Both the position numbers and the translations under genes were made by a program. From assembly GCF_025717555.1 (NCBI RefSeq), contig NZ_JAJIRP010000002.1, positions 372,001-436,000 on the forward strand: a DNA stretch of 64,000 nt, given 5' to 3'. Numbering within the stretch: position 1 is the first letter of the stretch; every line of letters starts with the position of its first letter. Source of the stretch: Paucibacter sp. B2R-40. GTDB lineage: Bacteria; Pseudomonadota; Gammaproteobacteria; Burkholderiales; Burkholderiaceae_C. This document shows, one piece after another, positions 1 to 64,000 of the stretch. Below the pieces are notes generated by a model. The model saw only the letters and a program-made list of their open reading frames with translations. It was not told the origin of the DNA and made no database searches.

Positions 1-315
1 ACTAACGTAGCCACTGGGCGGAACATTGCTTTCAATGTATTTCAGAATCTCGGCCATGATGCGTTTGCCTAGTCCACGCCCTTGATGCTCTTTGAGTACG
101 GCGATGTCCACGACTTGAAAGAAGCAGCCGCCGTCGCCGATGACTCGCCCCATACCGACGGCCTGCGCCTCATGAATGATCTGGACGGCAAAAAGAGTAT
201 TCGGCAAGCCGCGCGCTGCGGCCTCGTCGGACTTGCCACTCAGGCCAGATCCGACGCGCAGCGCCTGATAGGTCTGAACTGAGGGGGTTTCTAGAATGTT
301 GGAATAGGATTCCAC
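1..315 (-). CDS. GNAT family N-acetyltransferase, C-terminus cut by window edge
   Basis: The minus strand is open from a GTG codon at 315 to the window edge (105 codons), and an in-frame TAA lies directly before the GTG. The reading contains the acetyl-CoA loop VLKEHQGRGLGKRIMAEIL (Q/RxxGxG/A pattern), preceded by GMGRVIGDGGCFFQVVDIAV, the usual beta4 strand of GNAT enzymes. Such enzymes move acetyl from acetyl-CoA to an amine; the substrate cannot be read. I see no clear Shine-Dalgarno before the GTG, so the start is tentative. The C-terminal third lies outside the window. It runs in the same direction as the Crp/Fnr gene, which lies upstream of it. Confidence 0.75.
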   Translation of the reverse strand, partial: MESYSNILETPSVQTYQALRVGSGLSGKSDEAAARGLPNTLFAVQIIHEAQAVGMGRVIGDGGCFFQVVDIAVLKEHQGRGLGKRIMAEILKYIESNVPPSGYVS

Positions 316-370
316 TTATTTAATCGAAGTCGGCATTTGATTGCTCTACCGCTGGGCCTGCCGAGCTTAA

Positions 371-392
371 GTTTTGCGGGCATCTGCAAAAA
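371..392. other. Imperfect hairpin between Crp/Fnr gene and GNAT gene
   Basis: GTTTTGC at 371-377 faces GCAAAAAC at 386-393 (one extra A) across an eight-base loop. On the minus strand it follows the Crp/Fnr stop codon by about 30 nt, but no run of T follows it, so termination is only a possibility. Confidence 0.25.
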
Positions 393-419
393 CAAAACTC
401 ACTGACGCAGCAATGTCCG

Positions 420-1061
420 CTACCACCCCGCCGGCAACTTCTTCAACAAGACCAGACGCCCATCGCGCTGCTCGACATAGCCGCCTTGCAGCAACTGCTT
501 GAAGATCCGGCTGATCATCTCTCGCGAAGAGCCGACCCGCTCGGCGATATCTTGCTGCGTCAGCTTGAGTGACACCAGCCGGGGCCCACCGCCCGGGGTT
601 TCGGCGCCGGCCAATTCATTGAGCATGCGCGCCACCCGTTGATAGACATCGTCCAGTGCCAGGCTCTTGACGTTCTCGGTCGAGCGACGCAGCAGCGTCG
701 CCAGCCGGTGAATCAAGTGAAAGGCAAAGTCGGGGTGCTGGGCCAGGAATTCCCGCATGTCCGCTCCGTGCACCAGCACGCAACGCAGCGGCTCCAAACT
801 GGCCACCGAGGCCGAGCGCGGCGCGCCGTCCAGCAGGCTCAACTCGCCAAAATACTCACCCGGCCCAAGGGTGTTGTAGATCACTTCGCGGCCATCGTCG
901 CCGGCGCCGTAAACCTTGACCCGGCCCGCCAACAGGATAAAAAAGGCATCTGATTGATCACCCTCGTTGATCAACACGGCATGCGCCGGATAGTTGCGTG
1001 CGCCGCCCCGGCTGGCGATCGCCACCAACATTTCATCCTGCAATTTATCGGCTTGGTCCAT
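420..1061 (-). CDS. Crp/Fnr family transcription regulator
   Basis: About 213 residues, typical for the family. The N-terminal cyclic-nucleotide-binding-type barrel shows FILLAGRVKVYGAG, GPGEYFGELSLLDGAPRSAS and the long dimerisation helix. The C-terminal winged helix carries LTQQDIAERVGSSREMISR as its DNA-recognition helix-turn-helix. No CxxxC cysteine set for an iron-sulfur cluster is visible, so it is not a classical Fnr oxygen sensor. The PRSAS stretch resembles the Crp cAMP pocket, but the ligand is unknown. I chose the ATG at 1061 because GGGAG stands 8 nt before it; the reading frame stays open to a TTG at 1121. The gene is divergent from the flavin reductase-like gene at 1208 and may control it (inference). 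Confidence 0.88.
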   Translation of the reverse strand: MDQADKLQDEMLVAIASRGGARNYPAHAVLINEGDQSDAFFILLAGRVKVYGAGDDGREVIYNTLGPGEYFGELSLLDGAPRSASVASLEPLRCVLVHGADMREFLAQHPDFAFHLIHRLATLLRRSTENVKSLALDDVYQRVARMLNELAGAETPGGGPRLVSLKLTQQDIAERVGSSREMISRIFKQLLQGGYVEQRDGRLVLLKKLPAGW

Positions 1062-1207
1062 GCGAGTCACTCCCAGTTCAGGCGCAAGCATAGCTTCTGC
1101 ATCGTGACGATTGGCGCCCAAGCCTGCGCAAGAAACGGGCTGACCGCTCTAAAAAGAGCCGCAACACTGTGCGCTCCCATGACTCGTTAGCCTGGAGGAG
1201 TTGTCAA

Positions 1208-1861
1208 ATGCACAGAACCATAGAGCCCGCCATCCACTACTGGGGTACGCCGGTCCTCATCATCAGCAGCCTGAACGAAGACGGTTCGGCCAACTTGGCG
1301 CCGATGTCCTCGGCCTGGTGGCTGGGCTGGAGCTGCATGCTGGGCCTGGACGCCAGCTCGCAGACCCTGGCCAACCTGCGCCGCCAGCGCGAATGCGTGC
1401 TCAATCTGGCCAGCGTGAACGAGGCCGACGCAGTCAACCGGCTGGCACTGACCTCGGGCACTTCGCCCCTGCCCATGCACAAGCAATGGCTGGGCTACCG
1501 CCATGTGGCGGACAAGTTCGCGCAGGCGGGTTTGCGAGCGCAGCCCTCGGAGCAGGTCGCGCCTCCGCGCGTGCAGGAATGCCAGGTCCAGCTGGAGGCC
1601 GAGGTGGTGGACGTGCGGCCGTTTGGCACGCAGGACCCGCGACTGCCCATTCCCAGTGCGATGGTCGAGCTGCGTATCGTTCGCGCCCATGTGCATGCCT
1701 CCATCCTGCAGGACGACCACGCTGATCGCATCGACCCGCAGCGCTGGCAGCCGCTCATGATGAAGTTCCGTCAGCTCTATGGCGGCGGCGCACAGGTGAT
1801 GCCGGAATCGATATTGGCCAGCTGCCCGGAGGAGATGTATGCGCCGTGGAAAGCGCGTTGA
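1208..1861 (+). CDS. Flavin reductase-like (FMN-binding split barrel) protein
   Basis: 217 residues beginning at the ATG at 1208, which has GGAGG 9 nt upstream (1194-1198). The N-terminus WGTPVLIISSLNEDGSANLA followed by PMSSAWWLGWSCMLGLD is the FMN-binding split-barrel signature of the flavin reductase-like domain. Members use FMN to reduce or oxidise small molecules, or supply reduced flavin to a monooxygenase; no partner monooxygenase is nearby, so the substrate is open. The upstream frame is open to 1169, but the Shine-Dalgarno decides for 1208. The gene converges with the next one, with a 10-nt gap. Confidence 0.82.
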   Translation: MHRTIEPAIHYWGTPVLIISSLNEDGSANLAPMSSAWWLGWSCMLGLDASSQTLANLRRQRECVLNLASVNEADAVNRLALTSGTSPLPMHKQWLGYRHVADKFAQAGLRAQPSEQVAPPRVQECQVQLEAEVVDVRPFGTQDPRLPIPSAMVELRIVRAHVHASILQDDHADRIDPQRWQPLMMKFRQLYGGGAQVMPESILASCPEEMYAPWKAR

Positions 1862-1871
1862 ATCTTGCCGC

Positions 1872-2798
1872 TCAGGCCAGGTCTTCCCACGCCAACGCCG
1901 CAATCTGCCAGCGCCGGCCGGTATTGAGCAGTTGCACGGTCTTGATGCCCTCGGCCTCGAAGGCCTCGCCGTCGAGAACTCCCTGCTTGCGGTAGCGCAG
2001 CCAAGCCTGGGCGATGCGGCCATGGCGGTCGATGCGCTGCTCAACGATTGCCTCATCAAACGCTGCCAAGCGCCCGCCCGGGCGCAGCAACTCGGCGCGC
2101 GGCTGCACAAATTCCTCGACCGTCATCCGGTGCAGGCCGGCGTCATCGGCGCGGCTGATGACGGCCTGCGGCGCCAGCATATAGGGCAGGGCCGCCAGGC
2201 GGGGGTTGCGGCCGTCCTGGTTGTTGAAGACGGCAAAAAAGCGCCGCAGCAGGTCGGCTATGTGGTCGTCCTCGTCGCCGGACGAGGGCACCCCTTCCAT
2301 CGAATAGACCTTGCTCAAGCCCTCGACGCCGGCAAACTGCGTGGTCTCCAGATAGCGCAGGCCCAAACTCTCGAGCAGCCGGCCCGAAGCGTCGTTGCTC
2401 GGTGCCGTTGACGCCATCAGCCTGGGTTCGCCCATCACCTCGCGCGCATAGTCCAGGCAGGCCTTGGCCGCCTCGCGGGCATAGCCCTTGCCCCAAAAGC
2501 GCGGCAAAAAGGCGTAGCCAATGTCCGGCACCGGCAAATAGTCGCGCTGCAGGATGCCGCACATACCGAGGACGGTGCTGTCATCAAGCAGTTCAACCGC
2601 CCACAGCCCCAAGCCTTTTTCCCAGCAGGGCCGGATCAGCTTTTCGTCCATCCAGAACCGGGCGGCGCCGAGATCGCGCACGCCGGGGTCATTGATATTG
2701 AGCTTCCAGGAGTCCTGCTGAAGTTGCTCCAAGACATAGTCCTCGTCACCGGGTGCAAACCAGCGCAAGCGCAATCTGGCGGTCGTCAAAACAAGCAT
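1872..2798 (-). CDS. GNAT acetyltransferase fused to an NTF2/SnoaL-like domain
   Basis: 308 residues from the ATG at 2798, chosen because GAGGG lies 8 nt upstream; the longer frame to 2837 lacks such support. Residues 1-170 are a RimJ/RimL-type GNAT domain: it opens LTTARLRLRWFAPGDEDYVL, has GYAFLPRFWGKGYAREAAKA as the acetyl-CoA loop, and NDASGRLLESLGLRYLE near its end. Residues 180-308 (from about DEDDHIADLLRRFFAVFNNQ to the C-terminus with GRRWQIAALAWEDLA) have the alpha+beta rhythm of an NTF2-like fold. The second domain is my reading from pattern only. The reaction is probably N-acetylation of a protein or small amine. It is divergent from pyrF with only 65 nt between the chosen starts. 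Confidence 0.8.
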   Translation of the reverse strand: MLVLTTARLRLRWFAPGDEDYVLEQLQQDSWKLNINDPGVRDLGAARFWMDEKLIRPCWEKGLGLWAVELLDDSTVLGMCGILQRDYLPVPDIGYAFLPRFWGKGYAREAAKACLDYAREVMGEPRLMASTAPSNDASGRLLESLGLRYLETTQFAGVEGLSKVYSMEGVPSSGDEDDHIADLLRRFFAVFNNQDGRNPRLAALPYMLAPQAVISRADDAGLHRMTVEEFVQPRAELLRPGGRLAAFDEAIVEQRIDRHGRIAQAWLRYRKQGVLDGEAFEAEGIKTVQLLNTGRRWQIAALAWEDLA

Positions 2799-2863
2799 GC
2801 AGCCATCCCTCGAATAAAACCCTGGACAATACGGCACCTTAAACGATGCAGAAAAACACGCCC

Positions 2864-3700
2864 ATGAACTTCATCCAGCAACTCAAACAAGCCGAAGCCC
2901 TCAACGACTCGCTGCTCTGTGTGGGGCTGGACCCGGAACCGGCCAAGTTCCCCGGCAGCTGGAAGGGCGACGCGGGCCGCATCTATGAGTTTTGCGCCGC
3001 GATTGTGGACGCCACCAAGGACCTGGTGATTGCCTTCAAACCGCAAATCGCCTACTTCGCCGCCCACCGCGCCGAAGCGCAGCTGGAGCAATTGATGGCC
3101 CACATCAAGCGCGTGGCACCCCATGTGCCGGTGATCCTGGACGCCAAGCGCGGCGACATCGGCTCGACCGCCGAGCAATATGCCAAAGAAGCCTTCGAGC
3201 GCTACCAGGCCGACGCCGTGACGCTGTCACCCTTCATGGGCTTCGATTCGATCGAGCCCTATCTGCGCTACCCGGACAAGGGCGCCATTCTGCTCTGCCG
3301 CACGTCCAATCCGGGCGGCAGCGACTGGCAGAACCAGCGCCTGGCCGATGTGCCGGGCAACCCGAAGCTGTACGAACATTTAGCCCGTTTGGCGCAGACC
3401 GACTGGAACAAGAATGGTCAGCTGGGCCTGGTGGTTGGCGCCACGTTTCCGGCCGAGATCGCCCGCGTGCGCGAGCTCGCGCCAACGCTGCCGCTGCTGA
3501 TTCCGGGTGTGGGCGCGCAGGGCGGCGACGCCGAGGCGACGGTGCAAGCGGGCTGGAAGCCAACGGCGCCCATCATCGTCAGCAGCTCGCGCGCGGTGCT
3601 CTATGCCAGTTCGGGCGAGGACTTTGCCGCTGCCGCCCGCCGGGTGGCGCTGCAAACCCGCGAGCAACTGAACCGGGCTCGCAATACACCTCAGGGCTGA
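2864..3700 (+). CDS. pyrF: Orotidine 5'-phosphate decarboxylase
   Basis: Catalyses OMP to UMP plus CO2, the last step of de novo pyrimidine synthesis, in the cytoplasm. The catalytic Lys/Asp tetrad region reads VILDAKRGDIGSTAEQYAKE, followed by AVTLSPFMGFDSIEPYL and the phosphate-binding LLIPGVGAQGGD. At 278 residues it belongs to the longer subfamily 2 common in betaproteobacteria, not the roughly 240-residue E. coli type. The start at 2864 (MNFIQQLKQAEALNDSLLCV) matches the usual family N-terminus; an in-frame ATG also exists at 2846. No strong Shine-Dalgarno is visible for either. Confidence 0.96.
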   Translation: MNFIQQLKQAEALNDSLLCVGLDPEPAKFPGSWKGDAGRIYEFCAAIVDATKDLVIAFKPQIAYFAAHRAEAQLEQLMAHIKRVAPHVPVILDAKRGDIGSTAEQYAKEAFERYQADAVTLSPFMGFDSIEPYLRYPDKGAILLCRTSNPGGSDWQNQRLADVPGNPKLYEHLARLAQTDWNKNGQLGLVVGATFPAEIARVRELAPTLPLLIPGVGAQGGDAEATVQAGWKPTAPIIVSSSRAVLYASSGEDFAAAARRVALQTREQLNRARNTPQG

Positions 3701-3819
3701 TGTCTTGGCCTGTGCACAAATGCCCAATATGCTCGCCGGCAATGATTTAGACCCCGATTCAGGTGCTAACCCAATGGTCAAGCGCCAATTTGTCGGAGAG
3801 ACTCGCGCGTTGAACTAAG

Positions 3820-6800
3820 TTGAGCGAAGCGGTTGGCAAAGTGAGCAAGGAACCCCAAGACGATTTGAGCAGCCTGGTGGGCCAGGAGCTGAGCCCGGCC
3901 GATCAGCAAGCGCTGATGGAGCGCAATTTGCGCTGGCACGCGGCGCGGCTGTTTCTCGGTGCGGCCGGTGCCATTTTGCTGGCCGCTGCATGCGTGCTGC
4001 TGCTGGGCCGCCAAAGCGATGAGATGCTCAGTGGCCTGCTGCCACCCGCCGCCGCTGCCGCCATTGCATTCTTGAGCCTGATTGCCTTGTGGCGCCTGCC
4101 GCGCCGCCTGGGCATGTTGGCCGTGCTCTCGACCATGGGCCTGGTGATGGGCTTGACCGTGCTGATCGCGGTGTCGCGTGGCACCGGTCTGTACTCGCTG
4201 AGTTTGTCAGTGCTGGGCCTGCTGGCGGCCTTCTCGACCGCCATGCTCGGGCTGCGCGTCGGCATGGCGCTGGCCGCTTTCAGTCTGGCCGCCGTACTGG
4301 GCTTGGGCTGGGCCGAGTTGCAGGGCTGGCATAGCAGCGCCGTTGCGCTGTCCAGCCTGCCGCTGCGCATTGCCACCCACTGCTTGTTGATCGTCGTCGG
4401 GCTGATTCTGGGCTACGCCATGCTGCGCATGGTGCAGCGCTCCACCAAAGAGGCGGCCGAGCGCAATGCGCGCTTTCGCGGCCTTTTGAGCATGGCGGCC
4501 GATTGGTATTGGGAGATGAACCGCGACTACCGCTTCACCCATTTGGCCGAAGACACGCCCGGCAAATCGGGGCTGGACCTGCAAGCGCGCCTGGGCAAGA
4601 CGCCGTGGGAGATCGAGAACCTGGGCGTCAGCGACGAAGACATGGACGCACACCGCGCCGACCTGGAGTCGCACCGCCCTTTCCACGGCATGGTGGCGCG
4701 CCGGCGCGCCTTGGACGGCGGCGTTGTCTATGTGTCCATCAGCGGCGAGCCACGCTTTGACAGCCAGGGCAATTTCCGCGGCTATTGGGGCGTGGGGCGT
4801 GACGTCACCGACGAAGTGCAGGCCGAGAACGCCGTGCACGCCACCGAGACGCGCTACCGCGAGCTGTTTCGCCGCTCGCCCAGCCCTTTGGTGCTGCACC
4901 GCTGGGGCCGCGTGCTCGATGCCAACCCGGCCGCGATGGCGATGTTCGGCTACACCCAGCGCAGCAGCATGATTGGCCAAGATCTGTTCTCGCATTACGA
5001 GCCCGGCGACGATGAGCGCGCGCGCCAACGCGCCGCCAAGATCGAGGCGATGGCCGTCGGCGGCATGTTGCCGATGGCGGAGTTCCGCCTGCGCACCTTG
5101 TCCCGGCGCCGCCGCCTGGTGTCGGCCACCAGCGTGCGCGTCGACGCCACCAGCGGCCCGGCGACCTTGAGCTTTTTCATCGACCAGACCGAGCAGTCGC
5201 GCGCCCAGGATGCGCTGCGCCGCTCCGAAGGCCTGCTCTCGCACCTGGTCGCCACCAGCCCCGACGTCATCACGCTGACCGAGATGAGTTCGGGCCGCTA
5301 TGCGATGGTCAACAAGACTTTTGAGCGCCTGAGCGGCTATAGCAGCGAAGAAGTGCTGGGCCGTACGGCGGATGAGTTAGGGATCTGGCAAAACCTGGAC
5401 GAACGCGACCATGTATTGGATTTGATACGCCTGAACGGGCGCTGCGACGAGTTCCCGGTGACCTTGCTGAACAAGGCGGGCGAGCCGATTTCAATTCTGC
5501 TGTCGGCCGCGCCTTTTGCCATGGACGGACAGCAATACCTGGTCACCAACTCGCGCGATGTGAGCGAGTCCGAGCGCAGCCGCCTGGTGCATCAGGCCAT
5601 CTTGGAGAACGCCTCGATTGGCATCACCTTGACGCGCGACCAGCATTTTGTGCAGGTCAATCGCTTGGTAGAGGAGATGTTCGGCTGGCCCGGCGGCAGC
5701 CTGATCGGCCAGCATGGCAGCGTGGTCTGGCCCAGCAAAGAGAGCTACCAGAACGTCGGCCAGGAGCTGGGCTTGAAGCTGGAAGCGGGCGAGCAAGTCG
5801 AGACCGAGCAAACCATGCGCCGGCGCGACGGCAGCACGTTCTTATGCCGCTTGCTGGCCAAAGCGGTGGACCCGCATCACCCGAGCCGGGGTGGCACGAT
5901 CTGGATTCTGGAAGACATCACCGAGCGCCGCCGCGTCGAGGCCGCACTCGCCCAAGCCAAGGACGAAGCGCAGGCAGCCAGCCGCGCCAAGAGCGCCTTT
6001 CTGGCCAATACCAGCCATGAGATCCGCACGCCGCTGAACGGCCTGCTGGGCTTGGCGCGCATGTTGCAACAGCCCGATCTGAGCGAGGCCACGCGGCGCA
6101 ATTATCTGGACCAGATGCTGGACAGCGCCGAAAGCCTGTCGGGCCTGATCTCGGACATTCTGGACCTGTCCAAGATCGAAGCCGGCCGCCTGACGCTGGA
6201 AGCGGCACCGTTCGGTTTGCGCGATATGTTGTCTACCATGCGCATGGCTTACTTCACGCTGGCGCAAGCGCACCGGCTGGCGTTTCAGATCGATGTGGAC
6301 GCCGATGTGCCGGCCTGGGTGGTGGGCGACCAGGTGCGCATCCGACAAATCCTCAGCAACTATTTGTCGAATGCCTTGAAGTTCACCGAGACCGGCTCGG
6401 TGGCCGTGCGGGTCTTGAGTTCGGCCCATGAGCGGGTGCGCATTGAAGTGATAGACACCGGCCCCGGCATCGCGCCGTCCATGCATGAGCGCTTGTTCCA
6501 GCCCTTCACGCAGGCCGATGAATCGACCACGCGCCGCTACGGCGGCACCGGCCTGGGTTTGTCGATCTGCCGCGAGTTGGCCACGCTGATGGGGGGCGAG
6601 GTCGGCGTGCTGAGCGAATTGGGCAAGGGCTCGACCTTCTGGGCCGAGCTGCCGCTGCCGGCAGCACCCACGCCGATCAGCAACCAGCCGCGCGAGGCCC
6701 GCAATAATGAAGACCTGCAAGGCCTGCGCGTGCTGATGGTGGAAGACCACCCGGTCAATATGATGATTGCCGTCGCGCAGCTGCAGCAATGGGGGCTGGA

Positions 6801-7125
6801 GGTGGCGCAGGCTATCGACGGTGCCCAGGCGGTCGAGGCTATTCTTGCCGCAGCCAGCATGGGCAAGCCTTTTGACGCGGTGCTGATGGATGTGCAGATG
6901 CCGGTGATGAGCGGGCACGAGGCGACGCGCGAGGTGCGCCGGCGCTTCGGCGCCGAAGAGCTGCCCATCATCGCCTTGACTGCAGCGGCGCTGATCTCGG
7001 AGCGCGACGAGGCGCTGGCCTCGGGCATGAACGAGTTCCTCACCAAGCCGATTGACGCGCCCAAGCTGCGCGCGACCTTGGTGCGGCTGATCGGCCACCG
7101 CGATAACGACCGCAACCGATCCTGA
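3820..7125 (+). CDS. Membrane-bound hybrid sensor histidine kinase with four PAS domains
   Basis: About 1101 residues. Residues 38-210 hold five or six membrane segments with short loops. About four PAS-type sensor domains follow (roughly 222-340, 345-465, 470-580, 585-705); the third shows YAMVNKTFERLSGYSSEEVL. The kinase core has the phospho-acceptor His733 in LANTSHEIRTPLNGLLGLAR, the N box LSNYLSNALKFTETG, and the G box GGTGLGLSI at about 908. A receiver domain ends the protein, with Asp1024 in DAVLMDVQMPVMSG and the conserved Lys in FLTKPIDAP. A TTG at 3820 and a GTG at 3841 are both possible starts and neither has a clear Shine-Dalgarno. No Hpt or output regulator lies beside it, so the phosphorelay partner is elsewhere. 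Confidence 0.92.
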   Translation: MSEAVGKVSKEPQDDLSSLVGQELSPADQQALMERNLRWHAARLFLGAAGAILLAAACVLLLGRQSDEMLSGLLPPAAAAAIAFLSLIALWRLPRRLGMLAVLSTMGLVMGLTVLIAVSRGTGLYSLSLSVLGLLAAFSTAMLGLRVGMALAAFSLAAVLGLGWAELQGWHSSAVALSSLPLRIATHCLLIVVGLILGYAMLRMVQRSTKEAAERNARFRGLLSMAADWYWEMNRDYRFTHLAEDTPGKSGLDLQARLGKTPWEIENLGVSDEDMDAHRADLESHRPFHGMVARRRALDGGVVYVSISGEPRFDSQGNFRGYWGVGRDVTDEVQAENAVHATETRYRELFRRSPSPLVLHRWGRVLDANPAAMAMFGYTQRSSMIGQDLFSHYEPGDDERARQRAAKIEAMAVGGMLPMAEFRLRTLSRRRRLVSATSVRVDATSGPATLSFFIDQTEQSRAQDALRRSEGLLSHLVATSPDVITLTEMSSGRYAMVNKTFERLSGYSSEEVLGRTADELGIWQNLDERDHVLDLIRLNGRCDEFPVTLLNKAGEPISILLSAAPFAMDGQQYLVTNSRDVSESERSRLVHQAILENASIGITLTRDQHFVQVNRLVEEMFGWPGGSLIGQHGSVVWPSKESYQNVGQELGLKLEAGEQVETEQTMRRRDGSTFLCRLLAKAVDPHHPSRGGTIWILEDITERRRVEAALAQAKDEAQAASRAKSAFLANTSHEIRTPLNGLLGLARMLQQPDLSEATRRNYLDQMLDSAESLSGLISDILDLSKIEAGRLTLEAAPFGLRDMLSTMRMAYFTLAQAHRLAFQIDVDADVPAWVVGDQVRIRQILSNYLSNALKFTETGSVAVRVLSSAHERVRIEVIDTGPGIAPSMHERLFQPFTQADESTTRRYGGTGLGLSICRELATLMGGEVGVLSELGKGSTFWAELPLPAAPTPISNQPREARNNEDLQGLRVLMVEDHPVNMMIAVAQLQQWGLEVAQAIDGAQAVEAILAAASMGKPFDAVLMDVQMPVMSGHEATREVRRRFGAEELPIIALTAAALISERDEALASGMNEFLTKPIDAPKLRATLVRLIGHRDNDRNRS

Positions 7126-7153
7126 ACCACTCTCGGGCGGCGACAATCGGCAC

Positions 7154-7864
7154 ATGAACAAAGCCTCGCCTGCCCCCTTCGCCTCGCGCGCCGTCGCCAT
7201 GCTGCCCGACAAGGGCCAGCCCGAGTTGCTGTTCCTGCTCCTGCATGGGGCCGGTGCCGATGCAGCGCAGATGCGGCCGCTGGCGCAAGCACTGCGGGCG
7301 CAATACCCGCAAGCCGCCGTGCTGGCGCTCAATGCAACTTTGCCCGTAGAAGGCGGCCAGCAGTGGTATGACCTCGATGGATGCAATGACGACAACCACG
7401 CCGAGCGCGTGCAGGCCGCCCTGCCCGCCTTCATCGCCACCGTGCGCAGCTGGGCGGCGCAGTGGGACTTGCCCTGGCAGCATGTCGCTCTGGGCGGCTT
7501 CTCGCAGGGCGCAGTGCTGGCCTTAGAGGCTGCGCAGGCCGAGGCGCAATTGGTGGGTCGGGTGCTGGCCTTCTCAGGCGCCTACGCCACACCGCCGGCC
7601 CATGCGCCACATGAGGTGAGCCTGCATATTCTGCACGGCCAACTGGACGGTGTCTTGCCCTATCAAGACCAGGTCAGCGCGGCCCGTAGACTAGTGCAGT
7701 TAGGCGCCGACATCACAGCCGATGTCCTGCCCGACATCGGCCATGAATTGCACCCCGAGCTGATTGAGCGCGCGATGGAACAGCTGCGCACCTTTTTGCC
7801 GGCACGGATGTGGAAAGAGGCGATGCAGGCGGCGGCCGAACAAGACGGAGCTGGGAAGAAATGA
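7154..7864 (+). CDS. Alpha/beta-hydrolase, YpfH-like esterase
   Basis: 236 residues, close to E. coli YpfH in length and layout. LLFLLLHGAGADAAQM forms the oxyanion region. The nucleophile elbow GGFSQGA places Ser117, and Asp165 (HGQLDGVLPY) and His197 (DIGHELH) complete the triad. It probably cleaves short-chain carboxyl esters in the cytoplasm; no signal peptide is present. Its stop overlaps the start of the following response regulator (ATGA at 7861-7864), so the three genes 7154-9868 are probably translated together. Confidence 0.85.
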   Translation: MNKASPAPFASRAVAMLPDKGQPELLFLLLHGAGADAAQMRPLAQALRAQYPQAAVLALNATLPVEGGQQWYDLDGCNDDNHAERVQAALPAFIATVRSWAAQWDLPWQHVALGGFSQGAVLALEAAQAEAQLVGRVLAFSGAYATPPAHAPHEVSLHILHGQLDGVLPYQDQVSAARRLVQLGADITADVLPDIGHELHPELIERAMEQLRTFLPARMWKEAMQAAAEQDGAGKK

Positions 7865-8553
7865 CGGCTGAAACTGCAGCACGCTTGCTCTTGGTCGAGG
7901 ACGATGCTCGCCTGGCCGAGCTGGTTGTCGCCAGCCTGAGCAAGGCCGGCTACCTAGTCAGCCATAGCGCCAGCGGCCTGGAAGGCGAGGCCATGATGCG
8001 CGCCGGGGGTTTCGATCTGGTGCTGCTGGACGGCCATCTGCCGGACAAAGACGGCTTTGACGTGCTGCGCGATGTGCGGCGTGACTTTGCCGGCCGCATC
8101 GTGATGCTGACCGCCCGCGACGATGACATCGATCAGGTGATGGGCCTGGACGGCGGCGCCGACGACTACATCACCAAGCCGGTCTCTCCGCGCGTGCTGT
8201 TGGCGCGGCTCAAGGCCTTGCTGCGTCGCGATGCGCCGGCACCGGCACTCTCCGACGAGATCGGTGAGCTGCGCTTCGGCGAGCTGCTGATCAAGCCCGC
8301 TGCGCGTTCGGTCGTTTTGGCGAGCGCAGAGGTCGAGCTGACAACCGCCGAGTTTGACCTGCTGCTCTTCCTGGCCGAGCGCGCCGGCACGGTCGTCACG
8401 CGCGACGACATCATGCAAGGCCTGCGCGGCCTGGAGTTTGATGGCCTGGACCGTGCAATCGATGCGCGCATCTCGCGCCTGCGCAGAAAGCTCGGGGCCG
8501 TGGAGTACATCAAGACCGTACGCGCTCAGGGTTATCTCTTTGCCAAAAATTAA
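7861..8553 (+). CDS. OmpR-family response regulator (RstA-like)
   Basis: 230 residues. The receiver domain has the acidic pair in LLLVEDDARLAEL, phospho-acceptor Asp57 in FDLVLLDGHLPDKDGF, and Lys in DDYITKPVSP. The C-terminal winged helix contains VELTTAEFDLLLFLAERAGT and RAIDARISRLRRKLGAVEYI. It is a DNA-binding output for the kinase encoded next to it. The ATG at 7861 overlaps the esterase stop and has a weak purine-rich GGGAAGAA before it. The stop lies 14 nt inside the next gene if that gene starts at TTG 8540. Confidence 0.93.
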   Translation: MTAETAARLLLVEDDARLAELVVASLSKAGYLVSHSASGLEGEAMMRAGGFDLVLLDGHLPDKDGFDVLRDVRRDFAGRIVMLTARDDDIDQVMGLDGGADDYITKPVSPRVLLARLKALLRRDAPAPALSDEIGELRFGELLIKPAARSVVLASAEVELTTAEFDLLLFLAERAGTVVTRDDIMQGLRGLEFDGLDRAIDARISRLRRKLGAVEYIKTVRAQGYLFAKN

Positions 8554-9868
8554 CCACCCCCTGACTCGCCTGGCGCTGGGCTTGGGCCTGGCGGTGTTGG
8601 CGCTGGTGCTGCTGGTGCAAGGCGTGGTGCTGCTGGCCGTGGACGAAATCAGTGACGACTATGTGCGCCGCTTCATGCGCGGCACGGCCACCATGCTGGT
8701 GCAAGAACTGCGGCCGCTGGACAGCGCCACCCGCCTGCAACGCGTCAAGCAGCTGGACGAGCTGTTCGTCTACCCGGTTCAGATCATTTCGGCCGACAGC
8801 CTGCCAAAACGTCTGGGTACCGCCGACCGTGATCGGCTGGCGCGCGGCGAGTTGCTGGTGCAGGGTTTCAACCGGCTGATCTACGCCGGCATCGCACCCG
8901 GCGATCCGCAGATCTTGCGCTTGGGGCCCCTGAATGCCGACAACCACCCCGGCAACGGCTGGGTGCTGCCGCGCGAGCTTTGGCTGCAACTGGCCGTGGC
9001 CTTGGCGCTGGCGGCCAGCGTGGTGCCGCTGAGCTGGTGGCTGATGCGCCCGGCCTGGCGTGATCTGCGCCACTTGCAAGAAGCCGGCGAGGCCATGTTG
9101 GCTGGTCGCTTTGATGAGCCGATCAAGGAAAGCCAAAGCCATTTGTTTGCGCCCATCGCGGCCGGAGGGCGCGCGATGCTGGCCAAGTTGGCCAGCGCCT
9201 TGGCCAGCCAGCGCGAGCTGACCGGCTCGATTTCACATGAGCTGCGCACGCCCTTGGCGCGGCTGCGCTTCGCCCTAGACGCCTTGGTGGACGAAGAGGA
9301 CGCCGCCCAACGCGAGCTTGCCGTGCAGGCTTGTGAGCGCGATCTGGACGAGCTTGACACCCTGATCGACACCAGCCTGATGCTGGCCAGGCTGGACATG
9401 GGCGCGCTGGAGGCACGCTGCGAGATGGGCGACTTGACCGGGCTCTTGGCTGCCGAAGTGCAAAGCCTAGCGCCATTATTGGACGGCAAGAAGCTGCAAA
9501 CCAATCTGACTTTGCCGCCGCTTGTTCGCTTTGACGCCCGGCTGCTGCCTTATGGCCTGCGCAATGCGCTGCGCAATGCCGCCCGCCATGCGCGGGGCGA
9601 GATTTTGCTGTCTGCCTCGGTCGAGCAGGGTCAGGTCTTGCTGATGGTCGATGACGATGGCGAGGGCGTGCCCGTGGCCGAGCGCGAAGATGTGTTCACG
9701 CCCTTCAAACGTTTGGCGAACAAGCGCAGCGGACATGGCTTTGGCCTCGGGCTGGCGATCGTGCGGCGGGTTGCCGAGGCGCATGGCGGCGTGGCCCGCA
9801 TGGCGAGCGCACCGCTCGGCGGGGCCAGACTGCTGATCAGCTGGCCCGCCGAGCTGCCCAACACTTAG
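8540..9868 (+). CDS. Sensor histidine kinase (RstB-like), partner of the preceding regulator
   Basis: About 442 residues with a TTG start at 8540, 14 nt inside the regulator gene and with AGGG 8 nt upstream. No ATG is available before the first membrane helix, so the non-standard start is forced. The order is a membrane helix at about 8-30, a periplasmic loop of about 120 residues (30-150), a second membrane helix, a HAMP-like linker, the phospho-acceptor His233 in SISHELRTPLARLRFALDAL, and an ATPase domain ending GHGFGLGLAIVRRVAEAHGG. The periplasmic sensing loop begins VDEISDDYVRRFMRGT, similar to RstB-type kinases. The stop overlaps the stop of the convergent barrel gene. Confidence 0.88.
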   Translation: MPKINHPLTRLALGLGLAVLALVLLVQGVVLLAVDEISDDYVRRFMRGTATMLVQELRPLDSATRLQRVKQLDELFVYPVQIISADSLPKRLGTADRDRLARGELLVQGFNRLIYAGIAPGDPQILRLGPLNADNHPGNGWVLPRELWLQLAVALALAASVVPLSWWLMRPAWRDLRHLQEAGEAMLAGRFDEPIKESQSHLFAPIAAGGRAMLAKLASALASQRELTGSISHELRTPLARLRFALDALVDEEDAAQRELAVQACERDLDELDTLIDTSLMLARLDMGALEARCEMGDLTGLLAAEVQSLAPLLDGKKLQTNLTLPPLVRFDARLLPYGLRNALRNAARHARGEILLSASVEQGQVLLMVDDDGEGVPVAEREDVFTPFKRLANKRSGHGFGLGLAIVRRVAEAHGGVARMASAPLGGARLLISWPAELPNT

Positions 9869-10410
9869 AAGTGGTAATTGACGCCCATGCTCAGCACATT
9901 GCTGGCATTGCCATAGGTCGACTGCGTGGGCATATTGTTGAAGCGCGTCAGCTCGGTGCGCAGCGCCCAGTTCTTGTCGAGCGCGTACTCCATACCCAGG
10001 CCGGTCTTGAAGCCCACCGCATGGTTTTTGTCAAAGCCCGAATAGCTGCGCTCATTGTGGGCGGCGCCCAAACGACCGTAAAACGCAAACTTGTCGCTCA
10101 AGGGCAGGCGGCCGATGGCGTCCAGCGAATAGCTGGTGCTGGTGGATTCGCCATTGCCGATATGGGTTGAGCCCAAGCGTGTCACACCCAGTTCGGTAGC
10201 GAAATACTTGTTGAACTGATAGCCGCCATAAACGCCCCAGCTGGTGGCGGTCTTGTCGGTGGAGACGGCGGGCTTGGTCGGGCTCTTCAGATTGTTGCTG
10301 GAGCTGCCGATGTCGCCGCCCACATAAAAGCCTTGCTCGGCCGCTTGGGTCAGGCCGGCGCCGGTCAAACAAGCCAAAGTCGTGCTGATGGCAATGATTT
10401 GCTTCTTCAT
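9865..10410 (-). CDS. Small outer-membrane beta-barrel protein
   Basis: 181 residues with a Sec signal peptide (MKKQ..., cleavage near AQAA-EQ, residues 1-24). The mature part alternates polar and hydrophobic residues with glycine turns (FYVGGDIGSSSNN, SWGVYGGYQFNKYFATELGV, FKTGLGMEYALDKNWALR). It ends in the terminal aromatic signature SMGVNYHF, as expected for an eight-stranded OmpA/Opa-type barrel. The ligand and role are unknown. The only purine-rich site is GAAAGG about 13 nt before the ATG. The 3' end overlaps the convergent kinase gene by four bases. Confidence 0.85.
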   Translation of the reverse strand: MKKQIIAISTTLACLTGAGLTQAAEQGFYVGGDIGSSSNNLKSPTKPAVSTDKTATSWGVYGGYQFNKYFATELGVTRLGSTHIGNGESTSTSYSLDAIGRLPLSDKFAFYGRLGAAHNERSYSGFDKNHAVGFKTGLGMEYALDKNWALRTELTRFNNMPTQSTYGNASNVLSMGVNYHF

Positions 10411-10823
10411 AGGAGGTCCAACCTTTCAAATATCAATAACAGTCTCGTTCAGCGGGGGCTTTGCCTGTTGGCTTGCTGCCCCGAGAAGCGATGTAGTGAT
10501 TGTGTTGAAAGGTCGCCCTGGCGTCTGTGGGCCAACTGTTTGGCTTGTGTGACGGTGTGTGACAGCGGCTGAGTCGGCGGGCCCAAGCTGCACCAGGCGA
10601 ATCCGGCCCTGGGCCGCATTCAGCCCCCGCACTGTTTCTCAGTTATGGCACACTGCACCCTAGCGCCAGCCGGGGCGCTGCTGGATCCACAGGCAGGGCT
10701 GAGCCCACCCGGACGGACGCGAGTTCATCAAGACCGCGTCCGCTCAAACTTCACTTCCCGCTGTTTTGCCTTTGTGCGGCCTGATCGCGCGGATCGCAGG
10801 CTTTACACGCATGGAGGTTTCCC
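10411..10823. other. 413-nt divergent intergenic region
   Basis: It separates the minus-strand barrel gene from the plus-strand ankyrin gene and must hold promoters for both. I see no good -35/-10 pair. It contains an imperfectly repeated GTGTGACGG/GTGTGACAG at about 10546-10565 and a small perfect hairpin AGCGCC-N6-GGCGCT near 10659-10676. No convincing reading frame is present. The SD-like AGGAGG at 10411 is on the wrong strand for the barrel gene. Confidence 0.5.
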
Positions 10824-12473
10824 TTGTCTACGAACCATCACGGGGCTGCAGCGCAGCCCACCCTGCCCGCGATTCCGGCACTTCCCGCGCTCCCCGAACT
10901 TGCCGATCTGCAACAGCTCAAGCGCCAAGCACGTGAACTGCTGCGCGCCTGGCGTGCCGCTGATCACCCCAGCCTGGAACGCGCTGCGCCCTACCGCCGC
11001 GACGACGCTGGCGCACCGCCCAGCCTCAGCCTGGCCCAACTGGTGATTGCACGCGAACTGGGCTTCCCCAGCTGGCCCGCCCTGCACCGCGCCGTCATGG
11101 CGCAGCAGGAGGCACGCCAGCTCGACAACGCGGCGCTGGTCACGCGCAGCCTGGCTTTGGCGCTGGGCCGGGGCTGGGACAGCCCGAAGCCGGAAAGAGC
11201 CTTGGCGCTGATGCAGCGTTTGCGTGGTCCATGCCCGCCGGGCCTGCGCGCCGCCCTAGCCTTGGTGCGGGGTGAGCTGGAGACGCTTGAAGCGGTGCCC
11301 GCTGCTGGCCAGCGCCTGCCACCATTCAATGCGCCGGCCTTGGCCTATGTGTGCTTCTCCAGCCTGCATCGCCTGGGTGAGCCCTGGGAGGGCGGCTTGA
11401 TGCGCAGCGCCCAAGCCTTGCTTGCAGATTGTGCGCAAGCTGCCAGCGATCTCCATGCCCTGCGCATGCCCGACCCCGACCTGGAGCCCTCGCCAGATGC
11501 GAGCACGCCGCCCGGGCTGCCGCTGCTCTATGGCGCCATCACCAGGGCGCAAAGCCCCGGCCTCGCCGCCGCACTGCTGGCCGCCGGCGCAAAACCCAAT
11601 GACGGCGAATCGCTCTATCACGCCTGCGAGGACCCCGATCGCGGCCGAGCCGCGCTGCAGATCCGTCAGCTGATCGCCCATGGCGCGAGCTGGCAGGGCA
11701 CTAACGCGTTATTGCGCCTGCTCGACTTCGAAGATCCCGCCGGCCTCGTCCTGGCACTCAGCCTAGGCGCCGATGTCAATGAAGCCGGCCCCCAGGGTGC
11801 CACTGCCTTGCATCATGCGCTGCGCCGGGGCCGCTCAACGGCCTGCTTGAGCCTGCTGATCGCCCATGGCGCCGACATTGCAGCACGCGACGCCGAGGGC
11901 CGCACGCCGGCCACCTTGGCGGCGCTGCTGGGTGAGCTTGAAGCGCTCGATCTGCTGGCGGCACAGGGCGCCCAGCCCGAGCTGCCCTCCGCACGAGAGC
12001 GCTTCCTGGCCGCCTGCGCGGCCGCCGATGAGCCGAGCGCTCGCGCCTTGCTGCAAGAGCAAGCCGACTTGCTTGATCAGCAGCTGACGGCCCAAGAGCT
12101 GAGGCTGCTGCCCGACCAGGCGCAACGCCGCGCCCGAAGTTCTGTGGCCTTGATGCTGTCGCTGGGCTGGCCGGTCGCGGTGCAAGGCGACTGGCAAGCC
12201 AGTGCGCTCAACCAGGCCGCCTTCAACGGCGACGCGGCCCTGGTGCAACTGCTGCTAGCTCACGGCGCCAGCTGGGAAGAGCGCAACGGCTTTAGCGGCG
12301 ATGTGATGGGCAGCCTGCAACATGCCGCCGTGCATCTGCCTCAGCCCGGGAGCGACTACTTGGGCGCGCTGCAAGCGCTGTTGGCCGCCGGTGCGCCATG
12401 GCCCTCGGATGAGGAGCGCGAGGCACTGCCCGAGACTATGCAAGTCTGGCTGGACGAGCAGAGTTTGGCTTGA
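10824..12473 (+). CDS. Ankyrin-repeat protein
   Basis: 549 residues. The TTG at 10824 has GGAGG 7 nt upstream (10813-10817) and is the best start. The N-terminal part (LADLQQLKRQARELLRAW then LSLAQLVIARELGFPSWPAL) is the helical domain that often precedes ankyrin repeats in proteobacterial proteins. Ankyrin units are clear at about residues 305-385 (GADVNEAGPQGATALHHALR, IAHGADIAARDAEGRTPATL) and 455-490 (LNQAAFNGDAALVQLLLAHG). No signal peptide or membrane helix is seen, so it is probably cytoplasmic and binds a protein partner; the target is unknown. Confidence 0.87.
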   Translation: MSTNHHGAAAQPTLPAIPALPALPELADLQQLKRQARELLRAWRAADHPSLERAAPYRRDDAGAPPSLSLAQLVIARELGFPSWPALHRAVMAQQEARQLDNAALVTRSLALALGRGWDSPKPERALALMQRLRGPCPPGLRAALALVRGELETLEAVPAAGQRLPPFNAPALAYVCFSSLHRLGEPWEGGLMRSAQALLADCAQAASDLHALRMPDPDLEPSPDASTPPGLPLLYGAITRAQSPGLAAALLAAGAKPNDGESLYHACEDPDRGRAALQIRQLIAHGASWQGTNALLRLLDFEDPAGLVLALSLGADVNEAGPQGATALHHALRRGRSTACLSLLIAHGADIAARDAEGRTPATLAALLGELEALDLLAAQGAQPELPSARERFLAACAAADEPSARALLQEQADLLDQQLTAQELRLLPDQAQRRARSSVALMLSLGWPVAVQGDWQASALNQAAFNGDAALVQLLLAHGASWEERNGFSGDVMGSLQHAAVHLPQPGSDYLGALQALLAAGAPWPSDEEREALPETMQVWLDEQSLA

Positions 12474-12556
12474 AAAAGCGCTGCGCCTGATTGGCCTTTG
12501 CAAAACGAGCCAGCAAGGCCTTGGGCCTGCTGGCCGAGTGCAGCGGGGGACTTGCG

Positions 12557-14272
12557 TCAATCCAAGCTAACTTCCGTCCTCACCGTGCCCGCGCGCTCTG
12601 CGCTGGCCGTCAGCGCCAGCCTTGTGCCCTTGGGCGCACGCACCACCCATTCGCCGACCGCCCGATCGGCCGTCAGCTCGCGGCTGGGCAAAAAGGCCTG
12701 CTGCGAGGATTTGGGGCCATGTCCTTCGAGCTGCGGGCCTTCCATGCGCTCCTTGCCGCTGACCAGGCTAACGGTAGGATCAAGCGCAGGCAAATGGATC
12801 TCGAACATCACGCCGCGCACGACCTTGCGCTCCAGCGCCCGCTTGGTCACATAGGCCGGCAGATAGCCGCTATTGGCCACCGCCAGGCGGATGCGCCAGG
12901 TGTCGGGGCCCAGCGCCCTCACCTCGGTGCGCAGCAACTCCAGCTTGGGCAGGCTGAGCGCAATCTGGTTCATCCAGGCCGGGAAGCGCGCGGCCTCGCG
13001 CTCGCGCAACCAGGGTGGCGGATTGCGCCAATAGTTCATCTTGTCCCAACCGCCAATCTCGACGTCACCGAGCTGCGGGTGATGAAAGGCGGTCCAGTCC
13101 ACATGGGCCTTGCCGCCGCATTGCTCATCGCTCCATTTGAGCAGTTTCAAATCGTCTTCGACCGAGTGATCGCGGTACCAGTCAATCCATTTATAGCCCT
13201 CGATGCCGGCCTCTTTGTTCGGCGACCACAACTCCACCACCCAGAACAGCGCACCCAGATGCTCATAGACCCAGTCCTGCGTGCCGGTGATGACTTCCTT
13301 GGGGTGGTATTTGAAGTCGTGCCAGATGCTGATCGCCGGGTAGCCACTGTGCTTTTCGCCCAAGGCGGAGAAGCGCTTATAGGCCCATAGATCCTCGGGG
13401 ATCATGTCGTCATCGCTGTGCCCGCCCATAGGCCGCAGGATCACGCCGCTGTGGGTGTGATAACTGATCGCCGCGCCGATATTCGGGTGGGTGGTGATGA
13501 ACTCCACCATCGCCCGCACCTCGGGCTCGCTGGTCGGGAAGGGGCCGGCGCCGACCTGCTTGTATTCCTGCCGCCATTCGCTCGGGAAGTTGCGGTTCAG
13601 ATCCAGTCCCTCGCGGTCTTTGTTGACCGTCACGGTCAGGCCGTCGTGGTTCTTGATGAACCCCTCGGGCAGCAGGCGGTAATACTCGCCGCCGAACTCG
13701 CCCGGCTCGCGCGCCACCAGCAGGCGGGGTTCGTCGGCATGCTTTTTGTAAGTGCCATGCGGGTCGGGCACGCGCATGCTCAGAATGCGACCGTCGCCGT
13801 CGACGTCCTCGGGCGTCAGGCCCTCGACCGGCTGCTCGTCATAGGGATAGGGCCGGGTCGAGGACCGGATATGGCGCGGCCGGTCGGCCAGGGCCAGCTC
13901 GGCACCGTCCGGGTTCAGGCGCGGCACCATATAGATAGCGCGGGTGTCGAGCAGTTGGGTCACTTGCCGACCTTGTTCATCCGGGGTGCCGTAGCCGGAG
14001 ATCAGGTGGTGCAGGTAGTAGAGGCAGGTGGTCGAGGCGGTCAGCTCGGCGGCGTGGATATTGCCATCCAACCAAAAGGCCGGCTTGTCGACATCGGCAC
14101 CGGTGGCCGTATTGGTCAGCACCAGCACCCAGATCTCGCGGCCCTCATGGCTGCGGCCGATCGAGCGCACCGAGACCAGATTCGGGCAGGCCTGCGAATA
14201 AGCAAACAGCAGCTCGGTCAGCGGCTCGTAACGGTAGAACTCGTCGAAGCGGGGAATGGGCAATGCGGCCAT
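12557..14272 (-). CDS. M14-family zinc carboxypeptidase
   Basis: 571 residues. The zinc site begins with His73 and Glu76 in WLDGNIHAAELTAS and continues with the third ligand in AAISYHTHSGVILRP (about residue 270). The catalytic Glu lies in LFWVVELWSPNKEAG (about 345). The substrate-fixing region reads LDLNRNFPSEW. It should remove C-terminal residues from peptides. Residues 440-571 form an additional beta-rich C-terminal part (WRIRLAVANSGYLPAYVT). No signal peptide is visible, so it is presumably cytoplasmic, which is less usual for M14 enzymes. It converges on the ankyrin gene, about 80 nt from it. Confidence 0.9.
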   Translation of the reverse strand: MAALPIPRFDEFYRYEPLTELLFAYSQACPNLVSVRSIGRSHEGREIWVLVLTNTATGADVDKPAFWLDGNIHAAELTASTTCLYYLHHLISGYGTPDEQGRQVTQLLDTRAIYMVPRLNPDGAELALADRPRHIRSSTRPYPYDEQPVEGLTPEDVDGDGRILSMRVPDPHGTYKKHADEPRLLVAREPGEFGGEYYRLLPEGFIKNHDGLTVTVNKDREGLDLNRNFPSEWRQEYKQVGAGPFPTSEPEVRAMVEFITTHPNIGAAISYHTHSGVILRPMGGHSDDDMIPEDLWAYKRFSALGEKHSGYPAISIWHDFKYHPKEVITGTQDWVYEHLGALFWVVELWSPNKEAGIEGYKWIDWYRDHSVEDDLKLLKWSDEQCGGKAHVDWTAFHHPQLGDVEIGGWDKMNYWRNPPPWLREREAARFPAWMNQIALSLPKLELLRTEVRALGPDTWRIRLAVANSGYLPAYVTKRALERKVVRGVMFEIHLPALDPTVSLVSGKERMEGPQLEGHGPKSSQQAFLPSRELTADRAVGEWVVRAPKGTRLALTASAERAGTVRTEVSLD

Positions 14273-14395
14273 AAGTGCGAGCTCGTAGGAGTGAAAGCGA
14301 TCGGGCCATTCTGCCTAAAGGATGTGACTTGTATAGCGGGGACTGCCCGTAGCTCTTCGCAAAGGCAGCTCAAAGTCAATCGCAGCAACAAAGGG

Positions 14396-14572
14396 CTACT
14401 TTGATGGCGGGGTGCCCGAGGTTTTTTGAGCCCGGTCCACGGGGGCCAAGTCGACGCCCGCCTTGGCGATCAAGGTATCGGGCAGACTGGTTCTCAAGGC
14501 GCTTTGCTGAACTGTCTGCACGACCACAGCGCGGCCGCGCAGCAATGGCTTGGGATGGATGAAATTGAACAT
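14396..14572 (-). CDS. Possible small protein, 58 residues, downstream of LytTR regulator
   Basis: An ATG at 14572 begins seven bases after the stop of the LytTR regulator gene, and AGGGGCAG overlaps that stop, which allows translational coupling. The product begins MFNFIHPKPLLRGRAVVVQT and contains TSLPDTLIAKAGVDLAPVDR; it is basic, without a membrane helix or signal peptide. I recognise no family. It may be a real third gene of the operon or a chance open frame. Confidence 0.4.
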   Translation of the reverse strand: MFNFIHPKPLLRGRAVVVQTVQQSALRTSLPDTLIAKAGVDLAPVDRAQKTSGTPPSK

Positions 14573-14579
14573 CTTGCGG

Positions 14580-15344
14580 CTACTGCCCCTTGAACAGGCC
14601 CTGAAACTGCCGCGACACCGGCAGCTTCTCCTCGCGGCCCTTCAGCGTCACGTGCATGGAGTTTTCATCCACCCGCACCGCGCTGGCGATGCAGCGGCTG
14701 TTGACCAAGACGCTGCGGTGCAATTGCCAGAACTGCTCGGCATCCAAGCCGGCCAGCAGCTCCTTGAGCGGCGTGCGGATCAAGGCCTCGCCGCCCTGGT
14801 AGACGACTCTCGTGTAGCGGTTGTCGCTCTCGAAATAGATCACCTCCTCGGGCGCGATCAGCTTGATTTCACGGCCGAGCGAGGCCTGAATCGGGCGCAT
14901 CGCTGGCTTGGGGCTGGGCAGCAAATGCTGCAGCAATTTTTGCAAATCAGCGGCCTGCGGTGAGGCCCTTGAACTCAACCTTGCCTGCACGCGCTGCAGC
15001 GCCTGCGCCAGCCGCGCATCCTCGACCGGCTTGAGGCAATAGTCGACCGCGCCGGCCTCAAAAGCCGACAGTGCATGGTCGCCATAGGCGCTGACGAACA
15101 CCACCTGCGGCGGCGCGGCCAGCTCGCTCATGCGCCGCGCCACCTCCAGCCCGCTCAGACCGGGCATGCGGATGTCCAGCAAGCACAGGGTCGGCTCATG
15201 CTCCAGATAGTCGTCCCAGGCGTCGACGCCGTTCTCGCTGGCGGCCACGATGTCCAGCTCCGGCCACAGGCGCTTCAAGGCAGCGCGCAGTTGCTCACGT
15301 GGGCCTTCTTCGTCGTCGGCGATCAGGGCTTTGATGTTCTTCAT
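14580..15344 (-). CDS. LytTR-type response regulator
   Basis: 254 residues. The receiver domain has the acidic pair at residues 10-12, Asp57 in LCLLDIRMPGLSGLEVARR, and Lys in DYCLKPVEDARL. The C-terminal LytTR DNA-binding domain reads EVIYFESDNRYTRVVYQGGE and QFWQLHRSVLVNSRCIASAV. The ATG at 15344 overlaps the end of the kinase gene (ATGA). It is expected to be phosphorylated by that kinase and to bind a direct-repeat promoter site. The target is not evident. Confidence 0.93.
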   Translation of the reverse strand: MKNIKALIADDEEGPREQLRAALKRLWPELDIVAASENGVDAWDDYLEHEPTLCLLDIRMPGLSGLEVARRMSELAAPPQVVFVSAYGDHALSAFEAGAVDYCLKPVEDARLAQALQRVQARLSSRASPQAADLQKLLQHLLPSPKPAMRPIQASLGREIKLIAPEEVIYFESDNRYTRVVYQGGEALIRTPLKELLAGLDAEQFWQLHRSVLVNSRCIASAVRVDENSMHVTLKGREEKLPVSRQFQGLFKGQ

Positions 15345-16441
15345 GGTTTGGGCTCCACAGCATGAATCTCCAGGCTTGCCGAACAACCGGGAGTCAAAGG
15401 CTTCAGGGTCAGGCGCGCGCGTTCACCATAAAGCTGCTGCAGCCGCTCGCGTGAGTTCTGCAGGCCCAAACCGTCCACAGCATCACTGTTCAGGCCGGCA
15501 CCGTCATCGCGCACCTCGATCAAGACCTGAGTCTCGACCGGGCTGGTCGCCGTGACAGTGATGCTGCCGCCGCGCAGCGCAGGCTCGATGCCGTGGCCGA
15601 TGGCGTTTTCCACCAAGGTCAAGAGCAGGCCCGGCGGCAGCTGCAGCGACTCGTCCACGCCAAGGCCAATTTCGATCTGCCATTGCAATCTTGTGCCCAG
15701 TCGCGCCTGCATCACCTCCAGATAGCTGCGCACGATCTGCAGTTCCTCGGTGAGACTGAGGCTCTCGCGCTCGAACATCGGCAGCGTGGCGCGCAAATAG
15801 GCCGTGAAGGAGCGCAAGGTGCTGGCGGCGCGAGGGTCTTGGGTGTCGACCCAATGCTGGACCGAGGCGAGCGTATTGAACAGAAAGTGCGGCTGGATCT
15901 GCGCGGTCGCGAGGCGGCGGGCCAGCACCAATGCGCGATCTTGCTGATCGAGTTCTCGCAGGCGGCCTTCTATTTGCTGTGCTCGGTAGAGGGTCAAGAA
16001 CCACCACGCCACCAAGCCCATCAAGACCCCCATGACGCAAGCGATCAATGGCCCCCGAATCTCTTGGCGCAACGCTTCGTCGGTTTGAAGCCATTTGTAA
16101 GCCAGGGCGGCAACGATCATGGCCACGACGGTCAACAAAGTGATGAGGTTTAGGCGAAAGCGAGTCGGCGCCAACCACAACGATTTGGCTACCCGCAAGA
16201 GAAACCAGGTCAAGGCCAGCACAGCGATGCTGAAATACACCGCAAGACCGTTCGGCAACTCGCGATAGTTAATGGCCAGCAAGACAAACACGTTGGAGTA
16301 GACATAGGTGTCGATGGCGGAAGGCCATGGCTGGTCTCCACCGCGCTCCATTTCAGCCGAAGTGAATCGCCGCTCCGGGCCTGCACAGATCCACTGCGAC
16401 CAATGAAACCAACTTGAGGAGGCGTTTGTCTTTGCTTGCAT
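15341..16441 (-). CDS. LytS-type sensor histidine kinase
   Basis: 366 residues. Four hydrophobic segments lie at about 48-60, 67-84, 98-117 and 131-151. A short coiled stretch follows, then the His_kinase core with His185 in TAQIQPHFLFNTLASVQHWV, and an ATPase domain with LLLTLVENAIGHGIEPAL and VRDDGAGLNSDAVDGLGLQN. It lacks the 5TM-5TMR or GAF sensor parts of true LytS and resembles the short AlgZ/FimS-like kinases. It forms an operon with the LytTR regulator through a four-base overlap. Confidence 0.92.
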   Translation of the reverse strand: MQAKTNASSSWFHWSQWICAGPERRFTSAEMERGGDQPWPSAIDTYVYSNVFVLLAINYRELPNGLAVYFSIAVLALTWFLLRVAKSLWLAPTRFRLNLITLLTVVAMIVAALAYKWLQTDEALRQEIRGPLIACVMGVLMGLVAWWFLTLYRAQQIEGRLRELDQQDRALVLARRLATAQIQPHFLFNTLASVQHWVDTQDPRAASTLRSFTAYLRATLPMFERESLSLTEELQIVRSYLEVMQARLGTRLQWQIEIGLGVDESLQLPPGLLLTLVENAIGHGIEPALRGGSITVTATSPVETQVLIEVRDDGAGLNSDAVDGLGLQNSRERLQQLYGERARLTLKPLTPGCSASLEIHAVEPKP

Positions 16442-16518
16442 GGCCGGCAGTCTAGGCCAGGCCCACCCTTCGAGCGAGCCGGATACGGCGAACTGCGGAT
16501 CGCGGCGCCGAATGGCGG

Positions 16519-17277
16519 CTAAAAGGACATCAGCTCACCGCCGACAAACACCTTCAGCTCGCCCGGCTGGAAAGCCACCCAGGGCTCGTCGCGCGTCAGC
16601 GGCTCGGTGGCGATGATGGCCACGCGGTCTTCTTTGCTCGTCAAGCCGGCGAAATCGACGCTCAGGTCATCATCCTGCAAATGCACCCGTCCAAACGGTT
16701 GGCGTCGCTGCAAATAATGCAGATGGGTCGAACCATGCGCCCATAGCGCCTGGCCGTTAGACAAGAGCATATTGAAGGTGCCAAAAGCATTGAGCTGCGG
16801 CATCAACTCGGCCAAAGTGCGGGTCAGCTCGGCAATGCTGGGCACGTCGCAATGCGCTTTAGACAGTTCCTGCATCAGCCAGCAGAATGCGCGCTCGCTG
16901 TCGGTCTGCCCGACCGGCTTGAAGGCTGCGTGCAGGCGCGGCGCGAATTCTTTCAAGTTGCCGTTGTGCGCAAACACCCAGTAGCGGCCCCATAACTCGC
17001 GCTGGAACGGGTGGGTGTTTTCCAGCGCCACCTGACCCTGAGTGGCCTTGCGGATATGGGCAATGACGTTATCGCTCTTGATCGGATAGCGCTGCACCAA
17101 CTCGGCCAAGGGCGACACGCGGGCGCTGTGATGGTCAACAAAATGGCGCAGGCCGCGGCCCTCGAAGAAGGCAATGCCAAAGCCATCCTTATGCTCGTCG
17201 GCGCGGTTCGCCAAGCCGGTGAAGCTGAACATCACGTCGGTGGGCGTATTGGCATTCATGCCGAGCAGTTGGCACAT
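16519..17277 (-). CDS. Class II glutamine amidotransferase (YafJ-like)
   Basis: 252 residues starting MCQLLGMNANTPTDVMFSF; Cys2 becomes the N-terminal nucleophile after Met removal. Glutamine-binding features follow: DEHKDGFGIAFFEG, IAHIRKATQGQVALENTHPF and WVFAHNGNL. It should release ammonia from glutamine for an unidentified acceptor; only the glutaminase domain is present. The gene begins three bases after the stop of the GGR-type flavoprotein gene, so the two share an operon. Confidence 0.9.
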   Translation of the reverse strand: MCQLLGMNANTPTDVMFSFTGLANRADEHKDGFGIAFFEGRGLRHFVDHHSARVSPLAELVQRYPIKSDNVIAHIRKATQGQVALENTHPFQRELWGRYWVFAHNGNLKEFAPRLHAAFKPVGQTDSERAFCWLMQELSKAHCDVPSIAELTRTLAELMPQLNAFGTFNMLLSNGQALWAHGSTHLHYLQRRQPFGRVHLQDDDLSVDFAGLTSKEDRVAIIATEPLTRDEPWVAFQPGELKVFVGGELMSF

Positions 17278-17280
17278 GGT

Positions 17281-18540
17281 TTAGCCCTCGAAGAACAAGC
17301 GTTTGAAACCCTTCAGGCTGATCAGATTGCCCGGGTTGCTGGTCTCGTTCAAGACCCCGCTCATGCGTTTGACCAGGCGCTCACTCTTGTTGGCGCGCCA
17401 GATCAACAGGTCGATCAACCAGGGGTGGGCGTTGACCTGATTGGCGCGCTCGTAGAGATCGAACTTAGGCTTTAGCGCCTTCAGGCTTTGTTCGTAGTTG
17501 CTGCGAACCAGCTCGTCGCTGCTGCCATTGGAACGGCCGGCCAGCAGCGCTTCGGCTGCCAAGATGCCGGTCTCCATCGCCTTGCCTATGCCTTCACCGG
17601 TGAAGGAGTAAGTACTGCCGGCCGCCTCGCCGGTCACCAACAGGCCGGGGCGGCTCCACTTGGCGCCGTTCAGGGTGCAGCGCAAGGGCGCGCCCTTCAG
17701 CTCGCCGACCAAGGTGCCCTCGCGCATCAACTCGGCAGCGGGCGGATAGCTCTCAACAAAGGCATCGAAAATCTTGCGCAGGTTCAGCTCTTTCTTGCTG
17801 CCCTTGCCGTCTTCCGTTTTGTGGCTGCCCGCTACGCCGACGCCGATATTGAAGCAGCCGTCCGGCGCAGGAAAGATCCAGCCGTAACCGGGCCGCACGG
17901 CCTTGGACCACACCACATCCATCGCCTTGATGCGGCCGACCATGCTGGGCGCATGCACATAACCCCTTAGCGCCACGCCACTGGGCGTGTGGCGCTCGCA
18001 CAGGCCGGCGGCGCTCAGCGCCTTGGGTACGGCGCCAGTGGCCAGGATCACCCAATCAGCGCGAACTTCCCGCAACTCGTCGCCAAGCTTCAGCGTCGCG
18101 CCGATGACGCGCTGCTCGGCGTCGAGCAGCGTCGCCTCAAAACGAGCCGGCGCCAAAAACTTCGCCCCGGCATCCTGCGCACCTTGGCACAAGATGTCGT
18201 CCAGGATCTTGCGCGGCAACACCGCCAGGTGGCCGGGCACATCGACGCGCCCGCCGCGCGGGCCTATGCAGCCCACATGCGCAACCGGCTGCGCGCGCGC
18301 CATTACCTGGTCGAGCAGGCCCAAACGAGCCAGCGCCGCATGGGAATCCGGGATCAGCCCATCGCCGCAAATCTTGTCACGGCCTTGGGGCTGCTGGTCG
18401 ACCAATAAAACATCCAGCCCGGCTTGCGCCAACACCCTGGCTGCCGCACTGCCGGCGGGGCCAGCGCCGATGATCAAGATCTCGCAGCGCTGTGGCAAAA
18501 ATACGGGCTTGGCGGCAAGGGGTGCTTCTGACGGGGACAT
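17281..18540 (-). CDS. FAD-dependent oxidoreductase, geranylgeranyl-reductase family
   Basis: 419 residues. The FAD Rossmann motif IGAGPAGSAAARVLAQAGL is near residue 25, then QGRDKICGDGLIPDS. GWIFPAPDGCFNIGVGV lies in the substrate-facing part, and LVTGEAAGSTYSFTGEGIG is the second FAD motif. The family reduces isoprenoid double bonds, for example in menaquinone, archaeal lipids or the chlorophyll side chain. No bacteriochlorophyll or carotenoid genes are nearby, so the substrate is unknown. It is not obviously bchP. It is followed by the amidotransferase gene after three bases. Confidence 0.85.
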   Translation of the reverse strand: MSPSEAPLAAKPVFLPQRCEILIIGAGPAGSAAARVLAQAGLDVLLVDQQPQGRDKICGDGLIPDSHAALARLGLLDQVMARAQPVAHVGCIGPRGGRVDVPGHLAVLPRKILDDILCQGAQDAGAKFLAPARFEATLLDAEQRVIGATLKLGDELREVRADWVILATGAVPKALSAAGLCERHTPSGVALRGYVHAPSMVGRIKAMDVVWSKAVRPGYGWIFPAPDGCFNIGVGVAGSHKTEDGKGSKKELNLRKIFDAFVESYPPAAELMREGTLVGELKGAPLRCTLNGAKWSRPGLLVTGEAAGSTYSFTGEGIGKAMETGILAAEALLAGRSNGSSDELVRSNYEQSLKALKPKFDLYERANQVNAHPWLIDLLIWRANKSERLVKRMSGVLNETSNPGNLISLKGFKRLFFEG

Positions 18541-18638
18541 TGACTATTTTTCCTCTTGAGAGGGCTCATTCTAGGAGGCGGTCAAGATATGCCTGGCGAA
18601 GCCAACATGCCTTACCCATCACAGATACTTAGTTACCC

Positions 18639-18671
18639 AAAAAAAACGGCCCCCTAAGGAGCCGTTTTTAA
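18639..18671 (-). terminator. Rho-independent terminator of the TonB receptor gene
   Basis: On the minus strand AAAACGGCTCC pairs with GGGGGCCGTTTT around a TTAG loop (with wobble), followed by a long T run. It lies about 22 nt after the receptor stop codon. Confidence 0.9.
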
Positions 18672-18693
18672 CTAAGCAAGTAGCCTAGGTCGA

Positions 18694-21540
18694 TCAGAAC
18701 TTCTGGCCGTAACGGACATACAGGAAACGACCTGGGATCGCGTACTGTGGGTCAAAGCTGTTGTTGGCGGTCGAGTACGCAATCGGCGGGTTCTTGTCGA
18801 ACAAGTTGTTCACGCCAACAGTGAATGTGCCCTTCCAAGGTGCCTTGTACGAAGCTGATACATCGTGGTAGACCACTGCGCCGATCCGGTTCGAAGCATC
18901 GGTCGTGTCCGTGCTTGGTGTCGTGCACAGGCTCTCAAAGCCGGCATTGGCCACTTTGCTGCAATCTTCGGTCTGCGCACCGAAGTAACGCGCGCCCCAG
19001 GTTGCACCGAAATCACCATAAGACCAGTTGGCGTTCAGATTGCTGCGCAGACGCCAGTAGTTGTCACGGTCGAAGTACTTGCCGACCCGGTTTTCACCGG
19101 AGGAGTCAACGAACTGCTTCATGTAGGTCGAATCCAACACCAAGCCAAAGGTACCGAAGGAAGTCTTGGGCAGACGATAGTTAATCGTCATGTCGTAGCC
19201 TTCAACCTTGGTCGTCGCGTAGTTCAGGCCGGCCGACAACAAGGTGTTGATGGCGCCGCCGGGGCTACGTGTGTACGCGCCGCAAAAGGCTGTTTGGCCT
19301 TCCTTGATGCAACGATCCAAAATGGTGGACGCACCGATGGTCTCGATACCGTCCTTGATATCGATCTTCCACCAGTCCAAGGACACGTCGAAGCCGGTCA
19401 AGAAGCCCGGAGCGTAGACGACACCAAGGGTCTTGGTCGTGGATGTCTCAGGCTTCAAGTTGGGGTTGCCGCCAACGCTGATGCGAATCTGCGAGTTGCC
19501 TTGGTCGTAACCGCCCACTGGCACGCCTTGCGCATGGCAACGGCCCTTTTGCTCGTCGGTCAACTTAGCGTAGCCGCCACCGCTGGTCGTCGAGCAAGGA
19601 TCGCCCAAGGTTGGGAAGCTGTCAGACACGCCCTGGTACAGCTCAGAGATCGACGGCGCACGGAAGCCTTGGCCCCAGTTACCGCGGACCATGAAGCTGT
19701 CGACGACTTGCCAACGCAAACCGGCCTTGCTATTGGTCGTACTGCCGAAGTTCGAATAGTCGGAATAGCGCGTCGCAACCGACAGGTCAATCATCTTGGC
19801 GAAGGGCAGGCCCTTCAGCAGAGGAATCGACAACTCACCGAAAGCCTCTTTGACGTTGTAGCTGCCATCAGTCGCTGTGCGGGAATTGCCCGTGGTGTTG
19901 CCCGAAGCGATCAGGGCATCCGGACGGTCATAACCCGACTCGCTGCGGCGCTCAATACCCACGGCGATGGAGGCCATGCCGGCAGGCAGCTTGACCAGGT
20001 CGCCGGACATATTGGCGTAGACCTGGGACATCGTGGAGCCCCGCAGGTCATGCGCCTCAAAGCTGGAATAGCCCAGCATGTCCGGCGTGATCGAGCCGAC
20101 ACCGCCCAACAGGTTCATAGGCACGCAACCGTTGATGCGAGTGGCGATATCGCCGGCCTTGCTCACGCAGGTCGGCACACCCTTGCCATCCATCATCGAC
20201 GGGCCGAGTGCGGAACGCATGGCCAGCAGATTGAACAAGCCCTTGGTCGTGTCTTGCTGGCTGTTGCGGCCATAGGTGGCGCCAGCATCCCAGCTGAAAT
20301 CACGCTCCAGCATTGTGAAGCTGCCTTCCAGGCCGGCATTGAAGCCGCTGGTGTTGACGTCTTGCTTGAACGAACGGCCGCCGGTTTCAACCGCACGACG
20401 CTGCACGCGCGACACGTCCAAGCCGAACGGGTTGTACATGCTGTCTTTGCTGATCGAAATCGTCTTGGCGATGGAACCAGCGCCAGGGCCGGTGCCCAGC
20501 ACGATAGGCATCGCAGCCAGCAACTGCTCGGACTTGCGGTTATTAAACACCGCCATCATGCTGGCCGTGACCTTGTCGCTGATGTCGTACTGCACGCGGC
20601 CAAACACAGAGGCGCGCTCTTGCGGCGTCACCAGGTAGTTGTCGGGTGCGAAGTTGTAGTTGTCAGCCGCGCTGTAGGCGCGCCAGTCCTTGCCAAGCTT
20701 GCCCGGATCGTAGGTGAACTGACCCGAAGCGCCGCCGGGGCGTGATTCGCCACCGGTACAGGCGCCGGTCACAGAGTTGAAAGTGCCTTTGCAAAGGCCG
20801 AAGCGGCCACCAGGGATGGTGGAGCTGCCGAAGGTCACGCCGGTGTTGACGACGGGGACGGCCGAGATGTCTCGGTCGCCTGCTCCGAGCGCGTCTTCCT
20901 TGACATAAGCCATGCCCAACACCGAGCGCACCTTGCCCGAATTGCCGCCAATGGTCAGGTCGACAGACTGGCGCTTACCGTCACCTTTGCCATACTGACC
21001 TGTGTAGCCATTGAACTCCATGCCTTCGAAGGACTTGCGCAAGATCACGTTCACCACGCCAGCGATAGCGTCTGAGCCGTAAGTTGCAGACGCGCCGTCT
21101 TTCAGCACGTCAATCCGCTCGACTGCAGCGGTCGGGATGGTGTTGAGGTCGACTGCGCCGCCCAAGCCAGTACCACCAACCCAGCGCTTGCCATTCACAA
21201 GCACGAGGGTTCGGCCGGACCCCAGGTTACGCAAGCTCACTTGCGATTCGCCGTTACCGCCGTTATTGAACGTGGAGTTCAGCGCCGAGCCGTTCGTGCT
21301 GATCTGCTGAATCATCTCGCCCACAGATGTCAAGCCGGTGGCTTGCAGCGCTTCTCTATTGAGAGAAAACACCGGCTGCGAGGTTTCGGCGTCGATCCGC
21401 TTGATGCGGCTACCTGTGATCTCGATACGCTCCAACTGCTGAGCCTCGGCCGTCTGAGCCTGCGCAGCGGTGGCCATGGTGCCGATCGCGATGAAAACAG
21501 CCGCGCCAACGGCGCTGACTTTATGGGTTTTAGAAATCAT
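18694..21540 (-). CDS. TonB-dependent outer-membrane receptor
   Basis: 948 residues. A signal peptide (1-29, ending ATAAQAQ) is followed by a TonB-box-like segment ERIEITGSRIKRIDAETSQP. The plug domain (about 50-165) contains SLRNLGSGRTLVLVNGKRW and VERIDVLKDGASATYGSDAI. The 22-stranded barrel includes SFMVRGNWGQGFRAPSISEL and ends PGRFLYVRYGQKF with terminal Phe. Length and the plug sequence match receptors that import peptides, oligosaccharides or other large ligands rather than small siderophores, but the ligand cannot be read. No TonB/ExbBD or substrate-degrading enzyme is adjacent. The gene has its own terminator and stands as a single unit. Confidence 0.95.
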   Translation of the reverse strand: MISKTHKVSAVGAAVFIAIGTMATAAQAQTAEAQQLERIEITGSRIKRIDAETSQPVFSLNREALQATGLTSVGEMIQQISTNGSALNSTFNNGGNGESQVSLRNLGSGRTLVLVNGKRWVGGTGLGGAVDLNTIPTAAVERIDVLKDGASATYGSDAIAGVVNVILRKSFEGMEFNGYTGQYGKGDGKRQSVDLTIGGNSGKVRSVLGMAYVKEDALGAGDRDISAVPVVNTGVTFGSSTIPGGRFGLCKGTFNSVTGACTGGESRPGGASGQFTYDPGKLGKDWRAYSAADNYNFAPDNYLVTPQERASVFGRVQYDISDKVTASMMAVFNNRKSEQLLAAMPIVLGTGPGAGSIAKTISISKDSMYNPFGLDVSRVQRRAVETGGRSFKQDVNTSGFNAGLEGSFTMLERDFSWDAGATYGRNSQQDTTKGLFNLLAMRSALGPSMMDGKGVPTCVSKAGDIATRINGCVPMNLLGGVGSITPDMLGYSSFEAHDLRGSTMSQVYANMSGDLVKLPAGMASIAVGIERRSESGYDRPDALIASGNTTGNSRTATDGSYNVKEAFGELSIPLLKGLPFAKMIDLSVATRYSDYSNFGSTTNSKAGLRWQVVDSFMVRGNWGQGFRAPSISELYQGVSDSFPTLGDPCSTTSGGGYAKLTDEQKGRCHAQGVPVGGYDQGNSQIRISVGGNPNLKPETSTTKTLGVVYAPGFLTGFDVSLDWWKIDIKDGIETIGASTILDRCIKEGQTAFCGAYTRSPGGAINTLLSAGLNYATTKVEGYDMTINYRLPKTSFGTFGLVLDSTYMKQFVDSSGENRVGKYFDRDNYWRLRSNLNANWSYGDFGATWGARYFGAQTEDCSKVANAGFESLCTTPSTDTTDASNRIGAVVYHDVSASYKAPWKGTFTVGVNNLFDKNPPIAYSTANNSFDPQYAIPGRFLYVRYGQKF

Positions 21541-21665
21541 CTTTAGTTAACCTTGGGGTAGTGGTTTTGTCACAATCGCTGCTGCCGATGACTCGCCTTC
21601 TTTGGGCAGGTCCGACCAGAACAACGGCTCTTGGTAACAAAACTTTACCGCCCCCCCGTGCCAAA

Positions 21666-21683
21666 GGACATGGTGATATGTCC
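21666..21683. promoter_or_regulatory. Perfect inverted repeat upstream of TonB receptor gene
   Basis: GGACAT, six bases, ATGTCC: a symmetrical site 126 nt before the receptor start and about 80 nt after glcB ends. It could be an operator for the receptor gene. The bound protein is unknown. Confidence 0.3.
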
Positions 21684-21764
21684 CCGTGACAAAGATGCAA
21701 CACCCCCTCTGATTAAGGGGCTGCTTGCTGTAGGTGAGCGCGCTAGCAGACTCAAACCGAAAAT

Positions 21765-23942
21765 TCAAGCCCTAAGTGCCTTCACTTGTCTGCGCCAAGC
21801 ATGCAGCAGCGGCTCGGTATAGCCGCTGGGCTGCTCCAGCCCCTTGAAGACCAAGTCCAGCGCCGCTTGGTAGGCCGCCGAAGTCTCAAAATGCCCGGCC
21901 ATCGGCTGATACAGCGCGTCGCCGGCGTTTTGCCCGTCCACCACCGCCGCCATGCGCTCGAAGGTTTCGGTGACTTGCGCTGCGCTCGTCACACCATGCA
22001 ATAGCCAGTTGGCAATGTGCTGACTGGAAATTCTCAGCGTGGCCCGGTCCTCCATCAGGCCGACGTTATGAATATCCGGCACCTTGGAACAACCCACACC
22101 CTGGTCCACCCAGCGCACCACATAACCCAAAATGCCCTGGGCGTTGTTGTCCAACTCCTGCTGAATCTCGGCGGCAGCCCATTTCGCTTGTGCGACTACC
22201 GGAATTTGCAGCAATTTGTCGAGGATCGAGTTGCGCTCTGCATCCGCATCGATCTGTTCCAACTCCTTTTGCACCTCCGCCACATTGACTTGGTGATAGT
22301 GCAAGGCGTGCAAGGTCGCGGCGGTCGGCGATGGCACCCAGGCCGTGTTGGCGCCCGCTTTGGGGTGGGCAATTTTTTGCTCCAGCATGGCCGCCATCAG
22401 ATCCGGCATCGCCCACATGCCCTTGCCGATCTGCGCGCGACCACGCAAGCCGCAAGAGAGACCTGTCAGCACATTGCTGCGCTCATAGGCGGCAATCCAG
22501 GTGCTCGTCTTCATATCGCCTTTGCGGAACATGGCGCCTGCCTGCATGGCGGTGTGCATCTCGTCACCGGTGCGGTCCAAGAAACCGGTGTTGATGAAGG
22601 CGACGCGACTGGCAGCGGCCGCGATACAGGCTTTCAGATTGACGCTGGTGCGGCGCTCTTCGTCCATGATGCCGAGCTTGACGGTGTTCTGCGGCAGACC
22701 CAGCACGGACTCGACACGGCCAAAGATCTCGGATGCGAAAGCGACTTCGGCCGGGCCATGCATCTTGGGCTTGACGATATAGACCGAACCGGTGCGGGAG
22801 TTGCCCTTGCGCTGCAAGTCATGGATGGCGATGGTCGTCGTGATGACGGCGTCCATGATGCCTTCGGGGATTTCTTGGCCCGTTCCGTAAAGAATCGCCG
22901 GATTTGTCATCAGGTGGCCGACATTACGCACAAACATCAAAGAGCGGCCATGCAACTTGACCTCGCCGCCTGCCGCGCCGGTATAGACCCGATCCGGGTT
23001 CAGGCTGCGCGAGAAAACCTTGCCGCCCTTGCTGACCTCTTCCGTCAGCGTGCCTTTGAGAATGCCTAGCCAATTACCATAGGCCAACACCTTGTCTTCG
23101 GCATCGACGACAGCGACCGAGTCTTCCAAGTCCAGAATCGTCGACAGCGCCGCCTCCAGAACCAGATCGCTGACGCCGGCGGCGTCGCTCTGCCCAATTG
23201 CCGTCGAACGATCGATTTGAATGTCCAGATGCAAGCCGTTGTGGCGCAGGAGCACGGAACTCGGCGCGGCAGCATCCCCCTGGTAGCCGATGAATTGCGC
23301 AGGGTCGGACAAGCTGGTCGCGGCACCGCCTTGCTCCACCACCAAGCGACCGGCTTCAACACGGTAGCCGGTCGCCTCTTTGTGCGAGCCGGTCTGCAGC
23401 GGGGCAGCTTGATCCAGCACCTGACGCGCAAAGGCAATCACCTTGGCGCCGCGCACCGGGTTGTAGCGGCCCGCCTTTTCTGCGCCATCGGTCTCGGCAA
23501 TCACATCGGTGCCGTAGAGCGCGTCATAGAGCGAGCCCCAGCGCGCATTGGCCGCGTTCAAGGCATAGCGGGCATTCAGGATAGGCACCACCAGTTGCGG
23601 GCCGGCCTGCAGTGCCAACTCCGCGTCGACATGGTCGGTGCTGATCTGCACCGCGCCGGGCGCAGGCACCAAATAGCCAATCTGCTCCAGGTGCGCGCGA
23701 TAGGCGGGCATATCGGTGATCGGGCCAGGATAGGCGCGGTGCCAGGCGTCCAAGTCGGTTTGGAGACGGTCACGCTCGGCCAGCAAGGCGATGTTCTTGG
23801 GCGCCAAGTCACTGACGATGGCGTCAAAACCGGCCCAGAACGCGGCGCTTTGCACGCCGGTGCCGGGCAGCACCTGCTGCTCAATGAAGTTGAAGAGCTC
23901 GGTTGCGACTTGCAAACCGTGGATTTGGGTGCGTGCGGTCAT
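21765..23942 (-). CDS. glcB: Malate synthase G
   Basis: 725 residues, the usual length of the monomeric G isoform. It condenses glyoxylate with acetyl-CoA to malate (glyoxylate bypass and glycolate use). Visible blocks are [60 protein letters not shown] (catalytic Glu/Asp region) and [20 protein letters not shown]. The ATG at 23942 is the only plausible start. It is divergent from the LysR gene at 24098 across 155 nt, which suggests control by that regulator. Confidence 0.97.
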
Positions 23943-24028
23943 GGTGTCTAGCCTTGATAAGAAAACGGAATACCGACAATCTATTCGACTTTGCTGCCGC
24001 CATTCATCACCTCAGACGCATTGAATAC

Positions 24029-24050
24029 CTGATTAATTTGCACGAATCAG
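24029..24050. promoter_or_regulatory. Putative LysR operator between glcB and LysR gene
   Basis: CTGATT-N10-AATCAG is a perfect dyad of the ATT...AAT type bound by LysR proteins. It stands 48 nt before the LysR start and 87 nt before the glcB start. CAGACG also recurs directly at 24013-24018 and 24048-24053, partly overlapping the dyad. Confidence 0.5.
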
Positions 24051-24097
24051 ACGAAACAAGAGTTTTTTAGCGGTGCGCGGCAGCACAATCATGCCCC

Positions 24098-25003
24098 ATG
24101 GACCGCCTCAAGCAGATCGAATCCTTTGTCTCGGTAGCCACCCGCGGCAGCCTGACCGCTGCGGCTCAGGTCGAAGGCGTGGCCCCGGCGGTGATGGGCA
24201 GACGCATCGACGCGCTGGAGTCCCGCTTGGGCGTCAAGCTCTTGCTGCGCACCACGCGGCGCATCAGCTTGACGCATGAAGGCAGTGCATTCCTGGAGGA
24301 CTGCCAGCGCCTGCTGGTCGACTTCAACAACGCCGAAGCCAGCGTCAGCGCCGGCGGCGTCAAGGCCAGCGGCCATTTGCGCATCACCGCGCCGGCCGGT
24401 TTTGGGCGCCGCCATGTCGCGCCCTTGGTGCCGGAGTTCTTGGCCGAGCATCCGGACGTGAGCATTTCACTGAACCTGAGCGACCGCGTGGTTGACATCA
24501 GTGGCGAGGGATTTGATTGCGCGGTGCGTGTCGGCGACCTGCCCGATTCCAGTCTGGTCAGCATGCGACTGGCCGATAACCGGCGCCTGTGCGTCGCCAC
24601 GCCTTCCTATCTGAAGCGCGCCGGCACACCGCAACACCCGAACGAATTGGCGCGCCACAGCTGCCTGATGCTCAGCTCCGACGCCAGCCAGACGCGCGGC
24701 TGGGCCTTCCTTGTTGAGGGCGAAGTGATCTATGCCCGCCCGGGCGGGCGGCTGGACTGCAGCGACGGCCAGGTCTTGCACGACTGGTGCCTGGCCGGCT
24801 TGGGCCTGGCCTGGCGTAGCACCTGGGAGGTTGAAGCCGACATCCAGGCCGGTCGACTTGTCGCCGTGCTGGGCGCCTTTGCCGCGCCACCTAACGGGAT
24901 CTTCGTGCTGATTCCGCAACGCAAGCATCTGCCGCTGCGCGTACGGCTGTGGATAGAATTTTTGAAACTGAATTACGGCAACGAGGCCTATTGGCGCCGA
25001 TGA
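24098..25003 (+). CDS. LysR-family transcription regulator
   Basis: 301 residues. The N-terminal winged helix reads LKQIESFVSVATRGSLTAAA, then AVMGRRIDALESRLGVKLLL with RTTRRISLTHEGSAF. The effector domain covers 90-295 and contains GHLRITAPAGFGRRHVAPLV and the GLGLAWRSTWEVEADIQAGR block. It probably controls glcB across the shared upstream region and its own expression; glyoxylate, glycolate or acetate-derived metabolites are natural effector candidates (inference). Confidence 0.93.
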   Translation: MDRLKQIESFVSVATRGSLTAAAQVEGVAPAVMGRRIDALESRLGVKLLLRTTRRISLTHEGSAFLEDCQRLLVDFNNAEASVSAGGVKASGHLRITAPAGFGRRHVAPLVPEFLAEHPDVSISLNLSDRVVDISGEGFDCAVRVGDLPDSSLVSMRLADNRRLCVATPSYLKRAGTPQHPNELARHSCLMLSSDASQTRGWAFLVEGEVIYARPGGRLDCSDGQVLHDWCLAGLGLAWRSTWEVEADIQAGRLVAVLGAFAAPPNGIFVLIPQRKHLPLRVRLWIEFLKLNYGNEAYWRR

Positions 25004-25011
25004 ACGCCATA

Positions 25012-25037
25012 GGCGGGCGCGATCTCCGCGCACCGCC
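25012..25037. other. GC-rich hairpin between convergent LysR and PsiF genes
   Basis: GGCGGGCGCG pairs with CGCGC and CCGCC (one bulged A) across five bases. It lies 8 nt after the LysR stop and before the convergent PsiF stop. No T run follows on either strand, so it is a weak terminator candidate. Confidence 0.3.
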
Positions 25038-25059
25038 CAGGCAGGACTCAAGCAAGGAT

Positions 25060-25449
25060 TTACTTCGCAGCAGCGTCGGCCACGCACTTCTTCTCGAAGC
25101 TGGTCTTGGCCGCGCCGGCCAGCTTCTTCTCGGCCGACTTGGCAGCACAAGCAGCGCCAGCATCGACGGCTGGAGCGGCGGCCTCAGCCACCGGCCCACC
25201 ATCGGCCACGCATTTCTTCATGAAACTGGTTTGCGCTGCGCCGTGCAACTTCTTCTCGGCAGCCTTGGCTTCGCAAGCAGGATTGCCGGCGGCAGGGTGA
25301 TCGGCATTGCACTTCTTCAGGAAGCTGGTTTTGGCAGCACCGGCCAGTTTCTTCTCGGCGGCTTGCGCGTCACAAGTGGCGTCGGCTGCGTGAGCAATAC
25401 CGGCAAAAGCAAGCGTGGCCAAGGCCGCAAAGCTAATCAGTTTCTTCAT
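25060..25449 (-). CDS. Secreted PsiF-repeat protein with three repeats
   Basis: 129 residues: a signal peptide of about 21 residues (LATLAFAGIAHAAD), then three near-identical units at about 24-50, 57-82 and 97-122. Each has the pattern CxAxAAEKKLxGAAxTSFxKKC with a cysteine pair at its ends. PsiF proteins (named for an E. coli phosphate-starvation gene) usually carry two such units; their function is unknown. The protein is small, lysine-rich and periplasmic. It lies 81 nt downstream of the Ser/Thr kinase gene on the same strand. Confidence 0.88.
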   Translation of the reverse strand: MKKLISFAALATLAFAGIAHAADATCDAQAAEKKLAGAAKTSFLKKCNADHPAAGNPACEAKAAEKKLHGAAQTSFMKKCVADGGPVAEAAAPAVDAGAACAAKSAEKKLAGAAKTSFEKKCVADAAAK

Positions 25450-25530
25450 CTGAGATCTTTCTGAGTGGATGGGTTGAAAACTACCTGACGGTCAATTCAA
25501 GCATGACAACGCGACAAGCTCAAGACGGGT

Positions 25531-26904
25531 TTACATGATGCGGCGCGGATGCGCCATTGATTCATGCGCGGCGTGCAAGCGCCGCACCAGCACCTGGATG
25601 AAGCCCCGATCGAACCGGTGCTGACATTCGGGACTCAACATCCCCAGCGACTCGGGCGTGAACGAGATCGTGGTGCAGATCTCACTCACCATCACATCGG
25701 TGCTGTGCCTGCGCAGATCGGGGTTAGGCGCCAGATAAGCCATCTCGCCGACCGAAGTGCCTTGGCCCAGCGTGGCGACCTTATTGCCATCTCGGAACAC
25801 CTCGACCGCGCCCTGCGCAATGATGTGAAAGGTATTGCCCTCCTGGCCGCGCTTGTAGAGCGCATGCTCGGGCGGAAAACGCCGCCAGCGCCCCCGGTGC
25901 ACCACCTCCCACAGTTCCACATCACCAAAGTCGGCAAAAAATTCCAGCGCGCGCAGCATATTGAAACGCTCTGAATCCTTCACCTCATAGAGCCGGGCCA
26001 GCGGCACCAATTGCTTGGACACCAACTCCGACAGCGCGCGGCCAAACGCTTCCCAATCGGCATATCGGGCCTCGGGGTGCTTGGACAGCGCCTTCAATAT
26101 CACCGCATCCAGCTCGGCCGTGACGCCGCCGCGCAGCCCGATCAGCGAGGGCGGCGCCTGGTGATAAATCTGGTGCATCAAGGCCATCTGGCTGGGCGCA
26201 TCGAAGGGCGGGCGGCCCGCCACCAGGTGATAGAGCACGGCGCCCAGCGCATAGATATCGGCACGGCAATCGACGTCACCGCCCTCGATTTGCTCCGGCG
26301 GCATATAGGCCAGAGAACCCACGCGGTGCACTTGCGTCGAATCGGAATGCAGATTCAAGGCGCTGCCGAAATCACTGACTTTGACGTCAGTGACTTGCCC
26401 CGCAGCGTCCAGCACCGCCAAGAGATTGGCCGGTTTGACGTCGCGGTGAATCAGGCCTTGGCGGAACACATAGCTCAGCGCCATTGCGCACTTGAAGCCC
26501 AGCTCGACGATCTGGTCCAGCGGCAGCAGCCTGTCGCTGCGGCAAAAATGCTTCAGCGTCACGCCGGGCACAAACTCCATCACCAGATAGGGCGCGTCCT
26601 GCTCGGGCACGGCGTCGAGGATTTGCACCACGTTCGGGTGTTGAAGCCGCCCGGCCAGCGCAGCCTCGGCGGCATAGAAGTGAAAGCTGTAGTCACCCTG
26701 CTGGCCGGCGCGGCTTTGCGTAGCCCAGGAGCGCATGCGCTTGATCGCCACCTCGGCCTTGCGGAATTCATCGAAAGCCAGGAACACATCGCTGGTGGCG
26801 CCCTCACCCAGGCGGCGCGTGACCCTGTACTTGCCGATATAAACCGGCAAGTCGACGTTGGCCTCTAGGGGCAGATCAGGGTCCGTGGACATGCCTTCCA
26901 TCAT
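25531..26904 (-). CDS. Ser/Thr protein kinase with C-terminal cyclic-nucleotide-binding domain
   Basis: 457 residues. The Hanks-type kinase domain (about 24-290) has the glycine loop RLGEGATSDVFLAF, Lys55 in VAIKRM, Glu80, the catalytic loop LIHRDVKPANLL with Asp155, and the metal site SDFGSALN with Asp178. Residues 310-440 form a CRP-type cNMP-binding domain: FHIIAQGAVEVFRDGNKVAT and LGQGTSVGEMAYLAPNPD. No membrane helix is present, so the kinase is cytoplasmic and may be regulated by a nucleotide. The ATG at 26904 has GAGGG 7 nt upstream, and those bases lie in the left arm of the 26908-27178 repeat. The frame continues upstream, but that extension is antisense to argS. Confidence 0.93.
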   Translation of the reverse strand: MMEGMSTDPDLPLEANVDLPVYIGKYRVTRRLGEGATSDVFLAFDEFRKAEVAIKRMRSWATQSRAGQQGDYSFHFYAAEAALAGRLQHPNVVQILDAVPEQDAPYLVMEFVPGVTLKHFCRSDRLLPLDQIVELGFKCAMALSYVFRQGLIHRDVKPANLLAVLDAAGQVTDVKVSDFGSALNLHSDSTQVHRVGSLAYMPPEQIEGGDVDCRADIYALGAVLYHLVAGRPPFDAPSQMALMHQIYHQAPPSLIGLRGGVTAELDAVILKALSKHPEARYADWEAFGRALSELVSKQLVPLARLYEVKDSERFNMLRALEFFADFGDVELWEVVHRGRWRRFPPEHALYKRGQEGNTFHIIAQGAVEVFRDGNKVATLGQGTSVGEMAYLAPNPDLRRHSTDVMVSEICTTISFTPESLGMLSPECQHRFDRGFIQVLVRRLHAAHESMAHPRRIM

Positions 26905-26945
26905 ACTGGGACCCTCAGCAGAACCAAGCTGGGCCGCGGCGGGAT

Positions 26946-27030
26946 CTTTGCGGGATGTTGGCCAAGGCGCGGACCGCCGCCCAGACTCGTGTCTGGGCAA
27001 GGGTCGCAACGCCGGCCAGCGCCCGCAAAG
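26946..27030. repeat. First inner hairpin of the element
   Basis: CTTTGCGGG (26946-26954) pairs perfectly with CCCGCAAAG (27022-27030). TGGCC (26959-26963) pairs with GGCCA (27014-27018), GGCG with CGCC, and the tip is GCCCAGAC-TCGT-GTCTGGGC (26979-26998), a perfect 8-bp stem. Confidence 0.85.
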
Positions 27031-27044
27031 GCCCGCCCCGAAGG

Positions 27045-27148
27045 GTTTGCGAGATAACAGGCCCTCTCGGTCGTTGCAGTGCTCGGCAGTCGGGCATAGA
27101 GCCCGACCTTCGCACTGCGCCTGCGAGCCGGCCTGTTCTCTCGCAAAC
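27045..27148. repeat. Second inner hairpin of the element
   Basis: The 19-base arm at 27045-27063 (GTTTGCGAGATAACAGGCC) pairs with 27130-27148 with one mismatch. Then GCAGTGC (27076-27082) pairs with GCACTGC (27112-27118), and GTCGGGC (27089-27095) with GCCCGAC (27101-27107) around ATAGA. The base of this hairpin resembles the base of the first one (TTTGCG...GGCC), as if one arose from the other. Confidence 0.85.
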
Positions 27149-27198
27149 GCGACCCAGTTTGGTTCTGCTGAGGGTCCCCAGCCCCGTAGAATTGCCAA

Positions 27199-28908
27199 AT
27201 GATCCAAGCCAAGCAAGAACTGCTCGCCGCCCTGGGCGAAGCCATCCAGGAACTCAGCCCCGGCTCCGCGCTGCTGGCTGCCTTTGAATCGCCAAAGCAG
27301 GCCAGCCATGGCGACTTCGCCTGCACGGCCGCCATGCAGATGGCCAAGCCGCTCAAGAAGAACCCGCGCGAATTGGCGCAGGCACTGATTGATGCCTTGA
27401 ACAGCCGCCCGGCCTTTCAGCGCTGGGTGTCCAGCATGGAAATCGCCGGCCCCGGCTTTATCAATATCCGCCTGACCGACGCCGCCAAGCAGGCCGTCGT
27501 CGCCGAGGTCTTGAGCGCCGGCGCGGTCTTCGGCCAGCAGCCGGCCAATGAGCGCCACGTGATGGTGGAGTTCGTTTCGGCCAACCCGACCGGCCCGCTG
27601 CACGTCGGCCATGCCCGCCAGGCCGCCCTGGGCGACGCGCTGTGCAGCCTTTTCAAGACCCAAGGCTCGCAGGTCACACGCGAGTTCTATTACAACGACG
27701 CCGGCGTGCAAATCGCCACGCTGGCCAACTCCACCCAATGCCGCCTCAAGGGGCTCAAGCCCGGCGATGCCGGCTGGCCGGAGAGCGCCTACAACGGCGA
27801 CTACATCCAGGACATCGCCGACGCATTTCTGGCCAAGCAGACGGTGGTGGCAGATGACCGCCAGTTCACCGCCTCGGGCGACATCGAAGACCTGGACAGC
27901 ATCCGCCAGTTCGCCGTCGCCTACCTGCGCCACGAACAAGACCTGGACCTGCAGGCTTTCGGTTTGAAGTTCGACAGCTACTTCCTTGAGTCCGGCCTCT
28001 ATAGCAGCGGCCGCGTCGATGACACCATCGCCAAGCTGATGGCCAGCGGCAAGACCTTCGAAGAAGGCGGCGCGCTGTGGCTGCGCACCACCGATTACGG
28101 CGACGACAAAGACCGGGTGATGCGCAAATCTGAAGGCGGCTACACCTACTTCGTGCCTGATGTGGCTTATCACATCGACAAGTTCCAGCGTGGCTATACC
28201 AAGTGCATCAACATCCAGGGCACCGACCACCACGGCACGATTGCCCGTGTGCGCGGCGGCCTGCAAGCGGCCAATGTCGGCATCCCGCAGGGCTTCCCCG
28301 ACTACATTCTGCACAAGATGGTCACCGTGATGAAGGGCGGCGAGGAGGTCAAGATCTCCAAGCGGGCCGGCAGTTATGTGACGCTGCGCGATCTGGTCGA
28401 CTGGACCAGCCGCGACGCAGTGCGCTTCTTCCTGATCGGCCGCAAGGCGGATACCGAGTTCACCTTCGACGTCGATCTGGCCTTGAAGCAGAACGACGAA
28501 AACCCGGTCTTCTATGTGCAGTACGCCCATGCACGGATCTGCTCGGTGATTCGCAACTGGGTCGCGCGTGGCGGTGACGAGGCCACGCTGGGTCAAGCAG
28601 ACCTGAGCCTGCTGAGCGCGCCGACCGAAGCCGCCTTGATGCTCAAGCTGGCCGATTACCCGCGCATGCTGAGCAGCGCGGCCGAGTCGCTGGCGCCGCA
28701 CGATGTCGCTTTCTACCTGCGCGACCTCGCCGCTTGCTATCACAGTTACTATGCCGCCGAGCGGGTGCTGGACCAGACGCCGGCCTTGAGCCAGGCGCGT
28801 GCCGCCTTGCTGGCCGCCACCCGCCAGGTAATTGCCAACGCGCTGGACGTGTTGGGCGTCACCGCACCCACCACCATGAGCCGCGAAGCGATCGAGGAAG
28901 CCGCATGA
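27199..28908 (+). CDS. argS: Arginyl-tRNA synthetase
   Basis: 569 residues, class I synthetase that charges tRNA-Arg in the cytoplasm. The HIGH-type motif lies in [18 protein letters not shown]; the KMSKS position reads [16 protein letters not shown], as usual for ArgRS where the first Lys is often missing. The N-terminal Arg-tRNA synthetase domain (1-90) and C-terminal DALR anticodon-binding domain (450-569, ending REAIEEAA) are present. No clear Shine-Dalgarno precedes the ATG at 27199; the closest GAGGG (27170-27174) is 24 nt away in the right repeat arm. The stop overlaps the SPOR gene start (ATGA). Confidence 0.97.
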
Positions 28909-29678
28909 GCCAAAGTAGCAGCAGTAAAAGCAACAGTAGCGCGAAGCAAGGACAGCGCGGCGGCTTTGTGCTGGGGTTGATTGTCGGCGTGCTGCTGGGC
29001 CTGGGCGTCGCACTCGGCGTGGCGCTCTACATCGCCAAGGTGCCGATTCCCTTCATCAACAAGGTGCCGCTGCGCACCGCCGAGCAAGATATAGAGGAAG
29101 CGGCCCGCAACAAGAACTGGGACCCTAACGCGCCCTTGGCCGGCAAGGCCGGCGCCAAGGTGGCCAGCGGTGTGGTCGGCGGTGCGGCGGGCGGGGCCGC
29201 CCCTGCTGCAGTTGCAACCGGCACCGATACCGCCCCGGCACCCGTCATAGCGGCGCCGGCAGTCGCTCCTGCTACGGCCGCAAGCAGCGCTGCACATGCG
29301 CTGCCCGCTGCCGCAGCCAACGCAAAAGCTACTGACAAAGTCGAAAAAACGACCGAAAAAACGGCTGAAAAGGCAAGCGACAAAACCGGCGATAAAAAGG
29401 CCGACACCAAAGCCGCCGCAGCGCTGGCCAGCCCCGCCGAGCCTTTTATCTATTTCGTGCAAGCCGGCGCTTTCGTCAAAACCGAGGACGCGGAACAGCA
29501 ACGCGCCCGCTTGGCCATGCTCGGCTTCAGCGCCAAGGTGCTGGAGCGCGAGCAGTCCGGCCGCACGGTGATGCGCGTGCGCATTGGCCCGTTGGACAAC
29601 CGCGAAGAAGCGGAAGAGTTGCAGCGCAAGGTCGAAGCCGCCGGCATCGAAGCCAATCTGGTGCGTGTGCAGCGCTGA
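28905..29678 (+). CDS. SPOR-domain inner-membrane protein
   Basis: 257 residues starting at the ATG at 28905, which overlaps the argS stop. A short basic N-terminus is followed by one membrane helix (about 21-45, [20 protein letters not shown]). Then comes a low-complexity periplasmic linker rich in Ala, Thr, Lys and Asp with repeated [19 protein letters not shown]. The C-terminal SPOR domain (about 178-257) has [20 protein letters not shown] and [20 protein letters not shown] and binds denuded septal peptidoglycan. This is the FtsN-like architecture found after argS in many betaproteobacteria; a division role is likely but not shown. Confidence 0.9.
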
Positions 29679-29737
29679 TTCGGCGCGCGTCGACCATCCC
29701 CCTTCCCCTTTTGTTTTCTGCCCCGAGGATTTTCAAG

Positions 29738-30409
29738 ATGATGAAGCGTCGCGATTTTTCTGCACTGTGCAGCCTCAGCGCTATGGCCGCTGCGGCTCTG
29801 CCAAACCTGGCCTTTGCCCAGGGTGGCCCGATCGAAGGCAAGCAATTCCAGCGTTTGTCCCAGCCGCTGCCGGTCACACCGGGCAAGATCGAAGTGGTCG
29901 AATTCTTCTGGTACGGCTGCCCGCATTGTTTCGCCTTCGAGCCGGTCGTGCAGGCCTGGTCCAAGCAACTGCCGACCGACGTCAGCTTCCGCCGGGTGCA
30001 TGTGGGCTTTCGCGCCAATATCAAACTGCATCAGCGCCTGTTCTTTGCACTCGAGGCGATGGGCAAGGAAGAAGAACTGCTGCCGCGCGTGTTCAGCGCC
30101 TTCCACGTCGAGCGTCTGAACCTGGACGACGAGAAGTCCATCCTGGACCTGGCCGCCCGCATGGGCCTGGACATGGCCAAATTCACCGCTGCCTTCAACT
30201 CCTTTGGCGTGCAGACCAAGAGCGCGCAGGCCAGCAAGCTGTCGGAAGCCTATCGCATCGACGGCGTGCCCGCTTTAGGCATTGGCGGCAAGTTCCTGAC
30301 CTCGCCGGCCATGGCCGGCATCCAAGGGCAGACCGAAACCCAGCATGGTCAGCAAGCGGTGATGGTGGCCGACTATCTGATCAAGCAATTGCGCGCCAAC
30401 AAGGCCTAA
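29738..30409 (+). CDS. dsbA: Thiol:disulfide interchange protein DsbA, first copy
   Basis: 223 residues. The start at 29738 follows CGAGGA at 29724-29729. The signal region begins MMKRRDFSAL and ends LPNLAFAQ; the KRRDF pattern resembles a Tat signal, though its h-region could also serve Sec. The thioredoxin fold with helical insert carries the redox site FWYGCPHCFAF and the cis-Pro loop IDGVPALGIGGKF. It oxidises cysteine pairs of proteins in the periplasm. The second copy follows after 4 nt. Confidence 0.93.
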   Translation: MMKRRDFSALCSLSAMAAAALPNLAFAQGGPIEGKQFQRLSQPLPVTPGKIEVVEFFWYGCPHCFAFEPVVQAWSKQLPTDVSFRRVHVGFRANIKLHQRLFFALEAMGKEEELLPRVFSAFHVERLNLDDEKSILDLAARMGLDMAKFTAAFNSFGVQTKSAQASKLSEAYRIDGVPALGIGGKFLTSPAMAGIQGQTETQHGQQAVMVADYLIKQLRANKA

Positions 30410-30413
30410 GCCC

Positions 30414-31067
30414 ATGAGCATTCAGCGCCGCAACTTCGGTACAGGACTCCTCACGCTGGCCGCTGCCGGGGTGGCCGGCATGTCCGGTTTGGCCCGGGCC
30501 CAGAGCCCCGTCGAGGGCAAACAATTTGTGCGCCTGGCCCAGCCGCTGGCCAGCGCTGGTGCCGACGGCAAGATCGAGGTATTTGAGTTCTTCCTCTACA
30601 CCTGCCCGCATTGCTTTGCCTTTGATCCCGCCCTGACGGCCTGGAGCAAGAGCCTTGCGCCGGATGTGCAGCTGCGCCGCATTCATGTCGGCGTGGGCGC
30701 CATGCACAAGCTGCACCAGCGTTTGTTCTACGCGCTGGAGAGCTTGGGCCGGCTCGGCGATTTACATGAACAGGTCTTCAAGGCACTGCAAGTCGAGCAT
30801 CTGGATCTGAGCAGCGAGAAAGCCATCACCGACTGGGCCGTCGGCAAGGGCTTGGACGGGGCCAAATTCAGCGCCGCCTTCAACTCCTTTGGCGCGCAGA
30901 CCCGGCTCGGCCAATCGACCAAGCTGGCCGAGGCCTACCGTGCCGACGGCGTGCCGGCCTTGGGCATCGGCGGACGCTTTTTGACCTCGCCCAGCATGGC
31001 CGGCGGCGTGCCGCAGGCCTTGTCGGTGGCCGATCATTTGATCAAGCTGGCACGCAACAAGAGCTGA
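30414..31067 (+). CDS. DsbA-family disulfide oxidoreductase, second tandem copy
   Basis: 217 residues, clearly a paralogue of the preceding gene: matching blocks are EGKQF, CPHCFAFDPALTAWSK versus CPHCFAFEPVVQAWSK, KLHQRLF(Y/F)ALE, AFNSFGAQT versus AFNSFGVQT, and DGVPALGIGGRFLTSP. The redox site is YTCPHC and the cis-Pro is kept, so it should be active. The N-terminus IQRRNFGTGLLTLAAAG is also twin-Arg-like. It probably has its own protein substrates. Its end is followed by the lptA gene after about 60 nt. Confidence 0.9.
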   Translation: MSIQRRNFGTGLLTLAAAGVAGMSGLARAQSPVEGKQFVRLAQPLASAGADGKIEVFEFFLYTCPHCFAFDPALTAWSKSLAPDVQLRRIHVGVGAMHKLHQRLFYALESLGRLGDLHEQVFKALQVEHLDLSSEKAITDWAVGKGLDGAKFSAAFNSFGAQTRLGQSTKLAEAYRADGVPALGIGGRFLTSPSMAGGVPQALSVADHLIKLARNKS

Positions 31068-31128
31068 GTGAGGGGGGCAAAGCCACCCCCGGGCTAGAAT
31101 GGTCTGCAAGAATTGTGCCGCCACCCAG

Positions 31129-31794
31129 ATGAAGCCTACCCAAACGCCCACCCACCGCCGCTGCGCCGCTGTTTTACTGCCAAGGCTGGCGGGCATGGCC
31201 GTGGCACTTGGCGCCTTGCTGCCGCTGGCTGCCGGGCCGGCATGGGCCGAGAAAGCCGATCATCTGATGCCCTTGAACATCGCCTCCGAAAAAGGCGGCA
31301 GCGTTGATGTCGCCAATCAAAGGACCGAGTTTCTCGGTGATGTGGTGCTGAGCCGGGGCAGCCTGGTGCTGCGGGCCGAGCGCATTGACCTGCGTGAAAC
31401 CGGCGACGGCTACTACCAGGCCAATGCCAGCGGCAAAACCGGCAAGCAAGTCAGCTTTCGCCAAGCGCGCGACGTGCCCGGCGAGGCGATCGAGGGCTCT
31501 GCCGACGCACTCGAATACGACACCCGCAGCGACTCGGTGCGCTTTCTGGGCAATGCGGTCGTGCGCCGCACCCAAGGCAGCAAGGTCGCCGACGAAGTCA
31601 CCGGCGCGCTGATCGTCTACAACAACCGCAGCGAAGTCTTCACGGCCGAAGGCGGCGCCGCCTCGCCCCACCCCAGCGGGCGGGTGCGGGTGGTGCTGAT
31701 GCCGCGCGGTGCGGCAGCGGCCGAGGCGAGTGCTGCGGCTTCGGCCGTGCCGCTGCAGCCCAGCCAGACCCTGCAGCAGCGCAAGCCGCTATGA
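31129..31794 (+). CDS. lptA: Lipopolysaccharide transport periplasmic protein LptA
   Basis: 221 residues from the ATG at 31129; an in-frame ATG at 31099 gives ten more residues but a poorer signal peptide. The signal peptide has an HRR n-region and ends AGPAWAEKA. The OstA/LptA beta-jellyroll follows: [40 protein letters not shown] and [20 protein letters not shown]. It carries LPS across the periplasm between LptC and LptD. The C-terminal 35 residues are Ala-rich. The stop overlaps lptB (ATGA). No lptC lies directly upstream; two dsbA genes stand there. Confidence 0.93.
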
Positions 31795-32573
31795 GCCAAG
31801 CCGCTTCAATCCCGGCGCTGGAAGCAGGGCCGCGCAGCCGCCTGGAGGCCGAGGGTTTGGCCAAGAGTTATGGGGTGCGCCGGGTCGTCACCAATGTCCA
31901 TGTCGGCGTCAACAGCGGTGAGGTGGTCGGCTTGCTGGGCCCCAATGGCGCCGGCAAGACGACCAGCTTTTACATGATCGTCGGTCTGGTGCGCGCCGAT
32001 GCCGGCGAGATCCGTATCGACGGTCGCGAAGTACAGCACCTGCCGATCCATGAGCGCGCGCGCCTAGGCCTGAGCTATTTGCCGCAAGAGGCTTCGATCT
32101 TCCGCAAGCTGACGACCGAGCAAAACATCCGCGCGGTGTTGGAGTTGCAAATCGGCCCGGACGGTCGTGCCTTTTCGCCCGCCCGCATCAATGAGTTGCT
32201 GGAAAGCCTGCTGCACGATCTCAGCATCGAAAAGCTGCGCGACAGCCCGGCGCCGGCCTTGTCGGGCGGTGAGCGGCGGCGCGTCGAGATCGCCCGCGCG
32301 CTGGCGACGCAGCCGCGCTTCATCCTGCTGGACGAACCTTTCGCCGGTGTTGACCCGATCGCGGTGCTGGAAATCCAGCGCATCATCGGCTTCCTGAAAG
32401 CGCGCGGCATCGGTGTCTTGATCACCGACCACAATGTGCGCGAGACGCTGGGCATTTGTGACCGCGCCTACATCATCAGTGAAGGCTCGGTGCTGGCCGA
32501 AGGCACACCGGCCGAGATCGTCGAGAACGCCGATGTGCGCAAGGTCTATCTCGGCGAAAACTTCCGCATGTAA
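31791..32573 (+). CDS. lptB: LPS export ABC transporter ATP-binding protein LptB
   Basis: 260 residues. Walker A is [13 protein letters not shown], the Q-loop is in [12 protein letters not shown], the signature is [15 protein letters not shown], Walker B is [13 protein letters not shown], and the H-loop is [12 protein letters not shown]. It powers LPS extraction from the inner membrane with LptFG, which are not in the window. The N-terminus is about 15 residues longer than in E. coli. It starts inside the end of lptA, and rpoN follows after 15 nt. Confidence 0.96.
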
Positions 32574-32588
32574 GCTGGTCAGCGGCGA

Positions 32589-34112
32589 ATGAAACCCTCC
32601 TTGCAGCTACGGCTGAGCCAGCACCTATCGTTGACGCCGCAATTGCAGCAGTCGATCCGCTTGTTACAGCTCTCCACGCTGGAGCTGAACCAAGAGGTCG
32701 AGCAAATGCTGGCGCAAAACCCGCTGCTGGAGACCGAGGAAGACTACAGCGTCGCCGTGCCCGAGTTGGACGAAATGCGCGGCCAACTCAGCGAGACCAC
32801 CGCCGCACAAGACAGCGGCGCCGACGCGGAGTTAGGCGGCGGCGTGGAGGCAACGCCCGAGTTGCAGGGCGATGACTTCGGCACCGTCGAGCGTGAGGAC
32901 TGGGAAAACGGCACCGAGCGCGACGATTTCGATGGCATCCGCGAACTGCCCGGCAACAGCCCGGGCAGCGCCAACAACAGCGGCGACGAGGACGGGGAGC
33001 ATGGCGATCAGTCCAGTGGCGAAATCAGCCTGCAAGAACACCTAAGCCAACAAATGGCCGGCATGGGCCTGTCGGACAGCGACCGCATGGCGCTGCATGT
33101 GCTGATCGAATCGCTGAGCGAAGACGGCTATCTGGAAGACAGCCTAGAAGAAATCGCCGCAGCCCTGGCCGAGGATGCCGAAGAGCGCGAAGACCTGCTG
33201 GACCATCTGCGCATCGCCTTGAAATGGTTGAAGAACATGACGCCCACCGGCGTCGGCGCACGTGATCTGGCTGAGTGCCTGGAGTTGCAATTGCGCGCCT
33301 TGCCGCGCAGCGCGGCGCAGATGATCGCCATCATGATTTGCCAAAAGCACCTGGAACTGCTGGCCAGGCGCGACAGCAAAAAATTGATGGCCTTGACCGG
33401 CGCGGATGATGAACTGCTGCGCGAGGCGCAAGCGCTGATCGTGTCGCTGGAGCCCAAGCCAGGGCGCGCCTTTGCCCGCGGCATGGCGGCGGCGGTGATC
33501 CCCGATGTGATCGTGCGCAAGGTCGGCCGTGAGCTGCGCGTCATCATCAACCCCGAGGTGGCACCGAAGCTGCGCATCAATGAGCTGTATGCCAATGCGC
33601 TGCGTCAAACGCGCGGCGGCATAACGAACAGTCCGCTCGGCGGCCAGCTGCAAGAGGCGCGCTGGTTCATCAAGAACATCCAGCAGCGTTTCGACACAAT
33701 TTTGCGCGTCTCGCAGGCCGTTGTGGAACGTCAAAAGGCTTTCTTCACCCATGGCGCCTTGGCGATGAAGCCGCTGGTGCTGCGCGAGATTGCCGACGAG
33801 TTGGGTCTGCATGAATCGACCATCTCGCGCGTCACCACGGCCAAATACATGGCCACCGTATTCGGCACCTTCGAGCTGAAATACTTCTTCGGCTCAGGAC
33901 TCAGCACCGAGGCCGGCGGCAATGCGTCCAGCACCGCCGTGCGGGCGCTGATCAAGCAATTCATCGACGCCGAGAATCCGGCCAAGCCACTGTCCGACAG
34001 CGCGCTGGCCGAGATGCTGGAAGAGCAAGGCATCCAGGTCGCGCGCCGCACCGTCGCCAAATACCGCGAAGGCATGAAAATAGGCACAACCACGATGCGA
34101 CGGGTCAACTAA
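32589..34112 (+). CDS. rpoN: RNA polymerase sigma-54 factor
   Basis: 507 residues. Region I at the N-terminus is Gln/Leu-rich (LRLSQHLSLTPQLQQSIRLL); acidic region II covers about 55-150. The core-binding and helix-turn-helix parts include LVLREIADELGLHESTISRV, and the RpoN box is ARRTVAKYREGMKIG near the C-terminus. It directs transcription from -24/-12 promoters with activator ATPases. It follows lptB as in many proteobacteria. The usual downstream hpf/ptsN genes are absent; a lipoprotein gene takes their place. Confidence 0.96.
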   Translation: MKPSLQLRLSQHLSLTPQLQQSIRLLQLSTLELNQEVEQMLAQNPLLETEEDYSVAVPELDEMRGQLSETTAAQDSGADAELGGGVEATPELQGDDFGTVEREDWENGTERDDFDGIRELPGNSPGSANNSGDEDGEHGDQSSGEISLQEHLSQQMAGMGLSDSDRMALHVLIESLSEDGYLEDSLEEIAAALAEDAEEREDLLDHLRIALKWLKNMTPTGVGARDLAECLELQLRALPRSAAQMIAIMICQKHLELLARRDSKKLMALTGADDELLREAQALIVSLEPKPGRAFARGMAAAVIPDVIVRKVGRELRVIINPEVAPKLRINELYANALRQTRGGITNSPLGGQLQEARWFIKNIQQRFDTILRVSQAVVERQKAFFTHGALAMKPLVLREIADELGLHESTISRVTTAKYMATVFGTFELKYFFGSGLSTEAGGNASSTAVRALIKQFIDAENPAKPLSDSALAEMLEEQGIQVARRTVAKYREGMKIGTTTMRRVN

Positions 34113-34126
34113 GGAGCATAGGTCTC

Positions 34127-34636
34127 ATGTCCACTCTCAAATCGATCGCCTTGGCGAGCCTCATATGCCTGAGCCTCAACGCCTGCGTCAGCGTACCCAG
34201 CCCGCGCAGCGTCAGTCCCGGCATGAGTGCGGCCGCCGTGCTGGCGCAATATGGTCAGCCGGTGCAGATCTGGCCCGACTTGGACGGCAAGGGTGGCAAA
34301 ACGCTGGAATACTCGCAGCAACCGATGGGCCAAAGCGCCTTGATGATCCGCGTCGACGCCGCAGGCAAGGTCATCAGCATCGAGGACACGCTGCAGCCGG
34401 CTGTGCGGGCCCGTATCCAGCCCGGCTGGACGCCCGATCAGGTCAGCCGCCTGCTGGGCAAGGAACGCACGCGCGTCTTCTTCAGGTTCAGTGGCGAAGA
34501 GGTTTGGGACTGGACGGTGCCCGATGAAATAATGGGTCAGCGCCAGCGCTTCAATGTGCACTTCAAGGACGGCGTCGTGCTGCGCACCACCCACAGCATG
34601 ATCTTCGACGACGAACGCATATTCCCGGGTCGCTAG
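34127..34636 (+). CDS. Putative lipoprotein with BamE/SmpA-like fold
   Basis: 169 residues. The signal peptide ends in the lipobox LSLNAC, with Cys20 as lipidation site. Residues 30-165 hold two similar halves, each starting with a proline/glycine helix entry (SVSPGMSAAAVLAQYGQPV and IQPGWTPDQVSRLLGKERTR) and then two or three strands. That is the SmpA/BamE pattern, here apparently doubled. The function is unknown. ATG lies 14 nt after the rpoN stop with AAGGAG upstream, so it is co-transcribed with rpoN. Confidence 0.82.
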   Translation: MSTLKSIALASLICLSLNACVSVPSPRSVSPGMSAAAVLAQYGQPVQIWPDLDGKGGKTLEYSQQPMGQSALMIRVDAAGKVISIEDTLQPAVRARIQPGWTPDQVSRLLGKERTRVFFRFSGEEVWDWTVPDEIMGQRQRFNVHFKDGVVLRTTHSMIFDDERIFPGR

Positions 34637-34638
34637 GG

Positions 34639-34799
34639 AAGCCCTGCATAAATCGGGGTGAGCCGTGCAGTGCGGATCGGGATGGACTGCAAGGCGCTGT
34701 TTGAAGCCAATAGCCGTAGCTCTTGGCGAAAAGCGCAAGGCCGCAGGTCACCCGAGACCGCGTCAGCACGGACCGGCCTGATATGTGCAGAGCTGCCTT
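34639..34799. repeat. Long imperfect inverted repeat between convergent genes
   Basis: Arms at about 34640-34680 and 34756-34797 match in inverted order over roughly 22 of 30 positions near the ends (CTGCATAAATC against CTGCACATATC; CCGTGC in both). Inner segments such as GCCAA-N12-TTGGC pair again. It spans the whole gap between the lipoprotein stop and the thioesterase stop. It may be a decayed MITE-like element or a bidirectional terminator without T runs. Confidence 0.4.
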
Positions 34800-34804
34800 G
34801 AGAA

Positions 34805-35215
34805 CTACTTGGGGTAAAGCAGCATCTGCGTGCAGCGAAACAGCGCCAGCGTTTTGCCCGTTTCGCGATGCGTGACCACCGCGTCCCAGACCTGAGTGGT
34901 GCGGCCCAGATGTACAGGGCGGGCCTTGCACTCGATCACGCCGTCGCGGGCCGTACCCAGGTGGTTGGACTTCAACTCAATCGTCGTGAAACCGCTGGCA
35001 CCGGCCGGCAGATTGGCGATGCAGCCATAGCCGGCGCAGGTGTCGGCCAGGCTGACGATGCAGCCGGCATGCAAATAGCCGTTTGGCGCCATCACGCCGG
35101 GCCGCACCGGCAGCTCCGCATGAACCTCTTCCAAGCTGGCTTGCAAAATCACGATACCCAGCAAGCCGGGCAAGCTGGCGGCACCGAATTGGGTCAGTTG
35201 GTCGGAGGTGAGCAT
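34805..35215 (-). CDS. Hotdog-fold thioesterase (PaaI/YbdB-like)
   Basis: 136 residues with the hotdog pattern: VRPGVMAPNGYLHAGCIVSL (catalytic Asn/His-Gly region), DTCAGYGCIANLPAG, TIELKSNHLGTARDGVIECK and VHLGRTTQVWDAVV. It should hydrolyse an acyl-CoA thioester in the cytoplasm; members act on phenylacetyl-CoA or DHNA-CoA-like substrates. It is divergent from the rRNA methyltransferase gene, with 68 nt between starts. Confidence 0.88.
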   Translation of the reverse strand: MLTSDQLTQFGAASLPGLLGIVILQASLEEVHAELPVRPGVMAPNGYLHAGCIVSLADTCAGYGCIANLPAGASGFTTIELKSNHLGTARDGVIECKARPVHLGRTTQVWDAVVTHRETGKTLALFRCTQMLLYPK

Positions 35216-35283
35216 GCGGTCCTGGATTTCAAAGTAAATGGCGCCAGTTTATGCCGTGCCACCGTTGCTGGGACAATAGGGCC

Positions 35284-36582
35284 ATGGCCGCCAAAGAATC
35301 CCCCAAAACCTTGTTGCAACTTTTTCTCTCCTGCGCCTCCGGCGTGGAGCGATTGCTGGACGAAGAAGTTCGCTTGATCCTGCCCAAAACTCATATCGAG
35401 GTCTTGCGCGGCGGCATTGCGCTGAAAAGTGACCTCGAGGGCGTGATGAAGCTCAACCTCGAATGCCGCTTAGCGCAGCGCGTGATGATAGAGCTGACCT
35501 CGGGCGGCTACCGCCATGAGGACGATATCTACGCCCTGGCCCGCACGATCGACTGGACCGAATGGATCACACCGGCCGAGACAGTTCGCGTCGACACCGT
35601 CGCGCGCCACTCGCCGCTGCGCAGCCTTAACTTCGCCACGCTGCGCGTCAAGGATGCAATCTGCGATGTGCTGCGCGACGCCACCGGCGAGCGCCCCAGC
35701 GTCGACACGCGCTTCCCCGATCTGCCCATCATCTTGCACCTGAGCGAACTGGACGCGACCATTTATGTCGACACCTCAGGCGAGCCGCTGTTCAAACGCG
35801 GCTGGCGCGAAGACAAGGGCGACGCGCCGCTGAAGGAAACCTTGGCTGCCGCAATGTTGGCCGCCGCTGGCTGGAAGGGCACGCCCGAGACCGGCGGCGC
35901 GCTGCACGACCCCTGCTGCGGCTCGGGCACGATCGCGGTCGAGGCAGCCCAAATCGCCTGCGGCATGGCCGCCGGCATGCAGCGCCGCTTTGCCTTCGAA
36001 AAGCAATTGCCGTTTGTGCCACTGCGTGGCCGCTGGCAAGCGATTAAGCAGGCCGCCAAGGACCGTGAACATGCGCCGGCGGTGCCGATCTTCTGCAGCG
36101 ATGTGGCCTTCCGGATGGTCGACTTTGCGCGCCGCAATGCCGAGCGTGCCGGCGTCGCCCAGTACATCCAGTTCAACGGCGGCGATGCGCTGGAGCGGCC
36201 CGCTCCCGAGCTGCCCGAGGGCATGCCCGGCACCATCATGATGAACCCGCCCTATGGCGAGCGCATTGAGGTGCGCGGCAAGGCCGCACATTACCGCGAT
36301 GCCGGTGGCTCGGAAGCACGCGACGCCGGCGACGATTTCTTCCCGCGCCTGGCCTCGCATTGGAAGCGCGCCTACACGCAAAACCCGGCCGGCTGGACCG
36401 CCTGGCTGCTCTGCCCGGATATGAAGTTACCTCAGCAGATGCGGCTGAAGGAGTCGCGCCGCTTCCCGATGTGGAACGGCCCGATCGAATGCCGGATGTT
36501 CCGCTTTGATCTGGTCGCCGGTTCGGCGCGGGCACCCAAGCCCAACGCCGACGGCGAAACTCAAACAGGCCGCGAGGCCTGA
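35284..36582 (+). CDS. THUMP-domain class I RNA methyltransferase (RlmL-like)
   Basis: 432 residues from the ATG at 35284. The N-terminal THUMP/ferredoxin-like part (about 10-165) contains LFLSCASGVERLLDEEVRLI. The methyltransferase part has DPCCGSGTIAVEAAQIACG for SAM binding and the N6/N2-type catalytic MNPPYGERIEV. It matches the first half of E. coli RlmKL, which makes m2G2445 in 23S rRNA; the RlmK half is absent, as in many betaproteobacteria. The C-terminal tail (about 20 residues) is polar and likely disordered. Confidence 0.9.
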   Translation: MAAKESPKTLLQLFLSCASGVERLLDEEVRLILPKTHIEVLRGGIALKSDLEGVMKLNLECRLAQRVMIELTSGGYRHEDDIYALARTIDWTEWITPAETVRVDTVARHSPLRSLNFATLRVKDAICDVLRDATGERPSVDTRFPDLPIILHLSELDATIYVDTSGEPLFKRGWREDKGDAPLKETLAAAMLAAAGWKGTPETGGALHDPCCGSGTIAVEAAQIACGMAAGMQRRFAFEKQLPFVPLRGRWQAIKQAAKDREHAPAVPIFCSDVAFRMVDFARRNAERAGVAQYIQFNGGDALERPAPELPEGMPGTIMMNPPYGERIEVRGKAAHYRDAGGSEARDAGDDFFPRLASHWKRAYTQNPAGWTAWLLCPDMKLPQQMRLKESRRFPMWNGPIECRMFRFDLVAGSARAPKPNADGETQTGREA

Positions 36583-36637
36583 GAGCCTAGCCCTTCACGG
36601 CAGCCTCGCAGTACTATTGCGTACAGTAACTGGTCAT

Positions 36638-37393
36638 TCAAAGAGACTGCAAGGCCAACCAGCCCAGGACGGCCAGTGGCGCGGTGTCGGCGCGCAGGAT
36701 GCGGGGCCCTAGCTGGGCGGCCAAAAAGCCCCGTTCGCACGCCGCCTGCTCCTCGGCCGGGCTCAGGCCGCCTTCGGGCCCACTCAAGACCAAGGTCTCT
36801 TGCGCTACCGCAGCGCTCAAGGCCTTCAGCGGCTGGGCGGCGGTCGGACTGAGCAGCCAGCGGCGCTGCTGGCTCGCCAACTCGGCCGGCTGCGCAGGCA
36901 ATTCCGCCAGCCAGGCCGCCAAGGTTTTGACCGGTGCAATGGTGGGAACCTTGGTGCGGCCGCTTTGCTCGCAAGCGGCGATGGCTACACCCGTCCAATG
37001 CGCGGCCTTCTTGTCGGCCCGCTCACCATTTAGACGCAAGACCGAACGTTCGCTCATCAGCGGTTGAATGCAGGCCACGCCCAACTCGGTGGCCTTCTCG
37101 ACCAAACCGTCCATGCGGTCATTGGCCGGCATCACCACGGCCAGCGTCACCGCATGCGTCAGTTCGCGTTGCACCGCTTGGCGCGCTTGCAAATGCACGC
37201 GCACCTCGCTGCGGCCCATTGCCGCGACCTCGGCCTGCCACTCATGGCCGGAGCCGTCAAACAAGGTCACCGGACTGCCCGGTTGCAGGCGCAAGACCTG
37301 GACATGGCGGGCGGCCGAGGGGGGCAACAGCAAATCATCGCCACCGAGGTCCGGGGCACTCAAGGGGATATCGACAAAAAAACGCGGTGGCAT
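36638..37393 (-). CDS. rsmE: 16S rRNA (uracil-1498-N3)-methyltransferase
   Basis: 251 residues. An N-terminal PUA-like barrel (MPPRFFVDIPL to about residue 75) binds RNA. The C-terminal SPOUT knot shows TLVLSGPEGGLSPAEEQAAC and QLGPRILRADTAPLAVLGWL. It methylates U1498 of 16S rRNA. It converges on the RlmL-like gene with about 55 nt between them. Confidence 0.95.
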   Translation of the reverse strand: MPPRFFVDIPLSAPDLGGDDLLLPPSAARHVQVLRLQPGSPVTLFDGSGHEWQAEVAAMGRSEVRVHLQARQAVQRELTHAVTLAVVMPANDRMDGLVEKATELGVACIQPLMSERSVLRLNGERADKKAAHWTGVAIAACEQSGRTKVPTIAPVKTLAAWLAELPAQPAELASQQRRWLLSPTAAQPLKALSAAVAQETLVLSGPEGGLSPAEEQAACERGFLAAQLGPRILRADTAPLAVLGWLALQSL

Positions 37394-37455
37394 GACTGAC
37401 AGCTCGAATCGGAAAGTCGCTCAGTGTGCCAGCAAGTTCACGCACCCCGTCATCA

Positions 37456-37920
37456 TCAGCTTGAGCGGGTGATGGACATGGCACGCCGCACCTGATCGGC
37501 CACCACCTCGCCCTGCGCTTGGCTGACCTCGGCCACAAAGCGTTGCCCCAAGGCACGCAGGGCCGCCACATCGCCGCAGCGCTCTACGTCGAGCACCATC
37601 TTGTAACCCTTCATCAAGCCCAGATACTGCTTGGCATGGCGGGTCAAAAAGCCATAGAGCTGCTCATAGTCCAGCGGCGAGAGATCCAGCTCGACCGGGA
37701 TGTCCACGGCGCCCGGATTGGCGTCTGCAATCAGCCCCTGCGCCAGCAAATATTCGATGTCGGCCGCCACAATGCCTTGCACCAGACTCAGCCATTGGGC
37801 GGCGGTTTTGCCACCATCGATCATCAGCAAGAGGTTGCGAACGCTGCGCGACATGGCCAAGCTGCGCGCCTTGATTTCAGCCCGCCCTGCTTCGGTCTTG
37901 ACGTAGGCCCGGTCCAGCAT
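37456..37920 (-). CDS. Conserved-looking hypothetical protein
   Basis: 154 residues from the ATG at 37920; GGGGGAG lies about 10 nt upstream, and an in-frame GTG at 37929 is an alternative. The product is soluble and mainly helical: residues 15-60 (SVRNLLLMIDGGKTAAQWLS) then a second helical part from about 90. The pattern of a short 'mostly helix plus ID linker' protein seen beside regulators in Burkholderiales fits, but I cannot name a family. It shares direction with rsmE and fadD but probably has its own promoter. Confidence 0.7.
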   Translation of the reverse strand: MLDRAYVKTEAGRAEIKARSLAMSRSVRNLLLMIDGGKTAAQWLSLVQGIVAADIEYLLAQGLIADANPGAVDIPVELDLSPLDYEQLYGFLTRHAKQYLGLMKGYKMVLDVERCGDVAALRALGQRFVAEVSQAQGEVVADQVRRAMSITRSS

Positions 37921-37998
37921 CGTTGTCACTCCCCCAAGTACACAGCCGACTCTAAACGGTCCGGGGCTTTGCCGTGCGCGGACTCAGCGCACAAGGAC

Positions 37999-39684
37999 TC
38001 AGGTCTTGTCGCGTAGTTCACGCCTGAGGATCTTGCCGACTGGCGTCTTGGGCAACTCATCGCGGAACTCGACCACCTTGGGCCGTTTGTATCCGGTCAG
38101 ATTGGCCTCGCAATAGGCGCGCACATCGGTCTCGGTGATGGGGTTGACGGCCGGGTTCTTGCGCACGATGACCACCTTGACCGCCTCGCCGGCCTTGGCG
38201 TCGGGGATGCCCACCGACGCACATTCCAGCACGCCTTCCATCTGCGTCAGCACGTCCTCGATCTCGTTCGGATAGACGTTGAAGCCGCTGACCAGAATCA
38301 TGTCCTTCTTGCGATCGACGATGCGGAAGAAACCGCGCTCATCCATGGTGCCGACGTCGCCCGTGCGGAAGAAGCCGTCGGCCGTCATCACCTGGGCGGT
38401 TTCGTCCGGCCGCTGCCAATAGCCGGCCATCACCTGCGGCCCACGAATGGCGATTTCGCCTCGCTCACCATTGGCCACCGGTTGACCCAGATCGTCCAGC
38501 AGCAAGATCTCGGTGCTGGGCATGGGCAGGCCAATCGAGCCGGTATAGGCCAGGCTATCGGTCGGGTTGCAACTGGCGATCGGTGAGGTTTCGCTCAGCC
38601 CATAGCCTTCGCAGATAGGGCAGCCGGTTTTTTCCAACCAAAGCTTGGCCGTTGCATGCTGCACCGCCATGCCGCCACCTACCGCGATCACCAAACTGCT
38701 CCAGTCGACGGTATTGAAATCCTTGTGATTGGCCATGGCCATGAACAAGGTGTTGACCGCCGGCAGGCTGTGGAAACGATGCTTGGCCAATTCCTTGAAG
38801 GTGCCCGGGATGTCACGCGGATTGGGGATCAAGACATTGCAGCCGCCCACATGCATGGACAGCATCATGTTCGTCGTGAAACCGAAGATGTGATACAGCG
38901 GCAAGGCGCAAATACTGACCAACTGCTCGCCGGCCGGGATCTTCTTGAGAGCGGGCTGATACCAAGCCTCGGCCTGCATCACATTGGCGACCAGATTGCG
39001 GTGCAGCAGCACCGCGCCCTTGGAGACACCGGTCGTGCCGCCGGTGTACTGCAGCACGGCGATATCGTTAGGGCCCACGCTGGGCGACTTGTAGCTCAGC
39101 TGACGACCTTTTGCGACCGCGTCATTGAAACTCACCGCGCCGGGCAACTCAAAGGCCGGCACCAGCTTCTTGACCTTGCGCACCACGTAATTGACGATCA
39201 AGCCCTTGGGGAAGCCCAACATATCGCCCATGGACGCCAGCACGACATGCTTGGTCGGCACTTGCTTGAGCACCTGCTGCAAGGTGATGGCGAAGTTCTC
39301 CAGGATGACGATCGCCTTGGCGCCGGAATCCTTGAGCTGATGCTCCAGTTCGCGCGGGGTGTAGAGCGGGTTGACGTTGACCACGACGAAACCGGCCCGC
39401 AGCACGGCAGCGACCGCGACCGGGTACTGCATCACGTTGGGCATCATCAAGGCGACGCGGTCGCCCTTCTCCAGCCCCAGACTCTGCAAATAGGCGGCCA
39501 AGGCACGCGAGCTCTCATCCAACTGGGCGAACGAGATCTGCCGGCCCATCATCTTGTAGGCGGGCTGCTGCGGGAACTTCTTGAACGCCGAATTCATCAG
39601 CTCGACCAGCGACGGGTACAGCTCCGCATGAATCTCGGCGGGCACACCTTCGGGATAGTTCTTCAGCCAAGTCTTCTGCAGCAT
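37999..39684 (-). CDS. fadD: Long-chain fatty acid-CoA ligase
   Basis: 561 residues from the ATG at 39684, with GGAG about 11 nt upstream; the frame runs open another 55 codons, but that part is Pro-rich and unlike the family. Visible motifs are LQYTGGTTGVSKGAVLLHRN (P-loop of ANL enzymes), YGLSETSPIAS, FRTGDVGTMDERGFFRIVDR and the C-terminal Lys in LPKTPVGKILRRELR. It activates fatty acids to acyl-CoA with ATP at the inner face of the membrane for beta-oxidation. Confidence 0.94.
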   Translation of the reverse strand: MLQKTWLKNYPEGVPAEIHAELYPSLVELMNSAFKKFPQQPAYKMMGRQISFAQLDESSRALAAYLQSLGLEKGDRVALMMPNVMQYPVAVAAVLRAGFVVVNVNPLYTPRELEHQLKDSGAKAIVILENFAITLQQVLKQVPTKHVVLASMGDMLGFPKGLIVNYVVRKVKKLVPAFELPGAVSFNDAVAKGRQLSYKSPSVGPNDIAVLQYTGGTTGVSKGAVLLHRNLVANVMQAEAWYQPALKKIPAGEQLVSICALPLYHIFGFTTNMMLSMHVGGCNVLIPNPRDIPGTFKELAKHRFHSLPAVNTLFMAMANHKDFNTVDWSSLVIAVGGGMAVQHATAKLWLEKTGCPICEGYGLSETSPIASCNPTDSLAYTGSIGLPMPSTEILLLDDLGQPVANGERGEIAIRGPQVMAGYWQRPDETAQVMTADGFFRTGDVGTMDERGFFRIVDRKKDMILVSGFNVYPNEIEDVLTQMEGVLECASVGIPDAKAGEAVKVVIVRKNPAVNPITETDVRAYCEANLTGYKRPKVVEFRDELPKTPVGKILRRELRDKT

Positions 39685-40059
39685 GGGTTTTATGTCTCCG
39701 TTCGAATGAGCTGGATTCTCTCCGATGGGAGGGGGTGGGGGCATAGGGGGAAGCGATAGCGGGGCGTAGAGTGCGCTGCCCAATTGGGTTGAAAGCACCG
39801 CTCGCAACGGGCCAAGCTTCAACAGAAAGAACACGCGCCAGAACAACACCCTAAAGGCAAAAATACCGTACCCGAACTAACGGCACCTTCAAACGAGGGG
39901 GGCTTGTTGGCCCCAAATACCTTGGCTAGGGTTATCCTTGGCCCAAATTTTTAAGCCACTGCCGCCATGGAAAAGTCGCCCAGTCGTCAGCCGAAATGTC
40001 CAAAGGAACTGGGTGGCTGCATGTGCCCAATGGAAAAACCTCGATGAAACCTAAGAGCA
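39685..40059. other. 375-nt divergent region at the left edge of the AT-rich island
   Basis: It holds the upstream regions of fadD (minus) and the flippase gene (plus). TTGGCCCCAAAT and TTGGCCCAAATT recur as direct repeats at about 39905 and 39938. A 26-codon frame 39967-40047 (MEKSPSRQPKCPKELGGCMC...) ends 12 nt before the flippase ATG; I do not call it a gene. No tRNA, integrase or attachment repeat is visible. Confidence 0.5.
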
Positions 40060-41313
40060 ATGACCATAGCGAAAAACACTAGAGCCTGGCAATCAGCTCT
40101 GTTCGATGCGTTGCTGTTTGGAGTGATTTTTGGCCTCACCAACGTCATATCCTACGGCTTCATCGTCATGACCGGCCGCAGTCTCAAACCCGCTGATTAT
40201 GGGACATTCAGTGCGCTCTTAGGCTTGATTTCACTGGGCGGCGTTTTTGCCAACTCGATTCAGGCCGGCGCTACCCAAGCCGTCAAAACCAGCACAAACA
40301 CACTGAAACTGCACCATGTACTCAGCTCAGCGTGGAAATATTCCGCGCTTGGAGCGGCCGTTCTGATTGCAGTTCTACTCCCCTTCAAACAACAACTAAA
40401 CGCCAACACTTCGCAAGTCATCCTCGGCGGACTCTGCCTGTTTGCCATGATCATGAGTTCCGCAGTAGTCGGCTACCTTGCCGGCATCGGCAAGGTCCGA
40501 GCTCAGGCAGACCTTGCCTGCTATGGAGCTATCGCCCGGCTGGCCACAGGTTGGCTCTTGTTGACGACAGGATTTGGTATCAGCGGTGCGCTAGGCGGCT
40601 ACGTTATTAACTATCTATTTATATTTGTATTAGCAATAATATACAACCGCAGTTACACCCCTCAGAACAATACCAAAATAGCGTCGAAAACCAAAAACAT
40701 TAAAATAGAAACGTCGACTTTACTCATTTTCATGCTGACTTACGCGACTTTCACACTTGATCAATTTGCCGTTCAATTCTTCAATCCAAGTGTCGGCGGT
40801 GACTATGCCGCTGCGGCAACGATTGCAAAACTAACGTTCTTTACAGCTTTCCCCGTCATTGCCATCGCCTATCCACGCATGTTGACCCAAACAAGCCGCT
40901 TGGCACAATTAAAAACGCTCAGGCATGCAGCCACAGCAATTGTGGCCAGCGGTACCGCCCTGGTAATTGTATTGCTGATATTTCCGCATGAAATCACTAC
41001 TCTATTTTTTGGGAATCAATTTGAAATGGCTGCAGCCAACATCCCAATTTTGGCTCTCGGTGTCCTGTTCTTTTCGATGTCGGTGCTCGCCATGCATGCC
41101 AAGATAGCCTGGCGATATACCGCTGGATACATACCGGCAGCAGTATTGCTGGGTGGCGGTTTTTTGCTGCATGCATATCGCCACCAAGACATAGGGAAAA
41201 TTGTGGAAAATCAGACCATAATATTTGGCACACAAATGCTTTTCTTGTGGGCCAGTTTTATTCTCAATTTTAACTCCGCCTCGATCAGCCTGCATAACGC
41301 AAACGATAGTTAG
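40060..41313 (+). CDS. Polysaccharide flippase (Wzx/MATE-like superfamily)
   Basis: 417 residues with about twelve membrane segments, starting at about 17 (ALLFGVIFGLTNVISYGFIV). The N-terminal segment GRSLKPADYGTFSALLGLIS is the typical Wzx-type 'P-Y-G/L-F-s' entry. LTYATFTLDQFAVQFF and AAATIAKLTFFTAFPVI cover the middle helices. It should move a lipid-linked glycan across the inner membrane. It is the first gene of the AT-rich island, about 80 nt before the GT2 gene. Confidence 0.85.
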   Translation: MTIAKNTRAWQSALFDALLFGVIFGLTNVISYGFIVMTGRSLKPADYGTFSALLGLISLGGVFANSIQAGATQAVKTSTNTLKLHHVLSSAWKYSALGAAVLIAVLLPFKQQLNANTSQVILGGLCLFAMIMSSAVVGYLAGIGKVRAQADLACYGAIARLATGWLLLTTGFGISGALGGYVINYLFIFVLAIIYNRSYTPQNNTKIASKTKNIKIETSTLLIFMLTYATFTLDQFAVQFFNPSVGGDYAAAATIAKLTFFTAFPVIAIAYPRMLTQTSRLAQLKTLRHAATAIVASGTALVIVLLIFPHEITTLFFGNQFEMAAANIPILALGVLFFSMSVLAMHAKIAWRYTAGYIPAAVLLGGGFLLHAYRHQDIGKIVENQTIIFGTQMLFLWASFILNFNSASISLHNANDS

Positions 41314-41392
41314 TCATCATATGCCTAGCCAGAGTTATTAACTAAAATTTCAGAGTATTTTATCTCGGCCAACCAGTAGGTAAAATTTCAAT

Positions 41393-42076
41393 ATGCCAGA
41401 ACAATCAAATATTTGGGTAGTAATCCCAGCCTTCAACGAGGGCGAAGTTATTCGAGACGTAATATCCGAATTGCGAAAAAAATACAACAATGTCGTGCTA
41501 GTTGATGATTGCTCCAAGGATACTACTGGCTCTGCCGCCCTGGATGGTGGAGCTATCGTGCTACGGCATCCCATCAATTTAGGCCAAGGTGCGGCACTTC
41601 AAACCGGGCTGAAATACGCGATTTCACAAGCAGCGGAATACGTGGTGACCTTTGATGCCGATGGGCAGCACCGCGTTGAAGATATTGCAGTACTTATGGA
41701 AGTTCAAAAACAATCGAATGCCGACATCGTGGTCGGCAGTCGATTTTTGGGAAGTACGCAGAATCTACCTACACTCAAAAAGATCGTGCTTAAGCTTGCT
41801 GTTCTATTTACTCGCATGACCAGCGGATTGCAATTGACTGATGCGCACAATGGGCTCCGCCTTTTTACCGGACATGCGGCCAAATCCATCAAAATCAATC
41901 AAAACAGAATGGCTCACGCATCGGAAATCGTTGATCAAATCCTAGGTCTTGGCTTAAAAGTTGCGGAAGCCCCTGTGACAATCATCTATACGGAATACTC
42001 AATCCGAAAAGGGCAGAAAATCAGCAATGCCTTCAATATCCTAGCTGAGCTTTTTGTTGGGAAAATTACAAAATGA
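41393..42076 (+). CDS. Family 2 glycosyltransferase (polyprenyl-phosphate sugar synthase type)
   Basis: 227 residues. The GT-A fold shows VVIPAFNEGEVIRDVISELR, VVLVDDCSKDTTG, the LRHPINLGQGAALQTGLKYA loop and the metal-binding YVVTFDADGQHRVEDI. No C-terminal membrane helices are present, as in DPM1-type enzymes that make polyprenyl-phosphate-sugars. The last four bases overlap the DUF2304 gene, which may supply the membrane anchor for this enzyme. Confidence 0.9.
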   Translation: MPEQSNIWVVIPAFNEGEVIRDVISELRKKYNNVVLVDDCSKDTTGSAALDGGAIVLRHPINLGQGAALQTGLKYAISQAAEYVVTFDADGQHRVEDIAVLMEVQKQSNADIVVGSRFLGSTQNLPTLKKIVLKLAVLFTRMTSGLQLTDAHNGLRLFTGHAAKSIKINQNRMAHASEIVDQILGLGLKVAEAPVTIIYTEYSIRKGQKISNAFNILAELFVGKITK

Positions 42077-42483
42077 TTATGCAATTTATCCTGATATCAG
42101 GGCTCCTAGCTTGCCTGATCTACGCGTTCCTACAAAGACAAAAATCCCGTCTGATTAGCGCATTGTTGGCAGTAATCTCTATTCTTGGAATAGTATTCGT
42201 CTCCACACCAGAACTAACCAATGTCTTAGCAAAATTTGTCGGCATAGGGCGCGGAGCAGATTTAATTCTTTACTGCTGGCTATTGATAAGCATTGTAGTT
42301 TCAGTCAATCTCCAGATGAAGATACTTTCAATCCACAAAAATATTACAGATCTCACTCGCGAGTTGGCACTGATGCGACCACAGTCGCAGTTGCGAGAAA
42401 TAGATAGGCCTGACAAGGAAAGCTATGAGCGAGCGCAAAGCCCAAGCGCAAATTATGAAAAACCAGTTCCTTTCAGTGATTAA
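42073..42483 (+). CDS. DUF2304 small membrane protein
   Basis: 136 residues with three hydrophobic segments at about 3-20, 29-48 and 65-87. The central GRGADLILYCWLLISIV and the following basic helix with LTRELALMR are the DUF2304 marks. Members are almost always next to a GT2 gene, as here, with a four-base overlap. A role as membrane partner of the glycosyltransferase is inferred from this pairing. The C-terminal 35 residues are polar. Confidence 0.82.
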   Translation: MIMQFILISGLLACLIYAFLQRQKSRLISALLAVISILGIVFVSTPELTNVLAKFVGIGRGADLILYCWLLISIVVSVNLQMKILSIHKNITDLTRELALMRPQSQLREIDRPDKESYERAQSPSANYEKPVPFSD

Positions 42484-42579
42484 TATTATTACTAGATACT
42501 AAATATTTCTTCAAATATTGATGGCATTTAGACAGAATCAGCCATACATCCTAAAACATAGTTCAGCAGCGCGGACAAC

Positions 42580-43695
42580 ATGGCAAACATAATTAAAATT
42601 GAAAAAATAATTGATAAATATATTTTTCTTCCTCTTTGCTTTATCTTTGGGCGAAAAAATCATAGGAAGGCAATTCCAAATTCGATTACAAAAATACTCG
42701 TTATTAAATTCTGGGCGCTTGGTGACTCTGTAGTACTACTGCCTACACTTCAGGCCTTCAAAAGAAAATTCCCCAACTCTGAAGTACACGTACTGGCTCA
42801 CACGAGAAACAGAGCCGTTTTCGAAGGTCAAGATTACATTGACAATATTATTGACTTTTCCATAAAAAATATATTAAATAACTTTAGATATTACGACATC
42901 TGCATAGATGCTGAGCCTTATTTAAATGTTTCCGCATTAATTTGCTTCATAAAAGGGAATTTTAGAATTGGATTCTCTCACGGAGCCAGAGGAAAAACAT
43001 ACCACATTCAAAGCCCATTCAATAAAAATCAACACATGGTTCAAAATTACCTCGATTTTGGAAAAATATTTAATATAGATAGAAATACAGATAAGCTTAT
43101 TCCGCTTTCCATCTCGAGCCCTGATAAAGTTCTAATTTCAGAATACCTGCAGAAAGTCAAATATTCGACTACTGGCCTAACAGTTGGCATCGCTCCAGGT
43201 GTCGCTGAGTCGGTGAAATTCAGAATGTGGCCAATTGAAAATTTCGCCGCACTCGCTGATACCTTAATCGAAAAATATAACGCACAGGTTTTTTTCATCG
43301 ACTCAAAGTCAAACATTGAAACAATTAGAAAAATTGAATTTTCAATGAAAAATAAGGCTATAAATTCTGCGGGAATATTTACCGTAAAACAATCAGCAGA
43401 ACTTATTAGTCGATGCGATATTGCGATAAGCAACGATTCCGGCTTCATGCACATTGCAGCTGCAGCAGGCGTAAAAACAATAGGTTTATTTGGCCCCAAT
43501 ACACCCGTCCTATGGGGGCCATATGGCGCAAATAATGTCTCCATATGGAAACCGAAAATTGGCTGCCCTTTTATAGACAACACCAGCGCAGAATTAATTC
43601 CAAAACAACTGAGCTTTGAGCAGGCCAATTGCATGACAGCAATTGAGGTTGATGATGTACTGATTGCAATTGACAAGTTGCTTCAAATAAAATAG
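42580..43695 (+). CDS. Family 9 glycosyltransferase (heptosyltransferase-like)
   Basis: 371 residues. The GT-B fold begins ILVIKFWALGDSVVLLPTLQ, typical of the heptosyltransferase N-domain. The C-domain has LTVGIAPGVAESVKFRMWPI and the nucleotide-sugar site SNDSGFMHIAAAAGVKTIGL then FGPNTPVLWGP. It should transfer an ADP-heptose-like sugar in the cytoplasm. This is the most AT-rich gene of the window; its codon use is unlike that of the flanking genes. Confidence 0.9.
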   Translation: MANIIKIEKIIDKYIFLPLCFIFGRKNHRKAIPNSITKILVIKFWALGDSVVLLPTLQAFKRKFPNSEVHVLAHTRNRAVFEGQDYIDNIIDFSIKNILNNFRYYDICIDAEPYLNVSALICFIKGNFRIGFSHGARGKTYHIQSPFNKNQHMVQNYLDFGKIFNIDRNTDKLIPLSISSPDKVLISEYLQKVKYSTTGLTVGIAPGVAESVKFRMWPIENFAALADTLIEKYNAQVFFIDSKSNIETIRKIEFSMKNKAINSAGIFTVKQSAELISRCDIAISNDSGFMHIAAAAGVKTIGLFGPNTPVLWGPYGANNVSIWKPKIGCPFIDNTSAELIPKQLSFEQANCMTAIEVDDVLIAIDKLLQIK

Positions 43696-43826
43696 TTATA
43701 TTTCCGTTGCAATTTGCATTGAATTAATTTTTTATTTTTTAAGAAACAAAAAATATCAAATTCGCAGTTGATTATTTTTGAAAATTGCAACTCGTAATTC
43801 AGTCATTAAAATGCAAAGGTTTGTGT

Positions 43827-44507
43827 ATGTTGAATTCAACCTGGGACAAAGATCCTGCAGGGTATGACTCTCATCGAACCACTTGGCTTCATCAGCGAAA
43901 GACCAATCGCCTGTTTGAATTTCTTACTGAGGCGAAGGCAGGGGAACGGATCATTGAAGTCGGATGCGGAACTGGAGTAGCTATTCTTGATATTGCTGAA
44001 CGTCGCCCTGACTTGAGCTTCATCGGTATTGATCCGAATAGAGAATATATTGACTATGCAAACACAAAAGTCACCCAGAGAAAATTCAAAAATGTGAGTT
44101 TCTCTACTGGTCTGGCTGAGCAAATTTCGAGTTCAAATGAGAACTCATGTCAAGCCAACTGGATTATTTCAACCGACGTTCTGCATCATGTAAGCGACCT
44201 CAGAAGATCTATCGAAGAGATTTCATTGAATTCTTGCTCCGGCGCAAAATGGATGATTCTCGAACCAAGTTGGCTGAATCCCTATATCTGCTACTTTCAG
44301 GCCACCAAATTAGGGGAACGAAATTTTTGGCCAAACGCATTCCTAGAGCTGACCCGGAACAATTGGCATCACGAAGCAACGCAGTATATTAATATAATTC
44401 CGTCGGCCATAAAAAAGCCTAACAATATTATAAAAAAACTCGAATACTTTCTAGAGGGGTTGCCGGTTATTTGTGGAACAATATGCCTTGTCTTGCAGAA
44501 GAAATAA
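43827..44507 (+). CDS. SAM-dependent methyltransferase (class I)
   Basis: 226 residues from the ATG at 43827, with AAAGG 8 nt upstream; the open frame reaches back to a TTG at 43785. Motif I is RIIEVGCGTGVAILDIAE, then LSFIGIDPNREYIDYANTKV and NWIISTDVLHHVSDLRRSIE. It methylates a small molecule or sugar-lipid precursor; the island context suggests a polysaccharide or lipid carrier. The C-terminus carries a hydrophobic stretch (GLPVICGTICLVLQ) that might touch the membrane. Confidence 0.88.
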   Translation: MLNSTWDKDPAGYDSHRTTWLHQRKTNRLFEFLTEAKAGERIIEVGCGTGVAILDIAERRPDLSFIGIDPNREYIDYANTKVTQRKFKNVSFSTGLAEQISSSNENSCQANWIISTDVLHHVSDLRRSIEEISLNSCSGAKWMILEPSWLNPYICYFQATKLGERNFWPNAFLELTRNNWHHEATQYINIIPSAIKKPNNIIKKLEYFLEGLPVICGTICLVLQKK

Positions 44508-44520
44508 GTTTTATTTGATC

Positions 44521-45948
44521 ATGACAAATAGATATTTTCAAGACTTCTATGCTTCATTTCCCGCGCGGAAACATGCCATTTTTTATCTACTTTTTGGCGG
44601 CATCAGCATTTGTTTATTAGTCTTTCTAACGCCTCCATTTGAAGTTCCCGATGAACCGCAACACTTTTATCGAAGCTACCAACTCAGTCACTTCGATGAG
44701 GTGGATAGAGTTAAGAGCAAACGGATAGACCTTGACTTACCCGCTTCAATTCCAGGCCTTGTCATGCACTTCATGGGTACCACGGAATTTCACGCTCCAA
44801 GGAAACCTCCGCAAAGATCATTGACTGAAATATTTAAAAAGCTTGGCGATCCGGTCGATGAAGATCTGCGAGTAAACATTGATTTCTCTGGAATACAGGC
44901 AAATTCGCCTCTTCCTTACCTCCCGCAAGCCATGGCAATAGCGGCAGTTAGATCTGTGGGTTGGGGTCCCTTGGAAATGCTCTACGCGGGCCGCTTGGTA
45001 AACGCCTTGAGTGCAATCATCATTACAACTGTAGCTATCGCGCTGCTACCAGTTGGCCGAACTTTCGCGCTGATCGTGGCCTTGCTGCCCATGACGCAGT
45101 TTCAGACAGCATCGGTATCCCCTGATGCATTGACGATCAGCGGAGCGTTGCTATTTACAGCGCTGATGGCAAGGTTTTTGGCAAAGCTAAACTGGACCTG
45201 GAAACAACAGTTGGCCACTATTCTTGCGGGCTTACTGATGTGCTCAGTAAAGCCTGTTCTTGCGCCACTACTATTTGCTGGCTTGTGGTTGGGTTCGCAT
45301 ACAAGGAATTCTGTTTTCGTTTCAGCCAAGCGGGTATTTGCGACTCAATTCATTTTGGCTGCCATTACCGTTTCACTGATTGCCATTTGGTTCCTGCTTG
45401 TGCCTAAACCTCATACAACTACCTTGGGCACTCCGGTGGGAGTTGATTCCTCAGGCCAAGTTGCATATTTAATGGAACATCCCTTGACTGCGGCGAGAAT
45501 TCCATTGAGATCACTTTATTTGTACGCAGGATCGCGCTGGCAATCAACTATAGGGAAACTCGGATGGCTCAATGTACATCTGAATAGTTGGGTTTATATA
45601 CTTTCGGGCATCGCCATGCTTCTAGGCCTCTACGCGGAGAGGGCAAAGGCTCGCGTCAATGTCTCATCGTCATTTTGGATCGCCTTTCTCAGTATTACGG
45701 CGATTTTCATGGTTGAATGGGCCTTATACATTATTTGGACGCCGGTTGGGGCATATGCAGCAGAAGGGGTGCAAGGCCGATACTTCCTGCCCATACTACC
45801 TATGGCGGGCGTCGCGGGGGTCACTTTGATTCAAAGGTGCTCCCTCAGAAAATTTAGACAGCACGCCACCTACTGTGTCGTCGCGATACTAATTGCGACG
45901 ACGCTCTCAATGCATCGCACAATTATCGGGGTTTATGGACTCTTCTAG
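44521..45948 (+). CDS. DUF2142 polytopic membrane protein
   Basis: 475 residues from the ATG at 44521. A membrane helix at 17-40 is followed by the DUF2142 mark TPPFEVPDEPQHFYRSYQLS. About ten further membrane segments alternate with a long first periplasmic loop (60-150). Late motifs include VQGRYFLPILPMAGVAGVTL. The architecture resembles GT-C glycosyltransferases, which use polyprenyl-phosphate-sugars in the periplasm, so a substrate made by the GT2/DUF2304 pair is plausible (inference). It ends 26 nt from the convergent pntB. Confidence 0.85.
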   Translation: MTNRYFQDFYASFPARKHAIFYLLFGGISICLLVFLTPPFEVPDEPQHFYRSYQLSHFDEVDRVKSKRIDLDLPASIPGLVMHFMGTTEFHAPRKPPQRSLTEIFKKLGDPVDEDLRVNIDFSGIQANSPLPYLPQAMAIAAVRSVGWGPLEMLYAGRLVNALSAIIITTVAIALLPVGRTFALIVALLPMTQFQTASVSPDALTISGALLFTALMARFLAKLNWTWKQQLATILAGLLMCSVKPVLAPLLFAGLWLGSHTRNSVFVSAKRVFATQFILAAITVSLIAIWFLLVPKPHTTTLGTPVGVDSSGQVAYLMEHPLTAARIPLRSLYLYAGSRWQSTIGKLGWLNVHLNSWVYILSGIAMLLGLYAERAKARVNVSSSFWIAFLSITAIFMVEWALYIIWTPVGAYAAEGVQGRYFLPILPMAGVAGVTLIQRCSLRKFRQHATYCVVAILIATTLSMHRTIIGVYGLF

Positions 45949-45974
45949 CGCCAAACCAGCTCCGACACAAACCG

Positions 45975-47402
45975 CTACTCCACCGCCTTCACCATATCCT
46001 CCACCACCTTCTTCGCGTCGCCGAACACCATCATCGTCTTGTCCATATAGAACAGCTCGTTGTCCAGGCCCGCATAGCCGGCCGCCATCGAGCGTTTGTT
46101 GACGATGATGGTCTTGGCTTTGTAGGCCTCCAGAATCGGCATGCCGTAGATGGCAGAACCCTTCACATGGGCAGCCGGATTCACCACGTCGTTGGCACCG
46201 AGGATGATGGCGACGTCGGCCTGCGCGAACTCGGCGTTGATGTCTTCCATCTCGAACACCTGGTCATAGGGCACCTCGGCCTCGGCCAACAGCACATTCA
46301 TGTGGCCGGGCATGCGGCCCGCCACCGGGTGGATCGCGTACTTGACCTTGACGCCGCGCTCGGTCAGCTTGTGCGCCAACTCCTTGACCGCATGCTGGGC
46401 ACGCGCCACCGCCAAGCCGTAGCCGGGGACGATGATGACGGTCTCGGCATTGCCCATGATGAAGGCGGCATCGTCGGCGCTGCCGCTCTTGACCGTGCGC
46501 TGCACCGCGCCACCGGCCGCCGCAGCACTGGTATCACCCCCAAATCCGCCCAGGATCACATTGAAAAAGCTGCGGTTCATCGCCTTGCACATGATGTAGC
46601 TCAGGATGGCGCCGGATGAACCCACCAGCGAGCCGGCAATGATCAGCATCGAGTTGTTCAGCGAAAAGCCGATGCCTGCGGCCGCCCAACCCGAATAGCT
46701 GTTCAGCATCGACACCACCACCGGCATGTCCGCCCCGCCAATCGGGATGATCAGCAAAACGCCCAGGGCAAAGCCCAGCAGCAGGATCAGATTGAAGTCC
46801 AGCCAGCTCTGCGAATGCCAGAAGCCGAAGCAGAAAAACACCGCCGCAAGACCCAGAGCCAGATTCAGCTTGTGCTGACCGGCAAAAGACACCGGCGCGC
46901 CCTGAAACAGGCGGAATTTGTATTTGCCGGACAGCTTACCGAAGGCAATCACCGAACCGCTGAAAGTCACCGCGCCGATAAAGGCGCCCAGCGCCAGCTC
47001 AATACGATTGCCGCCGGGGATGTTGGTGCTGCCAGCCGAACTGATGCCAAACGCCGCCGGCTCCAACACGGCCGTGGCCGCGATAAACACGGCCGCCAAG
47101 CCAATCATGCTGTGCATGAAGGCGACCAGCTCGGGCATCTTGGTCATCTCGACCTTTTGTGCCATGAAGGCGCCCAGACCGCCGCCGATGATCAGGCCGG
47201 CCAGCACATAAGTCAGGCCGAACAGCTCACCATGCGCGAGCTTGACGATCAAGGCCGCCGTCGTCACGGTCGCGATCAGCATGCCGACCATGCCGAAGAT
47301 ATTGCCGCGAATCGAGCTGGTCGGGTGCGACAAGCCCTTCAGCGCTTGGATGAAGAAGACACTGGCGACGAGGTACAGAAGGGTGACTAAATTCATGCTC
47401 AT
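45975..47402 (-). CDS. pntB: NAD(P) transhydrogenase beta subunit
   Basis: 475 residues. About nine membrane helices (1-265) lead to the NADP(H)-binding dIII domain with [20 protein letters not shown] and [20 protein letters not shown], then [15 protein letters not shown]. It uses the proton gradient to make NADPH from NADH together with PntA. It overlaps the preceding small subunit gene by four bases (ATGA). Confidence 0.96.
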
Positions 47403-47716
47403 TTTTTAGTCTCCACGGTCTTTTTTTCCTTCTTCTTGAACATCTCCAGCATCCGCCGCGTGACCAAAAAGCCGCCGAACACATTGACAGCGGCCAAGGC
47501 CACGGCCAGCGTGCCCATGAACTTGCCCAGATCGGTGACCGTCAAGGCAGCAGCCATCATGGCGCCGACGATGACGATGGCCGAGATCGCGTTGGTGACG
47601 GCCATCAGCGGCGTGTGCAGCGCGGGAGTCACCGTCCAGACGACGTGGTAGCCGACATAGATCGCCAGCACAAAGATGATCAGATTGGTGACCGTTGGGT
47701 TAACGAGTTGTTCCAT
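47399..47716 (-). CDS. pntA: NAD(P) transhydrogenase alpha subunit part 2 (membrane part)
   Basis: 105 residues from the ATG at 47716. It corresponds to the membrane domain that is fused to PntA in E. coli but separate here, as in many alpha- and betaproteobacteria (PntAB). Three to four helices; motifs [19 protein letters not shown] and [20 protein letters not shown]. The tail is lysine-rich. It begins 4 nt after the pntAA stop. Confidence 0.95.
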
Positions 47717-47720
47717 GGCT

Positions 47721-48842
47721 TCAGCTCTTCTTTCTCTTGACTTCACCGGCCTGCGTCATCAGGCAGGCGGCAACGATGTCGTCATCCATCGGGACCTGGA
47801 ACATGCCTTCTTTGCTGATCACCAGCTTCAAGAAATCCAGGATATTGCGGGCATACAGTGCTGACGCATCAGCCGCTACCAGCGCCGGCAGATTGGTCTC
47901 GCCGACCAGCGTCACGCCATGCTTGACGACCGTCTTGCCGGCCTCGGTCAAGGGGCAGTTGCCGCCATTGGCAGCGGCCAGATCCACGATTACCGAGCCC
48001 GGCTTCATGCTTTGGACCATGGCCTCGCTGACCAGCACTGGTGCGGCGCGGCCAGGGATCAGCGCCGTGGTGATCACCACATCGGCCTGCGCCACCCGCT
48101 TGGCGACTTCGGCCCGCTGGCGGTCCAGCCAGCTCTGCGGCATCGCCTTGGCGTAACCGCCCACGCCGACGGCGGCTTCCTTTTCCTCGTCGGTGTCGTA
48201 AGACACATCGATGAACTTGGCGCCCAGTGACTCGACCTGCTCCTTGACGGCCGGCCGCACATCCGAGGCCTCGATCACCGCGCCCAGGCGCTTGGCCGTG
48301 GCAATCGCCTGCAAGCCCGCCACGCCGACGCCCAAGACGACGACGCGTGCCGCCTTGACCGTGCCGGCCGCCGTCATCAGCATGGGGAAGAATCGCTGAT
48401 AACGGTCGGCCGCGATCATCACCGCCTTGTAGCCGGCGATATTGGCTTGGCTGGACAGCACATCCATGCTCTGCGCCCGCGAGGTGCGCGGCGCCGCTTC
48501 CAGCGCGAAGGCGGTCAGGCCGGCAGTGGCCAAAGCCTGCAAACCGTCGGCGTCAAAGGGATTGAGCATGCCGACCAGGGCCGCGCCGGGCCTGACCAGC
48601 GCTAACTCCTCACTCGATGGGCTGCGCACCTTCAGCAGCAAATCGGCACCAAAGGCTGCAGCGCGGTCAACAAGCTCGGCGCCGGCCGCCGCGTAGGCCT
48701 CGTCAAGCACGCTCGCAGCCAGGCCGGCGCCGCGCTCGATGCGCAAGACATGACCTTGCGCTTTCAATTTTTTGGTGGTTTCGGGCGTGATGGCCACGCG
48801 CGTTTCACCGACTGCGCTTTCGCGCGGGACACCTATCAGCAT
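47721..48842 (-). CDS. pntA: NAD(P) transhydrogenase alpha subunit part 1 (soluble)
   Basis: 373 residues forming the NAD(H)-binding dI domain. The start is [20 protein letters not shown]; the nucleotide fold carries [20 protein letters not shown], and RAPVL-type loop [18 protein letters not shown] is present. It works in the cytoplasm with the two membrane subunits encoded downstream. The gene begins the operon and is divergent from the Nudix gene across 105 nt. Confidence 0.96.
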
Positions 48843-48947
48843 GAAATTTCCCTTCCAGAGACCTCATCGAGCAATTAGCCGCGCCGAGCTTACACAATAG
48901 ATGCTCTTGATGACACCCGGGCATGCCTGGGTACAACGGAGTTAGAG

Positions 48948-49448
48948 ATGTCCACCAAGAATGAGCGTTGGAAGCCTGCGGTGACGGTCGCGGCGGTCAT
49001 CGAGCAAGACGGCCGCTATTTGCTCGTCGAAGAAGAAACGCCTGAGGGCCTGCAACTGAACAACCCGGCCGGGCATCTGGACCCGGGCGAGTCGCCGCTG
49101 GAAGGCGTGGTGCGCGAGGCGCTGGAAGAAACCGCGCGCGACTTTGTGCCCGAAGCCTTGCTTGGCCTGTATATGGCGCGTTTTGTGCGCAGCAAGCGTG
49201 GCGAGGATGTCACCTATCTTCGACTGGCCTTCAGCGGCCGTGTGGGTGAGGCGATCAAGGGCCGCACGCTGGACCACGGCATCCATCGCACGCTGTGGAT
49301 GACGGTGGACGAGATTCGCGCCAGCGCCGAGCGCCACCGCAGCCCCTTGGTGCTGCGATGCATAGAAGATCACATGGCCGGCAAGCGCCTGCCGCTGGAC
49401 GCCATCCACATCGACCCCTCGTTGTACACGCCCTTGATCAAGGGTTGA
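48948..49448 (+). CDS. Nudix hydrolase (NudJ-like)
   Basis: 166 residues. The Nudix box reads GHLDPGESPLEGVVREALEE followed by TARDF; the last Gly of the consensus is replaced by Ala, as in NudJ-type phosphatases. It hydrolyses nucleoside or thiamine diphosphates with Mg2+. It directly precedes mnmA (21-nt gap) and is likely co-transcribed with it; the nudJ-mnmA pairing also occurs in E. coli. Confidence 0.92.
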   Translation: MSTKNERWKPAVTVAAVIEQDGRYLLVEEETPEGLQLNNPAGHLDPGESPLEGVVREALEETARDFVPEALLGLYMARFVRSKRGEDVTYLRLAFSGRVGEAIKGRTLDHGIHRTLWMTVDEIRASAERHRSPLVLRCIEDHMAGKRLPLDAIHIDPSLYTPLIKG

Positions 49449-49469
49449 CGGCTTGCGGGACAATTCGGC

Positions 49470-50642
49470 ATGAGCAACAAAAAGCAACGCATCGTCGTCG
49501 GCCTCTCCGGTGGCGTGGACTCCGCCGTCACCGCCTACCTGCTCAAGCAGCAGGGCCATGAAGTGATCGGCATCTTCATGAAGAACTGGGAAGATGACGA
49601 CAGCGATGACGAGAATGGCAAATACTGTTCCTCGAACATCGATTTTGTTGACGCGGCGGCCGTCGCCGATGTGATCGGCATCGAGATCGAGCATGTCAAC
49701 TTCGCCGCCGACTACAAGGACCGCGTGTTCGCGACCTTTTTGCGCGAGTACCAAGCCGGCCGCACGCCCAACCCCGACATCTTGTGCAATGCCGAGATCA
49801 AGTTCAAAGCCTTTTTGGACCATGCGATGCGGCTGGGCGCCGAGAAGATCGCAACGGGGCACTATGCGCGCGTGCGTGAACTGGGCGGCCAGGTGCAGTT
49901 GCTGAAGGGCGTGGACAACAGCAAGGACCAAAGCTACTTCCTGCACCGCCTGAACCAGGCGCAACTGGCCAAGACGCTGTTCCCGGTCGGTGAGTTGCAC
50001 AAGACCGAGGTGCGCCGCATTGCCGAAGAGATCAAGCTGCCCAACGCGCGCAAAAAGGATTCGACCGGCATCTGCTTCATTGGCGAGCGGCCGTTTCGGG
50101 AGTTTTTGAACCGCTATCTGGCCCATCAACCCGGTCCGATCAAAGACGCGAATGGCCGCACGATTGGCGAGCATGTCGGCCTGTCCTTCTACACCTTGGG
50201 TCAGCGCCAGGGCTTGGGGATTGGCGGGCTCAAGCCCGAGCGGGTCAAGCGAACTCGCGGCGCACCGGCCGCCCCGGTGCCGGTGCGCGGCAGCGGCGAC
50301 CATGCGCCCTGGTTTGTGGCCAAAAAAGATATGGCCAGCAACACCCTCTATGCGGTGCAGGGGCATCAGCACCCTTGGCTTCTCAGCCACAGCTTGCTGG
50401 CCGATGACATCAGCTGGACCAGCTTGACGCCACCCAGCGCCGCTCCGATGGCCGCCAAAACCCGCTACCGGCAAAACGACGCCGACTGCAAGTTCAGCCC
50501 CGATGAGCCGATCGCGGGGCAGTTTCGGCTCGACTTTGCGCAAGCCCAATGGGCGGTCACGCCGGGCCAGAGCGCGGTGCTGTATGACGGCGAGGTCTGC
50601 TTGGGCGGCGGCGTGATTGCGCAAGTTCCGACGCCAACATGA
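49470..50642 (+). CDS. mnmA: tRNA-specific 2-thiouridylase MnmA
   Basis: 390 residues. The PP-loop is [16 protein letters not shown]; the catalytic Cys pair lies in [12 protein letters not shown] and [17 protein letters not shown]. It transfers persulfide sulfur to U34 of Lys, Glu and Gln tRNAs with ATP. The central insertion at about 255-290 ([20 protein letters not shown]) is longer than in E. coli and low in complexity. Confidence 0.96.
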
Positions 50643-50709
50643 CCAAGGGCACGCGGCAAAACCGTCGTCCTGTGTCAAGCTTGCGGCTTTTTCTGCAAGC
50701 GACCCACTC

Positions 50710-51972
50710 TTGAACACCTTTGACCGCCTGCTCGCCCGCTTCGCCCAGCCCAGCGTGGCGCTGCGCATCGCCGTGTTGGCGGTCTGCCTGCTGGAGCTGG
50801 CCGCCACCGTAGCGGCCTTGCTGGGTTTTCAGACCGATGCCTATGACGGCGCGGTCGCCGCCCTGTATCTGCGCCTGGGCGGCGCCAGCAATGACACGCT
50901 GCTGCTGATTGGCTGTTTCTTGCTGGTGCTGCTGTTCGCCTGGTCTTACTGGTGCCTGGCCCGTGATGCCAGCGCCGATCAACCGCCCCGCCATGCCTTG
51001 GCGCGACTGATTTTGGTCAACCTGCTGGCCATCAGCGTCACGCCCGGCCTGCCGTTTCTGGTCACCGCCTTGGCAGCGGTTTTGTTGCGCGCCCGACCAG
51101 CGTTCCTGTTCGCACTCACTCAAATCGCCATCAATCTGGCGCTCTATCGTCTGCTGCCCCTGCCCGCCCTGGTGCAGCCTGACGCCGCCGTGCCCGCCTG
51201 GTTGGACAGTTTGGGCCTGTTGATGGCGATGGTGGCCTTGCACGGCATGGCTTTTGGCCTCGGCCGCATGGTGGCCGCCGAGGCCGAAAAGCGCCGCTGG
51301 CTGCAAGTGATGCTGGCCGAGCGCCTGAGTGGCGAGCAATTGCAGGCCGAGCAGCTGCGCTATAGCGAACGCGCGATGATGGCGCGCGAGTTGCATGATG
51401 TGGTCGGCCATCACCTGACCGCCTTGAATCTGCAGCTGCAACTGGGCAGCGCCTTGCTGCAGCGCCGCGACGCGGGCGGCGCGCTGCTGGCGGTAGACAA
51501 GGCGCGCGAAAACGCAGCCGGTCTGCTGGCCGATGTGCGCGAGGCGGTGTCGCAACAGCGCAGTGCGCCGCGCATCGACCTCACCACCGCGCTGCAAGCC
51601 TTGGCCGAGGGCATTGCCAGCACCCGCATCGAACTCGATATCGCCCCGGCCGCGCGCGACCTCGGGCCGCGCGTCGCACACGCCTTGTTGCGCTGCGTGC
51701 AAGAGGCCGTCACCAATAGCGTTCGGCATGCCCGCGCCGCCCGGGTCAGCATCAGCCTGGGCTTAGTCCTGGGCAAAGAGCACGAAGAGGTTTGCGTCAG
51801 CATCGACGATGATGGCCGCGGCGCGCCGCAACACAAGGCGGGCAACGGCCTGCAAGGCATGGCCGAACGAATGCAAGAATTGGGCGGTCGGATGGAGGTG
51901 ACGCGCCGAAGTCCAGGCTTCAGAATTGAGTTGCGTTGCCCGCGCGACCCCCAAATTGGACCCTCGTCTTGA
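50710..51972 (+). CDS. NarL-type sensor histidine kinase
   Basis: About 420 residues from a TTG at 50710; no ATG is available before the first membrane helix, and no strong Shine-Dalgarno is visible, so the start is uncertain. Six or so membrane helices cover residues 12-200. The HisKA_3 phospho-acceptor is in ARELHDVVGHHLTALNLQLQ and the ATPase part has CVQEAVTNSVRHARAARVSI and IDDDGRGAPQHKAGNGLQGM. It pairs with the LuxR-type regulator 36 nt downstream. The sensed signal is unknown. Confidence 0.9.
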   Translation: MNTFDRLLARFAQPSVALRIAVLAVCLLELAATVAALLGFQTDAYDGAVAALYLRLGGASNDTLLLIGCFLLVLLFAWSYWCLARDASADQPPRHALARLILVNLLAISVTPGLPFLVTALAAVLLRARPAFLFALTQIAINLALYRLLPLPALVQPDAAVPAWLDSLGLLMAMVALHGMAFGLGRMVAAEAEKRRWLQVMLAERLSGEQLQAEQLRYSERAMMARELHDVVGHHLTALNLQLQLGSALLQRRDAGGALLAVDKARENAAGLLADVREAVSQQRSAPRIDLTTALQALAEGIASTRIELDIAPAARDLGPRVAHALLRCVQEAVTNSVRHARAARVSISLGLVLGKEHEEVCVSIDDDGRGAPQHKAGNGLQGMAERMQELGGRMEVTRRSPGFRIELRCPRDPQIGPSS

Positions 51973-52008
51973 TCACGAGTGGCCGGATGAATTCACTGAA
52001 AGGACGGT

Positions 52009-52674
52009 ATGAGTAAACCGCTGATCAAACTGCTCTTGGTCGAAGACCAGCAACTCGTGCGCGAGGCGCTCAAAGGACTGCTGGCCCTGAGCGACGAAAT
52101 CACCATCGTTGGCGAGGCCAGCGACGGCGCCGAAGCGCTGCAGATGATTGCCGAACAAGGCCTGGAGCAAACGCCCGACATCGTGCTGTCGGACATGCGC
52201 ATGCCCAGGCTGGACGGCCTTGGCCTGATACGCGCGCTGGCGGCACGCGGCCTGAACATCCCCGTCGTGCTGCTGACCACGTTTGACGACGCCGGCATTT
52301 TTGACGAAGCAGTGCGCTCCGGAGCGCGCGGCTTTTTGCTCAAGGCCATCAGCCCCGACACCTTGCTGCAGTCGCTGCGCGAAGTGATGAACGGCGGCAC
52401 CTCGCTGCGACCATCGCTGACGGCCCGCATGGAGCGGCCGGTCGCGGCGGCCGAGCGCTCCTTTGTGGCGACGGAACAGCCCGACCCGCTTTCACCCAAG
52501 GAGTTGCAAGTCTTGCGCCTGGTCGCCAGCGGCCGCAGCAACACCGAGATCGCCGCGCTCTTGGGCAATAGCGAAGGCGTGATCAAGAACCACTGCTCGT
52601 CGGTGTTTTCGAAAATGGGCGTGCGCGACCGCACGCAGGCGGTCTTGCGGGCGATTGACCTGGGCTGGATCTGA
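52009..52674 (+). CDS. NarL/LuxR-family response regulator
   Basis: 221 residues. The receiver contains LLLVEDQQLVREALKGLL, phospho-acceptor Asp in PDIVLSDMRMPRLDGLGLIR, and Lys in GFLLKAISPDT. The LuxR helix-turn-helix is LSPKELQVLRLVASGRSNTE then IAALLGNSEGVIKNHCSSVF. An AAAGGACGG sequence precedes the ATG. It is the output of the kinase encoded just before it. Confidence 0.94.
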   Translation: MSKPLIKLLLVEDQQLVREALKGLLALSDEITIVGEASDGAEALQMIAEQGLEQTPDIVLSDMRMPRLDGLGLIRALAARGLNIPVVLLTTFDDAGIFDEAVRSGARGFLLKAISPDTLLQSLREVMNGGTSLRPSLTARMERPVAAAERSFVATEQPDPLSPKELQVLRLVASGRSNTEIAALLGNSEGVIKNHCSSVFSKMGVRDRTQAVLRAIDLGWI

Positions 52675-52684
52675 ATTCGGCGGC

Positions 52685-53194
52685 TCAGTCTTGCACTGAG
52701 TGGCCGAGATCCATTACCCAGTACAGCCGATACTTGCCTGGCCCGCTGGCGCAGACCAGCGCGACATCTTTAAAGGCCGGCTGCATCAGGTTTTCGCAAT
52801 GCTTGGGGCTGGCGCTCCAAGTCTGCAGCGCTTCTTCCAGATTCTCTTGCCCTGCGGCCAGGTTTTCGCCGACGCGATAAGCCAGATAGCCGTTCGCGCG
52901 TAGGCGCTCGCGCAGCGTGCGCCCGTTGGCTGCCACATGGTTGAGCTGATCCCCTTGCGCCAACTCGGCGGCATAGCCCTGGGCCACCTGCTCCAGGCGG
53001 GGCTCCCAGCGCAGTGGGCCGGCCGCAGCGAAGCTCAGTGCTCCACACGCGCGTGGCTGAGCCCGAAAGGCATTCAGGTAACTGAGCACTTGCTCGACCA
53101 CCACCTTGTCCTGACAGCTCGGCTCGGCCGCTTGGCCAGCGGCCGGCACGGCTAACATTGCCAACAACAGGACAAACGAACTTCTAAAAAACAT
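52685..53194 (-). CDS. Secreted CAP-domain (SCP/PR-1-like) protein
   Basis: 169 residues from the ATG at 53194. The signal peptide ends AAGQAAEP near residue 23. The CAP fold shows VVEQVLSYLNAFRAQPRACG, LRWEPRLEQVAQGYAAELAQ, the metal/His motif in QLNHVAANGRTLRERL, and SASPKHCENLMQPAFKDVAL. Four cysteines suggest two disulfides. Bacterial members are secreted and mostly of unknown function. It is divergent from the export operon at 53350. Confidence 0.88.
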   Translation of the reverse strand: MFFRSSFVLLLAMLAVPAAGQAAEPSCQDKVVVEQVLSYLNAFRAQPRACGALSFAAAGPLRWEPRLEQVAQGYAAELAQGDQLNHVAANGRTLRERLRANGYLAYRVGENLAAGQENLEEALQTWSASPKHCENLMQPAFKDVALVCASGPGKYRLYWVMDLGHSVQD

Positions 53195-53349
53195 GGACTT
53201 GGCAGCAAAGCTCGCGCGGTGAGGGCCGAATCGTACCCGCAGGCGTCCGTTCGCGCCCCTTGCGGTCGATTCATCGCAGCGCCGGCAACATGCGGCGCGG
53301 GCCGTGGCAAGATCCACCCCGTTCATCAAAACCAAGGCAACCCTCCACC

Positions 53350-54621
53350 ATGGCTGACGCTCCTTCCGCACCACTGGGTCAATTGAAGATTGACCGCCAG
53401 GCCTCGACCAGCAAATCAAAGCGCCCGCGCAAGACCTGGCCCTGGGTGCTCGGTGGTGCAGTGGCCTTGGGTGCAGCGGCGATGGTGCTGATGCCGGCCA
53501 AGCCCGAGGTGCAAGCCAGCACGGTGCTGCAAAGCTATCCCTCGCAGCAATACTTGCAGCTGACGGCCTCCGGCTACGTGGTCGCGCAGCGCCGTGCAGC
53601 CGTCGCGTCCAAGGGCAGCGGCCGGCTGATCGAGCTGACCGTGCGCGAAGGCAGCCTGCTCAAGAAAGGCGATCTGATCGCCCGGCTCGACGCCAGCGAT
53701 GTGCAGGCCTCGATCGGCACAGCCTTGGCGGGTGTGCGGCAAGCCGAAGCCGGCCTGCGCCAAGCCCAGGCGCAAGCGCAACAGGCCGGCGTCGAGCTGG
53801 GCAATGCCGAGGCCGAAATGCAGCGCAGCAAGAGCCTGCAAGCGCAAGGCTTTGTCTCAGCGCAAGCCTTGGACGCCAACCAGCGCCGACTCGACGCCGC
53901 CCGTGCCGGCATGGCCGCCGCGCAAGCCAGCGTCGGGCAGGCACAGGCCAGCCAAGGCCAAGCGCAGGCGCTGCTGGCGGTGCAAAATGTCAATCGCGAG
54001 TACACCGAGATCCGCGCCCCGTTTGATGGCGTGGTGCTGAACAAGAACGCCAATGTCGGCGACATGATCTCGCCCTTCTCGAATGCGGCGGGTTCGCAAG
54101 GCGCGGTCGTCACCATGGCCGATATGAGCACGCTGGAGGTCGAGGCCGATGTGTCCGAAGGCAGCCTGGCCAAGGCGACCAAGGGGCAGCCGGTCGAAAT
54201 CACATTGGACGCATTGCCCGAGATGCGCTTCACCGGCCAGGTCGCCGGCATTGTGCCGACGGTGGACCGCGCCAAGGCGACGGTGATGACCAAGATCCGC
54301 TTTGACCAGCTCGACCCGCGCATCCTGCCGGAGATGAGCGCCAAGGTCAGCTTCCTGTCCAAGGCGCCGACACCGGCCGAGCAGCAGCCGGTCTTGGCCG
54401 TCAACCCGAAAACGTTGCTGGAAAAAGACGGCAAACAGTGGCTGCTGCGCATCAAGCGCGAGGGCGAGAAGGAGTTGCTGGAGGCGGTCGAAGTCAAGGT
54501 CGGCCGCAAGCTCGGCGATGTCGTCGAAGTGACGGGCGCCGTCAAATCGGGCGATCGCATCGTGCTGGCGCCCAGCGCCAAGCTCAAAGACGGCGGCCAA
54601 GTGACGCTGGCGGCGAAGTAA
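53350..54621 (+). CDS. Periplasmic adaptor subunit (HlyD/MacA family)
   Basis: 423 residues from the ATG at 53350. One membrane helix (about 30-48, KTWPWVLGGAVALGAAAMVL) anchors a periplasmic part. The lipoyl half-motifs are SGYVVAQRRAAVASKGSGRL and YTEIRAPFDGVVLNKNANVG. A long coiled-coil hairpin at about 120-215 is rich in QA repeats (RQAEAGLRQAQAQAQQAGVE). It connects an inner-membrane ABC transporter to an outer-membrane channel. No TolC-like gene is in the window. Confidence 0.93.
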   Translation: MADAPSAPLGQLKIDRQASTSKSKRPRKTWPWVLGGAVALGAAAMVLMPAKPEVQASTVLQSYPSQQYLQLTASGYVVAQRRAAVASKGSGRLIELTVREGSLLKKGDLIARLDASDVQASIGTALAGVRQAEAGLRQAQAQAQQAGVELGNAEAEMQRSKSLQAQGFVSAQALDANQRRLDAARAGMAAAQASVGQAQASQGQAQALLAVQNVNREYTEIRAPFDGVVLNKNANVGDMISPFSNAAGSQGAVVTMADMSTLEVEADVSEGSLAKATKGQPVEITLDALPEMRFTGQVAGIVPTVDRAKATVMTKIRFDQLDPRILPEMSAKVSFLSKAPTPAEQQPVLAVNPKTLLEKDGKQWLLRIKREGEKELLEAVEVKVGRKLGDVVEVTGAVKSGDRIVLAPSAKLKDGGQVTLAAK

Positions 54622-54624
54622 GCC

Positions 54625-55332
54625 ATGAGCGAACATGAAACCCTGATTCGCATCCGCGATCTGTCCAAGTCTTACGAGCGCGGCGGTCAGGAAATTCCGG
54701 TGCTGCTGGACATCCAGCTCGATGTGGAGGCGGGCGACTTTGTTGCCTTGATGGGCCCCAGCGGCTCGGGCAAGAGCACCTTGCTGAATCTGATTGCCGG
54801 CATCGATCAACCCAGCAGCGGCCGTATCGAAATCGGCGGCATCGACATCGCCACACTCAGTGAAGCACAACTGGCCAATTGGCGCGCCGCCCATGTCGGC
54901 TTCATCTTCCAGTTCTACAACCTGCTGCCGGTGCTGACCGCGTTCGAGAACATCGAGCTGCCCTTGTTGTTGACAAATTTGTCGGCCAAGCAGCGCCGAG
55001 AACACACCTTGGCGGCGCTGGAGATGGTCAAGCTATCCGATCGAATGGATCATTACCCGAATGAACTCTCGGGCGGCCAGCAGCAGCGGGTGGCGATTGC
55101 CCGCGCGCTGGTCAGCGACCCGACCCTGATCGTCGCCGATGAGCCCACCGGCGACCTCGACCGCGTCACCGGCTCCGAGGTCTTGGACCTGCTGCAGCAA
55201 CTCAACCGCGATTTGGGCAAGACCATCGTGATGGTCACCCATGACCCCAAGGCTGCGGCGCGCGCACGCCGCATGGTGCATCTGGAAAAAGGCGTGTTGG
55301 TCAGCGAAGCCGAAATGAACGCCCAGGCCTGA
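54625..55332 (+). CDS. ABC transporter ATP-binding protein (MacB/LolD type)
   Basis: 235 residues. Walker A is [16 protein letters not shown], signature [15 protein letters not shown], Walker [14 protein letters not shown]-loop [15 protein letters not shown]. It is the nucleotide-binding subunit for the two FtsX-type permeases that follow. The gene begins 3 nt after the adaptor stop. Confidence 0.95.
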
Positions 55333-55350
55333 AGCCCAAACTAAGCCACC

Positions 55351-56508
55351 ATGTTCCTCTTCAAGCTCCTGCTCAAAAACGCCTTTCGCCACAAGCTGCG
55401 CACGCTCCTGACCATGGTCGGTCTGGTGGTGGCGATCTGCGCGTTTGGGCTGCTGCGCACCATCATCAGTGCTTGGTACGCCGGCGTTGAAGGCAGCAGC
55501 AGCACGCGCCTGGTGACGCGCAGCGCGATCTCCTTGACCTTCCCGCTGCCGATGAACTATGCGCAGCGGCTCAAAGGCGTGGACGGCGTCAGCAGCATTT
55601 CCTGGTCGAACTGGTTCGGCGGCGTGTACCAAACGGAGCGCAATTTCTTCCCGCAGTTTGCCGTCGACCCGGTCAGCTATCTGGCGCTCTACCCCGAGTA
55701 CCGCTTGTCGGACGCAGAGCGGCTGGCATTTCTGCGCGACCGCCAGGGCGCCATCGTCGGGCGCAAGCTGGCCGATAAATATGGCTGGAAGCTCGGCGAC
55801 CAGATTCCCATTCGCGGCACCATTTACCCCGGCACCTGGACCTTCACGCTGCGCGGCATCTGGGACGGCGCCGAGGCCAAGACGGACGAGAGCCAGTTGC
55901 TGTTTCACTGGGCATTTTTGAACGAGTCGATACGCAAACTGGCGCCCAAGCGCGCCGATTCGGTCGGCGTCTACATCATCGGCATCAAAGACCCGCAAAA
56001 CGCGGCCTTGATTTCGCAGCGGGTCGACGCCGGCTTCAAGAACTCGCTGGCCGAAACGCTGACCGAGACCGAGTCGGCCTTCCAGCTCAGCTTTGTGTCT
56101 ATGAGCGAGGCGATTTTGCTGGCGATCGAAGCGGTCAGCTACATCATCGTCATCATCATCATGGCGGTGATGGCCAACACCATGACCATGACCGCGCGCG
56201 AGCGCCTGGCCGAATACGCGACGCTAAAGGCCTTGGGCTTTGCGCCCAGCTTTGTCGTCAAGCTCTTGTTCGGCGAGAGCCTCTTGATCGCGCTGCTCGG
56301 CGGCCTGGCCGGCCTGCTGCTGACACTGCCGCTGGCGGCAGGCTTTGGCAAGGCCATAGGCACGCTGCTGCCGGCTTTTCATGTCTCGGGCCTGACGATG
56401 AGTTTGCAGATGCTGGCGGCCTTGATCGTCGGCGCGGTGGCGGCTGCCTGGCCGGCGTGGAAGATGAGTCGAATTGATATTGTTCAGGGCCTGAGACATG
56501 TGGCGTAA
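55351..56508 (+). CDS. FtsX/MacB-type ABC permease, first
   Basis: 385 residues. The first helix is near 17-40 (LRTLLTMVGLVVAICAFGLL). A periplasmic domain (45-260) of the MacB-PCD type follows, and three helices lie at about 265-285, 315-345 and 350-370. FtsX marks are MTMTARERLAEYATLKALGF and PAWKMSRIDIVQGLRHVA at the end. It exports a substrate, possibly a lipid, peptide or drug, with the adaptor and ATPase. Its last 58 bases are duplicated at 56602-56659. Confidence 0.93.
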   Translation: MFLFKLLLKNAFRHKLRTLLTMVGLVVAICAFGLLRTIISAWYAGVEGSSSTRLVTRSAISLTFPLPMNYAQRLKGVDGVSSISWSNWFGGVYQTERNFFPQFAVDPVSYLALYPEYRLSDAERLAFLRDRQGAIVGRKLADKYGWKLGDQIPIRGTIYPGTWTFTLRGIWDGAEAKTDESQLLFHWAFLNESIRKLAPKRADSVGVYIIGIKDPQNAALISQRVDAGFKNSLAETLTETESAFQLSFVSMSEAILLAIEAVSYIIVIIIMAVMANTMTMTARERLAEYATLKALGFAPSFVVKLLFGESLLIALLGGLAGLLLTLPLAAGFGKAIGTLLPAFHVSGLTMSLQMLAALIVGAVAAAWPAWKMSRIDIVQGLRHVA

Positions 56509-56551
56509 TCTTCAAGGGCCGAGCGCCGGGCCGCCCCAAGCCGACCCGCAT

Positions 56552-56591
56552 CCCCTCGGGCGATCGACCGGCGTACTCGCCGGGCGAGGGG
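56552..56591. repeat. GC-rich palindrome between the permease and the remnant
   Basis: CCCCTCG (56552-56558) pairs with CGAGGGG (56585-56591). The tip is CCGGCG-TACT-CGCCGG (56568-56583), a perfect 6-bp stem with a four-base loop. It lies in the 93 nt between the intact permease end and the remnant. Confidence 0.7.
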
Positions 56592-56601
56592 CCAACATCT
56601 C

Positions 56602-56659
56602 GCCGGCCTGGAAGATGAGTCGGATAGATATTGTTCAGGGGCTGAGGCACGTGGCATGA
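56602..56659 (+). pseudogene. 3' remnant of a lost paralogous permease gene
   Basis: 58 bases match the last 58 bases of the preceding permease (56451-56508) at 50 positions. Both code for PAWKMSRIDIVQGLRHVA and stop. All differences are silent: GCG/GCC, CGA/CGG, ATT/ATA, GGC/GGG, AGA/AGG, CAT/CAC, GCG/GCA, TAA/TGA. The remnant's TGA overlaps the next permease's ATG (ATGA), the coupling expected of a real upstream gene. Confidence 0.85.
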
Positions 56660-57825
56660 AAGCGATCCCACTTTCATACATCGCCCGGAATTTATGGGTG
56701 CGGCGCGTCACCACCTTGTTGACGGCCGGCGGCATGGCCCTGGTCGTTTACGTGTTTGCCACCGTCTTGATGATGAGCGAAGGCATACGCGCAACGCTGG
56801 TGGCGACCGGCCAACCGGACAATGTGATCGCCTTGCGCAAGGGCGCCGGCGCCGAGATCAACAGCGGTGTTGACCGCATCCAGGCCAGCATTCTGGAGAG
56901 TCTGCCCGGCATCGCCACCGATGCGAACGGCCAGCCGCTGATCACCAAGGAACCGGTGGTGCTGAACAACCTGCCCAAGCGCGGCAGCGGCAAACCCAGC
57001 AATGTGACGGTGCGGGGCACCAGCGAGCGCGGCCTGCAACTGCGCCCACAGGTGCAAATGATCGAGGGCCGGATGTTCCGCCCTGGCACCTCGGAAATCA
57101 TCACTGGCAAAGCGATTGCACGCGGCTTTCAGGGCGCGGGCTTGGGCGAGACGCTGCGCTTCGCCGGCCGCGACTGGACGGTGGTGGGCGTGTTTGACGC
57201 AGGCCGCACCGGCTTTGACTCCGAAATTTGGGGCGACGCCGAGCAAATGCTGCAGGCCTTCCGGCGCGGTGCGTTTTCCAGCGTGGTGTTCCGGCTCGCC
57301 GATGCGAGTCAATTTGAAGCACTCAAAGCCAAGCTGGCGGATGACCCGCGGCTGACGGTCGAACTCAAACGCGAGGCGGTGTTTTACGCCGAACAAAGCG
57401 AGGCGCTGGCCAAGTTCATCAGCATCCTGGGTACGGCGCTGTCGGTGATTTTTTCGATAGGCGCCATCGTCGGCGCGATGATCACGATGTTTGCGGCGGT
57501 GGCTTCGCGCGTGGGCGAGATCGGCACCTTGCGGGCCCTGGGCTTCCAGCGCGGCGCGGTGCTCTTGGCTTTTATGCTGGAGTCGCTGCTGCTGGCCTTG
57601 GTCGGCGGCCTGATCGGTTTGGCCGCCGCTTCGCTGATGCAAACGGTCAATATCTCGACCACCAACTTCCAGACCTTCTCGGAACTGGCCTTTCAGTTCA
57701 AGCTGACCCCGGCCATCGTCTGGCAAACGCTGCTGTTCTCCTTGTTCATGGGCTTTGTCGGCGGCTTCATCCCGGCTTGGGGCGCGGCGCGGATGAAGAT
57801 CGTCGATTGTTTGCGGGCGGCATAA
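56656..57825 (+). CDS. FtsX/MacB-type ABC permease, second
   Basis: 389 residues. A first helix near 14-40 (VTTLLTAGGMALVVYVFATV) is followed by a periplasmic MacB-PCD domain (about 45-265), helices at about 265-290, 315-340 and 355-380. FtsX marks are VASRVGEIGTLRALGFQRGA and GGFIPAWGAARMKIVDCLRA. It probably pairs with the first permease in a heterodimer. Its start overlaps the stop of the permease remnant. The operon ends here; a short hairpin with a T run on the minus strand lies near 57876-57890. Confidence 0.93.
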   Translation: MKAIPLSYIARNLWVRRVTTLLTAGGMALVVYVFATVLMMSEGIRATLVATGQPDNVIALRKGAGAEINSGVDRIQASILESLPGIATDANGQPLITKEPVVLNNLPKRGSGKPSNVTVRGTSERGLQLRPQVQMIEGRMFRPGTSEIITGKAIARGFQGAGLGETLRFAGRDWTVVGVFDAGRTGFDSEIWGDAEQMLQAFRRGAFSSVVFRLADASQFEALKAKLADDPRLTVELKREAVFYAEQSEALAKFISILGTALSVIFSIGAIVGAMITMFAAVASRVGEIGTLRALGFQRGAVLLAFMLESLLLALVGGLIGLAAASLMQTVNISTTNFQTFSELAFQFKLTPAIVWQTLLFSLFMGFVGGFIPAWGAARMKIVDCLRAA

Positions 57826-58083
57826 AGCCAAGCCAAGCCAAGCTGGCTGACGCGGCCGGACGATGCCACGAAAAACAGGGTTAGCCCCTGGTGACACCCC
57901 CCCTGAATGCGGGAGCACCGCCTAGGCTAAACACCCATGGGATGAACGCCTCAAACGTGAACAAATGGGCACTCATTCGGTGGGTCCCAAGGTCCGCGCT
58001 TCAGGCTTGTCCTTCAGCCCGCAAGGCCATATCAAACGGCCCAAGTTCCCACCGTCAACCGATTGACCGAGAGGGACTTATTG

Positions 58084-58737
58084 ATGAAGCTTTCCACACC
58101 AAGCCGTTTTGGGCTCGCGGCCCTGGCCCTGGCCGCCTCGAGCGTGGCCTTTGCCGATGCACCAAGCATTTACACGCAGGGCTTCGAGAACCTGGCCACC
58201 TCCGGCTGGCTGCTGACGAATAACAGCGCGCCAGCGGGCCTGGCCTGGTTCCAGGGCGTGCCCGAGTCGCTGAGCGCGCAGGCCGGCGCCACAGACTCAT
58301 TTGCGATGGCGACCTATAACAGCGCCCTCAACGGCACTGGCAGCATCGACAACTGGCTGATCAGCCCCGAGATCGCGCTGAACGGCGCCACCGAGCTGAG
58401 TTTTTGGGCCCGCACCGAAGACACCGCCGGCTATGCCGACCAGATCAAGGTCTACTTCAGCGCCGGTTCCGCCTCCAACACCGCCAGTTTCACCACGCTG
58501 CTGAGCTCGGTCGCGGCCAGCACTGGCGGCTGGACCCAGTACAGCTTGGCATTGCCCAATGCCGCCTCGGGCCGGATTGCCTTTGACTACGCTGTGGCCG
58601 ACGCCAACAACGCCAATGTGATCGCGATCGACAGCGTCAGCATCACCGCCGCCGTGCCCGAGCCGAGCAGCTATGCCTTGATGGGCCTGGGCTTGTGCGC
58701 CGTGGCCTTCGCCCGCCGCAAAGTCCGCGCCCAGTAA
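58084..58737 (+). CDS. PEP-CTERM sorted protein with choice-of-anchor/jellyroll domain
   Basis: 217 residues from the ATG at 58084 with GAGAGGG 8 nt upstream. A signal peptide ends SVAFAD. The middle (FENLATSGWLLTNNSAPAGL, IDNWLISPEIALNGATELSF, WARTEDTAGYADQIKVYF) is the choice-of-anchor J type beta-jellyroll. The C-terminus has the PEP-CTERM signal: VPEPSSYALMGLGLCAVAFA and then RRK. Such proteins are cut and anchored by exosortase A on export; no exosortase gene is present here. Confidence 0.92.
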   Translation: MKLSTPSRFGLAALALAASSVAFADAPSIYTQGFENLATSGWLLTNNSAPAGLAWFQGVPESLSAQAGATDSFAMATYNSALNGTGSIDNWLISPEIALNGATELSFWARTEDTAGYADQIKVYFSAGSASNTASFTTLLSSVAASTGGWTQYSLALPNAASGRIAFDYAVADANNANVIAIDSVSITAAVPEPSSYALMGLGLCAVAFARRKVRAQ

Positions 58738-58782
58738 GTCGCTTCAACTTAGCGCCCTGCTTTGAAACAAGGAATGACTCCC

Positions 58783-59217
58783 ATGAAAATCAAGATCAGC
58801 CCCCTGGCTGCGGCGTTCGCCGTGGTCACCCTGCTGGCCGCGTCGGCCGCATCGGCGGCCACCGTCGCCAAAGACCCGGTCACCGGTGAATTGCGCGCCC
58901 CCACCGCAAGCGAAGCCCAGGCCCTGAGCCAGCCCGCCTCCAGCGGACGGGTCGGCGTCAAAGCCGCATCCACAAGCACGCAAGCGCGTGGCCTGTTGAC
59001 AGGTCGCATCAACCCTCAGCCGGTTCAACATGCCGACGGTTCGGTCGAGCATGAGCTCGATGAAAGCTCGCTGTCCTTCAGCGTCGCCACGCGCAATAGC
59101 GACGGCAGCATCAGCCAAGCCTGCGTGACCGGCGCGCAAGCCGCCGACGCCGCCATGAAGGCGCCCGCCAAGACCAATGCCAAGACCGCCAAGGGACACA
59201 GCCATGACCTCAAATAA
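58783..59217 (+). CDS. Small secreted protein beside PEP-CTERM gene
   Basis: 144 residues from the ATG at 58783 (AAGGA 10 nt upstream; an in-frame ATG at 58774 is possible). The signal peptide ends SAASAATV. The conserved-looking core is VEHELDESSLSFSVATRNSD then GSISQACVTGAQAADAAM. It resembles the small proteins called post-PEP-CTERM-1 in recent annotations; this is from memory and not checked. The lysine-rich tail ends AKTAKGHSHDLK. Its end overlaps the start of the metalloprotease gene by 14 bases. Confidence 0.75.
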   Translation: MKIKISPLAAAFAVVTLLAASAASAATVAKDPVTGELRAPTASEAQALSQPASSGRVGVKAASTSTQARGLLTGRINPQPVQHADGSVEHELDESSLSFSVATRNSDGSISQACVTGAQAADAAMKAPAKTNAKTAKGHSHDLK

Positions 59218-60664
59218 GACGACCTTCTCGACTTCGCTGCGCCACGGCAAGGTCGCCGCTGCGGCCTTGCTGCTGGCGTCCACGCTGGGCCTGTCGCTGC
59301 AAGCGCAAGCCGCTGCCACCATCGTCATCAACAACGTCAACGCCGCCGGCGTCGGCTTCAATGACACCACGCCGGCCACTCCCGTGGGCGGCAACACCGG
59401 CACCACGCTAGGCCAGCAACGTCTGATCGCCTTCACCCATGCCGCCAATATCTGGGGCGCCACGCTGACCAGCAGCCAGCCTATCGTGATCAATGCGCAG
59501 TTCTCTGCCCTGACCTGCACGAGCGCCTCGGCGGTACTGGGCAGCGCCGGCGCGACCTCGGCATTCCGCAATTTTGCCAATGCCCCCAAGGCCAACACGC
59601 TGTACTCCTACGCCTTGGCCAACAAGCTGGCCGGGGCTTATCTGGGCACGGCCAACGCTGCACAAATCAGCGCCAACTTCAACAGCAATCTCGGCAACAC
59701 CGGCTGCCTGGATGGCACATTCTTCTATCTTGGCCTGGACAGCAACCACGGCGCCAATATCGACTTCGTGGTCACGCTCTTGCATGAGATGGGCCATGGC
59801 ATCGGCTTCCAGACCTTCACCAATGGCCAAACCGGCGCGCAAAACGGCGGCGTCCCGGCGATCTGGGATCACTTCCTGTACGGCAGCACGGCCGGCAAGC
59901 TCTGGAAGGACATGACTAACGCCGAACGCGTGGCTTCGGCCATCAGCATCGACAAGCTGGTCTGGACCGGGGCCGGGGTCAATGCCGAGATCCCCAATGT
60001 CTTGCGTCTTGGCCTGCCGGCCTTGAGCGTCAGTGGTTCGCAGGCCGGCGCTTTCGCCGGCAACCATGCCGTCGGTGAGGCCTCCTTCGGCCCGGCGGTC
60101 GGCACGGTGGCACTGGCTGGCGCGGTGATGCCGGTGACCGAGGCCGGCGGTGCGCTGAGCCAGGCCTGCTCGCCGCTCAGCGCGGCCAATGCACAGGCCG
60201 TCAATGGCAATGTGGCGCTGCTCAGCCGCGGCACTTGCGGCTTCGCCGTCAAGGTCAAGAACGCGCAGAACGCAGGTGCCAAGGGCGTGATCGTGGCCGA
60301 CAACGCGGCCGGTGCCGTCACCGGCATGGGCGGCTCTGACGCCACCGTGACCATCCCCTCGGTGCGCATCACGCAAGCCGATGGCGCTGCCTTGCTGGCT
60401 CAGCTGGGCAAGCGCACCCGCACCTCATCGGGTGTGACTGGCGCCTTCAACCTGGTGGGCTCGCAATACTCGGGCGCCGATGCGCTGGGTCGCATGATGA
60501 TGTTTGCACCCAACCCCTACCAGAGCGGCTCCTCGGTGTCTCACTTTGACACCTCGGCCTTCCGCAACCAGTTGATGGAACCCGCCATCAGCGGCGACCT
60601 GACCCAATCGGTGCTGGTACCGAAGGACTTGACCTTCAAGTTGCTGCAGGACATCGGCTGGTAA
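59204..60664 (+). CDS. Secreted zinc metalloprotease with PA domain
   Basis: 486 residues from the ATG at 59204, 14 bases inside the preceding gene. The signal peptide ends LSLQAQAAATI. The zinc site is VVTLLHEMGHGIGFQTF with His194, Glu195 and His198; no His follows at the metzincin position, so the third ligand is open. Residues about 300-400 form a PA (protease-associated) insert: GNVALLSRGTCGFAVKVKNA and QNAGAKGVIVADNAAG. The C-terminal part contains FRNQLMEPAISGDLTQSV, close to the leishmanolysin-like motif with MEP. It should digest extracellular protein. Confidence 0.9.
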   Translation: MTSNKTTFSTSLRHGKVAAAALLLASTLGLSLQAQAAATIVINNVNAAGVGFNDTTPATPVGGNTGTTLGQQRLIAFTHAANIWGATLTSSQPIVINAQFSALTCTSASAVLGSAGATSAFRNFANAPKANTLYSYALANKLAGAYLGTANAAQISANFNSNLGNTGCLDGTFFYLGLDSNHGANIDFVVTLLHEMGHGIGFQTFTNGQTGAQNGGVPAIWDHFLYGSTAGKLWKDMTNAERVASAISIDKLVWTGAGVNAEIPNVLRLGLPALSVSGSQAGAFAGNHAVGEASFGPAVGTVALAGAVMPVTEAGGALSQACSPLSAANAQAVNGNVALLSRGTCGFAVKVKNAQNAGAKGVIVADNAAGAVTGMGGSDATVTIPSVRITQADGAALLAQLGKRTRTSSGVTGAFNLVGSQYSGADALGRMMMFAPNPYQSGSSVSHFDTSAFRNQLMEPAISGDLTQSVLVPKDLTFKLLQDIGW

Positions 60665-60710
60665 ATTCGGACCGGCTCTGGCCAAGCCCGCTCGCCGGGC
60701 TGCTTGGCTC

Positions 60711-60747
60711 AAACGGCAGGGTGTGTTGAGCACCCTGCCGTTTTTCC
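60711..60747 (+). terminator. Rho-independent terminator of the metalloprotease gene
   Basis: AAACGGCAGGGTG pairs with CACCCTGCCGTTT (13 bp, perfect) around a seven-base loop, followed by TTTTT. It closes the operon that begins at 58084. Confidence 0.95.
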
Positions 60748-60859
60748 TTCTGCGCTTGTTCGCCGCAGCCAGCCTGCGAAGGCAAAGCCCCCGTGCAGTC
60801 CACTCGCAAAGGCGACGCCAATGTGTCGCATCAGTGTTTGTACCTAAGGGAAAATCCTG

Positions 60860-60898
60860 GCGCCCCCACCCCCTGAACCCCCGCGTTCAGGGGGGCGC
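60860..60898. repeat. Strong GC-rich hairpin without T run
   Basis: CCCCCTGAAC (60869-60878) pairs with GTTCAGGGGG (60885-60894) around CCCCGC, with GCGCC/GGCGC-type pairing outside. It lies 113 nt after the terminator. It resembles intergenic palindromes rather than a terminator. Confidence 0.7.
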
Positions 60899-61092
60899 AC
60901 CCAAGACTGCATCTCGATACGCTGTTGATTCACACAAACCGGTGCTGCTCGGCAGTATTGGCAACACCCTGAGTGCTGATGGCGTTTGCCGGACTTTGGC
61001 CGGGCGACGCAACGACGCGGGTCCGGCTCTGCGCAAACGAAGCCGGCCAATTCGGGCCTGTCGGCCCTTTGTCCTCTGAGGAGTTTCCGTCC

Positions 61093-62802
61093 ATGAGCAA
61101 AACTCAAACCGCGATGCAGCATCGCTTCGCGTTTTTGGCCCTCGCCGTGATGGCTTTGGTCGCCTCGCAAGCGCAGGCCCAGGTCGCCAAGCCCTACTTC
61201 GAGTTCAAGAAACCAAAGATGATTGCCATCGACGGCGATCTGTCCCATGACATCAATGGCCTCGCGGCGCCGGTCAGCAACCCAAGCGGCGCCTATGTTT
61301 TCGGCTTCGAGGGCGTCAGCCAATACGACGGCTCCTTCTTCGGTCGCAACTTCATCCCGCCAGACACGATTGGCGCTGTGGGTGCAAGCCAGTACATGGC
61401 AACGACCAACGGCGCCTACGCGGTCTTTAACAAGACCACCGGGGTGCGCACCTCGCTGGTTTCTGACGTCGCCTTTTGGGCCGCCGCCGGGCAAACCGGC
61501 GCCAATGGTGATTCGCGGGTCATGTACAGCGCATCCGCCAATCGCTGGATTGCGATGTCCTTCGGAGCCAATGCCAAGGACCTGCAAATCGCTGTGTCCA
61601 ATACCTCCGACGCGCTGGGCGGCTGGCAGTCGACCAAGTTTGAGGGCTATGGCGGCCTTGGCTTTGGCGCCACGGCCGACTACCCCACTTTGGCAATGGA
61701 TCGCAATGCGGTCTATATCGGCACCAACAACTTCGCACCTGCATCGTCTGGCGGCACCAACAGCTTCCGTGGCACCACGATGAACGTGATTCCACTCGAC
61801 AGCTTGTTCAGCGCCGGCGCACCGACGACCAGCAATATGAAGCAATTTGTCACGCCCTATGTGAACGGCTCGGGCAGCAATGTTGACCGTGGCTTTGCGC
61901 AACAAGGGGTCAACAGCTCATCGGCAGGCTCCACCGGCAAGGTAGTGGCCACGTCTTTGTTCGACTATGACACCCGCACCTTCAATGTCACTGGGCTCTC
62001 GTCCTCGTCAGCCACCGGATCTGCTGTGACCGCGTCGGTCGGAATTGGGGAAAAAGCCTTTGAAAGCCCCAGTCCCGCGCATCAGCCTTCGGCCGCCATT
62101 GCCGCCAACCGGGCCGTTGTGGACGCAGGCGACGAGCGCATCAGCAGCGCCGTTTACGAAGCCAACGGCCGCATTTACATGGTCAAAACGGTCGACCCCG
62201 TCGCCAATGGCGTGGCCGACAATTCGCGCATTCGCTACACGGTGCTCGACGCCAACACCAACGCCATTCTTGACGAAGGCGATATCGGCCAAGCCGGCTA
62301 TGACTACTACCAAGGCTCGATTGCCGTCAATGAACTCGGCCAGGTTGTGATCGGCTACAACCGCTCCGGCCTTGACGCTGCCACCGGCAAGATCAGCTTC
62401 ATGGGTCAATCCTTCAACACGGCCGCCAATGGTCATTTGGTGTCTCAAAGTGGCGAGCTCTTGCTCAAGGAAAGCCTGGTTGACGACTATCACAACGGCA
62501 GTTTGTTTGGACAAGCGGCGGCTGGGCGCCAGCGCTGGGGGGACTACAGCTCGGTCTCGGTGGACCCGACCGACTCCAGCAAGTTCTACCTGATCGGCGA
62601 GTTTGCACGTGAGTACAACAATGCTGACGGCGGCCATCCTGGCGGCACCGGCGGCTCGCGTTGGGGCACGTGGATTGCGGTGATTGATGCCAACGTGGCG
62701 GCGGTTCCTGAGCCCAGCAGCTGGCTGATGCTGGTTTGCGGCATCAGTGCAGTCGGCTTTGTTGCCCATCGGCGCCGTCGCAACGAGAGCCTTGCTGCCT
62801 AA
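61093..62802 (+). CDS. PEP-CTERM sorted protein, large
   Basis: 569 residues from the ATG at 61093, GAGGAG 8 nt upstream. The signal peptide ends VASQAQAQV. The body lacks named motifs but contains repeated aromatic beta segments (YVFGFEGVSQYDGSFFGRNF, DSRVMYSASANRWIAMSFGA, YPTLAMDRNAVYIGTNNFAP) that suggest a beta-propeller. The C-terminal sorting signal is VPEPSSWLMLVCGISAVGFV and then RRRR. It should be anchored or released by exosortase A. It forms its own unit, bounded by two terminators. Confidence 0.9.
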   Translation: MSKTQTAMQHRFAFLALAVMALVASQAQAQVAKPYFEFKKPKMIAIDGDLSHDINGLAAPVSNPSGAYVFGFEGVSQYDGSFFGRNFIPPDTIGAVGASQYMATTNGAYAVFNKTTGVRTSLVSDVAFWAAAGQTGANGDSRVMYSASANRWIAMSFGANAKDLQIAVSNTSDALGGWQSTKFEGYGGLGFGATADYPTLAMDRNAVYIGTNNFAPASSGGTNSFRGTTMNVIPLDSLFSAGAPTTSNMKQFVTPYVNGSGSNVDRGFAQQGVNSSSAGSTGKVVATSLFDYDTRTFNVTGLSSSSATGSAVTASVGIGEKAFESPSPAHQPSAAIAANRAVVDAGDERISSAVYEANGRIYMVKTVDPVANGVADNSRIRYTVLDANTNAILDEGDIGQAGYDYYQGSIAVNELGQVVIGYNRSGLDAATGKISFMGQSFNTAANGHLVSQSGELLLKESLVDDYHNGSLFGQAAAGRQRWGDYSSVSVDPTDSSKFYLIGEFAREYNNADGGHPGGTGGSRWGTWIAVIDANVAAVPEPSSWLMLVCGISAVGFVAHRRRRNESLAA

Positions 62803-62834
62803 AGGCGGCGACGAATCCCTTCAAAGACCTGCCG

Positions 62835-62871
62835 GCGCGGATCGGGTTGGTGCCCGATCCGCGCTTTTTTT
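62835..62871 (+). terminator. Rho-independent terminator of the large PEP-CTERM gene
   Basis: GCGCGGATCGGG pairs perfectly with CCCGATCCGCGC (12 bp) around TTGGTG, followed by seven T. It ends 15 nt before the chosen start of the next gene. Confidence 0.96.
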
Positions 62872-62886
62872 GGAGTGGCTCCAGCG

Positions 62887-63267
62887 ATGGTTTCTCAACT
62901 GCCCGGGGCAGCGCCTGCGGTCTGGACATTGGACGGGCTCTGGGGCGGCGACCGCCTGCAATTGACGATCGACGTCCTGGGCGCTCGGCTTGAAACAGAT
63001 GGCGCCAGCGGTAGCTTCAGCGCCCCCTTGCGCGTCGCCAAGGACGGCCGCTTTGTGGCCGCCGGACACTTCAGCCAGCACCAGCCCGGGCCCGATCTTG
63101 CCGACGCAGTACCCGCCACTGCCGCCACCGACCGAGCCAGCTTCGCTGGCGAAATTGCGCCCGACGGCTTGACCATGTCCCTGTCAATTCAAAGCGCGGC
63201 CTCTGCCGCGCCGCAGATCTTCTGCCTGCGCAAAGGCGTCAAGGTCAAGCTGATTCGCTGCCTTTGA
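62887..63267 (+). CDS. Hypothetical protein, 126 residues
   Basis: The ATG at 62887 has GGAG 11 nt upstream; GTG 62875 is an alternative. The product is beta-rich: WTLDGLWGGDRLQLTIDVLG, FSAPLRVAKDGRFVAAGHFS and IFCLRKGVKVKLIRCL. No signal peptide or membrane helix is visible. I recognise no family. Its 3' end overlaps the convergent membrane gene by 23 bases. The upstream terminator leaves almost no room for a separate promoter. Confidence 0.65.
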   Translation: MVSQLPGAAPAVWTLDGLWGGDRLQLTIDVLGARLETDGASGSFSAPLRVAKDGRFVAAGHFSQHQPGPDLADAVPATAATDRASFAGEIAPDGLTMSLSIQSAASAAPQIFCLRKGVKVKLIRCL

Positions 63268-64000
63268 GGCCGTGCCGAGCCCGTGCGCGAGTCAGCGCAA
63301 GGGCCAAGCTCCAGCTCAGCACAAAACCACCGAACAGCGCCCAGATGGCCCAAGCTTCATGGCCATGGGCATGACTCATCGCCAGCCACAGCGCGGCCAA
63401 CTTAATCAGCAGCCAAAACAGGCGCGCGAACAAGTCCAAGAGACTTTCGGGGTGAAGATCTGGGTGCCGAGGCTCGAGCACGGGCTCGGCGCCATGCTCG
63501 GGCGCGGTCGCATCGAAGCGCGCAATCAGCAGACCGAGAGCGGCTCCCGCCGCCAAACAAGCGAGCCAGGATTCGCCGTGCAGCAAAGTCAAACCCAGCA
63601 GCGCCGCGCCGCTGCCCCAGGCCAGCCCATAGACCCAAACGGGCCGGCCACTCGCACCCTCTCCCTCTGCCTCTGCGTCTGCTTCTACCTCTTCATGTTC
63701 AGTCTCCAAATAGCCTTCATGCGCAGACAAAAAACTATCCGCCGCCGCCGACAAAATCATCCCGGCCGTGCCCAGCACGACGCCCAATTCGGCCAGGCGA
63801 GCCGTCGTCATCACCCACGCCAAGGGAAAGATCAAGGCGCCGCCTAGAAAGCAGAGGTAATAGAAGGAACGGCGAGCAAAGGAATGAGGGCTGTGCACGA
63901 TGGCGGCCCAGACCGCAGCGAAATACAGGCCCGACAACAAGCCCACCAAGACCTCGATGACCAACTCCGCCACCTTGGGCGGCTCGAACAGGGGCGACAA
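63245..64000 (-). CDS. Hypothetical polytopic membrane protein, possibly cut at window edge
   Basis: At least 251 residues. The first codon at the window edge is TTG, which could be a start or an internal Leu, so the N-terminus is unsure. About six hydrophobic segments lie at 14-34, 46-63, 68-88, 122-140, 143-160 and 190-245. A Glu/Asp-rich loop at 96-116 (EHEEVEADAEAEGEGASG) separates the halves. I recognise no family. It overlaps the convergent hypothetical gene at its 3' end. Confidence 0.7.
   Translation of the reverse strand: MSPLFEPPKVAELVIEVLVGLLSGLYFAAVWAAIVHSPHSFARRSFYYLCFLGGALIFPLAWVMTTARLAELGVVLGTAGMILSAAADSFLSAHEGYLETEHEEVEADAEAEGEGASGRPVWVYGLAWGSGAALLGLTLLHGESWLACLAAGAALGLLIARFDATAPEHGAEPVLEPRHPDLHPESLLDLFARLFWLLIKLAALWLAMSHAHGHEAWAIWALFGGFVLSWSLALALTRARARHGLKGSESA

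Follow-up and report, generated by a model that had tools for sequence, protein, structure and literature searches.

What is the long palindrome that fills the gap between a Ser/Thr kinase gene and argS in Paucibacter sp. B2R-40, and does it serve either gene? In the window, by which we mean the whole stretch of 64,000 nucleotides that was analyzed, the two genes are divergently oriented. The kinase gene (25531..26892, minus strand) is recognized by PF00069 together with PF00027, the latter marking a C-terminal cyclic-nucleotide-binding domain, while argS, which codes for arginine--tRNA ligase (27199..28908, plus strand), is matched by TIGR00456 with 386.8 bits, above the cut-off. Between them lie two arms of 31 nt (26908-26938 and 27148-27178) with 94% complementarity, which form the longest inverted repeat of the window among the pairs listed (the best 25 of 50, with arms at most 300 nt apart). 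Either strand is predicted to fold into a three-way junction (-203 and -201.3 kcal/mol) with fold z-scores of -15.26 and -15.09, and none of the 200 shuffled versions folds as well. The palindrome at 26908-27178, with a three-way junction on either strand, that had been proposed in an initial sequence-only reading of this DNA is thus borne out.

The whole three-arm element (26908..27178) is assigned to the minus strand, following the orientation of the covariance model R1 (see below), in which hairpin B comes first; R1 matches 26907-27178 on the minus strand with 261 bits, and the plus strand also matches, with 127 bits. Read in this orientation, it consists of an arm of 30 nt, hairpin B of 104 nt, a mini-hairpin of 7 nt, hairpin A of 100 nt and a second arm of 30 nt. 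The inverted repeat and the fold together place the outer arms, termed P1 and given no strand, at 26908..26937, adjoining the kinase gene, and at 27149..27178, adjoining argS. Hairpin A (26938..27037) and hairpin B (27045..27148) are delimited by the lengths in the fold, and between them lies the mini-hairpin (27038..27044), whose two pairs are invariant in the 26 sequences aligned below; all three are listed on the minus strand. With its 271 nt, terminal inverted repeats and lack of a transposase gene the element has the make-up of a MITE. Its flanks (CT and CA) do not form a recognizable clean target duplication.

The second part of the question concerns the promoters, both of which had been supposed to lie inside the repeat. 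Genomes of the same genus offer a comparison, as argS was found in 17 of 18 of them; leaving aside L112, in which the gene start is missing, and the window itself, 15 relatives with readable upstream DNA are available, and the element is absent from the kinase-argS gap in all 15. A search with R1 of 42 loci (these 15 gaps and 27 chance BLAST loci; 151,504 bases) gave a best match of only 12.2 bits (E 0.28). In contrast, two short boxes are present in all 16 upstream sequences, window included. One is TAGAAT, 6-7 nt upstream of the argS ATG (in the window at 27187..27192, plus strand, 6 nt before the ATG), and the other is ATCATA, which reads TATGAT on the opposite strand and closely precedes the kinase start (26900..26905, minus strand). 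They resemble -10 boxes, and the one of argS would imply a leaderless start. The element lies between the two, 2 and 8 nt away from them. Given that both putative -10 boxes stand outside it and occur in all 15 relatives without it, the promoters are not inside the repeat; the -35 regions alone could fall within its arms.

The boxes are 6 nt apart in five relatives and 15-25 nt apart in six, with spacings of 41, 42, 81 and 178 nt in the others (178 nt being that of L102) and 281 nt in the window. In the five relatives with the shortest spacing, among loci L096-L111, they form an interlocked divergent promoter pair, apparently leaderless on both sides. Hence, the simplest reading of these sequences is that the locus comprises two divergent promoters, in near overlap in most relatives, which probably give leaderless transcripts. 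The insertion next to argS would have separated these two close or nearly overlapping promoters, with arm sequence taking the place of both -35 regions. This bears on the suggestion that the element "has become the promoter", that is, that both genes are now driven from working promoters within it. The element does fill the region upstream of both -10 boxes almost up to their edges, and its arms may yet serve as -35 regions. However, both boxes lie beyond its ends and are found where it is absent, and there is no sigma-70 consensus pair within 26860-27230, arms included, so that exaptation of this kind appears unlikely. Since no -35 region was recognized, an effect of the element on expression is something that we only infer.

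Two further proposals, concerning translation, stood in part. GAGGG, which had been taken as the Shine-Dalgarno sequence of the kinase gene and as supplied by the element, indeed lies 7 nt before an upstream in-frame kinase ATG in the window. In two of the 15 relatives (L110 and L111) this ATG and the one that follows it are in different frames; hence it is more likely to be part of the -10 box TATGAT than a start, which weakens the role given to GAGGG. The species of the window may possibly use it as a start. The observation that argS has no Shine-Dalgarno sequence was likewise correct, but this is the ancestral state, all 16 genomes having TAGAAT ahead of the ATG, rather than an effect of the element.

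If the element does not belong to this gap, it might be expected elsewhere. Matches (E<=0.001) were recovered in five of the 18 genomes of the genus, its own included. In a sister genome, G008, 12 matching pieces are spread over 10 places and stand in either orientation, and the end motif occurs there 8 times forward and 8 times in reverse, against 0 for a reversed-pattern control. G001 has one copy, and G003 and G009 have shortened or diverged ones. The genome of the window has one full-length copy plus relatives of about 165 nt (five R1 matches, counting both strands). A second, shortened member of the family, 164 nt long, is found in the window itself (34635..34798, minus strand; R1 48.1 bits, E 1e-9) and folds as one long hairpin; further relatives of about 165 nt in this genome are at G000:C4:69324-69488 and G000:C12:22023-22187. 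Several dispersed copies are thus seen both in the sister genome and in the family at large, and the search for similar copies with conserved ends that the sequence-only reading had called for gave a positive answer.

Beyond the genus, a BLAST-type search of 399 genomes from the GTDB family, with two candidates scored per genome, recovered the element in 24, often via its core and with quite different arms. From 31 typed elements, 26 were aligned (L031, L038, L039, L062 and L070 being left out). The alignment has 85 consensus pairs, 70 of which change on both sides in a compensatory fashion; 92.8% of its cells are paired on the consensus structure, a value that falls to 32.7-43.6% if the partner is displaced by 1-3 columns, and none of 500 shuffles reaches the observed pairing. 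Because one set of sequences gave rise to both the alignment and the structure, checks that are free of the model weigh more. The 26 outer pairs match at 92.7% with the partner arm of the same element and at 36.9% with the arm of another. Furthermore, of 106 non-redundant elements, to which a set of 134 was reduced (with L293, L298 and L305 left out of loci L283-L308, their flanks being cut by a contig end), 105 adopt the common three-way junction when folded individually, the exception being L299, and 104 are 262-285 nt long, the remaining two having 343 and 344 nt.

With the R1 covariance model, members turned up in 143 of the 250 GTDB-family genomes sampled, spread over 97 of 141 genera, and in 58 of 398 genomes of the phylum, in other families of the order, in other families of the class and also beyond the class; with 7 and 4 candidates scored per genome in the family and phylum samples, respectively, these counts are lower bounds. 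The matches number, for example, 99 in G205 and 73 in G314, figures that overstate the copies as both strands of one element are counted, and those listed for G205 occupy at least 37 different places (counted by eye). In a plasmid collection the window element and L228 found no match as queries, whereas L056 gave 1 record, L296 gave 4 and L291 gave 5. The plasmid BLAST matches come from Comamonas, Azotobacter, Pseudomonas and Halomonas, while Burkholderia has a short one that covers 25% of the query, and in the two plasmid regions inspected there is no annotation at the element. In one case (L327, 8550-8817 of a plasmid of Pseudomonas aeruginosa PA83 typed as conjugative), it lies between acyl-CoA dehydrogenase and CoA-transferase genes, with an IS1071 transposase nearby. 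Judged by these comparisons, the element of the window is a member of a widespread non-autonomous, MITE-like family of about 270 nt. A tally of the gene context of 80 elements (51 co-directional, 18 convergent, 10 divergent and 1 without a call) was discarded, as the GC3/ORF heuristic behind it extended open reading frames to the edges of the elements (median distance 2 nt).

The similarity of the bases of the two large hairpins, pointed out in the sequence-only reading, proved to reflect a single module that is present twice in inverted orientation. It reads on the minus strand in hairpin B and on the plus strand in hairpin A. Its hallmark is an internal-loop motif, CAAGGCGC..CGC.G, then a variable apical hairpin, then CAAG..GCAACGC, which is a majority consensus and is weaker in B than in A. 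Its position within each of the two hairpins is constant, and this holds for the 22 elements of the phylum sample as well, including ones from outside the order. Owing to the inverted pair of modules, the element looks almost the same when its strands are exchanged, and R1 matches both strands in 68 of the 70 elements tested. Size variants exist, the smaller of which have the ends of the family. L262, with 158 nt between its ends, is a single long hairpin with one module, and other end pairs were found 170-180 nt apart. L273, L281 and L268 are palindromes of 44-51 nt that have IS5-type ends only and are flanked by CTAG-like sites. L042 (1499-1839), L224 and L225, with 341-344 nt, contain extra small hairpins; those of L042 separate its two large hairpins, and those of L224 and L225 lie within hairpin B. 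At L291, a cobalamin riboswitch match (RF00174, 40.1 bits; 1361-1523) abuts and slightly overlaps the element (1501-1767).

Does this fold act as RNA or as DNA? Under selection on a single RNA strand, G-U pairs would be expected to outnumber A-C mismatches on it. The mismatches in the stems, G-T versus A-C, number 46 and 59 in the outer arms, 24 and 20 in hairpin B and 29 and 26 in hairpin A. This lack of strand bias implies that the constraint, or the mutational process, is the same on both strands, and it suggests that the folded form is DNA and not a single strand of RNA. The symmetry likewise suggests that the fold acts as DNA, with the stems probably kept by template switching together with selection and the loops by selection. 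A structured RNA of argS or of the kinase gene, be it a leader, a riboswitch or a small RNA, would account for the very strong fold and for the covariation, and a leader had been among the initial suggestions. However, the element is missing beside argS in 15 relatives and its copies in G008 stand elsewhere in both orientations, which argues against an argS leader. Matches on both strands in nearly all elements and mismatches indifferent to strand are equally hard to reconcile with a transcript, and at the gathering score of Rfam there is no match at the element, either in the window or at 15 further loci. An RNA of these genes is therefore very improbable. The compensating changes that had been named as the sign of a functional RNA were found on a massive scale, but they belong to a mobile family and not to an RNA specific to argS.

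How might such an element move? Its immediate surroundings were compared for 80 elements from eight genomes. In 38 of these TNA stands directly outside both ends, the middle base being identical in 27 of the 38 and complementary in 2, numbers in which there is a mild bias as the rule for TNA prefers the matching offset; the other 42 elements have no TNA pair under this rule. CTAG on both sides was seen in 8 of the 80. Target duplications of the kind expected for MITEs are thus recognizable at the level of the family.

The ends of some members, in turn, recur in insertion sequences from genomes of the same GTDB family. The GGGCCTGTTAACACTA class is common to L356, L358, L353 and L321 (identical or with at most two mismatches), the AGAGCGTGTTATG class to L338, L354 and L355, and the GGGAAACGCTGA class to L309 and L310. 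By NCBIfam models, the transposases of L356, L338 and L321 belong to the IS5 family in its NF033580 form (Pfam DUF4096 type), and those of L309 and L310 to its NF033581 form (DUF772 type). Hence, three end classes are shared with IS5-family insertion sequences, none of them being that of the window copy. Of 31 transposase loci inspected, 7 carry ends of the GGGCCTGTTAACACTA or AGAGCGTGTTATG class, and the rest have other ends or no convincing repeat. In the case of the GGGCCTGTTNACACTA class, a pattern search of 10 genomes, viewed by eye, gave no same-end pair of insertion-sequence size; an autonomous partner was found among the PF13340 loci and in L321, whose right end agrees approximately. 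No insertion sequence with the end type of the window copy, GGGACCCTC[AT]GCA, was found in the 18 genomes of the genus or in 9 element-bearing contig stretches, and PF13340 has no match in the genome of the window. The TNA and CTAG duplications, together with ends common to IS5-family insertion sequences, imply mobilization in trans. The option of a MITE-like element, raised in the sequence-only reading, was thus the right one, given the dispersed copies with conserved ends, the target duplications and the IS5-family ends, the last in end classes other than that of the window.

Some observations speak against a simple pairing of one insertion sequence with its MITE. An element and an insertion sequence with the same ends occur together in one genome only, G240 (GGGCCTGTTAACACTA class), all remaining matches of this sort being between genomes. 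Genomes rich in elements are often without the transposases tested (PF13340 in 1 of 8, PF01609 in 3 of 6), and PF13340 and the elements are not significantly associated (39/60 vs 104/190 genomes, p 0.18, the same 250 genomes being assumed). The elements seem to outlive the transposase that moved them. A different mobilizing enzyme, namely the REP-associated tyrosine transposase (RAYT), would come into question if the element were of the REPIN kind, as two hairpin modules in inverted orientation are also the plan of REPINs. However, REPIN/RAYT elements are not known to have a target duplication, and the 3-bp TNA duplications and IS5-family ends of the present family fit a DDE transposase instead. 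The modules are also of about 100 nt, as opposed to REPs, which are described as 20-40 bp (PMC3733652). A REPIN-like origin is accordingly very improbable.

The arms have a history that differs from that of the core. Among 1380 pairs of elements whose cores agree to 80% or more, 64 show no more than 62% agreement in either arm; here arms are compared counting from the junction, shuffled arms score 0.25, and both the alignment and the 62% cut are rough. In the clearest case, L064 and L059 have cores that are 97% identical and arms of 29-34 nt that differ to the eye on both sides (their two arm scores, 0.52 and 0.12, diverge despite the arms being complementary). Within a single genome, G164, cores about 90% alike bear two different IS5-type end classes (L217 and L220). 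Cores up to 97% identical with different pairs of arms indicate that cores change ends. On a smaller scale, the window copy differs from its sister copy L031 at 19 of 271 positions, and 12 of these differences fall into six arm pairs in which both bases are altered, the outcome being a Watson-Crick pair in five and G-T in one.

Such concerted changes could also come about with no function of the fold at all. The element would then be an ordinary MITE, whose stems are kept complementary by template switching and whose cores are alike through shared ancestry. Template switching has been reported to homogenize the arms of inverted repeats (PMC8604942) and, in E. coli, to act on quasipalindromes (PMC7202029), and the paired arm differences between the window copy and L031 as well as the mismatches without strand bias are what it could produce. 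The palindromes of 44-51 nt that consist of ends only are in line with this too, as they indicate that copies can do without the core. On the other hand, homogenization is expected to erase internal loops, yet the motif is fixed in both hairpins, and the length is held at 262-285 nt in 104 of the 106 non-redundant elements. On the whole we regard a functionless fold as conceivable, if somewhat doubtful.

Membership of the family, the plan of arms and hairpins, target duplications at other copies, IS5-family ends in some members and the insertion between the -10 boxes are all evident from the sequences compared. The feature of the window is, with good probability, an old insertion of non-autonomous mobile DNA that was served in trans by a transposase of the IS5 type and whose fold is kept as DNA. 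According to this model, the transposase would recognize the outer 16-20 bp or so and move the element. The inner part would be dispensable for recognition and might be kept because the element folds as DNA, either in the single-stranded state during replication or by forming a cruciform, and the conserved loops would be a putative binding site. Copying from arm to arm by template switching could maintain complementarity and would also let a core acquire new ends.

More tentatively, the core of about 210 nt with its two hairpins may be an ancient structured selfish DNA across the sampled Pseudomonadota, which has persisted by exchanging the transposase ends around it and whose loops serve as a recognition site; we hold this to be somewhat less than an even chance. 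Two routes to new ends can be envisaged. In the first, an end newly gained on one arm would be copied onto the opposite arm by template switching, while in the second the core would enter short palindromes that already bear ends. The conserved loops might then be recognized on the folded DNA by a factor of the host or of transposition.

Mobile DNA without genes that keeps an elaborate fold, and little sequence beyond its loops, over a sample of a whole phylum is unusual. If the fold is selected as DNA, the family would offer a clean system for asking what recognizes folded DNA in transposition or replication, and also how non-autonomous elements survive the loss of their transposase. The R1 model, for its part, offers an annotation for many blank intergenic gaps. 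At the argS locus an apparent regulatory RNA becomes an insertion that separates two close divergent promoters.

We recognized no description of a three-arm family of this type in the literature, as represented by open-licence full texts. MITEs are usually regarded as short-lived offspring of one insertion sequence. In kind the present element is ordinary, a non-autonomous element with IS5-type relatives, while its three-arm plan, its inverted module and its change of ends are unusual. REPINs and BIMEs, which are associated with RAYTs, are likewise larger palindromes that enclose two hairpin modules, one inverted relative to the other, and in this respect they resemble the three-arm family, which is set apart by its target duplications, IS5-type ends and modules of about 100 nt. 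The TIMEs, miniature elements derived from Tn3 (PMC4133298), are similarly non-autonomous and moved in trans; they have ends of the Tn3 type, and the available part of their description mentions no conserved three-arm core. There is a further likeness in make-up to the R0 and R2 repeats of Pseudomonas fluorescens SBW25 (PMC2718517), MITEs of 89 and 110 bp that are short, gene-less, intergenic and multi-copy and that form hairpins, the stem being made of the inverted repeats and the loop of a variable core. Their inverted repeats are identical to those flanking two insertion sequences of SBW25. In contrast to R0 and R2 as described there, the three-arm family has a two-hairpin core with a conserved module that is kept over the phylum sample, while its ends vary between groups of the IS5 family.
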